Shown here in pieces: positions 1 through 49,530 of a DNA stretch of 49,530 nucleotides (the first letter of the stretch is position 1; every line of letters begins with the position of its first letter). This DNA is from an uncultured Erysipelotrichaceae bacterium. GTDB taxonomy: Bacteria > Bacillota_I > Bacilli_A > RFN20 > CAG-826. The position numbers and the translations under genes are program-made. The stretch is taken from contig CADBXE010000002.1 of NCBI GenBank assembly GCA_902798595.1, positions 1-49,530 of the forward strand, read 5' to 3'. The notes below the pieces were generated by a model. It was not told the origin of the DNA and did no database searches. It worked only from the letters and a program-made list of their open reading frames with translations.

Positions 1-24
1 CAATGTACTGTCTTAAATACAAAA

Positions 25-53
25 CCCCACATCAGTATAAATCTGACATGGGG
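25..53 (-). terminator. Probable intrinsic terminator of tyrS
   Basis: An 11-bp stem with a 7-nt loop lies about 100 nt past the tyrS stop. On the minus strand the two imperfect positions become G-U wobbles, so the RNA hairpin is fully paired, and it is followed by TTTTGTATTT. On the plus strand the same positions are C-A mismatches. This asymmetry is why I assign it to tyrS. Confidence 0.6.
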
Positions 54-133
54 TATTGATACTTTTTTAAACTGTCTACTTTTCGTTGACTAGTTCACAT
101 ATCGGCTTTTCTTTTTTATTATTTTTTCTAACC

Positions 134-149
134 TACTTAATATTAAGTA
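134..149. repeat. Perfect 16-bp palindrome at the tyrS 3' end
   Basis: TACTTAATATTAAGTA is a perfect inverted repeat centred at 141/142. It is nested inside a longer inverted repeat, TAGTTCAC at 91-98 against GTGAACTA at 153-160; the latter overlaps the tyrS stop codon. No U-tract follows on either strand, so it is not a standard terminator. It may be a 3'-end RNA structure or a protein-binding site. Confidence 0.45.
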
Positions 150-157
150 AGAGTGAA

Positions 158-1369
158 CTATTTTAAGACCACTTTATGGAAGGCTTTTTTGCCTTTTTTG
201 ATTTTGAGAGGTTCTGCTAAATCGGCCTTAGTGAGTCTTAAATTAACATCGCTAATCTTGTTACCGTTAAGGGAAATACCACCTTGATCAATAAGTCTTC
301 TGGCTTCTCCTTTAGAAGCGGCTAATTTGGTGAGAACTAATAAGTCTAATAAGCCGATATCGTTTTCAAGTTCAATCTCAGTTGTTGGCATATTTGCATC
401 ATCGCCTTCACCAGAGAATAACGCTCTTGCGGCCTCTAATGCTTTTCTTGCTTCTTCTTCGCCGTGGACAAGTTTGGTAATCTCAAAAGCTAAGATTTCT
501 TTCTTTTCGTTGATTCTTTCTCCTGGCCATTTTGCCATTTCTTCGATTTCATCGATTGGTAAGAAAGTAATCATTTTTAAGCATTTATCGACATCAGCAT
601 CATCGACATTTCTCCAGTATTGGAAGAAATCGTATGGACTGGTCTTTTCTTTATCTAACCATAAAGCGCCTTTCACGGATTTGCCCATTTTCTTGCCTTC
701 ACTATTAGTTAATAAAGGAATAGTTAATGCAAAGGCATCCTTACCGGTTTTCTTTCTGATGAGTTCAGTACCAGCGAGCATGTTACTCCATTGGTCATCG
801 CCACCGAATTCCATATTACAGCCATAGTGTTCATGCAAGTAGTAGAAGTCGTATGACTGCATAATCATGTAGTTAAATTCAAGGAATGTTAAACCTTTTT
901 CCATTCTTTGCTTGTAACATTCCGCTGTTAACATTTTATTAACAGAGAAACACGCACCAACGTCTCTTAAAAGTTCAACATATTTTAACCCTTTTAACCA
1001 ATCAGCGTTGTTCACACAAATGGCCTTATCTTCACCGAATTCAATGAAGCGTCCAATTTGTTCTTTGAATCTTGCGCAGTTATTAGCAATTTGTTCTTCA
1101 GTGAGCATGGCTCTCATATCGGTACGACCACTTGGATCGCCCACTAAACCAGTGCCGCCACCTAAAACAACAATTGGCTTATTTCCTGCTAATTGTAATC
1201 TTTTCATTAACACTAATGTCATGAAGTGACCAGCGTGTAATGAATCAGCGGTTGGGTCGAAGCCAATATAAAATCTTGCACCGCCATTATTGATTAATTC
1301 TCTAATTTCATTTTCGTCAGTGACTTGTGCAATTAAGCCTCTTCTTTGTAACTCTTCGTAGATTTTCAT
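158..1369 (-). CDS. tyrS: Tyrosyl-tRNA synthetase
   Basis: This 403-residue class I synthetase charges tRNA-Tyr with tyrosine in the cytoplasm. The HIGH-type signature appears as HAGH at residues 45-48 and the KMSKS loop as KMGKS at 227-231. Between them are GGDDQWSN-type tyrosine/ATP pocket residues near 189-196. The C-terminal 65 or so residues form an S4 RNA-binding domain, recognisable from the pattern KGEARRLIDQGGISLNG. Length is normal for the TyrS family. The start is supported by an AGGAGA ribosome site 7-10 nt upstream. It is a single-gene unit preceded by a T-box leader that presumably turns it on when tRNA-Tyr is uncharged, and followed by a hairpin terminator. Identification is secure. 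Confidence 0.97.
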   Translation of the reverse strand: MKIYEELQRRGLIAQVTDENEIRELINNGGARFYIGFDPTADSLHAGHFMTLVLMKRLQLAGNKPIVVLGGGTGLVGDPSGRTDMRAMLTEEQIANNCARFKEQIGRFIEFGEDKAICVNNADWLKGLKYVELLRDVGACFSVNKMLTAECYKQRMEKGLTFLEFNYMIMQSYDFYYLHEHYGCNMEFGGDDQWSNMLAGTELIRKKTGKDAFALTIPLLTNSEGKKMGKSVKGALWLDKEKTSPYDFFQYWRNVDDADVDKCLKMITFLPIDEIEEMAKWPGERINEKKEILAFEITKLVHGEEEARKALEAARALFSGEGDDANMPTTEIELENDIGLLDLLVLTKLAASKGEARRLIDQGGISLNGNKISDVNLRLTKADLAEPLKIKKGKKAFHKVVLK

Positions 1370-1389
1370 CTTTGAATCTCCTTTATTAA

Positions 1390-1646
1390 ATAAAAACCTC
1401 TATTCCAAAAATATGGAACAGAGGACGATTAATCGTGGTACCACCTCTATTTAGATAGTTTTCGCAAACTATCCCTTAGTGTGTCAGTGACACTTCGCTG
1501 TCTCGGGCGAACCCGTCTTTCCCTACTTTTATTTTCAGGAAGCAGCTCCAGAATGTATTCGGCTTAACTAGTTTACGACCTTGCAGCAACCGGTCGCTCT
1601 CTAGAAAACATCATTAAGCGTACTTGTTTCCTTCATCGCTTTTCTT
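1390..1646 (-). promoter_or_regulatory. Tyr-specific T-box riboswitch leader of tyrS
   Basis: The conserved T-box element GGTGGTACCACG lies at 1434-1445 on the minus strand. Just after it is a terminator hairpin (stem CCTCTGTTCC / GGAATAGAGG, 1397-1424) followed by a TTTTT run at 1392-1396. Upstream, in the stem I region, GAATACATTC places a UAC tyrosine codon at 1555-1557 in specifier position, matching the downstream gene. Known T-box behaviour is that uncharged tRNA pairs with the specifier and the T-box bulge, stabilising an antiterminator. The leader fills most of the 373-nt gap between tyrS and the gene at 1743. Confidence 0.93.
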
Positions 1647-1651
1647 TGTTA

Positions 1652-1680
1652 AATATAACAAACAGATGTTTTAAAGTAAA
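1652..1680 (-). promoter_or_regulatory. Promoter of the tyrS T-box transcript
   Basis: On the minus strand TTTACT (1675-1680) and TATATT (1652-1657) are separated by exactly 17 nt. The predicted transcript start near 1645 lies just upstream of the T-box stem I. Matches to sigma-A consensus are 4/6 and 5/6. Confidence 0.6.
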
Positions 1681-1699
1681 GATGTAACACAACAATAAT

Positions 1700-1728
1700 T
1701 TGAATATATAAGCGAGATTATATATTAT
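1700..1728 (+). promoter_or_regulatory. Promoter for the plsC-like / mtaD-like unit
   Basis: TTGAAT at 1700-1705 and TATTAT at 1723-1728 are 17 nt apart. The predicted start near 1735 leaves only about 8 nt before the ATG at 1743, and no Shine-Dalgarno sequence is visible. The mRNA would be nearly leaderless. Confidence 0.45.
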
Positions 1729-1742
1729 ATAAAAAGTTAGAT

Positions 1743-2411
1743 ATGAAGAACGCTAATAAGAAACAAAAAGTCCCAAAGGCAAAACTATTCTCTTTCAAGT
1801 ATATTCTTTATGATCTAGTGAAGTGGTTTGGCTTTTGGCAAACAATGCTCTGGTATCGTATCAAAAAGAAATATGATGGTCCTGAAGCTAAGCAAAGAAT
1901 TAAAGGTGGGGCAATTATTTCCTCTAACCACGTTGGCTTCTCAGACCCATTTATCCTACTAACAGCATTCCTTTCTAGACGTTTGCACTTCCTATTTATG
2001 TCTGAACTCATTAAAAATAAGTTCCAAGCCTGGATTTATAAAAACGTCTTCCTATCATATCCAATTGACCGCAATAAACCATCATTCTCTATGATGAAGT
2101 TTTTAAGCCAATATGTCGCTAATGGACATGTCTTAGGCTTATTCCCAGAAGGTCATATTAAAAGAGATGATCAAATTGATGATTTCAAGGGTGGTGTCGT
2201 TTTAATTGCTTATTTAAGTGGTAAACCAATTATTCCGGTATATCATGAAAGAAGAAAAAATATCTGGCATATGACTAGACTTGTCATCGGCAAACCTTTT
2301 AATGTTAAAGAAATGGTGGGACCAACCCCATCTCAAGATAAATTAAATCAAGTAGCTAAAGAACTACATGAGTACGAATTACATCTCCAAGAGATGTGTG
2401 AAAGCAGGTAA
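1743..2411 (+). CDS. 1-acyl-sn-glycerol-3-phosphate acyltransferase family protein (PlsC-like)
   Basis: A 222-residue LPLAT-family acyltransferase, predicted to transfer a fatty acyl chain to lysophosphatidic acid or a related lysolipid at the inner membrane face. The catalytic NHxxxxD motif is NHVGFSD with H63 and D68. The substrate-binding FPEG motif is FPEGH at 134-138, and the later IPVYH segment fits motif IV. The N-terminus is basic followed by an amphipathic or hydrophobic helix near 20-40, usual for membrane-associated PlsC proteins. The next gene starts 2 nt after its stop, so the two are co-transcribed. Family is secure; the exact acyl acceptor is not. Confidence 0.87.
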   Translation: MKNANKKQKVPKAKLFSFKYILYDLVKWFGFWQTMLWYRIKKKYDGPEAKQRIKGGAIISSNHVGFSDPFILLTAFLSRRLHFLFMSELIKNKFQAWIYKNVFLSYPIDRNKPSFSMMKFLSQYVANGHVLGLFPEGHIKRDDQIDDFKGGVVLIAYLSGKPIIPVYHERRKNIWHMTRLVIGKPFNVKEMVGPTPSQDKLNQVAKELHEYELHLQEMCESR

Positions 2412-2413
2412 CT

Positions 2414-3703
2414 ATGAAGATTTTATTTAAAAACGCTCGTATCTTAACCATGAAGGATGAGAATATTATTTTCGCTAACTTAGTGGTTAAAGATAACCGC
2501 ATTGCTTATATCGGTAAGGACTATTCTAAGTACGCTCCATTTGACCGTGAAATCGAATGTAATGGTAATCTTTTAATGCCTGGTTTTAAGAACGCTCACG
2601 CTCATAGTGCGATGGTATTCTTACGTGGAAAAGCGGATGATGTCCCGTTACAAGAGTGGCTATTTGATGTGGTCTTCCCACATGAAGCTAATCTGCAACC
2701 AAAGGATGTCTATTATTTGAACAAAGTGGCTTATTTGGAATACTTAACTAGTGGCATAACTGCCGTGTTTGATCATTATTTCTATCCAAGCGAAATGGCT
2801 AGAGCATCAGAAGAATTTGGCATGAGATCCACATTTTTGGTGATGCCTGATGAAACTAAATACCCAATGCAATACATCTCTGATGTTTACCATAAGTACA
2901 ATGATAATAAAGATTCTTTGGTGAGAGTTCGTATTGGTTTCCACGCTGAATATACCGCGGATGACGCGACCTTCGATAGAGCGATGAGAATCGTTGAAGA
3001 ATTAAAATCTCCATTCTTTACTCATATTAGTGAAACCGAAAAAGAAGTAAGAGAATGCATCGAAAGACATGGTATGGAACCCGCTAAATATATCTATGAG
3101 AAGGGCTTATTCAAATATGGTGGTGGCGCTTATCACTGCGTCCATTTCACCGATGAAGAAGCTAGAATCTTTAAAGAAAACGGCTTATATGTCGTCACAT
3201 GTCCATGTAGTAACGCTAAGTTAGCATCAGGTGTCGCTCCATTAATGAAATACTATGGAATGGGGATGAATATCGCGATGGGGACAGATGGTCCTGCTTC
3301 TAATAATGGCTTAGATATGTTTAAGGAAATGTATCTAGCGGCGTCTCTAAATAAGTTAGAGTGTAAAGACGCTAAAGCAATTCCAGCTTTTGAATTCTTA
3401 AAAATGGCAACAGTTAACTCCGCTAAAGCTATGGGCTTGGACGAAGCTGATGTCTTAGAAGAAGGCAAACTCGCTGATATCATCATGATTGATTTAACTC
3501 AACCAAATATGCAACCACTCAACAACATCGTCACCAATCTTGTCTATTCTGGAAATAAGCAGAATGTTGTATTAACAATGATTGATGGTAAAATACTCTA
3601 TGAGAATGGTAAATTCTTCCTTAAGGAAAATTTAGAAGATATCTATAGAAACGCTCAAATAGTGACTGATCGTCTAGAAAGAGATACTAAAAATAAAAAA
3701 TAA
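2414..3703 (+). CDS. Amidohydrolase of the MtaD/SsnA type (probable 5'-methylthioadenosine/S-adenosylhomocysteine deaminase)
   Basis: A 429-residue metal-dependent TIM-barrel hydrolase of the nucleobase/nucleoside deaminase group. Metal-binding residues are visible: H62 and H64 in NAHAHS, H177 in GFHAEYT, H204 in THISETE with the proton-shuttling E207, and D292 in MGTDGPASNNG. An N-terminal composite beta domain (residues 1-55) and the C-terminal ILYENGKFF stretch close the sandwich. The THISETE and GTDGxxSNN signatures are typical of MtaD and its relatives, which deaminate 5'-methylthioadenosine or S-adenosylhomocysteine; guanine deaminase or an SsnA-like role is possible. It is coupled to the upstream acyltransferase by a 2-nt gap, with no obvious pathway link. 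Confidence 0.82.
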   Translation: MKILFKNARILTMKDENIIFANLVVKDNRIAYIGKDYSKYAPFDREIECNGNLLMPGFKNAHAHSAMVFLRGKADDVPLQEWLFDVVFPHEANLQPKDVYYLNKVAYLEYLTSGITAVFDHYFYPSEMARASEEFGMRSTFLVMPDETKYPMQYISDVYHKYNDNKDSLVRVRIGFHAEYTADDATFDRAMRIVEELKSPFFTHISETEKEVRECIERHGMEPAKYIYEKGLFKYGGGAYHCVHFTDEEARIFKENGLYVVTCPCSNAKLASGVAPLMKYYGMGMNIAMGTDGPASNNGLDMFKEMYLAASLNKLECKDAKAIPAFEFLKMATVNSAKAMGLDEADVLEEGKLADIIMIDLTQPNMQPLNNIVTNLVYSGNKQNVVLTMIDGKILYENGKFFLKENLEDIYRNAQIVTDRLERDTKNKK

Positions 3704-3720
3704 TTAAAAATTTTTTATGG

Positions 3721-3726
3721 TAGAAT
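3721..3726 (+). promoter_or_regulatory. Extended -10 box giving a leaderless transcript
   Basis: TGGTAGAAT is an extended -10 element (TGn plus TAGAAT at 3721-3726). Exactly 6 nt separate it from the ATG at 3733, so transcription is expected to begin at or within a base of the start codon. No Shine-Dalgarno sequence or convincing -35 box is present. Confidence 0.55.
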
Positions 3727-3732
3727 AACGGT

Positions 3733-4818
3733 ATGGCATTAAAGAAAGGTTTTTGCACACATTGTAAAGGTGATGAAAGATTACGTATCTTTGGCGTTAA
3801 CAAAGATGCGGAGGTTTGTTATTGCCCTAATTGTATGGCGGCGATGAAACCAAAGGAAGCAATTGCTAACTATCGTGGCCTCATTATTCACTATCTTAAA
3901 AAGGGTTCAAAAGCCTTATTTGAAACCACTCAATATCTAGTCGCTTATCAAACGTTCGCTCATATCATTGACCTCAATGAAACCATTAAAGTAGCCCACT
4001 TCGGTAGAGTTCTATCTTTAGTGTATCTTTCTTCGTTAAGAAAGAGTAAGATCCCATTTGCTATGGCGCTTCATAAACAAGAGGCCCCTAAATGGTTTCA
4101 TTATACAGAAACAGTGACTGAAGCTTTCCATTTCATGGGTTTATTAATCTATGCTTTGGATACATATGAAGCTAGATTAAGAAAGAGAATCACTCTTCAT
4201 AATGGCCCATTCTATGATGTCGATTGTGTCATTCTTTATTTGAGAAGACTCGATGAGATTAGAGAATATAAGGAATTCATTATTAGCGAAGCTAATGTCT
4301 TTGTTGAAAATGGCAAAGAACAGTTTAAAGAAATTGCTGAAAGATTAGAAAGAGATAAGGCCCATTATGTGAGCGCTTTTAAAGAAGTGTTCCACACAGT
4401 GGATGGGTTCACTTATACTTTCCAACATTTTGACAATAACCGTAATCCAATTGGTTCGATTAAAAATGACAATCCAAATCCAATTATTGAACAATCTAAA
4501 AACAACAAGAAGAAAATTGAACTTTATCCAAAGGATGGCAAAAAATCCTTAATCAAGGATGAATTGTTCGCTAATAACTTAACACTTGCGAGATTAGTTA
4601 ATGTTTCTGTACCAGTGGCTTTAATCCTATTTATCGCTGCTGCAATATGCTTAATTGCCTCTTTCCCAATACCAAATTTAGTAGCGACAATTGTACTACT
4701 GTCCTTCTCTATTGTGCTAGTGGCTATCTCTGTGGTGTTATTTATCCTACACTTTGTGTGGAAAAACGAACACAATAAGAAATATTATAAAGGTACAAAT
4801 CCGTTTATTCTTAAGTAA
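3733..4818 (+). CDS. Zinc-ribbon protein with two C-terminal membrane helices, function unknown
   Basis: A 361-residue protein I do not recognise. Residues 8-34 form a zinc ribbon (C8-x2-C11 and C31-x2-C34). Residues 40-275 look mostly helical and charged, without motifs known to me; 275-290 is Lys/Asp-rich. Two hydrophobic helices follow at about 292-312 and 316-344, and the protein ends in a basic tail. The zinc ribbon and the helical middle are therefore probably cytoplasmic and held at the membrane by the C-terminal hairpin. The first zinc ligands directly follow the start, which supports it. The gene has its own leaderless-type promoter, and its last 34 nt overlap the 3' end of rdgB on the other strand. 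Confidence 0.8.
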   Translation: MALKKGFCTHCKGDERLRIFGVNKDAEVCYCPNCMAAMKPKEAIANYRGLIIHYLKKGSKALFETTQYLVAYQTFAHIIDLNETIKVAHFGRVLSLVYLSSLRKSKIPFAMALHKQEAPKWFHYTETVTEAFHFMGLLIYALDTYEARLRKRITLHNGPFYDVDCVILYLRRLDEIREYKEFIISEANVFVENGKEQFKEIAERLERDKAHYVSAFKEVFHTVDGFTYTFQHFDNNRNPIGSIKNDNPNPIIEQSKNNKKKIELYPKDGKKSLIKDELFANNLTLARLVNVSVPVALILFIAAAICLIASFPIPNLVATIVLLSFSIVLVAISVVLFILHFVWKNEHNKKYYKGTNPFILK

Positions 4819-5390
4819 GTCAAAAGCTTTTTAAGTGCTTTACCACGGTGAGAAACCGTGTTTTTTTCACCTTCAGGCATTGTGCCAAAACAAGTACCTG
4901 TTTCATCGCTTACAAAAACTGGGTCATAACCGAAGCCACCTTCACCTTGTGGTTCTTTGGCGATTGTGCCTTTAGCAATACCTTCAAATATTAACGGTTT
5001 ATCTTCAACGTTTAATAAAACAATGTCACAAACGAATCTAGCTGATCTATCTTCTTTATCGCTTAAGTCTTTTAAAATTTCTCTAATAGCGTTAGCGTGA
5101 CCACCCATAGCACTCGCGTATCTAGCGCTGTGCATACCTGGACGATTATCTAAAGCGGTAATTTCTAAACCTGAATCATCGGCGATAATAGGAAAAGATG
5201 TGACTTTTTGCACAGCTTTAGCCTTAATTAAAGCGTTTTCAGCGTAAGTCTTACCATTTTCTTCAATGTCTTCAATCTTAATACCTAAATCATTAAGACC
5301 GTAGACAACGATTTTGTGTGGAGAGAGAATTTCTCTCACTTCTTTTAATTTGTTCTTATTAGATGTAGCTAGGACGATTTCGTAATTCAT
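4785..5390 (-). CDS. rdgB: XTP/dITP diphosphatase (Ham1/RdgB family)
   Basis: A 201-residue house-cleaning pyrophosphatase that removes deaminated purine triphosphates such as dITP and XTP from the nucleotide pool. Family signatures visible are the N-terminal TSNKNKLKEV nucleotide-binding segment, IIADDSGLEI with the metal-binding acidic pair, PGMHSARYA, EGGFGYDPVF and the C-terminal VSHRGKALKKL. Length matches the family. The -10 box TAAGAT ends 7 nt before the ATG, suggesting a leaderless transcript, and the promoter region is shared with the divergent membrane-protein gene at 5442. Convergent with, and overlapping by 34 nt, the zinc-ribbon gene. Confidence 0.95.
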   Translation of the reverse strand: MNYEIVLATSNKNKLKEVREILSPHKIVVYGLNDLGIKIEDIEENGKTYAENALIKAKAVQKVTSFPIIADDSGLEITALDNRPGMHSARYASAMGGHANAIREILKDLSDKEDRSARFVCDIVLLNVEDKPLIFEGIAKGTIAKEPQGEGGFGYDPVFVSDETGTCFGTMPEGEKNTVSHRGKALKKLLTYLRINGFVPL

Positions 5391-5441
5391 ATAAACTATC
5401 TTAGTATATTTTTCTATAAATAAAAATATATAATAATAAGG
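5391..5441. promoter_or_regulatory. Compact divergent promoter region, leaderless in both directions
   Basis: Only 51 bp separate two divergent start codons. On the minus strand TAAGAT (5398-5403) ends 7 nt before the rdgB ATG; on the plus strand TATAAT (5429-5434) ends 7 nt before the ATG at 5442. The two -10 boxes are 25 bp apart, so the -35 region of each lies on or beyond the other's -10. RNA polymerase should be able to occupy only one side at a time. The -35 matches are poor. Confidence 0.5.
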
Positions 5442-6149
5442 ATGAAAGAATTTCTTAAGAAATATAGATCCTCAATTATCAAAACCATCATCGTGATTGC
5501 TGTGTTAGTGGCTATTGCGGTGGGCGTTTATTTTATATTACGTGCCTGTGGCTTCACTAAAGCGGAAGATTACATCAATCTAAAAAATCAATTCGGTGAT
5601 AGTGTGGCTTTCTGGCTCATCGTCGGTTTGCTTGAAGTCGTACAAGTTATCTTTGTTCCAATTACCAATCAAATCATTACCGTTCCTGTCGCTATGGTCT
5701 TTAATGATGAATTATGGAAAGTATGGCTGACCGCTTGGATTAGTATTTGGCTTGCCACTTTAATTCTTTATTGGATTGGTAGAGTTGGTGGACCAAAACT
5801 TTTAAAGTGGATATTAAACGACCAAGAACAAGTGGAGAAGTGCACTAAGTTTTTGAATAGAGGCTGGTTGTTTTACCCAATTGGTATGCTGTTACCATTG
5901 CCAGATGATGTTATTACCACTTTAGCGGGTACCGCTAAGATGAACTTCTTCTTCGTTGCCATATGCTCGTTTTTCACTCGTGCCTTAGATACTGCGTTCA
6001 GTGTTTTCCTGTATGGTTATGCTGTTCGTCATCCATGGCTATGGATTATCATAGTGGTGGGCACAATTGCTTTGTTTTTATTCACATTCTTCCTTTGGAA
6101 GCATGACCAAAAGAAAAGAAAACAATTGGAAGTTGAGAAGGCTGAATAA
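5442..6149 (+). CDS. TVP38/TMEM64 (VTT/DedA-like) family membrane protein
   Basis: A 235-residue integral membrane protein. After a short basic N-terminus comes a helix at about 12-33, then hydrophobic stretches near 52-72, 82-112, 140-160, 165-185 and 200-222. The family hallmarks are the GRVGGPKLLKW segment and the re-entrant LLPLPDDVITTLAGTAKMN region, corresponding to the conserved P-x-x-D/P-x-x-x-x-x-G core of VTT proteins. Members are linked to lipid scrambling and membrane homeostasis; the substrate here is unknown. It ends 7 nt before a strong hairpin terminator. AAGG touches the ATG directly, too close to act as a normal ribosome site. Confidence 0.82.
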   Translation: MKEFLKKYRSSIIKTIIVIAVLVAIAVGVYFILRACGFTKAEDYINLKNQFGDSVAFWLIVGLLEVVQVIFVPITNQIITVPVAMVFNDELWKVWLTAWISIWLATLILYWIGRVGGPKLLKWILNDQEQVEKCTKFLNRGWLFYPIGMLLPLPDDVITTLAGTAKMNFFFVAICSFFTRALDTAFSVFLYGYAVRHPWLWIIIVVGTIALFLFTFFLWKHDQKKRKQLEVEKAE

Positions 6150-6153
6150 AAAT

Positions 6154-6179
6154 AAAAAAAGTGCAAATTGCACTTTTTT
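6154..6179. terminator. Bidirectional intrinsic terminator
   Basis: A 10-bp perfect stem (AAAAAGTGCA / TGCACTTTTT) with a 3-nt AAT loop and A/T tracts on both sides. It can end the plus-strand VTT gene and the minus-strand tRNA-Gly (and trxA operon) transcripts. Confidence 0.85.
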
Positions 6180-6188
6180 AAATACTTC

Positions 6189-6262
6189 TGGAGCAAGTGA
6201 CGGGAATCGAACCCGCATAATCAGCTTGGAAGGCTGATGTTCTACCACTGAACTACACTTGC
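6189..6262 (-). tRNA. tRNA-Gly(TCC)
   Basis: A complete 74-nt cloverleaf. The acceptor stem is GCAAGTG/CACTTGC and the D arm is GTTCAGTGGTAGAAC. The anticodon loop is CTTCCAA, with anticodon TCC flanked by the TCAGC/GCTGA stem. The T arm is CGGGTTCGATTCCCG, with discriminator T and an encoded CCA (6189-6191). The anticodon reads GGA/GGG, and possibly all GGN by wobble. It is a lone tRNA 50 nt downstream of trxA with its own promoter, and it ends at the shared terminator. Confidence 0.97.
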
Positions 6263-6274
6263 GTAGCGGTAATG

Positions 6275-6304
6275 ATTATATATCACTACCGACCAATAAT
6301 TCAA
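6275..6304 (-). promoter_or_regulatory. Promoter of tRNA-Gly, embedded in an inverted repeat
   Basis: On the minus strand TTGAAT (6299-6304) and TATAAT (6275-6280) are 18 nt apart, with a predicted start a few bases before the tRNA 5' end. The -10 lies within the inverted repeat CGGTAGTGAT / ATCATTACCG (about 6267-6291), which folds on the minus-strand RNA with one G-U pair. Confidence 0.6.
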
Positions 6305-6312
6305 TAAATTAC

Positions 6313-6615
6313 TTATTGATTAATGAAAGATAAGAGCTGATTTTTATTTTGATAGCCCATTCTCACATCAACGCGTTGACCATCTTTAAATAACATTAAG
6401 GTTGGAACAGCTTGAATACCATATTGTGCGGCTAATGGGCCAGCTTCATCAACATCCACTTTAATAATGGTGGCGTTAACTTCATTGCTTACCTCTTCTA
6501 AAACAGGGGAAAGCATTTTGCATGGGCCACACCAAGTGGCAAAGAAATCGACTAAGACAGTACCTTCTTTAATCGCAGCATTGAATTCGTCACGGTCATT
6601 AATATGTTTTAACAT
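6313..6615 (-). CDS. trxA: Thioredoxin
   Basis: A 100-residue thioredoxin, the cytoplasmic dithiol-disulfide oxidoreductase. The active site WCGPCK has C29 and C32; the cis-proline loop is seen in IQAVPTLMLFKDGQ, and the buried Asp is D23 in LVDFFATW. The start at 6615 is chosen because a perfect AGGAGGA lies 8-9 nt upstream and the protein then has the standard thioredoxin length; an in-frame extension to 6708 would add 31 atypical residues. It follows the TraX-like gene by 11 nt, the ribosome site sitting right at that gene's stop. It is probably the last gene of the CPBP-TraX-trxA operon. Confidence 0.95.
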   Translation of the reverse strand: MLKHINDRDEFNAAIKEGTVLVDFFATWCGPCKMLSPVLEEVSNEVNATIIKVDVDEAGPLAAQYGIQAVPTLMLFKDGQRVDVRMGYQNKNQLLSFINQ

Positions 6616-6626
6616 AATTCTTCCTC

Positions 6627-7511
6627 CTACATATACATAATTGCAAATATTAAGATAATGATTACCAGGTGTAGTGGATAGTAAAGATAACACCCATACT
6701 GGAACCATTTTCTATTATATCCGCGGCTTCCGTTATAAAGCAAAATAAACGCTCCAGCAATAATTGCGAAGATTTGAATGCTTGTCATCGCATTAGGCAT
6801 GTAGTAGATATTTGCACTGATATATGATTCTGATAAATAGAATACAACAGCGAAAACCACTAGTAGTAAAGCGCTAATTAAGTTAATCGCATTTCTTTCT
6901 AAATTACTGCCTTTATAGAGGTCAGGATCTGTACCAGATTGTGAACTAAGCATTTTAACGAATACGCCCCCTAATAAGTGAGCGAAATAGAAACCAATAA
7001 TTAAGGTAATACCAAACCAGCCATACTGGGTGCGTAGGAAATATGGAAACCATAGGACCTCGCCTTGGCAACCACACGCATCGTGACATGACGCAATGTA
7101 AGAAGTAATGCCATACGCTAAAGGCAATAGGGCTAATAACTTGATATACCATTTCTTTTGTTTTAAGAGGAATATCGCAACCGCACCTAAAAGTAGGTCA
7201 ATAAAAATCACGCCAGCATTTTTCATTGAACCGCCGTTATTTTTAATAAAAGGAACAACTTCGGTGAGGACAATAATTAACGATATGCTCGCGGCCATAA
7301 CGCCTAATCTTAAAGCATACTTTTTATAGTTATGGGTATGGATGACACCTTCTGCAATCATAAAGCAGAAAAGCGGTAGGGCTAATCTACCAATATAACG
7401 AAACGGCTCAATATCAAAAGTTAAACCGATGTGATCGATTGTCATAGTGACTAAAGCAATAACCTTGAGCCAAAAACTGCTTAATATGAGAGGAAATCTA
7501 CGATTTTGCAT
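6627..7511 (-). CDS. TraX family membrane protein
   Basis: A 294-residue polytopic membrane protein with about eight hydrophobic segments. TraX-family signatures are visible: the N-terminal LKVIALVTMTIDHIG, then YIGRLALPLFCFMIAEG, and the C-terminal WFQYGCYLYYPLHLVIIIL. F-plasmid TraX acetylates pilin, but chromosomal homologues in Firmicutes are not tied to conjugation and may acetylate surface or secreted molecules. No conjugation genes are present here, so a cell-envelope acyltransferase role is the best inference. It overlaps the upstream CPBP gene by 14 nt, has no separate ribosome site, and is probably translated by coupling. Confidence 0.82.
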   Translation of the reverse strand: MQNRRFPLILSSFWLKVIALVTMTIDHIGLTFDIEPFRYIGRLALPLFCFMIAEGVIHTHNYKKYALRLGVMAASISLIIVLTEVVPFIKNNGGSMKNAGVIFIDLLLGAVAIFLLKQKKWYIKLLALLPLAYGITSYIASCHDACGCQGEVLWFPYFLRTQYGWFGITLIIGFYFAHLLGGVFVKMLSSQSGTDPDLYKGSNLERNAINLISALLLVVFAVVFYLSESYISANIYYMPNAMTSIQIFAIIAGAFILLYNGSRGYNRKWFQYGCYLYYPLHLVIIILIFAIMYM

Positions 7512-8331
7512 ATGCTCTAATAAATACTGTCAATAAAGCGTAAGAATTATATAACACGTGAGCGGTCATAGAGCACGCTGGTCCACGATGTTCATATGCT
7601 AATGTTAATATAAAACCAGTCACTATGTAAGTTGGTAATGACTGAAACTCCAAAACAATATCTTTTGCTTCAAAATCAAAATGAATAAATGCGAAGACAA
7701 TACTGACCACAACGAAGGCTACATATTTGTTATATCTTCTAAGAAAAGAGAATAAGCCAACACGATAAGTTAATTCTTCACAAAGAGGGCCGATTATGCA
7801 AAGAACAGGAATTGAAAAAAGAGGATAACTTAATGCTACAGTTTCAATTGTGTCTTGGTTAACGTTGTTATCAATTTTAAAAAATAGTGACATGATAGCG
7901 CCCAAGATAACTGACGCCATGACTACCGTCACCGCATATCCGATACCGTATATATAATCGATTCCATTAGTGTATTTCTCAACGAAGTACTTTCGTCTAC
8001 CAGTGAATAAGGCCAACACCAACAAGCTAACAAGCATGGTACTGTAGATGATGGTCATGAAGGTGATACTTTTAAAAGCGTTATCACCTGGGAAGGCATC
8101 TTTAAATAGAGAAACGATGAATTCTAGGATGAACATCCCAAAAAAAGCAAACCCCACAAGGAACATCCCAATTTGTACAAAAGGGTGGAAAAAAACTGCC
8201 CTCTCTGGCATGCGTTTTATTCTGAATATATCGTTGTATTTTTGACATTTAGGACATTTATTCAATGCCCTGTCATGATATGTATCGCAATGCGGGCACC
8301 TTGTCTTCGGGTACAATTCATCTATCAACAT
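7498..8331 (-). CDS. CPBP-family intramembrane glutamic protease with N-terminal zinc ribbon
   Basis: A 277-residue membrane protein. Residues 12-29 carry a zinc ribbon (C12, C15, C26, C29), followed by about seven membrane helices. The CPBP/Abi catalytic motif 1 is EELTYR (E185, E186, R190), motif 2 is FAFIHFDF with H217, and motif 3 is the later H258-x3-N262. This matches the Rce1-like group whose bacterial members process or protect against small peptides; the substrate is unknown. The added N-terminal zinc ribbon is seen in some Firmicutes relatives and would face the cytoplasm. First gene of the operon with TraX-like and trxA. Confidence 0.87.
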   Translation of the reverse strand: MLIDELYPKTRCPHCDTYHDRALNKCPKCQKYNDIFRIKRMPERAVFFHPFVQIGMFLVGFAFFGMFILEFIVSLFKDAFPGDNAFKSITFMTIIYSTMLVSLLVLALFTGRRKYFVEKYTNGIDYIYGIGYAVTVVMASVILGAIMSLFFKIDNNVNQDTIETVALSYPLFSIPVLCIIGPLCEELTYRVGLFSFLRRYNKYVAFVVVSIVFAFIHFDFEAKDIVLEFQSLPTYIVTGFILTLAYEHRGPACSMTAHVLYNSYALLTVFIRAYAKS

Positions 8332-8354
8332 TTTCTTTTAATCCTATTAAAAAA

Positions 8355-8360
8355 ATTATA
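8355..8360 (-). promoter_or_regulatory. -10 box of the CPBP-TraX-trxA operon
   Basis: A consensus TATAAT sits 23 nt upstream of the ATG at 8331 on the minus strand, with AGGA between them. The -35 match is weak. Next to it, ATAACTT-TTTT-AAGTTAT (8386-8403) is a perfect 7-bp inverted repeat in the space between this gene and the divergent giant gene; it may be an operator or a 5' RNA hairpin. Confidence 0.4.
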
Positions 8361-8416
8361 CACTAAATACAGGTCTTGTTTAGCAATAACTTTTTTAAGT
8401 TATCACAGTTGGCATT

Positions 8417-11400
8417 ATGAAATTCGATTTCCAAGCGATTACCGGTTACTTTAATTTAGCGTTAGTGCTTCTTTTTGTGTTGTTTATCGGTGGTGTTGTT
8501 GTTGCTGCCTTTAGAGGTTTGAGGCGTGGTGTTTGGAAATCCACACACAACATGGTGTGCATGCTCTCTCTTGTCATCATCGCTTTTGTTACATTAGATC
8601 CATTATGCAAATTCGTTGAGAACTTTGATTTATCTCCATTCATCAAAGGCTCATTTTTTATAAAAGAAAACCTCGGTGATGGCGCTTTTAATACGTATTG
8701 GGTGCCGATTACTTCTGTTAAAGAAACCGTCACTGAATTCATCAAAGGCTTCTATCTCACGTTCAACGTTTCCGCTACAACTGCTAGTGCGGCTAATTTC
8801 GCCTTTGCTCTAGCGGAATCTGTCATTAAAATCGTTTTATTCCTCGTTGATATTATTTTAATTGTTACCTTAGGTAATCTTTTCAGTTTCATCACTTGGT
8901 ATCTTATTTTTCAACACTTCGTGCCAAAGATTGCACGTAAGACAGTTAAGGTTAGATGGTTGGGCGCTCTTGAAACAGCGGCAACGTTTGTCGTTTTGAC
9001 CGCATTATTCTTCACCCCATTCACTTCCTTAGTAAATTCCCTTAACCAGTCTTATCAACACAACAAACCAAAAAGTGATAATGAAACCATCGTTAACATT
9101 GGCAACTTTGTTGATGCATATAATGATTCCCTATTTGCTAAAATCTTATTTAACTGGACGGTTGATGGTAGTGGTATGACTATTGATACCCGTTTATTCA
9201 GTACTTTTACCACTGGTATCAGCGAAGATGTGAGCATCTCTCTTGTTGGCGAATTGGCAAATCTTACAAACCTTATTGTTATCGGTGCTTCTGGTGTAAC
9301 CTCCACAGATGAAGGCCAATTCTCATATGACCCAATCGGTCTCATTTCTCAAGAAGTTATTGATGGGGCATTTGATGTTTTATCTAATTCCACTTTAATT
9401 ACTTCCGTTCTCCCATTAGTGGCTGACATCGCACTTAACAGTTCGATGATGGATGAATTTATCCCTAATCGCTTAATTGATGTTAGTGACGCTAATTGGA
9501 AGGAAGAAATTGGTTATGTCCAAAACATGGTGGACTGCTTATTCGATAGTGGTGTCATGGATAAACTCATCGTCTACGAAGATGGCAAACAAAAAGTCCG
9601 TACCTTAGAAGGTAATGATATTACTTCCTTTATTGAAGAGATTGTTTTTGATGAACAATTCGATAGTATTCTCGAAATCTTTAAATCAATAGATGATTCT
9701 AGAGTCCTTTCACGTGTGGTTCCTGCGGTGATGTACTATTTCACAACCGCTGACACAACCGGTCAAGTTGGTAAATATTTACCATTATCATGGGAAGAAT
9801 TATCCGAATTTTCTTGGGGTTATGAATGCTATGTTTTATTTGACTTCTTACATAAGGCCGCAACTTTAGACAGAGATTTCATCAAAGCTATCATGGTGAA
9901 AACTAGTGCTTACACCCCTATGGAAGGTGAAGAAGTACCAACATTAGAATCTTTGATTTCTAAACATGTTGATAAGTTTAACGAATTAATGGTTGGTAAG
10001 CTCGATAGTGAAGGTAAACCAGTTAACGTTGATAAATATGGCCGTACAATCGTCTTTAAAGATGGTAAACGTATCGAAGGACGTAATTACTGCTTATTTG
10101 ATATGAAGATGATTGAAAAGGCTTTGCCTTCTGTCGTCGATACACTCTTTGAATTAGATTTCATGAAAGATCTCAGCAAAGATGTAACTGAAAACGACAT
10201 TAACTCTTATCATGGTGCGGTTGAAAAACTTAAACAAGGTGTTATTTTGTCTAATTTCAAACAAGAATTCGGTGCTTTATTGGATATTGTTGGTACAGTT
10301 GCGAAAGATGAAGAATTGCTAACCGCCTTATTTAGTGGTCAAGGCTTAACACCATTAATGAAAGAGTCTAATAATTTCTTCTCTATCGATTCTAAACACA
10401 TTGAATACTTTGGTGATGCTTTCCGCAAGATGGATAAATCATCCTTGCTTTATTACGGCATTGTTCCAATCATTAAAGCCACAATTAATGGTGTAGATGT
10501 AAAAGGCACACTTAACGATATCGGTTTAAAGAGTGAAGTTATCGTCTCCGCGATTGACCATGATATGAAGAAACAAAGTCATACTTTCTTCACCGATTTT
10601 GCCTCTTTATTAGACAATTGGTCTGATTTAGGGAAAATGCAAACCTTAATTGATGGAAACGGTGGCGAAGACCTGATCATGGATAAATTTAAAGATGAAA
10701 ATCTCGTTGATTCCTTAATTAGCATTCTTTCAGTTATTTGGAAAAACCCATTATTTAATCCAACTCCTGAAGCTGGTGATACATATGAAAAGAACGAAAA
10801 CCTCTATAGTTTATTAGAGTTTGTTTTTGGTCAAACAGCAAACATCGGTTTAAAAGTGGAACGTGAAACGTTAAGAAAAGTCGAAACAAATGGTCATACT
10901 TGGGATGACGAATTTGGTGCAATTGGAAATATTATCAAATACATCGCTAATCACGATGTCACTAAAGCTGCGGACATGTTTAACGATGGCTTAAGCAGAT
11001 CATCCATTCTTAATCTTAAGGAAGAGGGTGAAGGCAAAGTAGGCCTACCACGTCTCTTCACTTTAGTGAATGAATCATATATCTTTAAATCAAGTTTAGG
11101 ACCATTCTTAGATGATATGCTTGGTGATGCTTTAAGTGGTTTCTTGACTGATAAAGGCAGTAATGTCTCGTTTGGTAACATCACCAACTGGGCAGAAGAA
11201 GGACAAAGAATTTCTAACTTGTTAGATTCCTTATATAATCTAATTCCTGAAAACGATGCTGAAGCTAAAAACTTCTTGACCAATTTTGATATGTCCAAGC
11301 TTCACAATGTCGTGGAATTAAATGACATGCTCCATCAATTAGCCTATTCTGGTATTTTCACATATATCGATGAAAATAATGTTCAACATTATCAATTTGG

Positions 11401-14400
11401 TCGTTGGTTCTATCAAAAGATTAATGATTCGATGGTCAAATTTAGCGTTAACGCTACTGAATACGACTTATTAGCGGATCCAAAAGCCGCTGATGATGCT
11501 ACATGGTCATGGAAAGAAAGTTGGGGCATTAAACCTGCCGCCGATGTCACTAACCCTGACCCATATTTCGAAGAATATAGACAGACTTATAATCCAGAAT
11601 ACGCTCTTACCGCTACGCATATGATTGCGTATCGCGACTTCGTTTATTTGGGTGGTAAAGCTAACACTGATTCGACATTGCCAACTGATTGGTGCAACTA
11701 TGTTGAATTTACCACCAAGCAAGCAGCTTTCTTAGCTGCCCATAAAGCGGACTTAACAAATGCCACAAGCCCATATCTGACCGATAACGAATGGGGTGCA
11801 TATTTTGGTAGTGATGCCTTCATTAGTGATTACGATGAAGTCTTTAGTTGTGATGAAATCTCTCGTGTTTGTAAGTTTATGACTTACTCTTTACGCGTTA
11901 TTGAAAAGAGAACAGTGGGTCCAAACGCTGGTACTCAAGTACCATTTAACGAACTACCAATTAACGTTTTGGATGGCTTATTGACATCGATTAATAACAC
12001 CAGTTCTTTACGTATTTGCCTATACAACTTCTACCGTGTTGCCGCTGAAAACTTATTAAATGGTTACAGTGCCTTTAACTTATCAAGTGCTTACAATGCT
12101 TATATCGTGGATGCTAATTATGATATGTTTGACTTCGCTAATTCTCGTCCAGCTAGACAAGCTGAGCTTGATAAGATGATTGATTTCTATAAAGTCATCG
12201 ATAAAGCAAAAACTAAAGGTGTCCTTGTCGGTAGTGATTTTGATTATTCCAAGATGAACCAAGATGGCTTTATCAATGATATGAAGAAAGCTATCAACGA
12301 TTTCAATAGTTCTTATATCTTCCATCGTTCAGGCTCTGCAAAAGTTAATGCCTTAACAACATTCCAAGGCCTATTTAATTCCATGCTTGCTCAAAGTAGC
12401 ATTAAAGATGTTATTTATCTAGGCGAGAATTCACCAAAAGACCAAGCTTCCACACTCTACAATAGCAAAAAATCAAAGATTGAATATCTCGTCACTTCTG
12501 TTTTCTTAACTGACCAACAAATTAGTGATCAATCTTTAAACTTTGAAGAACAAAGAAATAGACAAGCTAATGAAATTAATGGCTTAATGGACTGTGTTGA
12601 TTCCTTATATTCCTTGAAGAAGAGTGACGGCACACAAGCTACATCCATTAATGACGCAGACATGAACAAGAGTGAAAACGTCGAAACCATTGAGACACTA
12701 TTCACTAAACTCAATAATAGTGAGCTTCTCTATGACGCTTTACCAAACTCCATCTATAACATCTTCGTACAAAACGACCAATTATCCATTGAAAATGGTG
12801 GCGAAAAGGTTGACTTTAAACGTGTCGACCCATTCTATCATTATTACTTCAATGACCATATTGAAAGAAGTACTCCAAACTTTAATGCTAAATATCTACA
12901 AAAAGATATTACCAGCATCATTTCCTTGTTGACTGATTATCAAGAATTCAATACCCAATTAGATGGTAAGGAAATGTCTGATCCTGCCACCCTTAAAACA
13001 TTGACTGGTACTGGTGGTGCTCTTAAGAGTGTGCTTGTAGATATGCATAATTCTAACTTATTCCATACACCAGCTAGAAACTATGAAGGTTTATCGCCTT
13101 ACTACACCAATAAATACGAAACAGGTACAGGCTTCACATTATTCGAAGAAATGATGTCCAAGATTTGCTCCTTCGTGAAATTAGATACATTCGCTTACGA
13201 TGAAACATTTGCTGATGATGTTTCCAACTATGGTAACGCTTCTAATAAGTTAGTGGCTAAAGTGAACGCTGTCACTCTTGCAGATGATGGTCAAGCTTCA
13301 TCCACAATCTACAGCGTGGGTGAGGGTACAGCTTGGGTGCATGAGATTGATTCGATGAAGAACCTCGCTAATACCGCTGCTGGTTTAGGCAGTGGTTCAT
13401 CCTTGGATGTGTCTAACTTCGAACTCGATAAACTTGCCCCAGCGGACGTCAAGAGCATGCTCACATGCGTTAATGCTTCTGACTTAGTGGGCGATGCCAT
13501 TCCTAAGTTTGTTAAAGATGGTTTCACATCCATTAAGCTTGGCACATTGACAAGCTACAATGATGTTGATTACGCAACATATCGTTTAGGTCAAGTTGCT
13601 TATGGCGGTGCGGATGCTCTTGCTAGCGAAGGTACTGAAATTGATAACATTTATAATGTTATGACCAGCTTATATGTTGGTGATCATTATATTGAAGGCA
13701 TGGATAATTTAACTAACTTTGTTAAAACCACCGAAGGCCAAAACGGTTTAAGAGGTCTAATTAAATATCTCTATTGTTCTCGCATTTTAAATACCAATAG
13801 GAACATGGTTGATGGTTACGATGAACTATATGTCGTTGAAGGTCGTGAGCTCAGCGCGCGTGGCGCATTAATCGTTAACGCTTTAGGTAATGACTTAGCC
13901 CAATACATTGCTAGAGATGCTAATAGTGCTACACCAGTTGCTAATAAACTCCAACAAATTGAAAGAATTAGTCAACTTCTCGCTCTTGACCAATACAAAG
14001 ACGAAGAGGTGAAAACATATACTGTTGAAGCTGAAGGCTTAATCACCTTAATCACTAATAGCGAAGGCAAGATTAACGCTGAAAGCTTATCTTCTGATAA
14101 GTTACAAACAGATGACTTCAGAAATAACACTAAACCAGCATTGTTAACAATTATCTCTTCTTCCTATAATGCTACTAACGAAGCTAATGAAGTGGATTAT
14201 AAACGTTCCGTAATCGCTAGTGAATTTATTTCCGGTGCTTTAAATAACGTTTTAGAAAACGAATATGTGAAGTTGGATAACGTTACTAATTACCCTGGAT
14301 ATGTCTATCGCTTGTTCAGCTTTGCTAACGATGTCGATGATGGCGTTATTAATCTTGAAGATTATCAGACCATGGGCAAGATTGAATGCGATGGTTTAGA

Positions 14401-14713
14401 TGGCATGATTGATGCCTTAGCGCAAGTCAAGAATCTCAACTCAGGTTTGACTCCAGAACAAATAACCGCCTTAAAGAATAACTTCGCAAAGATGGGTTTA
14501 GAAAATGGCAATAATTCTAAGATTGCTCAAGCTATCTATCTCGCGGAAGCTCATTCCAAATTTAAGTTATTAGCCCTTGTTCCTAATTCCAGAATGGAAT
14601 TCTTTACTCCTGTAAACGAAACATCAACAAACGAAAATGAAGCCAATAACGTTTATAGTAATACCTTCTGTTTTAAGGAATATGGCGAAAGAGTGGAGGC
14701 TTTCTTGTCCTAA
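8417..14713 (+). CDS. Giant membrane-anchored protein: CvpA-like four-helix module plus about 1,890-residue predicted extracellular repeat region
   Basis: At 2,098 residues this is by far the largest gene here, and I do not recognise it as a whole. Membrane helices are seen at about 13-32, 44-61, 135-158 and 183-208. Basic loops at 33-41 (RGLRRGVWK) and 170-180 (KIARKTVKVR) mark the cytoplasmic side, so both the N-terminus and everything after 208 should lie outside. The RGLRRG loop and WLGALETAA resemble CvpA proteins. The exterior part is rich in Asn, Asp and Ser and has few cysteines. It repeats a loose motif of the form L-F-x3-N-x-S-x-L-L-x3-[LIV]-P-x-[LFV], seen near residues 318, 417, 559, 665, 878, 1186, 1425, 1536 and 1677. 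There is no LPxTG, SLH or known enzymatic motif. Codon use resembles its neighbours. The IMPACT gene starts 1 nt after its stop. Confidence 0.85.
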   Translation: MKFDFQAITGYFNLALVLLFVLFIGGVVVAAFRGLRRGVWKSTHNMVCMLSLVIIAFVTLDPLCKFVENFDLSPFIKGSFFIKENLGDGAFNTYWVPITSVKETVTEFIKGFYLTFNVSATTASAANFAFALAESVIKIVLFLVDIILIVTLGNLFSFITWYLIFQHFVPKIARKTVKVRWLGALETAATFVVLTALFFTPFTSLVNSLNQSYQHNKPKSDNETIVNIGNFVDAYNDSLFAKILFNWTVDGSGMTIDTRLFSTFTTGISEDVSISLVGELANLTNLIVIGASGVTSTDEGQFSYDPIGLISQEVIDGAFDVLSNSTLITSVLPLVADIALNSSMMDEFIPNRLIDVSDANWKEEIGYVQNMVDCLFDSGVMDKLIVYEDGKQKVRTLEGNDITSFIEEIVFDEQFDSILEIFKSIDDSRVLSRVVPAVMYYFTTADTTGQVGKYLPLSWEELSEFSWGYECYVLFDFLHKAATLDRDFIKAIMVKTSAYTPMEGEEVPTLESLISKHVDKFNELMVGKLDSEGKPVNVDKYGRTIVFKDGKRIEGRNYCLFDMKMIEKALPSVVDTLFELDFMKDLSKDVTENDINSYHGAVEKLKQGVILSNFKQEFGALLDIVGTVAKDEELLTALFSGQGLTPLMKESNNFFSIDSKHIEYFGDAFRKMDKSSLLYYGIVPIIKATINGVDVKGTLNDIGLKSEVIVSAIDHDMKKQSHTFFTDFASLLDNWSDLGKMQTLIDGNGGEDLIMDKFKDENLVDSLISILSVIWKNPLFNPTPEAGDTYEKNENLYSLLEFVFGQTANIGLKVERETLRKVETNGHTWDDEFGAIGNIIKYIANHDVTKAADMFNDGLSRSSILNLKEEGEGKVGLPRLFTLVNESYIFKSSLGPFLDDMLGDALSGFLTDKGSNVSFGNITNWAEEGQRISNLLDSLYNLIPENDAEAKNFLTNFDMSKLHNVVELNDMLHQLAYSGIFTYIDENNVQHYQFGRWFYQKINDSMVKFSVNATEYDLLADPKAADDATWSWKESWGIKPAADVTNPDPYFEEYRQTYNPEYALTATHMIAYRDFVYLGGKANTDSTLPTDWCNYVEFTTKQAAFLAAHKADLTNATSPYLTDNEWGAYFGSDAFISDYDEVFSCDEISRVCKFMTYSLRVIEKRTVGPNAGTQVPFNELPINVLDGLLTSINNTSSLRICLYNFYRVAAENLLNGYSAFNLSSAYNAYIVDANYDMFDFANSRPARQAELDKMIDFYKVIDKAKTKGVLVGSDFDYSKMNQDGFINDMKKAINDFNSSYIFHRSGSAKVNALTTFQGLFNSMLAQSSIKDVIYLGENSPKDQASTLYNSKKSKIEYLVTSVFLTDQQISDQSLNFEEQRNRQANEINGLMDCVDSLYSLKKSDGTQATSINDADMNKSENVETIETLFTKLNNSELLYDALPNSIYNIFVQNDQLSIENGGEKVDFKRVDPFYHYYFNDHIERSTPNFNAKYLQKDITSIISLLTDYQEFNTQLDGKEMSDPATLKTLTGTGGALKSVLVDMHNSNLFHTPARNYEGLSPYYTNKYETGTGFTLFEEMMSKICSFVKLDTFAYDETFADDVSNYGNASNKLVAKVNAVTLADDGQASSTIYSVGEGTAWVHEIDSMKNLANTAAGLGSGSSLDVSNFELDKLAPADVKSMLTCVNASDLVGDAIPKFVKDGFTSIKLGTLTSYNDVDYATYRLGQVAYGGADALASEGTEIDNIYNVMTSLYVGDHYIEGMDNLTNFVKTTEGQNGLRGLIKYLYCSRILNTNRNMVDGYDELYVVEGRELSARGALIVNALGNDLAQYIARDANSATPVANKLQQIERISQLLALDQYKDEEVKTYTVEAEGLITLITNSEGKINAESLSSDKLQTDDFRNNTKPALLTIISSSYNATNEANEVDYKRSVIASEFISGALNNVLENEYVKLDNVTNYPGYVYRLFSFANDVDDGVINLEDYQTMGKIECDGLDGMIDALAQVKNLNSGLTPEQITALKNNFAKMGLENGNNSKIAQAIYLAEAHSKFKLLALVPNSRMEFFTPVNETSTNENEANNVYSNTFCFKEYGERVEAFLS

Positions 14714-14714
14714 T

Positions 14715-15095
14715 ATGGCCTACACAGTAAAACAACAACATATCAATCAAATTGAGGTGATGAAAAGTAAATTCATCGCCTATTTTCTCCCTTTGAATAG
14801 TGAAGAAGACTTTAAACCATTTCTCGCTAATCTCCGTAAAGAACACAAAAAAGCGCGACATGTTGTCTATGCTTATCGCGTTAATATGAAAAGCAAATCT
14901 AGCGATGATGGAGAGCCAAAAGGTACAGCTGGCCATCCTTTGTTAGAACTGCTTTATAAAAAAGACATTAATAATGTCGCTCTTATAGTGGTAAGATATT
15001 TCGGTGGGACCAAATTAGGGGCCTCACGTTTACTCAGAACCTACTTGCAAGCGGGTATTGATGTTATTACTAGTAGCGAGTTAATCGCTTTATAG
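14715..15095 (+). CDS. Short IMPACT/YigZ-family protein (UPF0029 N-terminal domain only)
   Basis: A 126-residue protein of the IMPACT family. Hallmarks are HVVYAYRV, SSDDGEPKGTAGHPLLELL and the VRYFGGTKLGASRLLRTY core. Typical bacterial YigZ/YvyE proteins are about 205-215 residues with a second ferredoxin-like domain; that C-terminal domain is absent here and the gene stops cleanly after the first. The start at 14715 is chosen because it lies 1 nt after the stop of the giant gene and begins the family N-terminus (MAYTVKQQHINQIEVMKSKF). An in-frame ATG at 14637 lies inside the upstream gene. The family is linked to translation and elongation factors, but its biochemistry is unsettled. Confidence 0.88.
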   Translation: MAYTVKQQHINQIEVMKSKFIAYFLPLNSEEDFKPFLANLRKEHKKARHVVYAYRVNMKSKSSDDGEPKGTAGHPLLELLYKKDINNVALIVVRYFGGTKLGASRLLRTYLQAGIDVITSSELIAL

Positions 15096-15115
15096 AATAG
15101 AAAGGTTAACAACAT

Positions 15116-15931
15116 ATGGCAGAATGCAATCATGACTGTAGTAGTTGCTCGGTTGAAGGATGTGGTGAACGCATCGTTAAGAGCAAGCAAAACGAATTAA
15201 GTAATATTAAAAGAATAATTGCCGTGTTAAGCGGTAAGGGTGGTGTCGGTAAATCCTTCGTCACCTCCTCAATCGCTTCTTATTTGAATAGAAATGGCTT
15301 AAAAGTCGGCATCTTGGACGCCGATATTACTGGCCCAAGTATTCCAAAGGCCTTTGGCATTAAAGAAAAAGCGTACGGCGAAAATAACTTTATTTTCCCA
15401 TGCAAGACACCAGGCGGTATCGAAGTGATGAGCGCTAACTTATTGCTTGATAACGAATCTGATCCAATTCTTTGGAGAGGCCCATTAGTGGGGAACCTTG
15501 TTAAGCAATTCTTTGAAGATGTTGCTTGGGGTGACCTAGATGTCTTATTAATTGATATGCCTCCAGGCACAGGTGATGTGGCTTTAACCACATTCCAAAG
15601 CTTACCAATCGATGATTTAATCATCGTTACTTCCCCTCAAGACTTAGTTTCTTTAATCGTTACTAAAGCTATCAAGATGGCGGAAATGATGAATATTAAC
15701 ATCCTTGGTGTGATTGAAAACATGTCTTATTTAGTTTGCCCAAAATGCGAAGAAAAGATTCCTTTATTTGGTGAATCTCATTTAGAAGGATTTGCAAAGC
15801 AAATGAACTTTAATATTTTAGGCAAATTACCATTAAATAGTGCGAACACCGCACTCATGGATAAGGGAGAAATTGAAAAACTCATTCTTCCAGAAATCCA
15901 ACCAATTATTGATAGAATCAAAGGAGAATAA
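15116..15931 (+). CDS. Mrp/ApbC-type iron-sulfur cluster carrier ATPase
   Basis: A 271-residue P-loop ATPase of the Mrp/NBP35 group, which transfers Fe-S clusters to apoproteins in the cytoplasm. The deviant Walker A is GKGGVGKS (residues 40-47). Walker B-type LLIDMPPGTGD lies at 144-154, and the cluster-binding CxxC is C208-P-K-C211. The N-terminus carries extra cysteines (C4, C8, C11, C16) reminiscent of the NBP35 N-terminal cluster, though with different spacing. A GAAAGG ribosome site lies upstream. The next gene (aminopeptidase P) starts 2 nt after its stop. Confidence 0.9.
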   Translation: MAECNHDCSSCSVEGCGERIVKSKQNELSNIKRIIAVLSGKGGVGKSFVTSSIASYLNRNGLKVGILDADITGPSIPKAFGIKEKAYGENNFIFPCKTPGGIEVMSANLLLDNESDPILWRGPLVGNLVKQFFEDVAWGDLDVLLIDMPPGTGDVALTTFQSLPIDDLIIVTSPQDLVSLIVTKAIKMAEMMNINILGVIENMSYLVCPKCEEKIPLFGESHLEGFAKQMNFNILGKLPLNSANTALMDKGEIEKLILPEIQPIIDRIKGE

Positions 15932-15933
15932 TT

Positions 15934-17196
15934 ATGTCAGAATTAGAAAATCGTAGAAGAAAAGTCTTCGACCAGATGAAAGACAACAGCATTGCTATCG
16001 TATTCTCTGGAGTCAGCAAAATTGCAAGTGAAGACGAAAACCTCCCATTCTGCGTTAATAAAAACTTTTATTATTTAACTAATATTAAACAAGAACACAG
16101 CGCTTTAGTGTTGATTAAAACACTAGGTGAAAGAAAAGCTTACCTTTTTGTTGATGCTTACAGTGAGCTTAAAGAAAAATGGACAGGTAAGCGTTTAACT
16201 CAAGATGCCGCTAGTTTGATTAGCGATCTTAAGAGTGTATATACAAGCGACAATTTAGAAACCATGCTCTCCTTAGCGTTAGACGAAGATAAAAAGCAAT
16301 ATGGCGATATCGATTGCATCTATTTAGATTTATCTTCTCCAGAACAAAAACTTAAAGACGATTTCTACATGAAAGATTTGTCTGTTAAATTGCAACTTGA
16401 TTACCATAAAGATATCGTCGATATCTACCCAATCTTAAGAGATTTAAGAATGGTGAAGTCTTCTTTAGAAATCGAAAATCTTGTCAGGGCAATTGAAAAG
16501 ACAAATAACGGTATCGCTTTTATGCTCAGTAAACTCAACGTTGGCATGAAAGAGCACGAACTCGCTGATTATTTCGAATTATACGGTCGTTTACATGATC
16601 GCTCAACATTAGCCTTCTCCACAATCGTGGCCTCAGGCAAGAACGCAACATGCTTGCATTACCCATACGAGCAACAAAACGACTCAGTTAAAGAAAATGA
16701 TTTGATTCTCTTTGACCTTGGTTATAACCACGAAGAATATAGTGCGGATATTTCTCGTACTTATCCTGTTAACGGTAAATTCAGTGGTATCCAAGCCATC
16801 ATCTACGAAGTAGTTCTTAACTGTAATAAGGCTATCATTCAAAGAATTAAACCAGGTGTCACTATAAAAGAATTACAAGAATTTGCTACTGAATTCTTAA
16901 GAAAATCTTGCATTAACACTGGCTTAATGAAGATGGATGATGATATTCGTAATTACTATTACCACAACTGTTCTCACCATTTAGGTTTAGACACACATGA
17001 CATCTCCTTAAGAGAAAAACCATTAGAAAATGGAAATGTCATCACTGTTGAACCAGGTTTATACTTCGCTAACTACGGTGTTGGTGTTCGTATTGAAGAT
17101 GATGTTTTGGTCAGCGAAGATGGCTCAATCGTCCTTTCTAAAAATATTGCAAAAGAAATGAACGAAGTTGAAAGATTCATGGCCAGTAGAGGTTAA
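15934..17196 (+). CDS. pepP: Xaa-Pro aminopeptidase (aminopeptidase P, M24B family)
   Basis: A 420-residue cytoplasmic metallopeptidase that removes N-terminal residues preceding proline. Residues 1-170 form the AMP_N domain, including a GVSKIASED stretch and the FYYLTNIKQ core. The pita-bread catalytic domain follows. The dinuclear metal site is seen as D261 and D272 in DLGYNHEEYSADISRTYP, H349 in CSHHLGLDTHD, E373 in VEPGLYF and E388 in RIEDDV. All five ligands are conserved and the length fits PepP. A GGAGAA ribosome site is visible before the ATG. glpK begins 4 nt downstream. Confidence 0.94.
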   Translation: MSELENRRRKVFDQMKDNSIAIVFSGVSKIASEDENLPFCVNKNFYYLTNIKQEHSALVLIKTLGERKAYLFVDAYSELKEKWTGKRLTQDAASLISDLKSVYTSDNLETMLSLALDEDKKQYGDIDCIYLDLSSPEQKLKDDFYMKDLSVKLQLDYHKDIVDIYPILRDLRMVKSSLEIENLVRAIEKTNNGIAFMLSKLNVGMKEHELADYFELYGRLHDRSTLAFSTIVASGKNATCLHYPYEQQNDSVKENDLILFDLGYNHEEYSADISRTYPVNGKFSGIQAIIYEVVLNCNKAIIQRIKPGVTIKELQEFATEFLRKSCINTGLMKMDDDIRNYYYHNCSHHLGLDTHDISLREKPLENGNVITVEPGLYFANYGVGVRIEDDVLVSEDGSIVLSKNIAKEMNEVERFMASRG

Positions 17197-17200
17197 AAAT

Positions 17201-18670
17201 ATGAGTTATATTTTAGCAATTGATCAAGGCACAACGAGCTCAAGAGCAATATTGTTTGACCGTCAAGGCAAACCATTCCAAATGGCGCAAAGAGAAGTTA
17301 AATGTCTCTTCCCTCATTCTGGATGGGTGGAAGTCGACGCTCTTGCTATTTGGGTGAGCGTTATTGATGTTATTAACGAGGTTTTGATTAAGGCTAATTT
17401 AACTATTGATGAAATTGATTCTATCGGTTTAACAAACCAAAGAGAAACAACGGTAGTCTGGTCTAAAAAGACTGGCATGCCTGTCTGCAACGCTATCGTG
17501 TGGCAATCACGCCAATCTGCGGATATCTGTGATGCTTTGAGTGCTCAAAAAGAATTTATTCATCAAAAAACGGGTTTACTAATAAACCCATACTTCTCAG
17601 CGAGTAAAGTAAGATTCATTTTAGACCACATTGAAAACGGTCAAGAACTCGCTGAATCAGGTGACCTTTTATTTGGCACAATTGATTCTTGGATTATTTA
17701 CAAATTAACAAGTGGTAAAGTCCACGCTACTGATATTACTAATGCTTCACGTACATTGCTCTTCAATATTAATGAACTGAAGTGGGATGAAGAATTATGT
17801 AAATTATTCAATATCCCGATGACGATGCTACCAAAAGTTAAACCGAGTGCTTATGACTATGGCCAAGCTTCTTATTTGAAGTGTGCTGCACATATCACTG
17901 GTGTAGTTGGCGATCAACAAGCCGCTTTGTTTGGTCAAACATGTTTTGAACCAGGTGAAAGCAAAAATACATATGGTACAGGTTGCTTCCTTTTGGTCAA
18001 CACAGGTGATAAACCAGTCTTCTCCGATAATGGCATCTTAACAACTGTCGCATGGCAAATTGGTGACAAAGTCACCTATGCCTTAGAAGGCTCGGTCTTT
18101 GTTGGCGGAGCGGTGGTCCAATGGATTAGAGATGAAATGCATCTTATTGAAAGCGCTTCAGAAGCTGAAGGAGTTGCTCTTCAAAGTCATCGTAGTCGCG
18201 TTTATGTCGTTCCCGCTTTTACGGGCTTAGGCACCCCATACTGGGATGATGATGCTCGTGGTGCGGTCTTTGGTTTAACTAGAGGCACCAATCGTTCACA
18301 GTTTGTAAGAGCGTGCTTAGAAGCAATTGCCTATCAATGTAAAGATGTCATGGAAGTAATGCAAAAAGATGCCCACCAAAACATCAGCGTTTTAAAAGTT
18401 GATGGTGGTGCCACACAAAATAAGTACCTTATGCAGTTCCAAAGTGATATCCTTAATACAACTATTAAATTACCAAAATGTTTAGAAACCACCGCATTAG
18501 GTGCAGCCTACATGGCGGGTTTACAAAGCGGATTCTTCCCTAACTTGGAAAGCATTAAAAAGATCCATGAATATCAAGCGACTTATACTCCTAACATGAG
18601 TAAGAAAGAAGTCAAAGAATTATACAAAGGTTGGAAGACCGCAATTAAAGCTACAAGAATGTTTAAATAA
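17201..18670 (+). CDS. glpK: Glycerol kinase
   Basis: A 489-residue FGGY-family kinase that phosphorylates glycerol to sn-glycerol-3-phosphate with ATP. The N-terminal phosphate-binding segment is DQGTTSSRA (residues 6-14). The glycerol-contacting TNQRETTVVW stretch, YGTGCFLLVNTG, GLGTPYWDDDARG and the C-terminal KVDGGATQNKYLMQ and TALGAAYMAG complete the signatures. The start is placed at 17201, 4 nt after the pepP stop; an in-frame ATG at 17168 would overlap pepP and add 11 residues that do not fit the family. No glycerol facilitator or GlpO/GlpD is in this window. Confidence 0.95.
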   Translation: MSYILAIDQGTTSSRAILFDRQGKPFQMAQREVKCLFPHSGWVEVDALAIWVSVIDVINEVLIKANLTIDEIDSIGLTNQRETTVVWSKKTGMPVCNAIVWQSRQSADICDALSAQKEFIHQKTGLLINPYFSASKVRFILDHIENGQELAESGDLLFGTIDSWIIYKLTSGKVHATDITNASRTLLFNINELKWDEELCKLFNIPMTMLPKVKPSAYDYGQASYLKCAAHITGVVGDQQAALFGQTCFEPGESKNTYGTGCFLLVNTGDKPVFSDNGILTTVAWQIGDKVTYALEGSVFVGGAVVQWIRDEMHLIESASEAEGVALQSHRSRVYVVPAFTGLGTPYWDDDARGAVFGLTRGTNRSQFVRACLEAIAYQCKDVMEVMQKDAHQNISVLKVDGGATQNKYLMQFQSDILNTTIKLPKCLETTALGAAYMAGLQSGFFPNLESIKKIHEYQATYTPNMSKKEVKELYKGWKTAIKATRMFK

Positions 18671-18671
18671 T

Positions 18672-19802
18672 ATGCAAATTAGAAATCAATGGAATAAAGA
18701 ACAAGTTGGAGCGTATATCCACTCATTACAAGTCAGCGTCCCACTAGATGTTGACTATGTTTATGATGTCTACGATATGGCTAATGAACTCATTACAATG
18801 CTCGACAAAGAGAATTCTCAAATAGAGGTTAAAGAAGTCAACCAATTAGAATTGCTCTTTTATTGTGTTGGCGAATACTATTATTCCATTGCCCATTTGA
18901 ACCAAGAAGAAATTGAAAAGTTCAATAGCAACGAAACATATCCTTCTTCTATGGCAAGTGTTGCCGCGGATAAATATTTATCTCTTTCCATTTTTAATCA
19001 CGTGGAAAAGAAACTTGGCAATCGTTTCATGCCTCCAGCATCATCCTTAAATATTTATTTAAACTTCATGCTTAATATCGTTAAAGGCTATAAGAAAAAC
19101 GATCCTCAATCATCGCTCATCAGCGACCTTCTTATGAAGTCATTAACCATTTCTCGTAGTATTCTTGAACAACTATTAAACGGATATGAAACAGAAGCTT
19201 TTTCTTCTTGGAGAACGCTTCATGAATGTGAATGCACCTTGATTCTTTTAGATAAATATGGCGATCGCTTAATCAATAAGTACTTAAGACATATGAATTT
19301 CGGTTTGGCGTTTAATGACACTATCCCAGATAAAGAACAACAAGACAAAATCTTCTACGAAATGAAAGAAGAAATGCGTGGATATGGTCTTAAGAGTAAA
19401 GACATCCGTAAATACATTGAATATGGTTGGTTATATGAAATCGCTGATAAAGATGATGTGAGTTTCAAACTCAACTTCCGTGATGGCTTAGAAAAACTCG
19501 CTGGTTTAGACATGTACGCTAAACGCTACGAGATTAGTAGTGAAATCATTCATAGTACGCCTCTTCTTATCTATTCCAACAAAGAGTACTTCTATTACAT
19601 GACTTTATTAAGCCTTTATGAATCATTCTTCCGTTTGGAACAAGTCTTCGTCTCATTGTTCTCTAAACGTGTTTCAGAAGAACAAATGAGACAATACGAA
19701 GAAATGCGCAAAGTCTATTACGCTCAACTAGTAATTATTCATAAAAGAGAATTACAATCGTTTAGAAATATACAAAAACAATGGAATCAAAAAAAGGCCT
19801 AA
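18672..19802 (+). CDS. Helical protein of unknown function (DUF5677-like)
   Basis: A 376-residue soluble, mostly helical protein starting 1 nt after glpK. I see no transmembrane segments and no catalytic motif I can name. The stretch SRSILEQLLNGYETEAFSSW followed by RTLHECECTLILL (residues 170-202) resembles the core of DUF5677-type proteins, found scattered near mobile or defence genes and in stand-alone form. The C-terminus from about 325 is a long charged helix, probably coiled coil. Its stop codon sits inside a hairpin terminator. The placement behind glpK may only reflect operon packing. Confidence 0.72.
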   Translation: MQIRNQWNKEQVGAYIHSLQVSVPLDVDYVYDVYDMANELITMLDKENSQIEVKEVNQLELLFYCVGEYYYSIAHLNQEEIEKFNSNETYPSSMASVAADKYLSLSIFNHVEKKLGNRFMPPASSLNIYLNFMLNIVKGYKKNDPQSSLISDLLMKSLTISRSILEQLLNGYETEAFSSWRTLHECECTLILLDKYGDRLINKYLRHMNFGLAFNDTIPDKEQQDKIFYEMKEEMRGYGLKSKDIRKYIEYGWLYEIADKDDVSFKLNFRDGLEKLAGLDMYAKRYEISSEIIHSTPLLIYSNKEYFYYMTLLSLYESFFRLEQVFVSLFSKRVSEEQMRQYEEMRKVYYAQLVIIHKRELQSFRNIQKQWNQKKA

Positions 19803-19817
19803 GGCCTTTTCTTTTTA
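19792..19817. terminator. Bidirectional terminator between convergent genes
   Basis: AAAAGGC-CTAAG-GCCTTTT forms a 7-bp stem with flanking A and T tracts (TTTTCTTTTT on the plus side). It overlaps the stop codon of the upstream gene (19800-19802) and abuts the 3' end of the minus-strand gene at 19815. Confidence 0.75.
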
Positions 19818-20330
19818 GTAATAATATGTTCCGTCTTTGATTCGATTGATTCTTTCGAGGCACGCTTTCTTTTCTTCGATAGTGGCGTAGCCCACTTTTA
19901 TATCGTTGGTCTCTTGTTCATCGTCACCAGTTTCTATAACAATTCTTAATATGTCTTTACTTTCAACGCTATCAAATCCTCTCACTTTTTTAGCTTCAAC
20001 TTCATACCAGTATCCTTTGTCGCTTGAACAGAAGATGATTGTTTTCTTTTCTGGATTGTAGTAGAAGAGTTCGTACTTGCATTCGTTGTTTTTATCAATC
20101 TCACACAAGCTAGCAAACGCAAAGTACATGATAAGAATACCGATAAAGAATAAGACAATCAAAAGGATGCCAATTATTATACCGGCTATCGCGCCGCTTC
20201 TCTTTTTAGTACGGTCACGTCGGCAGATTACTGTTAAGGATTCTAAATCTGGTTTTTCTTTTAAAACAAATTTAAAACCGTTTTCATGAATAAGGAAATC
20301 TTCTTCTTCGGTAATGTATCTTCTATACAT
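19815..20330 (-). CDS. Small single-span membrane protein, unknown function
   Basis: A 171-residue protein I do not recognise. The N-terminal 45 residues are polar and end in a basic patch (CRRDRTKKRSG). One long hydrophobic helix covers about 47-72, rich in Ile and Leu. Residues 75-171 are soluble and look beta-rich, with Y/F-alternating strands such as ELFYYNPEKKTIIF, then a charged helix. The basic patch before the helix suggests the N-terminal part is cytoplasmic and the C-terminal domain outside. No ribosome site is evident. It lies 77 nt downstream of the nucleoside kinase gene, separated from it by a probable terminator. Confidence 0.7.
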   Translation of the reverse strand: MYRRYITEEEDFLIHENGFKFVLKEKPDLESLTVICRRDRTKKRSGAIAGIIIGILLIVLFFIGILIMYFAFASLCEIDKNNECKYELFYYNPEKKTIIFCSSDKGYWYEVEAKKVRGFDSVESKDILRIVIETGDDEQETNDIKVGYATIEEKKACLERINRIKDGTYYY

Positions 20331-20338
20331 AAATAAAA

Positions 20339-20371
20339 CCCTCCAGTATCATTATTATTCCAGAGGGTATT
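20339..20371 (-). terminator. Probable terminator of the nucleoside kinase gene
   Basis: On the minus strand ACCCTC...GAGGGT forms a stem of 6-7 bp around a 19-nt AT-rich interior, directly followed by TTTTATTT. The T tract runs almost into the ATG of the downstream gene at 20330, so read-through or a shared hairpin could affect that gene. Confidence 0.5.
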
Positions 20372-20407
20372 ATATAATAAGTTGTGAGTTAATCAAATAA
20401 ATATTGA

Positions 20408-22051
20408 TTAATCGTCTTGATAGCAAGAACCGCCAATGAATTCACGAATAATGGAGTTACATGGGACCCATTGATCACTTAAATCATCGAAGAATTTAAG
20501 CATACGAATTAATCTTTCAGCGACTGGGAAGTATTCAGACTCGGTGTCAATCTCTTCGAGCAATGGCATAGCATACTTTTTCATGACTGATAATTCATAA
20601 GCAGAGAAGGAGTTAAAGACATAGTTAGCGCCTTCTTGTGTATCGTAAATCCATTTGAATTCACCTTTTCTAACACTTGGCCACATGGCAATAGTGCTGA
20701 TGGCAGAAGAATTGCGGAATTGGTGGTCACGCACAATTCTTCTTAGTAATCTTAAGTCAGTTAAACTGACTGGGTTATGGTTATCGATATTGACTTGTGA
20801 TTGTGGGGCAATGAAGATTTTGAATTTTTGGTGAGCAGGAATAGACGCTGTTAAACGTTCATTTAAAGCGTGAATACCTTCAATAATGATTGGTTGATCT
20901 TGTGGAACAACTAGCTTTCTGCCAACTGCCGCACGAGCGCCTGCTTTAAAATCGTATTTTGGACATTCGACTTCAAGACCAGCGACTAAGTCCGCTAAGT
21001 TTTGATTAAATAATTCAATATCTAACGCGTCTGCGGATTCTAAATCTGGTTTACCATCTTCATCAAGTGGGGCTTGGCCTCTATCAAGATAGTAGTCGTC
21101 CATAGAAATACGAATCGGTTTAATACCACGAGATAATAATTCTATTCTTAATCTGTTCGCGAATGTGGTCTTACCAGAAGAGGATGGACCAGCGATACAA
21201 ATCAAACGAATGGATTCTCTTTCATCTTCAATCATTTGACCTAATTCACATAATTGACGATTGTGTTTTTGCTCGCAAAGTGTGATAAATTCAACATCGC
21301 CATCTCTTTCGATTCTTTGGTTAATGCCGACGATGTTATCACAACCAGTAGCGACACCCCATTGATGGGCTCTCTTTAAAGTTTTACCAAACGTTGGAGC
21401 GTCCTCAAATGGTGGGATTTCACCGTTATAGTCTGGACGTGGATATTGAATGATAATACCTGGGTGGTAGTATCTAACTAACCATTTTTTAATATAACCA
21501 GTGGATGGGACCATACGGTTATACATATAGTTTCTGTAATTACCACAGTGATAGATATGCGCGGTCTTTTCTGGTCTATATCTCAGGATATCTACTTTAT
21601 CTTGATAGCCATCTTCCGCGAAAATTCTTGCGGCTTCTTCTTTGGAAACGATTTGTCTCACAAGTGGTAAATCTTGTTCGACAAGCTTATTCATTTCGGC
21701 GATTAATTCTTTAATCATAATACCGGAAGCACATGTGCCTGGATTGAGGATTTGTAAGAAGATTGATCTAGAAACGTTATAGGCAAATCTAATCTCATAG
21801 TGAGGGTGAATGTTATGCATTGCCATCGCCACTAAGAAACGAAGAGATGCTTCATAAATTGGTTTTGCATCTCTGTCTTTGCAGGTTAAAGGGACAATCT
21901 CAGAATCCTTATCTAAAGTATATGTTAATTCACGGACACGACCGTTGACATAAGCACATATAATACTTCTATCTTTGCCCACGACATCAAGTACTGTAAT
22001 TGGGGCATCATAAATCTTTTCTTTATTGTTAAAAATAACTTTGAATGACAT
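20408..22051 (-). CDS. TGS-domain nucleoside (uridine-type) kinase
   Basis: A 547-residue multidomain protein. Residues 1-60 form a TGS domain (IYDAPITVLDVVGKDRSI). Residues 60-220 resemble the threonyl/alanyl-tRNA synthetase second additional domain region. From about 280 onward is a uridine kinase/phosphoribulokinase-type P-loop domain. Its Walker A is GPSSSGKTTFANRL, followed by ISMDDYYLDR with the catalytic acidic pair and IIEGIHALN as Walker B. Such TGS-kinase fusions occur in Firmicutes and Thermotoga and are annotated as nucleoside kinases; the true substrate is less certain than for Udk. A strong AGGAGG ribosome site precedes the ATG, and the promoter is clear. Confidence 0.88.
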   Translation of the reverse strand: MSFKVIFNNKEKIYDAPITVLDVVGKDRSIICAYVNGRVRELTYTLDKDSEIVPLTCKDRDAKPIYEASLRFLVAMAMHNIHPHYEIRFAYNVSRSIFLQILNPGTCASGIMIKELIAEMNKLVEQDLPLVRQIVSKEEAARIFAEDGYQDKVDILRYRPEKTAHIYHCGNYRNYMYNRMVPSTGYIKKWLVRYYHPGIIIQYPRPDYNGEIPPFEDAPTFGKTLKRAHQWGVATGCDNIVGINQRIERDGDVEFITLCEQKHNRQLCELGQMIEDERESIRLICIAGPSSSGKTTFANRLRIELLSRGIKPIRISMDDYYLDRGQAPLDEDGKPDLESADALDIELFNQNLADLVAGLEVECPKYDFKAGARAAVGRKLVVPQDQPIIIEGIHALNERLTASIPAHQKFKIFIAPQSQVNIDNHNPVSLTDLRLLRRIVRDHQFRNSSAISTIAMWPSVRKGEFKWIYDTQEGANYVFNSFSAYELSVMKKYAMPLLEEIDTESEYFPVAERLIRMLKFFDDLSDQWVPCNSIIREFIGGSCYQDD

Positions 22052-22083
22052 TGTTAGTTCCTCCTAAAAATGTGAAGTCCTTC

Positions 22084-22112
22084 ATTCTAAACAAATATCA
22101 GGATTAATTCAA
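22084..22112 (-). promoter_or_regulatory. Promoter of the TGS-domain kinase gene
   Basis: On the minus strand TTGAAT (22107-22112) and TAGAAT (22084-22089) are 17 nt apart, followed by a short leader containing AGGAGG. An additional TATAAT (22121-22126) upstream has no convincing -35 partner. Confidence 0.6.
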
Positions 22113-22221
22113 GCAAAAATATTATAACCGATTCAAAGAGGAAAAGAACGAGTTTTTTCGATTTTTATATTTTTTAAATATAGAATGTGATATAGTGTTT
22201 ATCGGCTAGAAAGGATTATAT

Positions 22222-22743
22222 ATGCAAAGATTACTCGTTGTCGTTGATTATCAAAACGATTTTGTGGACGGTGCGCTTGGTTTTAAAGGCGCTGAAAAGA
22301 TTGCTCCTCGCATCGTGGAACTCATCAAAGAATTCCGCGCTAATAACGATGAAGTGGTGTTCACCTATGACACACATGATGCGGACTACATGAACACTAA
22401 CGAAGGCAAATATTTACCTGCTCCTCACTGCATTGAAGGCACTGAAGGCTGGCAGTTACATCCATCTATTAGAGATCTAGTGGGTTCTTCCAAAGTTTTT
22501 ATCAAACATGATTTTGGTAGCAAAGAATTAGGTCACTATATCGAACAAGGCAACTATGACGAGATTTATCTATGTGGACTCGTGAGTGATATATGTGTGT
22601 TTAGCAACGCGATTATCGCTAAATCATCAGCCTCACCATATGCAAAAGTAAAAGTGGTGAGAGACGCTACTTCTTCATTCGATTTAGATATGCAAGAAAA
22701 GGCCTTTGATGTTTTAAAACATCTTCACATGGAAATTATCTAA
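22222..22743 (+). CDS. pncA: Nicotinamidase (isochorismatase-family cysteine hydrolase)
   Basis: A 173-residue cysteine hydrolase that converts nicotinamide to nicotinate for NAD salvage. The catalytic triad is visible as D9 in VVDYQNDF, K95 in FIKHDFGS and C125 in GLVSDICVF. The metal-binding region is the THDADYMNTNEGKYLP segment, with H52 and nearby acidic residues and the H69-C70 pair. It is somewhat shorter than E. coli PncA (about 210) but typical of Firmicutes enzymes. GAAAGGA upstream is the ribosome site. An isochorismatase or other amidohydrolase activity in the same family cannot be excluded, though the active-site context favours PncA. Confidence 0.88.
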   Translation: MQRLLVVVDYQNDFVDGALGFKGAEKIAPRIVELIKEFRANNDEVVFTYDTHDADYMNTNEGKYLPAPHCIEGTEGWQLHPSIRDLVGSSKVFIKHDFGSKELGHYIEQGNYDEIYLCGLVSDICVFSNAIIAKSSASPYAKVKVVRDATSSFDLDMQEKAFDVLKHLHMEII

Positions 22744-22788
22744 GCCAATTATATATCTTATATAAAATATAAAGGAGAACAGCTATTT

Positions 22789-23994
22789 ATGAAAAACATG
22801 GTTTACATCCAATCCGGTGGACCAACATCAGTCATTAACACATCATTATATGGTGCGATTAAAGAAGCAAAAAAACATCCAGATTTAATCGGTCACATCT
22901 ATGGCTCTCAACACGGTGTTGAAGGCTTAATCGATGACGATTTAATCGATTTAGGTTTAGAAGATGATGAACAAATCGAACTCCTTCTTCAAACACCAGG
23001 TAGTATCTTAGGTACCACAAGAAGAAAACTTCCAAAGGATATCCATACTCCTGAATATGCCGCTATCATTGAAAACATCAAAAAACACAACATTGGTTAC
23101 GTTTTCATCAATGGTGGTAACGACTCCATGGATACATGTAACAAACTTGCTAAGTTAGTTAAAGAATTAGGTATCGATGATGTCAAAGTTATCGGTGTTC
23201 CAAAAACAATCGATAACGACTTAGCCTGCACAGACCACTCTTTAGGTTTCCCAAGTGCTGCTAAATTCGTTATGAACAGCGTTAACGCATTCGCTATGGA
23301 CGCTAACTGCTTCAAGAAAGGTAAAGTCCACATCGTGGAAATCATGGGCCGTGATGCTGGTTGGTTAACAGCTTCTGTTGACTTATTACCAGAACAAACA
23401 AGACCACACCTCATTTACTTACCAGAAATGAAGTTTGACTTAGAACAATTCTTAAAAGATGTCGAAAGAGTTTATAAAGAAAAAGGCTTTGCCTTAGTCG
23501 CTATCTCTGAAGGTTTACAATTTGAAAGAGATATGACCAACGTCCGTGTTGACGGTTTCGGTCACGCCCAATTAGGTGGCGCTGCTGCTGAACTCTGCAG
23601 AATCGTTGAAAACAGATTAGACATCGGTACAAGAGCAGTGGAATTCTCCATCGTCCAAAGAGCCTTCCCAGCCTTTGTCTCTTTAGTTGACCGTAAAGAA
23701 GCTATCAAGACCGGTGAAAAAGCTGTCCAAGCTGCCTTAAAAGGTAGAACAGGCAAAATGGTTATCTTCGAAAGAGTTAGCCAAAACCCATACAAAATCA
23801 AATTCAAACTTGCTCCATTAAGCAAAGTTGCTAACGCTGTCAGCCACGTCAAACCAGAAATGATTATCGACGCAACACGTATGAGCGATAGCTTCAGAGA
23901 TTACTTACGTCCATTAGTCCAAGGTGAAGTTAAACTTGTTTACAAAGATGGCATCGCCCCTGTGACTAACTTCAAACGTATCAAAGTTAAATAA
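22789..23994 (+). CDS. pfp: Pyrophosphate-dependent 6-phosphofructokinase
   Basis: A 401-residue phosphofructokinase converting fructose-6-phosphate to fructose-1,6-bisphosphate. The phosphoryl-donor residues point to PPi. GGNDS (109-113) has Asp at the position equivalent to Gly104 of E. coli PfkA, and PKTIDND (138-144) has Lys at the position equivalent to Gly124; this Asp/Lys pair is diagnostic for PPi enzymes. The substrate-binding MGRDAGW motif is also present. It has an AAAGGAG ribosome site. Codon use is highly optimised (many AAA, GAA, TTA, GTC), suggesting strong expression. Its stop overlaps the start of the AtpI-like gene (TAATG), linking it physically to the ATP synthase operon. 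Confidence 0.92.
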   Translation: MKNMVYIQSGGPTSVINTSLYGAIKEAKKHPDLIGHIYGSQHGVEGLIDDDLIDLGLEDDEQIELLLQTPGSILGTTRRKLPKDIHTPEYAAIIENIKKHNIGYVFINGGNDSMDTCNKLAKLVKELGIDDVKVIGVPKTIDNDLACTDHSLGFPSAAKFVMNSVNAFAMDANCFKKGKVHIVEIMGRDAGWLTASVDLLPEQTRPHLIYLPEMKFDLEQFLKDVERVYKEKGFALVAISEGLQFERDMTNVRVDGFGHAQLGGAAAELCRIVENRLDIGTRAVEFSIVQRAFPAFVSLVDRKEAIKTGEKAVQAALKGRTGKMVIFERVSQNPYKIKFKLAPLSKVANAVSHVKPEMIIDATRMSDSFRDYLRPLVQGEVKLVYKDGIAPVTNFKRIKVK

Positions 23995-24383
23995 TGAAAA
24001 AATTTTGGAACCAAACAGTAGAATTTAAAGCACTTATTATTTCCTCGTCATTAACCATCCTTGGTTTTCTAGGAACGCTATTTCTCTTTTGGTTCAATCA
24101 TTACGAGATCCCTCTTGCAGTCCTGCTAGGGGGATTAATCGTCTCCTTATCTTGGTTAATACTTTATTTGAGCAAGAGGAGCGACAAAGCGAGAATTAAA
24201 CTCGATATCTTTGCCATCTACCTAAGATTGGGATTAGTGGCTTTATTAACGGCTTTATTTGCATTCTTGCAGTACCGTTTTAATATCGTCACCGTTTCTC
24301 CAATCTTCTTAGTTGTCTCTTACTTATCGATATCTTTATTAACCCTCTTAGCGTTTATTGGAAAGGATAACAATGTTCGATAA
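23994..24383 (+). CDS. AtpI-like small membrane protein
   Basis: A 129-residue protein with four hydrophobic helices at about 13-33, 38-58, 72-92 and 98-120, and a basic loop between the second and third (SKRSDKARIK). Position directly before atpB, size and topology fit the poorly conserved AtpI / ATP synthase protein I group, thought to help c-ring assembly or Mg2+ supply. I base the name on position and topology more than sequence motifs. It overlaps pfp by 1 nt at the start and atpB by 11 nt at the end. Confidence 0.7.
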   Translation: MKKFWNQTVEFKALIISSSLTILGFLGTLFLFWFNHYEIPLAVLLGGLIVSLSWLILYLSKRSDKARIKLDIFAIYLRLGLVALLTALFAFLQYRFNIVTVSPIFLVVSYLSISLLTLLAFIGKDNNVR

Positions 24384-25116
24384 TTTCTTCACATTTGAAA
24401 TTACAGGTGAATTAATATCATCACTCATCGTGATATTCATTATCATGGTCCTTTCTTTAATCGTGGGCATTTTAGCGGCGAGACAAAATCCGCTTAAAAA
24501 GCCTAAAGGCCTTTTATTAGTGGCAGAATGCGGAGTGAAATTCTTCGATGACTTCTCCCGTGATTTAGTGGGCACCACATTACCAAACTTTGGTGGCTTC
24601 ATCATGGGCGTCGCTCTTTATCTATTTATTTCATTCATTTTTGGTTTAACTGGTTTACCCTCACCGGTAACATACATGGCTATCCCATTATCTTTGGGCT
24701 TAACCACATTCCTTTTAATCCATTACACATCTGCGAGATTTACTAAATGGGCTTATTTCAAACGTTATATCGACCCAATACCAATCTTCTTACCAATTAA
24801 CTTAATTTCTATGTGGGCACCTCTTTTATCGCTCACTCTCCGTTTATTTGGTAATGCGATTGCGGGTTGGGCTTTATTAACCATCGTGGAGTCCGCTTTA
24901 AGAGATTTATCAGCGATGATTTTCTCTTTTGCCCCTAATGGCTTGAACGAAGTATTCCTCGCTCCAATTCCATTGGCCGTTCTTCACGCATATTTCGATA
25001 TATTCTCTGGTTTAATCCAGACATTTGTCTTCATTCTTTTGACCTCTATCTTTATTGGCCAAGAAATCCCAGAAGACATTGATTTAAATACTTTAGGAAG
25101 GAGGAAGAAAGCATGA
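24373..25116 (+). CDS. atpB: F-type ATP synthase subunit a
   Basis: A 247-residue membrane subunit that forms the stator ion half-channels. The essential arginine is in SLTLRLFGNAIAGW, and the C-terminal channel helix is LAVLHAYFDIFSGLIQTFVF. Hydrophobic helices occur near 12-34, 72-92, 98-118, 150-180 and 195-235. The start at 24373 is chosen because GGAAAGGA lies 8-12 nt upstream and the protein then has the usual N-terminus; an in-frame ATG at 24358 is less well placed. The stop overlaps the atpE start by 4 nt. Confidence 0.95.
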   Translation: MFDNFFTFEITGELISSLIVIFIIMVLSLIVGILAARQNPLKKPKGLLLVAECGVKFFDDFSRDLVGTTLPNFGGFIMGVALYLFISFIFGLTGLPSPVTYMAIPLSLGLTTFLLIHYTSARFTKWAYFKRYIDPIPIFLPINLISMWAPLLSLTLRLFGNAIAGWALLTIVESALRDLSAMIFSFAPNGLNEVFLAPIPLAVLHAYFDIFSGLIQTFVFILLTSIFIGQEIPEDIDLNTLGRRKKA

Positions 25117-25337
25117 CCGGTTCATTAAACGTTTTAGCCGCTGCTATTGCCATCTTAGGCGTTATGCCTAGTGCTCTTGGTGAAGGTATGGTCTGTGCTC
25201 ACGCATTAGACGGTATGTCCCGTAACCCAGAAATGTATGGCAAACTCAGAACCTCAATGATCTTAGCCTGTGCTCTTGTTGAAACCACAGCTATTTACTC
25301 ATTGCTCATCTCAATTTTGATTTTATTTACAAAGTAA
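25113..25337 (+). CDS. atpE: F-type ATP synthase subunit c with two-carboxylate (Na+-type) ion site
   Basis: A 74-residue hairpin of two membrane helices that builds the rotor ring. The main carboxylate is E57 in helix 2 (LVETTAIYSL), and the polar loop is SRNPE. Aligned by hand to the Na+ c-subunit of Ilyobacter, E57-T58 and Y62 match E65-S66 and Y70. Position 32 (Gln in Ilyobacter) is Glu here, E24 in LGEGM. Two glutamates 33 residues apart is the two-carboxylate motif described for the Fusobacterium nucleatum Na+ c-ring. Na+ coupling is therefore the best prediction. A GGAGGAAG ribosome site precedes the start. Confidence 0.95.
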   Translation: MTGSLNVLAAAIAILGVMPSALGEGMVCAHALDGMSRNPEMYGKLRTSMILACALVETTAIYSLLISILILFTK

Positions 25338-25352
25338 TAGGAGGAAAGAACT

Positions 25353-25895
25353 ATGGTACTTAAAGTATTGAGTAACATGGACGACATTGGTGAAAAAATG
25401 GCGTCGATTGCCCAAAAGTTAATCCCTGACTGGGTTTCTTTTGTCATTCAATTCTCTTCTTTTATTATCCTTCTACTTGTCGTTTTCTTCTTCGCTTATA
25501 AGCCTGTTAAAAAGATGCTTAAAAAGCGTGCGGATTACATCCAACAAGAAATCGATCAAGCCACTGAAAGTCACGCTTTAGCCGTCAAGGAAACTCAGGA
25601 GGCTAAAAGAATCTTAAGTGAATCAAAAAGTGAAGCCAGCCAAATCATTGAAAACGCCACTAAGAAAGGCGAAGAAAAATACGAAGCAATGATGGAAGAG
25701 GCTAGAAGTGAAGTTAAGGACATGAAAATTACCGCTGAACAAGACATTGAACAAGCGAAGCAAGATGCTCTTAACGACATTAGAAAAGAAATGGTTAATG
25801 TCGCATTAACCGCTTCAAAAGAAATTTTAAAACGCGAAGTCGATAAAGATGATAACACTCGACTCGCTGAAGACTTTATCAATCGATTAAATTAA
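25353..25895 (+). CDS. atpF: F-type ATP synthase subunit b
   Basis: A 180-residue stator stalk subunit. A single membrane helix lies at about 28-50 (WVSFVIQFSSFIILLLVVFF), followed by a basic stop (KPVKKMLKKR). A long charged coiled coil runs from about 55 to 165 with the expected Ala/Glu/Lys pattern. The C-terminus, ending in AEDFINRLN, should contact the delta subunit. AGGAGG lies 8 nt before the start. Length and layout are standard for atpF. Confidence 0.95.
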   Translation: MVLKVLSNMDDIGEKMASIAQKLIPDWVSFVIQFSSFIILLLVVFFFAYKPVKKMLKKRADYIQQEIDQATESHALAVKETQEAKRILSESKSEASQIIENATKKGEEKYEAMMEEARSEVKDMKITAEQDIEQAKQDALNDIRKEMVNVALTASKEILKREVDKDDNTRLAEDFINRLN

Positions 25896-25902
25896 TTTAC
25901 CT

Positions 25903-26439
25903 ATGAATCAAATCGCCCAAACATACGCTGAAGCATTGTTCTCGATTGGCTTAGAAGAAAAGAAACTAGCTAAGCTACAAGAGGAAGAAAAAACATTATT
26001 GGAAATCATTGAAGATAATGCTGATTTCTTAATGCTTTTAGATTCCCGCTTTATGAGTGGTAACGAAAGGAAAGATATCGCCACTAAAATCTTGAAGGAT
26101 TTTGATGAAGACATCGTTAATCTATTAAAGGTCATTATCGATAACAATCGAACCTATATGATTAAGGATATCCTGATGGCGTTTAATTCCTTATGCAATG
26201 AATATAAAGGCGTTAAAGAAGGGCTGATTTATTCCGCGTTTGCTTTGGATAAAGTAACCGTTAATAAAATCAAAGATAAGATTAGTCAACTTGAACACAT
26301 GGATGTCGAACTCATCCCACATATTGATCCAACCTTAATCGGTGGTGTCAAAGTGGTCATCAATTCCCACGTCTATGATGGTTCAATTAAAAACCAACTA
26401 GAAAAAATGCAGATTGACCTCTTAGGAAAGGAGCTTTAA
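25903..26439 (+). CDS. atpH: F-type ATP synthase subunit delta
   Basis: A 178-residue peripheral stalk protein (OSCP/delta family) that connects subunit b to the alpha3beta3 crown. The N-terminal domain opens with the typical [16 protein letters not shown], and the C-terminal signature is [14 protein letters not shown] near residues 146-159. It follows atpF by 7 nt and precedes atpA by 2 nt; the AAAGGAG site for atpA lies within its last codons. Moderately divergent in the middle, as usual for delta. Confidence 0.94.
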
Positions 26440-26441
26440 TC

Positions 26442-27950
26442 ATGAAAATCCACGCTAATGAAATCAGCGCTCTTATTAAAGAGCAAATTAAAAACTACCG
26501 CCACAAAATCGATAGTAATGACGTCGGTACAGTCGTCTCTGTCGGTGATGGTATCGCCAATGTCTATGGCTTAGAAAAAGCTATGCTTGGTGAACTTTTG
26601 TTATTCCCAAATAACGTATATGGTATGGTCATGAATTTGGACAGCGATAGTGTGGGTGTTGTCCTTTTAGGTAACGATTCCTTGGTTAAAGAAGGCGATT
26701 TAGTCAATCGTACAAAGATGGTCATGGAAGTCCCAGTTGGTGAAGCTTTATTAGGCAGAGTGGTCAATTCCCTTGGTCAACCAATCGATGGCTTAGGCGA
26801 TATTAAAACCACCAATAGACGCCCAATCGAAGTGATTGCCCCAGGCGTCATTAAAAGAAAAAGTGTTGATACCCCACTTGAAACCGGTATCACAATGATT
26901 GATACGATGACCCCAATTGGTCGCGGTCAAAGAGAACTTATTATCGGTGATAGACAAACCGGTAAAACCGCGATCGCTATTGATACCATCCTCAATCAAA
27001 AAGATAAGAACGTCATTTGTATTTATGTCGCCATCGGACAAAAGAATTCCACAGTCGCTCAAATCGTTGATAAGTTAAAACGCTTTAAAGCAATGGATTA
27101 CACCATTGTGGTTAGTGCTTCAGCTTCTGAACCAGCGCCTTTGCTTTATATCGCTCCATACGCTGGTAGCGCAATGGCGGAAGAATTCATGTACCAAGGT
27201 AAAGATGTCTTAATCGTCTATGATGATTTAAGTAAACACGCTGTCGCTTATCGTACATTATCTCTTCTACTGAAGAGAGCTCCAGGTAGAGAAGCTTATC
27301 CAGGTGATGTCTTCTATCTCCATAGTAGACTTCTTGAAAGAGCATGTAAGTTAGCTCCTGAATTTGGTGGTGGTTCCATTACCGCTTTACCAATTGTTGA
27401 GACACAATCCGGTGACATTAGTGCTTATATTCCTACTAACGTCATTTCCATTACCGATGGACAAATCTTCTTACAAGCGGATTTATTCAATGCTGGTCAA
27501 AGACCTGCTATCGATAGTGGTCTTTCCGTTTCTCGTGTTGGTGGTGACGCCCAATTCAAAGCCACAAAACAAGTTGCCCGTGCATTAAAAATCGAATTAG
27601 CGAGCTACTTAGAAATGAAGTCATTCTCCCAATTTGGTAGTGATCTTGATGCTTCAACATTATCAGTGTTAAATCATGGTGAAGCTCTCATGGCGATGCT
27701 CAAGCAAAAACAATACAACGTCTATCAACTAGATAAACAAGTCTTTGACTTATATGTTGCTAAGAATGGTTTCTTAGATAACTTAGATAAGAACAACGTC
27801 CGTAAAGTCTTAGACAAAGCTTACGATGAATTTAAAGCCACTAACGGTGAGGTTTTAAATAACATCAATAAAAACAAACAAATCTCTGATAAGGATGAAG
27901 AAGTCCTTAACAAGGAATTAAAAGAATTTTTTGAAAATTTGAATCAATAG
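26442..27950 (+). CDS. atpA: F-type ATP synthase subunit alpha
   Basis: A 502-residue regulatory nucleotide-binding subunit of F1. The beta-barrel domain at the start contains [13 protein letters not shown]. The P-loop is GDRQTGKTA near residue 170, and the arginine finger lies in the [10 protein letters not shown] region around 365. Length is typical. The ribosome site AAGGAG sits at the end of atpH. The C-terminal end, [11 protein letters not shown], is normal. No oddity is seen. Confidence 0.97.
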
Positions 27951-27953
27951 TGT

Positions 27954-30603
<2,650 letters not shown>

Positions 30604-30614
30604 GAGGTCAGCCT

Positions 30615-31178
30615 ATGCATTCTTGGCATGATGTTAAAATTAGCCGCGTTACTCCCGAAGACTTCATCGCGGTTATCGAAATCTCTAAAGGTAGTAAAAA
30701 CAAATACGAACTTGATAAAGAAACAGGTCATTTAATCTTAGACCGTGTTTTATTCACATCCACTCACTATCCACAAAACTATGGTTTCATCCCACGCACA
30801 TTCGCGGATGACTATGACCCATTAGATGTTTTAGTGCTCTGCAGTGAAGCGATTGTTCCGATGTCACTAGTAGAGTGTTTCCCAATTGGTGTGCTTATTA
30901 TGACCGATAACGGTCTTAATGATGAAAAGATTATCGCTGTTGCGAAAAACGATCCGTTCTATAACGGTTATAGCGATATTAGTGAAGTTCCACCTCATAT
31001 CATGGAGGAAATCAAACACTTCTTCCAAGTCTATAAATCTTTAGAAGGCAAAGACACAACGGTGGAAGTATTTAAAGATAGAAAAGCCGCAGAACAAATT
31101 ATTCAAGACTGCTTAGATAGATATCATCACGATATCGAACCACGCGTAGTCGCGGAGAGAAAAGCAAGAGGCTATTAA
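30615..31178 (+). CDS. ppa: Soluble inorganic pyrophosphatase (family I)
   Basis: A 187-residue Mg2+-dependent enzyme hydrolysing PPi to two phosphates. Family I features are KNKYELDKETG near the N-terminus, the YPQNYGFIP stretch, and the DDYDPLDVLVL signature carrying the metal-binding aspartates. Most Bacilli use the unrelated family II (DHH) enzyme; family I is less common there. It sits directly after atpC, in the same transcription unit as the PPi-dependent phosphofructokinase, giving this operon both a PPi user and a PPi remover. Its stop overlaps the trmL start (TAATG). Confidence 0.95.
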   Translation: MHSWHDVKISRVTPEDFIAVIEISKGSKNKYELDKETGHLILDRVLFTSTHYPQNYGFIPRTFADDYDPLDVLVLCSEAIVPMSLVECFPIGVLIMTDNGLNDEKIIAVAKNDPFYNGYSDISEVPPHIMEEIKHFFQVYKSLEGKDTTVEVFKDRKAAEQIIQDCLDRYHHDIEPRVVAERKARGY

Positions 31179-31690
31179 TGCTCCATATCGTTTTATATCG
31201 TCCAGAGAAACCACAAAATACTGGTAACATAATGAGAACATGTGTCGCTATCCACGCGACACTTCACATTATTGGACCAATTACTTTTTCTATTGATTCC
31301 AAAGATCTCAAAAGAGTGGGCATGGACTATATTGATGACTTAAAAATGCATTTCTATAAGGACTATGACGAATTCGTTAAAGAGAATCCTAATGCGAATA
31401 TCTATTACGTCACTAGATACGCTAGAACAGTTTATTCTTCCTATGATTTATCTAATCCTGTAAAAGATCTCTACTTAATGTTTGGAAGAGAATCAACAGG
31501 TATTCCTCACGATATCTTAAAAGAACACGAAGACCGCTTAATGCGTATTCCAATGGTTCCAGAAGCAAGAAGCTTAAACTTATCTAACTGTGTCGCTCTT
31601 GTGGCTTATGAAGCCTTAAGACAACAAAACTTCCCCAATCTTGCGACTGAGGAAGCTATTAAAGGACCAGATTTCTTGTTTAAGGACTAG
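31178..31690 (+). CDS. trmL: tRNA (cytidine/uridine-34-2'-O)-methyltransferase TrmL
   Basis: A 170-residue SPOUT-fold methyltransferase that methylates the wobble ribose of tRNA-Leu isoacceptors. Motifs: N-terminal IVLYRPEKPQNTGNIMRTC (motif 1, N and R catalytic region), LMFGRESTGIPHDIL (motif 2) and RIPMVPEARSLNLSNCVALV (motif 3), which form the knotted AdoMet site. Length is standard. It starts in a 1-nt overlap with ppa and ends within a hairpin terminator, apparently closing the pfp-atp-ppa transcription unit. The stop codon is convergent with that of rqcH. Confidence 0.94.
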   Translation: MLHIVLYRPEKPQNTGNIMRTCVAIHATLHIIGPITFSIDSKDLKRVGMDYIDDLKMHFYKDYDEFVKENPNANIYYVTRYARTVYSSYDLSNPVKDLYLMFGRESTGIPHDILKEHEDRLMRIPMVPEARSLNLSNCVALVAYEALRQQNFPNLATEEAIKGPDFLFKD

Positions 31691-31700
31691 TAGTCCTTTT
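31682..31700 (+). terminator. Terminator built over the trmL stop codon and the rqcH 3' end
   Basis: AAGGACT-AGT-AGTCCTT is a perfect 7-bp stem with a 3-nt loop, followed by a T tract on the plus strand. It contains the trmL TAG and lies over the last codons of the opposite gene. On the minus strand no U-tract follows, so it is directional. Confidence 0.75.
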
Positions 31701-33060
31701 TATTATTCAATAATTCAACTGTTTCTTTACGTACATTATTCAAAGTAATCGTGGAGTAACTAAGAAGATTAGCCTCGCCGAAAGCGTGGCCTTTTTTCAC
31801 ATTCTTCATTTCTGTAATCATTATGTCCCCAGCGGTTTTATTGGAGAGAATTAAACATAATTCCGCAGCGACGAGTTTCACAGCGTTACTTGGATTAGGA
31901 GTGTGAATAATGACGTGTGCTCCATGATAGTCTTTGATATGTAAATACCAATCATCTTTTTTGGCAATTTTAAATGTTAATTCATTATTTGAAGAAGCAT
32001 TCTTGCCAAAAGAAATCTTCACATTATCATAAATGATAAAGGAACTCTTAATAGGGGAGACTTTCTTTTTAAGATGTTTCTTAGGAAGCAGTTCTTGGCT
32101 TAACGCAAATAACTCTTCGTCATTCATATATTGAGAACTACTTAATAAGTAAGATAAGTAATCTTCTTCTTGCTTAGCCTTTTCGATTTCTAAAGAAGCC
32201 ATTTCAATAGTTCTCTTGCTCTTTTTGTATTTCTTAAATAATTGATTAGCGTTCTCAACAATAGATTTAGATCCATCTAAAACAATATTGTTATCTTTAA
32301 GATACTCATCCAATAACTCTTTATCGTATTGGTACGCTAATAAGTAGTTACCATGATTCGCATCGTCTAAGTGCGCTTCAGCGGCGTCTATTTCAGAGGC
32401 TAAAACACTAGCTTTCTTATTAAGTGATTTAACACGTGATTTGATATAACGATACAAAGGAGTAAACTTTTCTTTCTTATGCACAAGTAAGGCGTTTTCA
32501 TAATAACTAATCGCCTTTTGTTTAATCTCTTTTAAAGAAGGAATTTCATTTTCTTCCCTTAATTCGCCACGATTAGGATATTCATAACTTAGGTTGTTTA
32601 GTATTGCTCTAGCCGTAGTGACACCAGAATAATGAAGCGCGTGGATAATCTTTCCTTCTTCATTAACGAAGACTAAATTTGCTCTTTGAGGGATGCATTC
32701 TAAATACAAATGAGTGACAACTTTTTCATAATAATCATTAGCCTTTTGAATGATAAAATGCACGATACGGTCATCGTTATCTAAAGAAATATCGACGATA
32801 TAAGCATCTTTAAGAAATTTTCTTAAAGATTCATTCAAAGTTCCCGTTATCGTTGGTTCAGTTTTACGAATGTCCACTAAAGCGATAAATGGGTGTTGAT
32901 GATTAAGCGAAATAAGTAACTTCTCTTCTTTAATCATGGAGAGGGTACACAAAAAATCGTGAGAATTAATCACAGTAATATTGTTGATACGACAACCAAT
33001 GATTCTCTTTTTTAATTCTTCAATGACCTTCTTAAAAGAAGAGTAGGAATAGTAGTTCAT
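31687..33060 (-). CDS. rqcH: RqcH-type ribosome quality control factor (NFACT family), compact form
   Basis: A 457-residue NFACT protein. The family binds obstructed 50S subunits and directs C-terminal alanine tailing of stalled peptides. Residues 1-170 are the NFACT-N domain. The D97-R98 pair, required for alanine tailing in B. subtilis RqcH, is present at exactly those numbers (NDDRIVHF). A coiled coil runs about 200-310. The NFACT-R domain follows, with DWYLHIKDYHGAHVII and the C-terminal KKGHAFGEANLLSY. B. subtilis RqcH is about 570 residues, so this version is about 110 shorter, mainly in the middle. The -10 box TAAGAT ends 6 nt before the ATG, suggesting leaderless translation. Confidence 0.92.
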   Translation of the reverse strand: MNYYSYSSFKKVIEELKKRIIGCRINNITVINSHDFLCTLSMIKEEKLLISLNHQHPFIALVDIRKTEPTITGTLNESLRKFLKDAYIVDISLDNDDRIVHFIIQKANDYYEKVVTHLYLECIPQRANLVFVNEEGKIIHALHYSGVTTARAILNNLSYEYPNRGELREENEIPSLKEIKQKAISYYENALLVHKKEKFTPLYRYIKSRVKSLNKKASVLASEIDAAEAHLDDANHGNYLLAYQYDKELLDEYLKDNNIVLDGSKSIVENANQLFKKYKKSKRTIEMASLEIEKAKQEEDYLSYLLSSSQYMNDEELFALSQELLPKKHLKKKVSPIKSSFIIYDNVKISFGKNASSNNELTFKIAKKDDWYLHIKDYHGAHVIIHTPNPSNAVKLVAAELCLILSNKTAGDIMITEMKNVKKGHAFGEANLLSYSTITLNNVRKETVELLNNKKDY

Positions 33061-33066
33061 GGAAAT

Positions 33067-33095
33067 ATCTTAACAGAAAAGTTGAATATAGTTAA
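33067..33095 (-). promoter_or_regulatory. Promoter of rqcH, leaderless type
   Basis: On the minus strand TTAACT (33090-33095) and TAAGAT (33067-33072) are 17 nt apart, and only 6 nt (33061-33066) separate the -10 from the ATG. No ribosome site fits in that space. Confidence 0.6.
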
Positions 33096-33115
33096 GAAAA
33101 TAGGGTAACAGGTGT

Positions 33116-33143
33116 TGCCTTATTTATAAATATCTTATAAAAT
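33116..33143 (+). promoter_or_regulatory. Promoter of the gmk-to-rpe operon
   Basis: TTGCCT (33116-33121) and TAAAAT (33138-33143) are 16 nt apart. The ATG of gmk lies 10 nt after the -10, so the leader would be only about 4 nt, again without a Shine-Dalgarno sequence. Confidence 0.45.
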
Positions 33144-33153
33144 ATGTCGTACT

Positions 33154-33726
33154 ATGAAAAAAGGGTTATTGATTATTCTTAGTGGTCCATCCGGTGTCGG
33201 CAAAGGCACAGTGAGAAAATACATCATGAATCGTGAATTATTCCCGATGGTATTTTCTGTTTCAATGACGACAAGAGAACCACGCGCCACTGAGACCAAT
33301 GGTGTGGAATATTACTTTGTTAGTAAAGAAGAATTCCAAAAGAATATTGATAACGATAATTTCCTTGAATGGGCGGAATTCGTTGGTAACCGTTATGGCA
33401 CTCCAAGAAGCATTGTGGAAGATCTCCGCAACCAAGGCAAAAACGTCTTGTTAGAGATTGAAATCAACGGTGCTGAACAAGTGCTTTCGAAGGTTAAAGA
33501 TGATAGAGTCGTTTCCTTCTATTTAAAACCGCCTTCAATGAAACAATTAGAAGAACGTATTAGAAAGAGAAAATCTGAACCAGAAGACGTCATTAAAAAA
33601 CGTTTAGCGAAAGCGGAAGCCGAAATGGAAAAAGCTAAGAACTACGATTTCGTGATTATGAACGATCGTATTAATCGCGCTGGTGATGAAATTATAAAAA
33701 TCCTTAAGGAATTTGATAGAGACTAA
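33154..33726 (+). CDS. gmk: Guanylate kinase
   Basis: A 190-residue kinase converting GMP to GDP. The P-loop is GPSGVGKGT (residues 11-19) and the GMP-binding segment is SMTTREPRATETNGVEYYFV. The lid/NMP domain has EWAEFVGNRYGTP and the C-terminal adenine loop contains FVIMNDRINRA. Full length. It heads a tightly packed run of plus-strand genes (gmk-priA-...-rpe). In B. subtilis the neighbouring genes rpoZ and coaBC lie between gmk and priA; they are absent from this interval. Confidence 0.96.
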   Translation: MKKGLLIILSGPSGVGKGTVRKYIMNRELFPMVFSVSMTTREPRATETNGVEYYFVSKEEFQKNIDNDNFLEWAEFVGNRYGTPRSIVEDLRNQGKNVLLEIEINGAEQVLSKVKDDRVVSFYLKPPSMKQLEERIRKRKSEPEDVIKKRLAKAEAEMEKAKNYDFVIMNDRINRAGDEIIKILKEFDRD

Positions 33727-33740
33727 GAGACGGTTTGAGT

Positions 33741-35936
33741 ATGCAAATAGTGGAAGTTCTGATTGAATATGCCAAGAGCTCATTAAACCGTCCTTTTTCT
33801 TATTTCTATAACGGCCAAAAGAAACTAGTAAAAGGTATCCGTGTTTTACTTGATTTTAATCATCGAGATATTGTTGGTTACATAGTAAAAGTTGAAGAAA
33901 CTAATAAGACTGTCGAAGAATATGAAGAAGAAAAAGGCTTCTCTATTTCTGAGATTAAAGACGTCATTGATGATGAACCTCTTTTAAATGAAGAATTGCT
34001 TTCATTATTAGAAGAAGTCTCCTCATATTACCTCGTTCCAAAAATCAGTGTTCTTCAATCAATGCTTCCTCCAAGTCTATCGCCTAGAAAATCTTCTTTA
34101 AAAGCTCCTAAAATAGCGTATGACCAATTCTTAGAAGTGATTGATGATAATGAAGAAGACTTAACAAATAAACAAATCGAACTTTTAAGATTTATTAAAC
34201 TTGAAGGTCGTGTTTTAAAACGCGATATTAAGCAAGTTAGCATTATCGATAAGCTCTTAGAAAAAGAAAGAATTAAGATTGTTAAAGAAGAAAAACGCAG
34301 GTTAAAGATACCTGATTATAAATATCAAACACCTCCTAAACTTAGCGAAGATCAAAATAAGGTCATTGATGAGTTCAATAATTCTAATGATTTGGTCTAC
34401 TTATTAGAGGGTGTCACTGGTTCTGGTAAAACAGAAGTCTATTTAAACTTATCCGAACAAGTTTTAAAAGCGGGCAAATCAGTCTTAATGCTTGTTCCTG
34501 AAATCTCATTGACCCCAATGATGGTGGAATACTTCCTTCATCGTTTCCAAAATAATGTCGCTATCTTGCATAGCGAATTAACTCCTGCTGAGAAATACGA
34601 TGAATATCGTAAGATTGCACACGGTGATTGCAAGATTGTCGTCGGTGTGAGAAGCGCAATATTCGCTCCTTTGAAGAATATCGGTTTAATCATCCTTGAT
34701 GAAGAACATACCGAATCATATAAACAAGACAATCTTCCTTTCTATCACGCTAGGGAAGTGGCAATTATGCGTGCTAGATACCATAAAGCCAAAGTTCTTT
34801 TAGCAAGCGCCACCCCATCTTTAGAGAGCAGGGCAAGAGGACAAAAAGGTGTTTACCACATGCTTTATTTAACAAAGCGTATTAATAATCAAAAGCTCCC
34901 AACTACTAAAATAGTCAACATGCTTGATTATCATAATATCGATCGTGATAGTTATATCTTTTCCCACACCCTAAGACAATCTATTCACGAAACATTAGCG
35001 AAGAATGAGCAAGCCATTCTTTTAATTAATAGAAGAGGTTTCTCCACTCATGTGACATGCCGTAACTGTGGTCATGTCTTTAAATGTCCAACATGTGGTA
35101 TTGCTTTAACCTATCATAAGAAGGATAACATGCTTAAATGCCATCACTGTGACTATGTCGAACCACTAGGAGAAACATGCCCCGAATGTGGTGATGCTCA
35201 CCTCATAAAAACAGGCTTTGGCACAGAAAGAATTGAAGAAGAAGTGCAACGCCTTTTCCCAAGCGCTAGAACTTTAAGGTTAGATAGTGACTCCGCAAAG
35301 AATAAGAGTAAGATTCCGGAAGTAATAGAAACTTTTAGAAAGAAAGAAGCTGATGTCTTAATTGGTACGCAAATGATTGCTAAGGGCCATGATTTCCCAG
35401 ATGTAACGCTTGTTGGTATCGTTTTAGCGGACATTGGTTTATCTATGCCATCCTATCGTAGCAATGAAAGAGCGTTCCAGCTCATTACTCAAGCTATTGG
35501 TCGATCTGGAAGAAAAGAAAAACCCGGTACAGCAATTATTCAAACATATTTACCAAGCCATTACGCAATCACGTTTGCCGCCAGACAAGACTATGAACTT
35601 TTCTATCGCAAAGAGATGGAAATGCGCAAACTACAATTTTATCCTCCATATGCTTATTTAGCGAGTGTCACATTGCGCGCTAAAAATGAGGAATCGGTGA
35701 TTGAAAATACTTATCGAATCGTTGATTTCTTAAACGATGAATTTATGGATACCGCTCAAATACTTGGTCCATCAACCCCGTACATTCCATACGATATGGG
35801 CTTGCACGTTCGTTGCATTTTAGTGAAGTTTAGAGACCCAGATAAAGCACACAAAATCTTCGAAAAGATGCAACAATTGTTTGCCTATAACAACCAATAC
35901 GAATTGCTCGTTAATATAGATCCTTACAATTTTTAA
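33741..35936 (+). CDS. priA: Primosomal protein N' (PriA helicase)
   Basis: A 731-residue SF2 helicase that restarts stalled replication forks. An N-terminal DNA-binding 3'BD domain covers about 1-100. Walker A is GVTGSGKTEVYL, and the DEAH-type box is LDEEH followed by SYKQDNLPFYHAREVA. Eight cysteines of the paired zinc site are all present in CRNC, CPTC, CHHC and CPEC (about residues 437-479). Helicase motifs V/VI are IGTQMIAKGHDFPDVT and TQAIGRSGRKEKPG. The start is taken as ATG 33741, with a TTG at 33735 as the alternative (two more residues). It lies 14 nt after gmk. Full length and intact. Confidence 0.95.
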   Translation: MQIVEVLIEYAKSSLNRPFSYFYNGQKKLVKGIRVLLDFNHRDIVGYIVKVEETNKTVEEYEEEKGFSISEIKDVIDDEPLLNEELLSLLEEVSSYYLVPKISVLQSMLPPSLSPRKSSLKAPKIAYDQFLEVIDDNEEDLTNKQIELLRFIKLEGRVLKRDIKQVSIIDKLLEKERIKIVKEEKRRLKIPDYKYQTPPKLSEDQNKVIDEFNNSNDLVYLLEGVTGSGKTEVYLNLSEQVLKAGKSVLMLVPEISLTPMMVEYFLHRFQNNVAILHSELTPAEKYDEYRKIAHGDCKIVVGVRSAIFAPLKNIGLIILDEEHTESYKQDNLPFYHAREVAIMRARYHKAKVLLASATPSLESRARGQKGVYHMLYLTKRINNQKLPTTKIVNMLDYHNIDRDSYIFSHTLRQSIHETLAKNEQAILLINRRGFSTHVTCRNCGHVFKCPTCGIALTYHKKDNMLKCHHCDYVEPLGETCPECGDAHLIKTGFGTERIEEEVQRLFPSARTLRLDSDSAKNKSKIPEVIETFRKKEADVLIGTQMIAKGHDFPDVTLVGIVLADIGLSMPSYRSNERAFQLITQAIGRSGRKEKPGTAIIQTYLPSHYAITFAARQDYELFYRKEMEMRKLQFYPPYAYLASVTLRAKNEESVIENTYRIVDFLNDEFMDTAQILGPSTPYIPYDMGLHVRCILVKFRDPDKAHKIFEKMQQLFAYNNQYELLVNIDPYNF

Positions 35937-35987
35937 TATTAAAAATGTATTCTTTGTATTATACTATCTCTGAGGTATTTTAATTAT

Positions 35988-36437
35988 ATGATTACTGTTA
36001 CTATTTACGGTCTCGATCAATTTGTCGTAGGTCGTTTATCTCGTGAAATGACGCCAAACTTAGCAAAACTTTACGAGTTAGACGAAAGCGAAATTTTATT
36101 TGTGGCGCCTGAAAATATGGTTTTCCATAATGGTGTCGAACAAACATCTTGGAACATTATCATCCATGTTAATGCTCCTAAAAAGGTCCAAGTCTTACAA
36201 GACCAAGTGGCCAAATTCATTCTAGAAAGTATCGGCGATGTCGCAATTAATAAAATCATTGAATTCTATTATTATTCGCAAGACGATCGCTACAGCAAAT
36301 TTAACGACAATTATCCACGCTTTATCGCGAGCGATAATTTAGTCGATATTGCTAATGAGGACTATGAGGATATGGAAGAAGGAGAGGGCGATGATGAAAT
36401 CTTCACCGGCGACATCTTCCAAAACTTCAACGACTAA
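35988..36437 (+). CDS. Small acidic protein, possibly DUF1904/tautomerase-like
   Basis: A 149-residue soluble protein of uncertain identity. The order of elements (short strand MITVTIYGL, helix with SREMTPNLAKLY, strands ILFVAPENMVFHNG and SWNIIIHVNAP, helix VQDQVAKFILESI, strand NKIIEFYYY) resembles the tautomerase-like DUF1904 fold. The catalytic N-terminal proline of true tautomerases is absent (residue 2 is Ile). The last 35 residues are strongly acidic (EDYEDMEEGEGDDE). It occupies the interval between priA and the rsmB-like gene where many Bacilli carry def and fmt. It has a GAGG ribosome site and a TATACT box upstream. Confidence 0.6.
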   Translation: MITVTIYGLDQFVVGRLSREMTPNLAKLYELDESEILFVAPENMVFHNGVEQTSWNIIIHVNAPKKVQVLQDQVAKFILESIGDVAINKIIEFYYYSQDDRYSKFNDNYPRFIASDNLVDIANEDYEDMEEGEGDDEIFTGDIFQNFND

Positions 36438-36458
36438 CCGTCATCAGGAGGGTCTAAT

Positions 36459-37718
36459 ATGACTCCACAAGTTTTAGCAAAGGACATACTAAACAAAATC
36501 ATCTACGAAAACACTCCATTTTCTCTTGCTTTAAAGCAAGCTTTTAAGCGTAACGACTTACCAAAAGAAGACAGAAGTGCTGTTTCAGCAATGGTGGGAT
36601 GCGTTTTGCGTCACTATCTCGTGATGTCAAACGTTATCAAAAACCAATATCCTGATATGGAATCTCTTGGAGTGATTGCGCTATTGATTGCGTTTAGTAA
36701 TGCACTCTTCATCAAAAAGTTTGATCAAGAAGAATGCAACAAGGAAGTAGAAAAGTATATCAAGGAAGGAGAAGTCAAGGTCCAAGACTTCATTGCCCCA
36801 TACCTTGAAGATAAGAAACTCGTTCCAGAACAAATCGAAGTCGGTTCTTTCGAATTCCTATCCTACCGCTATAACACACCAGTGGACATCATTAAGATGT
36901 GGAACAAACAGTTCGGTCATATTTCCGCTAATAAGACATTGAGAGCTAATAGCAAACCAGCCCCAACTGTTGTGAGAATTGATAATAACTTATTATCTGA
37001 TGAAGAATTCTTCGCTAAATATGCCGACTTTGAAGCCATTGAAGGCGCTCCAGGTATGGCGTTATACAAAGGCGAGAATAGATTTAAAAATAGCGAAGTT
37101 AGTGAGAAAGGTATTGCTTCTCCTCTCGCTTTAGCATTCAAAGAAATGCTTGATGAAGGTGACTTAGATCCATTAAGAGGTATCGCAGTCTATGCTGAAT
37201 ATGCTAATGATTTGTTCATTGATCTAAAAGCAAGAAAAGGTGGTGTAGCGGGTGTTGAATATATCGCTGCTAATTTAAGCACATTAACAAACACCAAAAA
37301 CTTCGTTGCAAAGAATAACATCAAGGGTGTTAATATCTACGAAGCACAAGCTTCCTCAATTATTACTTGTTTATCTAAGCCTGTGCATACATTTATCGTG
37401 ATGCCAGACTCTTCTAGATTTAATCTCTTACAACTTTTACCAGATTACTTCCTCCGTTTTGACATGTCTAAACTCGATGAATTAATCGCTAATCAAAAGG
37501 CCGCTTTAAAAGAAGCTAGTGCCCAAGTTGAAGATGATGGTTATCTCCTCTACTTAGTGGATACTCTTTCAAAGAAAGAAAGTATCAACATTATTAACGA
37601 ATTCCTTCAAGAGAATCCGGAATTCACCTTATTGAGAGATAAGCTATATTTCCCATACAAGAAATATGGTGGTTCTTACTATTTTGCCGCTTTGAAAAAG
37701 GCTAAAAAGAATGATTAA
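36459..37718 (+). CDS. Degenerate RsmB-like protein (NusB-type N-domain plus inactive-looking m5C methyltransferase fold)
   Basis: A 419-residue protein at the rsmB (sun) position before rlmN. The N-terminal 130 residues match the NusB-like domain of RsmB, and the rest aligns by position and length to the methyltransferase fold. The key motifs are gone. The AdoMet loop (canonical DxCAAPGGKT) reads AVYAEYANDLF near 243-253. DAPCSG with the releasing Cys reads VMPDSSR at 314-320. YSTCS with the nucleophilic Cys reads YLVDTLS at 365-371. The downstream landmarks EFL and the C-terminal YYFAALKK are kept. The frame is open, codon use is normal and AGGAGGGTC gives a good ribosome site, so it is expressed rather than decayed. 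I infer a non-catalytic rRNA-binding or assembly role. Confidence 0.75.
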   Translation: MTPQVLAKDILNKIIYENTPFSLALKQAFKRNDLPKEDRSAVSAMVGCVLRHYLVMSNVIKNQYPDMESLGVIALLIAFSNALFIKKFDQEECNKEVEKYIKEGEVKVQDFIAPYLEDKKLVPEQIEVGSFEFLSYRYNTPVDIIKMWNKQFGHISANKTLRANSKPAPTVVRIDNNLLSDEEFFAKYADFEAIEGAPGMALYKGENRFKNSEVSEKGIASPLALAFKEMLDEGDLDPLRGIAVYAEYANDLFIDLKARKGGVAGVEYIAANLSTLTNTKNFVAKNNIKGVNIYEAQASSIITCLSKPVHTFIVMPDSSRFNLLQLLPDYFLRFDMSKLDELIANQKAALKEASAQVEDDGYLLYLVDTLSKKESINIINEFLQENPEFTLLRDKLYFPYKKYGGSYYFAALKKAKKND

Positions 37719-38760
37719 TCTTTACGGTTGTGAAATTAATAAACTCATCGCGTTAATGGAACAAGAAGGCCAAAAGCCTTATCGCGCCACGCAACTTTTC
37801 TCATGGATTTATGAAAAGAAAGCGACGTCATTTGATGAGATGAGCGATATCTCTAAATCATTCCGCGAAGTGTTAAAAGAAAAATACTGTCTAGATTTAC
37901 CAAGCATCTATACCAAACAAGTGAGTAAAGATGGCACAATCAAGTTACTCGTTGAACTTAAAGATGGTGCTAAAGTCGAATGCGTACTAATGCGCTACTC
38001 ATATGGCTGCGCTGTATGCGTGAGCTCACAAGTAGGCTGCAATATGGGCTGCTCTTTCTGTAGCAGTGGTCTATTAGGCAAACAAAGAAACTTGCTTCCA
38101 GAAGAAATGATGGGGCAAATTTTATTGATTAACCAATTGCTCAAAGAAGAAAACAAAGGACAACATGTTACACATATTGTCGTCATGGGTACTGGTGAAC
38201 CATTTGATAACTATGATAACGTTTTAGACTTTATCAAGATTGCTAATCACCCAAAGGGTTTAGCTATCGGTGCTAGACATATTACTGTCTCTACATGTGG
38301 TATTGTCGAAAATATCTATCGATATGCTGACGAACACATGCAAACAAATCTTGCTATTTCTTTACACGCTCCTAATAACGAGCTTAGAAGCAAACTCATG
38401 AAGATTAACCGTGCTTATCCATTAGAGAAAGTCATTGAAGCGGTTAAATACTATGAAAAAGAAACTAAACGTCGAGTAACTTATGAATACTTACTCTTGG
38501 AAGGTATCAACGATACCAAAGAACACGCCCAAGAGTTAATTAAACTAATTAAAGGAACAATGGGCTATGTTAATCTCATTCCATATAATGAGACCAATAC
38601 ATTCTCTGAATTCCATCGTTCTAGTGGCAACCGTGTCCACGCTTTTCTTGATTACCTCATGAAAGGTGGAGTAACCGCTACAATTAGAAAAGAATTCGGT
38701 AGCGATATTGACGCTGCGTGTGGTCAATTGCGCGCCAAAGTTGAGGAGGCAGGTCAATGA
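37711..38760 (+). CDS. rlmN: 23S rRNA A2503 / tRNA A37 C2-methyltransferase RlmN
   Basis: A 349-residue radical SAM enzyme that adds a methyl group to C2 of adenosine 2503 in 23S rRNA and A37 in some tRNAs. The Fe-S cysteines are C110, C114 and C117 in QVGCNMGCSFCSSG. The methyl-carrying cysteine is C337 in DIDAACGQL. The GTGEPFDNYDNVLDFI stretch is the SAM-binding GEP motif. The gene overlaps the rsmB-like gene by 8 nt and prpC by 4 nt. Its TGA stop is unambiguous. Confidence 0.96.
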   Translation: MINLYGCEINKLIALMEQEGQKPYRATQLFSWIYEKKATSFDEMSDISKSFREVLKEKYCLDLPSIYTKQVSKDGTIKLLVELKDGAKVECVLMRYSYGCAVCVSSQVGCNMGCSFCSSGLLGKQRNLLPEEMMGQILLINQLLKEENKGQHVTHIVVMGTGEPFDNYDNVLDFIKIANHPKGLAIGARHITVSTCGIVENIYRYADEHMQTNLAISLHAPNNELRSKLMKINRAYPLEKVIEAVKYYEKETKRRVTYEYLLLEGINDTKEHAQELIKLIKGTMGYVNLIPYNETNTFSEFHRSSGNRVHAFLDYLMKGGVTATIRKEFGSDIDAACGQLRAKVEEAGQ

Positions 38761-39506
38761 AAAAGTATTTAACTGGACGCTTCTCATTTAAAACAGACAT
38801 TGGCAAAGTACGCTTAAGTAACGAAGACCAAGCCTGTGCTTTAATCAATGCCTCTGGCAACGTTTTATTAATTGTCTGTGACGGTATGGGTGGACAAAGC
38901 AAAGGTGACTTAGCCTCTTCCTTAGCGATCAATACAGTGATTTCATCATTTAAAAACCGCAAAGGTTTCCTTAATAGATATTTTGCAAAGTTTTGGGTGG
39001 GTAACGTTATCCGTGAAGCAAATAAATGCGTTTACGAACAATCAAGAAGTAATCCTTCCTATGAAGGCATGGGTACAACTTTAACACTTTTGCTCATTAT
39101 CAAAGATACCGCTATCTTAGGCCATGTTGGTGATTCAAGATGCTACTTCTTAAGAAATCGCGAATTCGAACAAATGAGTGAAGACCAAACATATGTTGGC
39201 TACTTATTAAGAACCAAACAAATTACCGAAGAAGAAGCTTTAATACATCCAAAAAGACATGTTTTGATGAACGCTTTAGGCGTTTATCCAAGCGCTTCTA
39301 TTGATATCAAAACTTTCCCATACATGGGAGAAACAGTGCTCCTTTGTAGTGATGGTTTATACAATAACGTTCCAAAAAATGATATTGCCTCTGTTTTAAA
39401 AAGCGAAGATTCCGTCGAACAAAAAGTTAACGAATTAATCGCTATTGGCAATAAAAATGGTGGTAGTGATAACATCGCTGTCGTCATTTGGGAGGCACAA
39501 TCATGA
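38757..39506 (+). CDS. prpC: PP2C-type Ser/Thr protein phosphatase PrpC
   Basis: A 249-residue PPM-family phosphatase, partner of the adjacent kinase. Metal-binding motifs: SNEDQ near residue 21, VCDGMGGQSKGD near 40, GHVGDSRCYFLRN near 121, CSDGLYNNV near 196 and GGSDNIAVVIW near the end. It removes phosphate from Ser/Thr on kinase substrates in the cytoplasm. Overlaps rlmN and the kinase gene by 4 nt each (ATGA), a strong sign of coupled translation. Length and motif set are standard. Confidence 0.95.
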   Translation: MKKYLTGRFSFKTDIGKVRLSNEDQACALINASGNVLLIVCDGMGGQSKGDLASSLAINTVISSFKNRKGFLNRYFAKFWVGNVIREANKCVYEQSRSNPSYEGMGTTLTLLLIIKDTAILGHVGDSRCYFLRNREFEQMSEDQTYVGYLLRTKQITEEEALIHPKRHVLMNALGVYPSASIDIKTFPYMGETVLLCSDGLYNNVPKNDIASVLKSEDSVEQKVNELIAIGNKNGGSDNIAVVIWEAQS

Positions 39507-40390
39507 GCACAATTAAGATTGGATCTCTAGTAGACGGCCGTTATCGTATTGAAGCGAGAATCGGCCACGGTGGTATGGCGGAAGTCTATGAAGCCACCGA
39601 CATCATTAATAAAAGAAAAGTAGCGATTAAGATGATTAGGGAAGACGTCATGCGTAACCCAATCAATCTTCGCCGTTTCCAAAACGAAGCCACAATCGCT
39701 TCATCTTTGAACCACCCTAATATTGTTAAGGTGTTTAATCATGGTACCATTGAAGGAAGACCATATATCGCTAACGAATATATTCGTGGACAAACCATGA
39801 AAGATATGCTCGATTTTAGAACTTCGATTCCAATCGCGGAAGCAGTGAGTTATATGCTACAGCTCACATCCGCGTTGTTTTACGCGCACCAGCACAATAT
39901 CATCCACCGTGATATCAAACCGCAAAACATCTTTGTGATGCCTGATGGCACAATTAAATTAGGCGACTTCGGTATTGCCCAAGCAGAAGGTGTGGATGAT
40001 GGTTTAACCAAAACTAGCGAAATTATTGGTTCTGTCCATTACTTGGCTCCAGAAATCTCTCAAGGTAAGCCTGCCTCAATTCAATCTGATATTTACGCAG
40101 CAGGTGTCACCTTTTATGAACTTTTAACTGGTCATGTTCCATTTGACAAAGACACCCCAGTTAATGTTGCAGTTGCACATATCAAGGAGAAATTCCCCCC
40201 TGTTAAGAAATATGTTCCTAACTGCCCAAAAGAAATTGAAAAAATTATCGTTAGCGCAACTAAAAAGCGTTTAAGTGAAAGATATAAAGGAGCAGATGAG
40301 TTCTACGATGACTTGCTTGAATTGAGTAAGAAACCAGAAATTCTTAAAGAAAAGAAATCACTCATCTCTAGAATCTTTGGATTTAAATAA
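39503..40390 (+). CDS. PrkC/PknB-type Ser/Thr protein kinase lacking membrane and PASTA domains
   Basis: A 295-residue Hanks-type kinase. The glycine loop is GHGGMAEVYE (21-30), the ATP-binding lysine is K43 in VAIKMI, the catalytic loop is HRDIKPQN with D137, DFG is at 155-157, and the activation segment has the paired Thr/Ser (LTKTSE) usually autophosphorylated in PrkC. The protein stops about 20 residues after the kinase fold with a basic tail (LISRIFGFK). The transmembrane helix and the PASTA repeats that sense muropeptides in PrkC/PknB are missing. The short tail could be an amphipathic membrane anchor. ATG 39503 is preferred because GGAGG lies 8 nt upstream. Confidence 0.9.
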   Translation: MSTIKIGSLVDGRYRIEARIGHGGMAEVYEATDIINKRKVAIKMIREDVMRNPINLRRFQNEATIASSLNHPNIVKVFNHGTIEGRPYIANEYIRGQTMKDMLDFRTSIPIAEAVSYMLQLTSALFYAHQHNIIHRDIKPQNIFVMPDGTIKLGDFGIAQAEGVDDGLTKTSEIIGSVHYLAPEISQGKPASIQSDIYAAGVTFYELLTGHVPFDKDTPVNVAVAHIKEKFPPVKKYVPNCPKEIEKIIVSATKKRLSERYKGADEFYDDLLELSKKPEILKEKKSLISRIFGFK

Positions 40391-41256
40391 TGAAGGGCTT
40401 AATTGTTGGAATTACATGTGGATTATACGCCGTTAGAGCGAATGATGTGGTGTACCATACAAAGCCACGTGGAGTTTTTCGCAATCAAGGTGTCAAACCA
40501 ATAGTCGGTGATATTGTTGAGTTTAATCCCGATGAAATGGTCATCGAAGTGATATATCCAAGAAGCAGTGCGCTTAAGCGTCCCTTGATTGCTAATATCA
40601 GTCAAATCATCCTTGTGTTCTCCATTAAAGAACCAGAGTTTTCTTTCCTATTGGCGTTTAAGTATCTAACCTACGCTAACATGCACAATATCAAGGCTAA
40701 ACTCGTCATTACTAAGATTGATAAAGAGCATGATGAAGCATTAATAAAACAAATTAAAGAGACCTTCACAAGTATCAATATTGAGACTTATTTCATATCC
40801 AATAAAACTGGTGAAGGCTTAGAAGAAGTAAAAGCGCTATTTAAAGATGAAGTAAGCTGCATTATGGGTCAAACCGGTGTCGGCAAATCATCTTTAATTA
40901 ATGCGATAGATAGCAACTACGAAAGAGCGGTTGGCGAGTATTCCATGGCCTTAGGCAGAGGTAAACACCAAACTAAAGAGGTGATCCTTTTGCCTTATTT
41001 AGGTGGCTATATCGCTGATACTCCTGGATTCTCTTCTTTAGAGCTTAATCTTTACAAAGAAGACCTCGCAGCGTTCTTCCCAGGTTTCTATTCTTTATAT
41101 AATAAATGTTATTTTGCAAATTGCTTGCACTTAAGTGAAAATAGGTGTGCAATAAAAGAGAAGGTAGCCTCTGGCGAGATTTCATCTCTTGCTTATGAGT
41201 GTTATAAAAAGTTATCAGAAGAAGCGATTTTTAAAAAAGAGAGGTACGCAAAATGA
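40390..41256 (+). CDS. rsgA: Small-subunit assembly GTPase RsgA
   Basis: A 288-residue circularly permuted GTPase that checks maturation of the 30S subunit. An N-terminal OB-fold (residues 1-65) is followed by G4 (TKID), G1 (GQTGVGKSS, near 160) and G3 (DTPG) in permuted order. The C-terminal zinc site has cysteines and histidine in CYFANCLHLSENRC. Close to the normal length of about 295. It starts in a 1-nt overlap with the kinase stop (TAATG) and overlaps rpe by 4 nt. In other Bacilli RsgA (CpgA) is a substrate of the neighbouring kinase, consistent with the clustering. Confidence 0.95.
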   Translation: MKGLIVGITCGLYAVRANDVVYHTKPRGVFRNQGVKPIVGDIVEFNPDEMVIEVIYPRSSALKRPLIANISQIILVFSIKEPEFSFLLAFKYLTYANMHNIKAKLVITKIDKEHDEALIKQIKETFTSINIETYFISNKTGEGLEEVKALFKDEVSCIMGQTGVGKSSLINAIDSNYERAVGEYSMALGRGKHQTKEVILLPYLGGYIADTPGFSSLELNLYKEDLAAFFPGFYSLYNKCYFANCLHLSENRCAIKEKVASGEISSLAYECYKKLSEEAIFKKERYAK

Positions 41257-41912
41257 AGAACATCATAATTTCCCCATCCATTCTATTATGTGATTATTTA
41301 CATTTGGAAAATGAATTGGAAAAAATAAAAAAAGCGGGTTGTGAATGGGTTCACCTCGATGTCATGGATGGTCACTTTGTGCCAAACATCTCATTTGGCA
41401 ATCTCTTCTTTGAAAGATTATTCACCAAAATTAATTTCACTAAAGACGTTCATCTCATGGTCAATGATCCAATGAGCTTCGTTAAAAAGTTCGCTAAAGT
41501 TGGCGCTGACTATTTAACCTTCCATTATGAAGCTTGTAAAGATGATGATGAAGTCGAAGCAGTCATTAAAGAAATCCATAAAAACAAAATGAAAGCTGGC
41601 CTTTCCATTAAACCTGAAACACCAGTAGAAAAGGTTTTCCCATTCCTTGATAAGCTTGATCTTGTTTTAGTTATGAGCGTTGAACCTGGTATGGGCGGAC
41701 AAAAGTTCCTTCCCGAATCACTTGATAAGATTAGCGCTTTAATTAACGAAATTGTTGAAGTTAGAAGTAATGCACTCATCTCCGTCGATGGCGGTATTAA
41801 TGACGTTACTGGCAAAGACTGCCTCAATATGGGCGCGGATGTCTTAGTCGCCGGCAACTATTTATTCGGTGCGCCAGACTTCCAAGAAAGATACGATAGT
41901 TTGATTAAATAA
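41253..41912 (+). CDS. rpe: Ribulose-phosphate 3-epimerase
   Basis: A 219-residue TIM-barrel epimerase interconverting ribulose-5-phosphate and xylulose-5-phosphate in the pentose phosphate pathway. Signatures: SPSILLCDY at the start, HLDVMDGHFVPNISFG with the metal-binding His/Asp, the VHLMVNDP strand, MSVEPGMGGQKF and ISVDGGINDVTG with the second catalytic Asp. Overlaps rsgA by 4 nt. Full length, no anomalies. Confidence 0.96.
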   Translation: MKNIIISPSILLCDYLHLENELEKIKKAGCEWVHLDVMDGHFVPNISFGNLFFERLFTKINFTKDVHLMVNDPMSFVKKFAKVGADYLTFHYEACKDDDEVEAVIKEIHKNKMKAGLSIKPETPVEKVFPFLDKLDLVLVMSVEPGMGGQKFLPESLDKISALINEIVEVRSNALISVDGGINDVTGKDCLNMGADVLVAGNYLFGAPDFQERYDSLIK

Positions 41913-41913
41913 G

Positions 41914-42597
41914 ATGCCAGGAATTGTTTGTCTTTGTATTTTTATTATGTCATTAACATTCTTTACCGCTGGGTATTTCTTTTCTTCGTCTTTTTATTTT
42001 AAAAAGTATGATATCAAATATTCGTTTAAGAGAATGTTTCCTTATGAATTTAATTATCCAAATGCATTTAAAAACAATATTTATGGTAACATCGCCTTTA
42101 TCATCTCTATATTGGGTACGATTGCCTTTTATATCTATTATTTAAATACACAACAAGTTGGAAATAACGTGCCAGCATTTGTTCTAGCTATTGTTGCTTT
42201 TGTTGTTTCTGTTACCATCTGTTGCTTATTATTTATGCCGTTACAATATCTAAGAATGCATATTATGATGTCAACGCTCACTATGACATGTGCCTTTGCA
42301 ATGCCCGCTCTAGCGTGCTGTGTCGTCTATCCATCTTTTAAAGATGCAGTAGGCAATAACCAAACCATCTATCTAGTGGCCTTTATTGTCGGAGCAATTT
42401 TGTCATTAGCAATGCTAGTGTTTCTTCTTAATCCACGCGCTACATATAATATTTATATGGATAAGAGCGAAGATAAGGATGGTAACGTTGTGATGACTAG
42501 ACCAAAGTTTATTCCAATGGCCTTTAACGAGTGGTGGGCTATCTTTACCTTTATACTCTCACCGATTCCATTATTAATTATTAGTTTTATAGCATAA
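41914..42597 (+). CDS. Six-helix membrane protein of unknown function
   Basis: A 227-residue polytopic protein starting 1 nt after rpe. Hydrophobic helices are seen at about 2-24, 50-70, 80-103, 110-135, 145-168 and 205-226. The loop between the last two is polar (DKSEDKDGNVVMTRPKF) and probably cytoplasmic. I recognise no family motif. In B. subtilis thiamine pyrophosphokinase (thiN) occupies the equivalent place after rpe; this protein is unrelated to it. It ends at a strong bidirectional terminator. Confidence 0.72.
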   Translation: MPGIVCLCIFIMSLTFFTAGYFFSSSFYFKKYDIKYSFKRMFPYEFNYPNAFKNNIYGNIAFIISILGTIAFYIYYLNTQQVGNNVPAFVLAIVAFVVSVTICCLLFMPLQYLRMHIMMSTLTMTCAFAMPALACCVVYPSFKDAVGNNQTIYLVAFIVGAILSLAMLVFLLNPRATYNIYMDKSEDKDGNVVMTRPKFIPMAFNEWWAIFTFILSPIPLLIISFIA

Positions 42598-42626
42598 AAA
42601 AATGACTCATTTCGAGTCGTTTTTTT
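42596..42626. terminator. Bidirectional terminator between the rpe-linked operon and rpmB
   Basis: ATGACTC-ATTTC-GAGTCGT forms a 7-bp stem (one G-T wobble) framed by an A tract and a T tract. It can stop the plus-strand operon and the minus-strand rpmB transcript, which ends at 42649. Confidence 0.85.
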
Positions 42627-42648
42627 ATCTTGTCTTTTTTGTAAAAGA

Positions 42649-42843
42649 TTAGCGATCCTTATATTGTTTGTTAAGACTACGATATGCTCTTGTAGACATA
42701 CGAATGCGCATTTCTTTGCCATCAACAACAACAGTGCGAACTTGGAGATTAGCGTTCCATCTACGACGAGTAGCTCTTAATGAGTGGGAACGGTTGTTAC
42801 CGCTTAATGGACCTTTACCTAATACTGGACATACTCTTGACAT
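42649..42843 (-). CDS. rpmB: 50S ribosomal protein L28
   Basis: A 64-residue ribosomal protein. It shows the L28 N-terminus MSRVCPVLGKGPLSGNNRSH, then RATRRRWNANLQ with the conserved W-x-x-N-L/V-Q, and the C-terminal RMSTRAYRSL. The start at 42843 is set by an AGGAGGAC ribosome site 6-13 nt upstream; longer in-frame starts are not credible. Only one cysteine (C5) remains, so no zinc site. Its location opposite to rpe reproduces the B. subtilis arrangement. Confidence 0.97.
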   Translation of the reverse strand: MSRVCPVLGKGPLSGNNRSHSLRATRRRWNANLQVRTVVVDGKEMRIRMSTRAYRSLNKQYKDR

Positions 42844-42872
42844 ATCTTGTCCTCCTATTTTGTTGCCGATAT

Positions 42873-42901
42873 ATATTATCATAAGATAAAACCCATATCA
42901 A
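42873..42901 (-). promoter_or_regulatory. Promoter of rpmB
   Basis: On the minus strand TTGATA (42896-42901) and TAATAT (42873-42878) are 17 nt apart, with a TG just upstream of the -10. A leader of about 25 nt carries AGGAGG. This is the best sigma-A-type promoter in the window. Confidence 0.75.
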
Positions 42902-42988
42902 CAAGAAAAATTGAAAAATGTTTAATATTGAAAATTTAGATTTTCACATTAAATAGTGGATATTAACAAAACCGAAACACTAGTTAAC

Positions 42989-43438
42989 CTATAACTTCAC
43001 GTTAGGAAAACGGCGTTTGAACTCTTCTTCGCTTAATAAGTTATGACATTTTTTAAGCACTGTTTTATAGATTTCAGCGTTCTTATCAAAGGGTAAGTAA
43101 CGTGTATGTCCCTTATTAGTGCAGAAACAGAGAATCTTTCTTCTTTCAGATTGCTCTTCATCGATATACACTACATCGGAGTAATTGTAATACATGTTTT
43201 TAAAGCTTCTCACGACGACAATATACTTGCTTTCAATAACATAAAAATTACGTTTAAGAGAGAGCACTAACATGAGAATAGAGACTGCGACAAACACTAA
43301 AATGACCATAATTTGAATAGGTCCAAACTTAGTGAATAAGAATAAATTGATACAGGATAAGAACAAAAGAGCCGCAAAGATTAGATCCATAATGATGAAT
43401 AATCTAATTGTTCTTTTAATATCGACTTTAACTTTCAT
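42989..43438 (-). CDS. Two-helix membrane protein with C-terminal PH-like domain, unknown
   Basis: A 149-residue protein. Two hydrophobic helices at about 12-33 and 39-60 are separated by a short turn (TKFGP). A soluble C-terminal part follows with alternating strands (FYVIESKYIVVVRSF, YYNYSDVVYIDEE, KILCFCT) and a terminal helix ending in EEEFKRRFPNVKL. That architecture resembles small bacterial PH-domain membrane proteins, but I see no decisive motif. A perfect GCCGTT/AACGGC hairpin touches the start codon on its 5' side. No ribosome site is visible. Confidence 0.65.
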   Translation of the reverse strand: MKVKVDIKRTIRLFIIMDLIFAALLFLSCINLFLFTKFGPIQIMVILVFVAVSILMLVLSLKRNFYVIESKYIVVVRSFKNMYYNYSDVVYIDEEQSERRKILCFCTNKGHTRYLPFDKNAEIYKTVLKKCHNLLSEEEFKRRFPNVKL

Positions 43439-43457
43439 GCCGTTATTATAACAACGG
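43439..43457 (-). promoter_or_regulatory. Hairpin directly upstream of the start codon at 43438
   Basis: GCCGTT-GTTAT-AACGGC is followed immediately by the ATG on the minus strand. TATAAC inside it could serve as a -10 box, but it would then place transcription start inside the gene. It could instead block ribosome entry or be a repressor site. On the plus strand the same hairpin is followed by TTTTGTTGTTT and looks terminator-like, though no plus-strand gene ends here. Confidence 0.35.
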
Positions 43458-43505
43458 CTTTTGTTGTTTAAAAGAAAGATTGTTGTTTTGCTATGGTGCG
43501 CATGG

Positions 43506-43511
43506 TAAAAT
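43506..43511 (+). promoter_or_regulatory. Possible extended -10 of the lipoprotein gene
   Basis: TGGTAAAAT forms an extended -10 element about 77 nt before the ATG at 43588. Right after it is a hairpin, AATTAAG-TAAT-CTTAATT, in the presumed leader. The -35 is weak. Confidence 0.3.
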
Positions 43512-43587
43512 TAAGTAATCTTAATTTCATATCTAGTGGCCTACGCTATAAAAAATATCCAGAGATTAATGTTGGAAGAATGAAAAA

Positions 43588-44715
43588 ATGAATAGAACTA
43601 ATAAAACAATATTGGCGAAAGCGGAAGGAAAAAGAATTATTGTGTTGCTTGTGTTTTCGCTGTGTTCGTGTACCGCCTTCAAAATCGAGCGCCACATGCC
43701 TTCGTTTATAATGCCGACTGACGTTCTGTTCAAAGATCAAGATGGCAATTGTTATTTTGGAACTGCCAACGCATTAGAAAAATACTCATTCGATTCTATA
43801 AACCATTACGAATTAGCTAAATTCTTTTACGACGATGATACCTACTGGTTTTCCTGCTCAACAAACAATTCGAAATACATAATTCTTGGACTCAGAACAA
43901 ACGATTATAGGGGACTTACCAAGATTAAAATATTTGATAAAAGCCTATCATTGATTGACACTATTTCATCAAATAATCAAAATATTGCCTATCGAGGAAT
44001 GGTTTGTACCGATGATTTTCTTTATTGGAGAGAAGAAGATACCAAAACCGCCAAAAATCATCTCTATCAGTATTCATTTTCAGCGAAAACAATTGAAACA
44101 ATTGCTGACAATTTAATGCCTCACGATTCTTACGAAGATGGTAACATAAGTTTCTTTTGCAATAGAACGGAACTATCTAAGTATTCTGAAAAAACACGAC
44201 TTCTTTCAGAAAGTATTGGTAATAACTATTATTTGTTTACAAACGAAATTCAACTGAGTTACAAAAGTAATACAATTGTTTTACAAAACAGCAAACAATC
44301 AATAACTTTTGATATCGATAAAAAGTTTAATGATATTTACAGCAAAGCATACTTGATAGGAAATCAATTACTTTTCGCAATTTACCGACACAAAAATGAT
44401 ACAAATTGTGGTTATTCTCATGATGGTGGCTGCATCTGCAGTTGGAAAGAGTCTTATCTCTATGCTGTTGACTTGAGTACAAATAATTTGAGATTAATTA
44501 AAGAGTATGAGCCAGGCACGATTTTAATCGACTATGATTTGCAAGGGGCACAATACTACTATGATGGATGCTTATATGATCATGACGTGGCGAAAAGAGA
44601 ATGCGAAAAGATTACCCCCGGAGAAAGCAAAGCCATGGGTTACTTTGATTATTTTCAGACTAGCAAGCTTGATTATTACGTTTCGTTTTACGATGGGGAG
44701 TTTTACGGGATATAG
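43588..44715 (+). CDS. Predicted lipoprotein of unknown function
   Basis: A 375-residue exported protein. The N-terminus is basic (KAEGKR, ending at R16), followed by a hydrophobic stretch IIVLLVFS and a lipobox LCSC, so lipid attachment is expected at C28. The mature part is rich in Tyr, Asn and Asp. It seems built of beta strands with recurring short segments such as LYQYSF, YLYAVDLSTNN and CLYDHDVA, reminiscent of beta-propeller blades, but I cannot assign a family. Codon choice departs from neighbours: ATA, AAC/AAT and CGA are more common and the sequence is less regular. A gained or fast-evolving gene is likely. Confidence 0.72.
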   Translation: MNRTNKTILAKAEGKRIIVLLVFSLCSCTAFKIERHMPSFIMPTDVLFKDQDGNCYFGTANALEKYSFDSINHYELAKFFYDDDTYWFSCSTNNSKYIILGLRTNDYRGLTKIKIFDKSLSLIDTISSNNQNIAYRGMVCTDDFLYWREEDTKTAKNHLYQYSFSAKTIETIADNLMPHDSYEDGNISFFCNRTELSKYSEKTRLLSESIGNNYYLFTNEIQLSYKSNTIVLQNSKQSITFDIDKKFNDIYSKAYLIGNQLLFAIYRHKNDTNCGYSHDGGCICSWKESYLYAVDLSTNNLRLIKEYEPGTILIDYDLQGAQYYYDGCLYDHDVAKRECEKITPGESKAMGYFDYFQTSKLDYYVSFYDGEFYGI

Positions 44716-44745
44716 AAAATAGAAACGATATTTAGCAATTGCGAC

Positions 44746-44779
44746 GCAAAATAAACAAGCAGTTTTTTGTTTTTTTTGC
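44746..44779 (+). terminator. Weak AT-rich hairpin before glgC
   Basis: GCAAAATAAACAA can pair imperfectly with TTTTTTGTTTTTTTTGC around a GCAG loop, giving an A/T-rich stem with T-rich 3' side. It may end the lipoprotein transcript. The stem is imperfect and its stability is doubtful. Confidence 0.3.
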
Positions 44780-44788
44780 GCGTGCGTA

Positions 44789-44798
44789 CTGGTATACT
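44789..44798 (+). promoter_or_regulatory. Extended -10 promoter of the glgCDA operon
   Basis: CTGGTATACT contains the extended -10 TGn-TATACT (TATACT at 44793-44798), followed by a leader of about 20 nt with AAGGAG before the glgC ATG. The upstream -35 region is a T-rich tract without a good match. Confidence 0.6.
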
Positions 44799-44822
44799 AT
44801 ATACATACATAAGGAGCATATT

Positions 44823-45947
44823 ATGTCACATAATGTCGTAGCGATGATACTCGCTGGCGGTAAAGGCACTAGATTAGGTCTTTTAACTAAGAAAATGGCC
44901 AAACCTGCTGTCTCTTTCGCAGCTAAGTATCGTATTATTGATTTTCCACTTAGCAATTGTGCAAACAGTGGTATTAACAGAATTGGTGTTTTAACCCAAT
45001 ATGAACCTACTTTACTCGATACCTATATTGGTAATGGTGAAAAGTGGGGTTTTAATGGTGTTCACTCTCTTTTAACTTCCATCGCTCCTCGTCAAACAGA
45101 CGAAGGCGCTAACTGGTATAAAGGGACAGCGGATGCAATTACACAAAACATTGAATTCTTAGATGGTCTATCTCCAGACTACGTTTTAATTCTTTCTGGT
45201 GACCACATTTATAAGACAACTTATAACGAAATGATTGACTTACACGCTGAAAGCGGTGCAGATGCAACCATCTCTGTTATTGAAGTTGATCCAAAAGAAG
45301 CTAGTCGTTTTGGCATTATGGCGGTCGACAAAACTGATCGTATTACTGAATTCCAAGAAAAACCAAAACATCCAAAGAGCAATTTAGCGTCTATGGGTGT
45401 GTACGTGTTCACATGGAAAGTTTTAAGAAAGTACTTAATCGCTGATAGAGATTTAGATACAAATCATGACTTCGGTGGCGATATCATTCCGACCATGCTT
45501 AATGATGGCTTAAAACTACAAGCCTATAGATTTAAAGGTTATTGGAGAGACGTTGGTACTCTTCAATCTTTACACGAGGCTAATATGGACGTGGCTTTAG
45601 ATAGAAGTGATTTACATTTCTATGGGGATATGTCCACTCGTATTTATACTGAAGATACTTATTCCTTACCTCATTATTTAGGTAAGCAAGCCTCTATTAA
45701 ATCATCAATCGCTAACCAAGGCGCTATCATCTTAGGTAAAGTTAATTCTTCCGTTATTTCTAATGAAGTCTTAATTGAAGAAGATGCCGTTGTTGATCGC
45801 TGTGTGGTTATGGAAGGCTCTGTCATTAAAAGAGGAGCCAAAATTACTAACGCCATTGTTGCTCCTAATACCGTTATTGAAAGTGGCGTAGAAGTTAACT
45901 TAAACAGTAAAGAAATTGCCTTAGTAGGCGGAAAGGTGGCTCGCTAA
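44823..45947 (+). CDS. glgC: Glucose-1-phosphate adenylyltransferase, catalytic subunit
   Basis: A 374-residue nucleotidyltransferase producing ADP-glucose from ATP and glucose-1-phosphate, the committed step of glycogen synthesis. The N-terminal nucleotide loop LAGGKGTRLG and the following KPAVSFAAKYRIIDF are intact, as are WYKGTADAITQN, LSGDHIYK and the FQEKPKHP glucose-binding segment. A left-handed beta-helix C-terminal domain follows from about 285. Start 44823 is chosen for the AAGGAG site 7-12 nt upstream; an in-frame upstream ATG would add 28 unrelated residues. glgD follows after 1 nt. Confidence 0.96.
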   Translation: MSHNVVAMILAGGKGTRLGLLTKKMAKPAVSFAAKYRIIDFPLSNCANSGINRIGVLTQYEPTLLDTYIGNGEKWGFNGVHSLLTSIAPRQTDEGANWYKGTADAITQNIEFLDGLSPDYVLILSGDHIYKTTYNEMIDLHAESGADATISVIEVDPKEASRFGIMAVDKTDRITEFQEKPKHPKSNLASMGVYVFTWKVLRKYLIADRDLDTNHDFGGDIIPTMLNDGLKLQAYRFKGYWRDVGTLQSLHEANMDVALDRSDLHFYGDMSTRIYTEDTYSLPHYLGKQASIKSSIANQGAIILGKVNSSVISNEVLIEEDAVVDRCVVMEGSVIKRGAKITNAIVAPNTVIESGVEVNLNSKEIALVGGKVAR

Positions 45948-45948
45948 T

Positions 45949-47061
45949 ATGGCAAAAGTAGTTGGTATTTGTGACTTACATGATGCTCCACATCTTGGTA
46001 AGTTAACTGAAAAGCGTCCAATTGGTACCGTTTCCTTCTTAGGAAGATATGGCCTTATGGACTTTGCGTTATCTAATTTCTCTAACTCAGGTATTGACCG
46101 TGTTTCCATCTTGGTCGATCGCCATCTTCACAGTGTTATTTCCCACGTGAGAGATGGTTCCATCTGGGTCAATAACACTAAAACAGGTACACAACGTATT
46201 TTCTATAACGAAAATGTTCCTGGTCATAAGTTCAATACAGACATCAACAACTTATTATCTAACCGCTTACATTTTGAGGGATTAGATTGTGACTATGTCG
46301 TAGTCGCTAACTCATTCTTCTTAATGAGCATGGATTTTAGGAAATATGTTGATATGCACATTGAATCCGGTCGCAAGATTTCTCTTATTTATAAAAGAGT
46401 AAAGAACGCTAAAGAAGAGTTCTTAAACTGTGACATCGTTAAAACTGAAAACCATGTTGTGAAAGATTTTGCTGTTAACATGGGTACCGCTAAAGAAGCA
46501 CAAGTATCTTTAGAGGTCTTCATCTTTGACTATAAAACACTCGTGGAACTCATTAACAAAACAAGAGAAATTTCCACATTATTTAATATCCGTGATTTGG
46601 TCAATTACTGCGCCACAAACGGCTTATACGAAGTTAACGCTTTCTCATTTGATGGCTATGTGGCCCCAATCTTAACTTTTGATAACTTTGTTAAGTATTC
46701 TAGAGAGTTACTTTCCTATGATGTAAGAAAACAACTCTTCAAAGAAGAATGGCCAATTTATACAACCACACACAACACTCCTCCAGCATTATATGGAGAA
46801 AAGGCTATTGTCGAAAATTCTTTCGTTTCTAATGGTTCAAGAATTAAAGGCACAGTCATTAATTCCATCCTTTCTCGTGATGTCATCGTTGAAGAAGGAG
46901 CGGTGGTCAAAAACTGCATTCTCTTTAGTGGCACTAAAGTCGGTAAAGGCTCTCACCTCGAATACGTCGTTGCCGATAAGAATGTCAAAATCAGAGAAAT
47001 CCGTGATGTTGCGGGTGATGAAGACCACTTCATGTATATAAGTTTTGGAGCAAATATTTAA
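45949..47061 (+). CDS. glgD: GlgD, non-catalytic partner of ADP-glucose pyrophosphorylase
   Basis: A 370-residue GlgC paralogue. The fold is retained (PIGTVSFLGRYGLMDFALSN, LLSNRLHFEG, and a beta-helix C-terminus with SRDVIVEEGAVVKNCIL). However, the catalytic GGxGTRL loop is replaced by DLHDAPHLGKLTEK and the SGDHIY segment by VANSFFLMSMD. This is the known hallmark of Firmicutes GlgD, which forms a heteromer with GlgC and modulates its activity. One nucleotide separates it from glgC and glgA follows immediately. Confidence 0.95.
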   Translation: MAKVVGICDLHDAPHLGKLTEKRPIGTVSFLGRYGLMDFALSNFSNSGIDRVSILVDRHLHSVISHVRDGSIWVNNTKTGTQRIFYNENVPGHKFNTDINNLLSNRLHFEGLDCDYVVVANSFFLMSMDFRKYVDMHIESGRKISLIYKRVKNAKEEFLNCDIVKTENHVVKDFAVNMGTAKEAQVSLEVFIFDYKTLVELINKTREISTLFNIRDLVNYCATNGLYEVNAFSFDGYVAPILTFDNFVKYSRELLSYDVRKQLFKEEWPIYTTTHNTPPALYGEKAIVENSFVSNGSRIKGTVINSILSRDVIVEEGAVVKNCILFSGTKVGKGSHLEYVVADKNVKIREIRDVAGDEDHFMYISFGANI

Positions 47062-47062
47062 A

Positions 47063-48499
47063 ATGAAAATTGCAATGGTTGCTAGCGAAGCACGCCCATT
47101 TTGTAAAACGGGTGGCCTAGCTGATGTTGTTTATTCCCTCTCTAAAGAACTAGTGAAAATGGGGGAAGATGTTTGCATCTTTTTACCATTTTACGATAGT
47201 ATCCGTCGTCAAATCTCTGAGAAAGCTTTAAAGAAGGCTGCGTCTTTTAAGACGCATATGTCTTGGAGAAAACAAACGGTTGATGTCTATCAATTAGTCA
47301 CAGAAGGTATTAATTATTACTTTATTGAAAACCAACAATATTTTGAAAGAGGCCATATTTATGGCGACTTCGATGATGGTGAAAGATTCGCCTTCTTCAC
47401 GATGGCGGTCAAACAGTTCATGCTTACTAAGCACATGTACCCAAACATTATCCATGTGCATGACTGGCAAGCAGGTATGCTTCCATGTGTGTTACGCGTT
47501 GATGATGAATGCCGTGAAAAGTTCGCAAAAACAAAGTTTGTTTTCACCATCCATAATCCTGCTTTCCAAGGTTTAATGCCAAAGTTCACCTTGGGTGACT
47601 TCTATAACTTAACCGATGAATACTATGATAACGGTTCTGTCCGCTTCAAAGATCAGGTATCCACTCTTAAGGCGGGTATTGTATACGCTAATAAAATTAC
47701 AACCGTCTCCCCAACTCACCATTTAGAACTTTTAACTCCTGAAGGTGGGATGGGCTTAGATCAAGTTTTAAGATACCGTGAATGGGATTTCTCTGGCATT
47801 TTAAACGGTATCGATTATTTAGAATTTAATCCTGCTGAAGATAAACAAATCGCTAAACCATATAGTGAAAAGAACTTGGTTAGTGGTAAGAAAGCTAATA
47901 AAGAAGCTTTAATGAATGCCTATGGTTTAAAGAACACTAAAGGGCCATTATTCTCTTTAGTTACTCGTATTACCTGGCAAAAAGGTTTTGATATCATTTT
48001 CCCAGCGGTAGAAGAGTTAATTAGAAGAGGCGCAAGCATTTTTATGCTTGGTAGTGGTGAATCTCAATACGAAAAGAGATGGGAAGAATTAAGAAATAGA
48101 TATCCAGATAGAGTTGGTATCTTCATTGGCTATAGTGACAACTTAGCGCATAAAGTTTACGCCGCTAGTGACTTCTTCATCATGCCATCTTTATTCGAAC
48201 CATGCGGTCTTGGCCAAATGATTGCCCAACGCTATGGCACATTACCAATCGTGAGACGCACTGGTGGTCTTAAAGACAGTGTTATTTGCTATGATGGTGG
48301 TAACGCTGAAACAAGCAATGGCTTTGGCTTTGATGCTTATAGCATCTATGAGATGAATCGTACCGCGCAATACGCTTACGACATCTATGAAAATAAGAAA
48401 ATCCTTCATCAATTGATGAAAAATGCCATGCTTACTGATAATTCATGGTTGAAGAGTACATTAGAATACATTAAACTTTATAAGGCGCTTGTTAAATAA
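47063..48499 (+). CDS. glgA: Glycogen synthase (ADP-glucose, GT5)
   Basis: A 478-residue glycosyltransferase that extends alpha-1,4-glucan chains from ADP-glucose. The N-terminal ADP-glucose motif is KTGGLADV (K15). The acceptor-domain segment HVHDWQAGMLPCV and the C-terminal SLFEPCGLGQMIAQRYGTLPIVRRTGGLKDSV are intact. Start 47063 lies 1 nt after the glgD stop; GGAG lies 13 nt upstream. A TTG at 47045 within glgD would add six residues and is less likely. No branching enzyme or phosphorylase is in the window. Confidence 0.96.
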   Translation: MKIAMVASEARPFCKTGGLADVVYSLSKELVKMGEDVCIFLPFYDSIRRQISEKALKKAASFKTHMSWRKQTVDVYQLVTEGINYYFIENQQYFERGHIYGDFDDGERFAFFTMAVKQFMLTKHMYPNIIHVHDWQAGMLPCVLRVDDECREKFAKTKFVFTIHNPAFQGLMPKFTLGDFYNLTDEYYDNGSVRFKDQVSTLKAGIVYANKITTVSPTHHLELLTPEGGMGLDQVLRYREWDFSGILNGIDYLEFNPAEDKQIAKPYSEKNLVSGKKANKEALMNAYGLKNTKGPLFSLVTRITWQKGFDIIFPAVEELIRRGASIFMLGSGESQYEKRWEELRNRYPDRVGIFIGYSDNLAHKVYAASDFFIMPSLFEPCGLGQMIAQRYGTLPIVRRTGGLKDSVICYDGGNAETSNGFGFDAYSIYEMNRTAQYAYDIYENKKILHQLMKNAMLTDNSWLKSTLEYIKLYKALVK

Positions 48500-48528
48500 C
48501 AAGCTAAACTTAAAAGGAAGTGTATATT

Positions 48529-49530
48529 ATGGGATTCAATCATCGCGAAATCGAAGCTAAATGGCAAAAGTATTGGGAAGATAATCAAACATTTAAAACA
48601 GACGTCTGGGATTTCTCCAAACCGAAGTTCTATGCTTTAGACATGTTCCCTTATCCAAGTGGTGTGGGTTTACACGTTGGTCACCCAGAAGGTTACACAG
48701 CGACCGATATCATCAGCCGTATGAAAAGAATGCAAGGATATAACGTCCTTCACCCAATCGGCTATGACTCTTTCGGTTTACCTGCTGAACAATACGCTAT
48801 CCAAACAGGTAATAACCCAGAAGGTTTTACTCAACAAAATATTGAATACTTCACAAAGCAATTAAAACATATCGGCCTTGACTATGACTGGGATAGAGTC
48901 ATCCTCACCAGTGATCCAAAGTTCTATCATTGGACACAGTGGATCTTCAAAGGTCTATTTGAAGATGGCTACGCTAAATACATTGATATGCCAGTTAACT
49001 GGTGTGAAGAACTCGGTACCGTCTTAAGCAATGACGAAGTCATTGATGGTAAGAGTGAACGCGGTGGCTATCCAGTTATTAGAAAGAACTTAAAACAATG
49101 GGTTATTGATCAACCTAAGTTTGCGGAAAGATTACTCGAAGGCTTAGATAGAATCGATTGGCCAGAATCCACTAAAGAAATCCAAAGAAACTGGATTGGC
49201 AAATCCATTGGTGCGGAAATTAGATTCAAAGTCGCTAATAGCGATGAATCTTTCGTCGTTTTCACCACACGTGCTGATACATTGTTTGGTTGTACATACT
49301 GCGTCCTTTCTCCAGAACACGCTTTAATTAAGAAGATTATGAGCAAAGAACAAGAAAAAGCTGTTCTTGCTTATATCGAAGAAGCGAGTAAGAAGAGTGA
49401 AATTGAAAGAACCTCTTTAAATAAAGAAAAGACTGGTTGCTTTACTGGTGCTTACGCGATTAACCCTGCTAACGACAAATTAGTGCCTATTTATATTTCT
49501 GACTATGTCTTATCTAGCTATGGTACAGGC
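48529..49530 (+). CDS. leuS: Leucyl-tRNA synthetase, N-terminal part (runs off the window)
   Basis: The first 334 residues of a class I synthetase with no stop before the window edge. The HIGH motif is HVGH in [16 protein letters not shown] near residue 50. Also present are [16 protein letters not shown], the zinc-binding or CP-core region with [17 protein letters not shown], and the start of the CP1 editing domain with the TTRADTLFG threonine-rich loop. The beginning is fixed by AAGGAAG upstream and the family N-terminus ([15 protein letters not shown]). It starts 29 nt after glgA with no T-box between, so it may be co-transcribed with the glycogen genes. The KMSKS loop lies outside the window. 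Confidence 0.96.

Follow-up and report, generated by a model that had tools for sequence, protein, structure and literature searches.

Locus and gene neighbourhood

The window, the whole stretch of DNA that was analysed, comprises 49,530 nucleotides from an uncultured Erysipelotrichaceae bacterium of the gut. It carries a complete open reading frame (ORF) for a giant protein, which contains no internal stop and has intact orthologues in 14 of 15 genomes of the same genus. The ORF and its neighbours are:

6313..6708, minus strand, thioredoxin, in an ORF that overlaps the TraX ORF (orthologues about 101 aa)
6627..7511, minus strand, TraX-family membrane protein, divergent neighbour
7498..8331, minus strand, CPBP (Rce1-like) intramembrane protease, divergent neighbour
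8417..14713, plus strand, giant-protein ORF, 2,098 aa, complete, stop codon counted in
14715..15095, plus strand, IMPACT/YigZ gene (orthologues 125-128 aa)
15116..15931, plus strand, Mrp/ApbC-type iron-sulphur carrier, syntenic neighbour

The ATG of the IMPACT/YigZ gene lies one base past the stop of the giant gene, so the two are probably co-transcribed. A scan for promoters and terminators across positions 8200-15200 gave a site count not above that of shuffled sequences. Both the IMPACT/Mrp flank and the TraX/CPBP flank are conserved across the order. Of 19 sites without the giant that were examined, all 19 show a clean absence of the gene between retained neighbours. The sequence-only reading had suggested looking for IMPACT and mrp as conserved neighbours; their conservation across the order is real, but they do not form a functional partner set with the giant, since they remain where it is missing and thus say little about its function. 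A functional link to TraX, CPBP, thioredoxin, IMPACT or Mrp is lowered in likelihood by the same persistence of the block.

Membrane domain, topology and relation to CvpA

The N-terminal part of the protein is divided as follows:

8417..9046, plus strand, residues 1-210, CvpA-like four-helix membrane domain, predicted N-out
9035..9226, plus strand, residues 207-270, juxtamembrane collar, more conserved than any other extracytoplasmic part

Transmembrane (TM) segments are called at residues 14-32, 46-64, 135-153 and 188-206, with the CvpA signature GLRRG after TM1; no segment of the ectodomain matches TM1-TM4 in hydrophobicity. Summed over the family members with four clear TM calls, K+R counts are 3 for the N-terminus, 98 for loop 1-2, 113 for loop 2-3, 205 for loop 3-4 and 77 after TM4; loop 2-3 is long in the giants and its K+R is offset by D/E. 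The net charge of the ectodomain ranges from -67 to -265 in all family members. By the positive-inside rule, an N-out protein with its ectodomain outside the cytoplasm is strongly supported as the predicted topology throughout the family, in agreement with the four N-terminal helices, positive-inside loops and large extracellular region described earlier. Within the collar, residues 211-270 have dN = 0 among L002-L004.

The window giant itself gave no Pfam match at all at E<10 and lies below the curated cut-off of 29.3 bits for CvpA (PF02674), and distant orthologues match PF02674 at E 3e-6 to 2e-4. The orthologue L065 scored 27.7 bits by hmmscan and 31.6 bits summed in the genome profile search, and the relation to CvpA is therefore one of distant homology and not of formal membership. 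Alignment of the family profile with CvpA by hhalign reached 96.8% (E 2e-10, 132 columns; reversed control 0.046), and that of a genus-only profile was much weaker (28.9%, 36 columns). The layout is of the CvpA type, with four TM helices, a predicted N-out/C-out orientation and a small basic loop with GxxRG after TM1. The earlier description of a CvpA-like anchor stands on the orthologue matches and the profile-profile alignment.

Repeat architecture of the ectodomain

The ectodomain is a degenerate tandem repeat whose 13 units, each about 106 aa long, share one register. The thirteen key residues all fall at position 61/62 of a single unit model of about 106 aa, which together with the register places the units as follows (motif positions are residue numbers):

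9209..9487, plus strand, unit 1, residues 265-357, motif 322
9467..9781, plus strand, unit 2, residues 351-455, motif 422
9782..10249, plus strand, unit 3, residues 456-611, with a long internal insertion, motif 560
10232..10576, plus strand, unit 4, residues 606-720, motif 669
10556..10891, plus strand, unit 5, residues 714-825, motif 771, overlooked earlier
10868..11185, plus strand, unit 6, residues 818-923, motif 881
11162..11500, plus strand, unit 7, residues 916-1028, motif 973, overlooked earlier
11501..11818, plus strand, residues 1029-1134, inserted stretch that separates units 7 and 8, outside the unit model
11819..12154, plus strand, unit 8, residues 1135-1246, motif 1189
12137..12556, plus strand, unit 9, residues 1241-1380, motif 1294, overlooked earlier
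12551..12895, plus strand, unit 10, residues 1379-1493, motif 1428
12884..13324, plus strand, unit 11, residues 1490-1636, motif 1542
13313..13630, plus strand, unit 12, residues 1633-1738, motif 1681
13613..14032, plus strand, unit 13, residues 1733-1872, motif 1781, overlooked earlier
14033..14710, plus strand, residues 1873-2098, C-terminal part outside the unit model, with no LPXTG and no hydrophobic C-terminal tail

The sequence-only reading had spotted nine copies of what it took for a single degenerate extracellular repeat. Its six motifs (322, 422, 669, 881, 1428 and 1681) are all at the quoted positions, and its weaker copies near 559, 1186 and 1536 are real and in register with the unit model. 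The irregular spacing it reported (about 90-310 residues) gives way to a fairly regular one, with a median of 107 aa; the spacing had seemed irregular because four copies were overlooked and because of the insertion at residues 1029-1134.

The repeat is borne out by self-alignment and by controls on the unit model. In off-diagonal self-alignment of the family profile the best E value was 5e-40, versus 8e-4 for the reversed profile and 1 for shuffled columns; the reversed-profile control was added because shuffling alone is too lenient. With the genus profile, block 1289-1675 aligns with 1536-1898 at E 5e-6. With the unit HMM, true giants scored 33-481 bits, also those kept out of its training set, and reversed or shuffled proteins at most 20.4 bits. 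Only one ORF of the window genome contains the repeat. The giant gene shows no tandem repeat at the DNA level and no sign of recent tandem duplication, which indicates that the array is old.

Searches of the repeat units against Pfam (61 units) returned only scattered matches in one or two members (best E 0.005), none beyond chance, and no match to FIVAR, GA, Ebh, SLH or Ig models. No relative below E 0.28 was found in a PDB sequence search, no enzyme, sortase or adhesin family was detected in the giant with Pfam and NCBIfam, and viral contigs searched for further sequences yielded none. The protein ends ...KEYGERVEAFLS, with neither LPXTG nor a C-terminal hydrophobic segment. The earlier statements that sortase, SLH, Ig and enzyme motifs are missing and that the architecture is uncharacterised therefore hold for the C-terminus and for the protein-family and structure databases searched. 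AF2 models of residues 1-620 and 1140-1845, with four similar sequences as input, had pLDDT values of 33.7 and 33.8, low because only those four were supplied; their secondary structure is helix-rich, and their tertiary structure is not usable at pLDDT 34. The architecture is firm, and the function discussed below is inferred.

Distribution, length and selection

Of 117 genomes from the order, 74 have an orthologue. Unit number ranges from 3 to 21 across the family, and protein length follows 689 + 106.5 x units (r=0.92, 35 proteins). Of the 12 proteins whose units were counted within the genus, 11 consist of 13 units and the remaining one of 14, at lengths of 2,094-2,137 aa and identities down to 45%; the giant is a single-copy protein with a unit number that is constant within the genus. 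Elsewhere in the class, in other orders, repeat-only searches found giant ORFs of up to 6,056 codons, with the hydrophobic four-TM design at the N-terminus wherever the start is visible, and several genomes carry giant reading frames of 4,000-6,000 codons. No match in the phylum draw was labelled outside the class, a result that makes no claim of absence, as the share of non-class genomes in the draw is not given. Overall dN/dS is 0.067-0.089, with values of 0.06-0.11 in each of the two unit blocks, and the whole ectodomain is under strong purifying selection. Gut Bacilli with streamlined genomes of 0.8-2 Mb devote 2.5 to 18 kb to a single protein without a database family, which is retained under strong purifying selection, yet cleanly dropped in several lineages.

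No PBP transpeptidase was found in the window genome, which is 77% complete. Within the order, the giant is present in 25 of 26 genomes with a PBP transpeptidase versus 49 of 91 without (Fisher p=4e-5, kinship ignored). It is missing from the other 42 PBP-negative genomes, and the empty sites examined are clean and all lie in PBP-negative genomes of one family. In a class-wide draw, the repeat occurred in 20 of 174 PBP-positive and 40 of 221 PBP-negative genomes.

Functional interpretation

Envelope scaffold, adhesin and lipid/protein bridge had been named earlier as speculation. The reading preferred here, tentatively and at close to even chances, is a fixed-reach, outward-facing helical scaffold of the cell envelope. 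In the predicted topology, a CvpA-type four-helix domain spans the cytoplasmic membrane and has both its ends on the outer side, and the conserved collar connects it to the acidic array, whose 13 helical units lie wholly outside the cytoplasm. The units may be stacked as an extended rod or superhelix, with unit number setting the reach, and the giant might then act as a fixed-length scaffold or spacer; the rod shape is suggested by length scaling and sequence. Such a scaffold could serve walled and wall-less members alike and be dispensable in some wall-less lineages. Topology, the acidic ectodomain, repeat significance, length scaling, constant unit number and purifying selection speak for it, as do the age of the array, the restriction of the repeat to one ORF of the genome, the lack of enzyme, sortase or adhesin family matches and the four-TM start of the giants from other orders. 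A pure anchor would need no four-helix CvpA-type domain, however, and the retention of that domain in every member hints at a role in transport or sensing.

It is rather unlikely, though conceivable, that the giants form an envelope machine, as yet undescribed, that occurs throughout the class in uncultured Bacilli and in which the CvpA-type unit works actively with a modular helical arm, as an export conduit or a force- or length-sensing scaffold, beyond mere anchoring. The arm in question has from 3 to over 20 units, in ORFs of up to about 6,000 codons.

Two alternatives are each unlikely. The four-helix domain may pass or flip a substrate, with the array as a putative groove or conduit through the envelope. 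E. coli CvpA is needed for deoxycholate resistance and is placed by Pfam with LysE-type exporters (PMC6705877), the complete membrane domain is retained in members with a visible start, and the most constrained stretch is the collar that adjoins it; but no partner gene for transport accompanies the giant, whose neighbours persist without it. The giant may instead be an adhesin or a leg-like surface protein, functionally similar to Gli349 of Mycoplasma mobile, that reaches host mucus, feed particles or other cells. Size, outward orientation, repeats of about 100 aa and occurrence in host-associated, partly wall-less Bacilli fit such a role, whereas the unit number is constant within the genus, the ectodomain (dN/dS 0.07-0.09) is less variable than surface adhesins usually are, Pfam detects neither a separate binding module nor a known adhesin domain, and the protein is near-universal among PBP-positive members of the order too.

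A role linked to peptidoglycan, whether in wall synthesis, in division or in anchoring to the wall, that would become dispensable once the wall is lost, is improbable. The PBP association within the order and the confinement of the empty sites examined to PBP-negative genomes of one family argue for it, but the association ignores phylogeny, the class-wide draw shows no such excess, and the window's genus keeps the giant in nearly all its genomes even though no PBP was found in the window genome. Least credible is a protein exoskeleton in place of peptidoglycan: it would suit the PBP-less window genome and the peptidoglycan-deficient RFN20 families and sortase-less order predicted by Field et al. 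2024 (PMC10868615), but as a general role it is largely refuted by the near-constant presence of the giant in PBP-positive relatives and its clean loss from many PBP-negative ones. The giant is a concrete handle on the envelope composition of these partly wall-less, sortase-poor uncultured Bacilli.

Comparison with known systems

Like CvpA (PF02674), the giants have four TM helices, GxxRG after TM1 and a basic TM3-TM4 loop; ordinary CvpA members in this analysis are about 175-340 aa long, whereas the giants carry from about 600 to several thousand extra residues beyond the membrane. MarP of mycobacteria joins a chymotrypsin-like protease, placed outside the cytoplasm, to a preceding four-TM domain of the CvpA type. 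Such fusions share with the giant a four-TM CvpA-like domain and an extracytoplasmic part, but that part is a protease domain in MarP, and the giant has no protease family detectable with Pfam or NCBIfam. Staphylococcal Ebh is a giant helical surface protein with FIVAR/GA modules. Proteins of this type resemble the giant in their long helical tandem arrays outside the cell; the giant differs in units without a Pfam match above chance, in lacking a sortase design and in its CvpA-like membrane base. Gli349 of Mycoplasma mobile, a wall-less relative of Bacilli, is a gliding leg protein of 3,183 aa that contains 18 repeats, each about 100 aa long (PMC7052211), similar in this respect to the 13 units of about 106 aa found here. 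Compared by description, it has a single N-terminal TM segment, a role in gliding and a C-terminal foot, in contrast to the four TM segments of the giant. The giant family defines a repeat domain that is new and adds a second main type to the fusions of CvpA with an ectodomain.

Gene and setting

8417-14713, + strand: giant ORF, 2,098 residues, uninterrupted
11501-11818 (residues 1029-1134): insertion between repeat units 7 and 8 of the giant, which several other genera lack or have in shorter form
14715: ATG of the IMPACT/YigZ gene

The giant ORF takes up 12.7% of the window and is the sole copy within its genome. The IMPACT/YigZ start at 14715 is favoured over 14637 because orthologues are mostly 125-128 aa long, and since this ATG lies one base past the giant's stop codon, the two genes probably share one transcript. 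A VTT/DedA-family membrane protein gene (5442-6262) adjoins tRNA-Gly(TCC). The near relatives L002-L004 are MAGs labelled Erysipelotrichaceae, Bacilli or Bacillales, L003 originating from water deer omasum; in the Ham1-to-thioredoxin stretch the gene content of the window is unlike that of L002 and L003.

Membrane domain

Residues 1-210 hold four hydrophobic segments. Summed over those members of the family in which four TM segments are clearly called, K+R residues number 3 at the N-terminus, 98 in the short loop 1-2, 113 in the long, acid-balanced loop 2-3, 205 in the short loop 3-4 and 77 in the 30 residues past TM4. Because of this distribution, both ends of the domain would lie outside by the positive-inside rule, in agreement with the sequence-only reading of four N-terminal membrane helices and a large external region. 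The ectodomains are strongly acidic in all members (net charge -67 to -265).

A Pfam and NCBIfam scan of the window protein gave no match, and its CvpA identity is therefore shown via relatives. PF02674 matches L065 (1,586 aa, 3e-6), L066 (1,019 aa, 3e-5) and L067 (1,182 aa, 2e-4), which have no other significant family; the family N-terminal profile finds L065 (4e-49) and L066 (4e-24) strongly and L067 more weakly (3e-9). Combined into one profile, 30 N-terminal domains align across 132 columns with ordinary CvpA proteins from the same order (96.8%, E 2e-10; E 0.046 for the reversed control), while a genus-only profile does so much more weakly (28.9%, 36 columns). In the alignment, GxxRG after TM1 and a basic loop ahead of TM4 are common to giants and ordinary CvpA. 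Distant homology to CvpA, previously proposed as a CvpA-like anchor, is thus well supported by sequence comparison, with scores below the cut-off for formal membership.

Repeat array

Self-alignment of a 25-member family profile gave off-diagonal matches from E 5e-40 downwards at offsets of about 1, 2, 3 and 4 units; column-shuffled profiles gave none and the reversed profile 8e-4 at best. The unit model, made from window-protein positions and their orthologues, tiles residues 265-1872 as 13 units, interrupted by the insertion. In proteins outside its training it tiled 10 units in L065, 5 in L066, 7 in L067, 10 in L068, 9 in L069 and 18 in L076, and giants score 33-481 bits, whereas their reversed or shuffled sequences do not exceed 20.4. 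The recurring degenerate motif first noticed at nine sites, together with four sites missed then, falls at model position 61/62, one fixed place in the unit; this is a consistency check, not an independent one, as the model's alignment includes the same residues.

Total length equals 689 + 106.5 × units (r=0.92, 35 proteins), with 3 (L049, 832 aa) to 18 units in this set; L048, cut by a contig end at no less than 2,662 aa, has 21. Within the window's genome the unit is confined to the giant ORF, and comparison with Pfam and with the PDB found no relative. Structures predicted from four input sequences (pLDDT 34) are rich in helix, faintly hinting at a helical array.

Taxonomic range

Of 15 same-genus genomes, 14 carry a full-length or partial orthologue (46-65% identity); many genomes of the same family do so too, at about 26-33%. 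Within the order, 74 of 117 genomes have a member (N-terminal profile, ORF of at least 741 codons). A repeat-only search of 395 genomes of the class gave 60 positives, other orders included. In 14 positive regions inspected, the repeat-bearing ORFs, the shortest of 1,078 aa and the longest a frame of 6,056 codons, have a hydrophobic N-terminus of the giant's design, with four TM helices wherever the start was neither cut off nor called internally. As the N-terminus was left out of the query, this search independently confirms the four-TM and repeat architecture. Outside the order, N-terminal profile matches are clear in many inspected ORFs (5e-9 to 7e-22); the most distant have the TM pattern and motif without a clear match. 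Another family of the class (f12; L101, L103, L104) carries two CvpA-anchored repeat genes in tandem, the first of about 1,080 aa, the second of more than 4,000 codons (4,400-6,056). A phylum-wide draw, whose proportion of non-class genomes is not given, brought no further match with a label from beyond the class.

Conserved block and empty sites

Three or more families of the order share, with local exceptions, the block thioredoxin-TraX-CPBP (divergent) / giant / IMPACT-Mrp-aminopeptidase P-FGGY kinase, even where identity between giants drops to about 20%. At 19 of 19 further sites (L115-L133), located by the TraX gene in 18 genomes without a detected giant and in G117, CPBP adjoins IMPACT and the 6-kb giant gene is cleanly missing from an otherwise intact thioredoxin-TraX-CPBP / IMPACT-(Mrp)-aminopeptidase P block. 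These sites belong to many genera of one PBP-negative family. Since they keep the block, the simplest history would be an ancestral giant that was lost there repeatedly, and the neighbours are independent of it: the IMPACT gene and mrp, earlier suggested as conserved neighbours, are so around the giant but persist without it. In G117 the usual site is empty (L131) and a short member (741-codon ORF) lies elsewhere (G117:C4:111385), apparently a relocation or paralogue.

Cell wall status

PBP transpeptidase (PF00905) served as wall marker. In the window's genome (77% complete) neither this nor a canonical CvpA above cut-off was found, the giant being the only CvpA-like protein found; the gene content suggests a peptidoglycan-deficient cell. 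Of 117 genomes in the order, 26 encode the transpeptidase, and the giant occurs in 25/26 positive versus 49/91 negative genomes (Fisher p=4e-5, uncorrected for descent); in the class draw the repeat shows no clear link (20/174 versus 40/221). Because of these counts a general wall-replacing role is unlikely. The division into walled and wall-less families resembles the one that Field et al. 2024 (PMC10868615) report for order RFN20, where they also report srtA/B sortases to be missing; the window probably belongs to this order.

Evolution and proposed role

Comparison of three close relatives puts dN/dS at 0.067-0.089 over the whole gene, at 0 in the collar (residues 207-270, directly after the membrane domain), at 0.06-0.11 in both unit blocks and at 0.007-0.068 in neighbour genes. 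Unit count is constant inside the genus (13, once 14) while identity drops to 45%, and no DNA-level tandem repeat is left in the gene. Because of these three features, the evolution of the giant fits a conserved structural length, not a size-variable adhesin. The best supported reading is that the array would be extended and the giant would serve the cell envelope as a helical scaffold or spacer of fixed reach, based in the membrane and facing outward. The data establish the architecture, the repeat, the selection, the range and the clean absences, while topology from the charge rule, an extended shape and the scaffold role are inferred. In the main alternative, the CvpA-type domain transports a substrate, which the repeat array guides.

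CvpA domains with an ectodomain are a known kind (MarP), as are giant repeat surface proteins (Gli349, Ebh). The databases and papers searched contained neither the combination of CvpA and repeat nor the unit with its spread across the class, and in them the repeat domain is undescribed; with both kinds known, the giant is counted as a variation on them.
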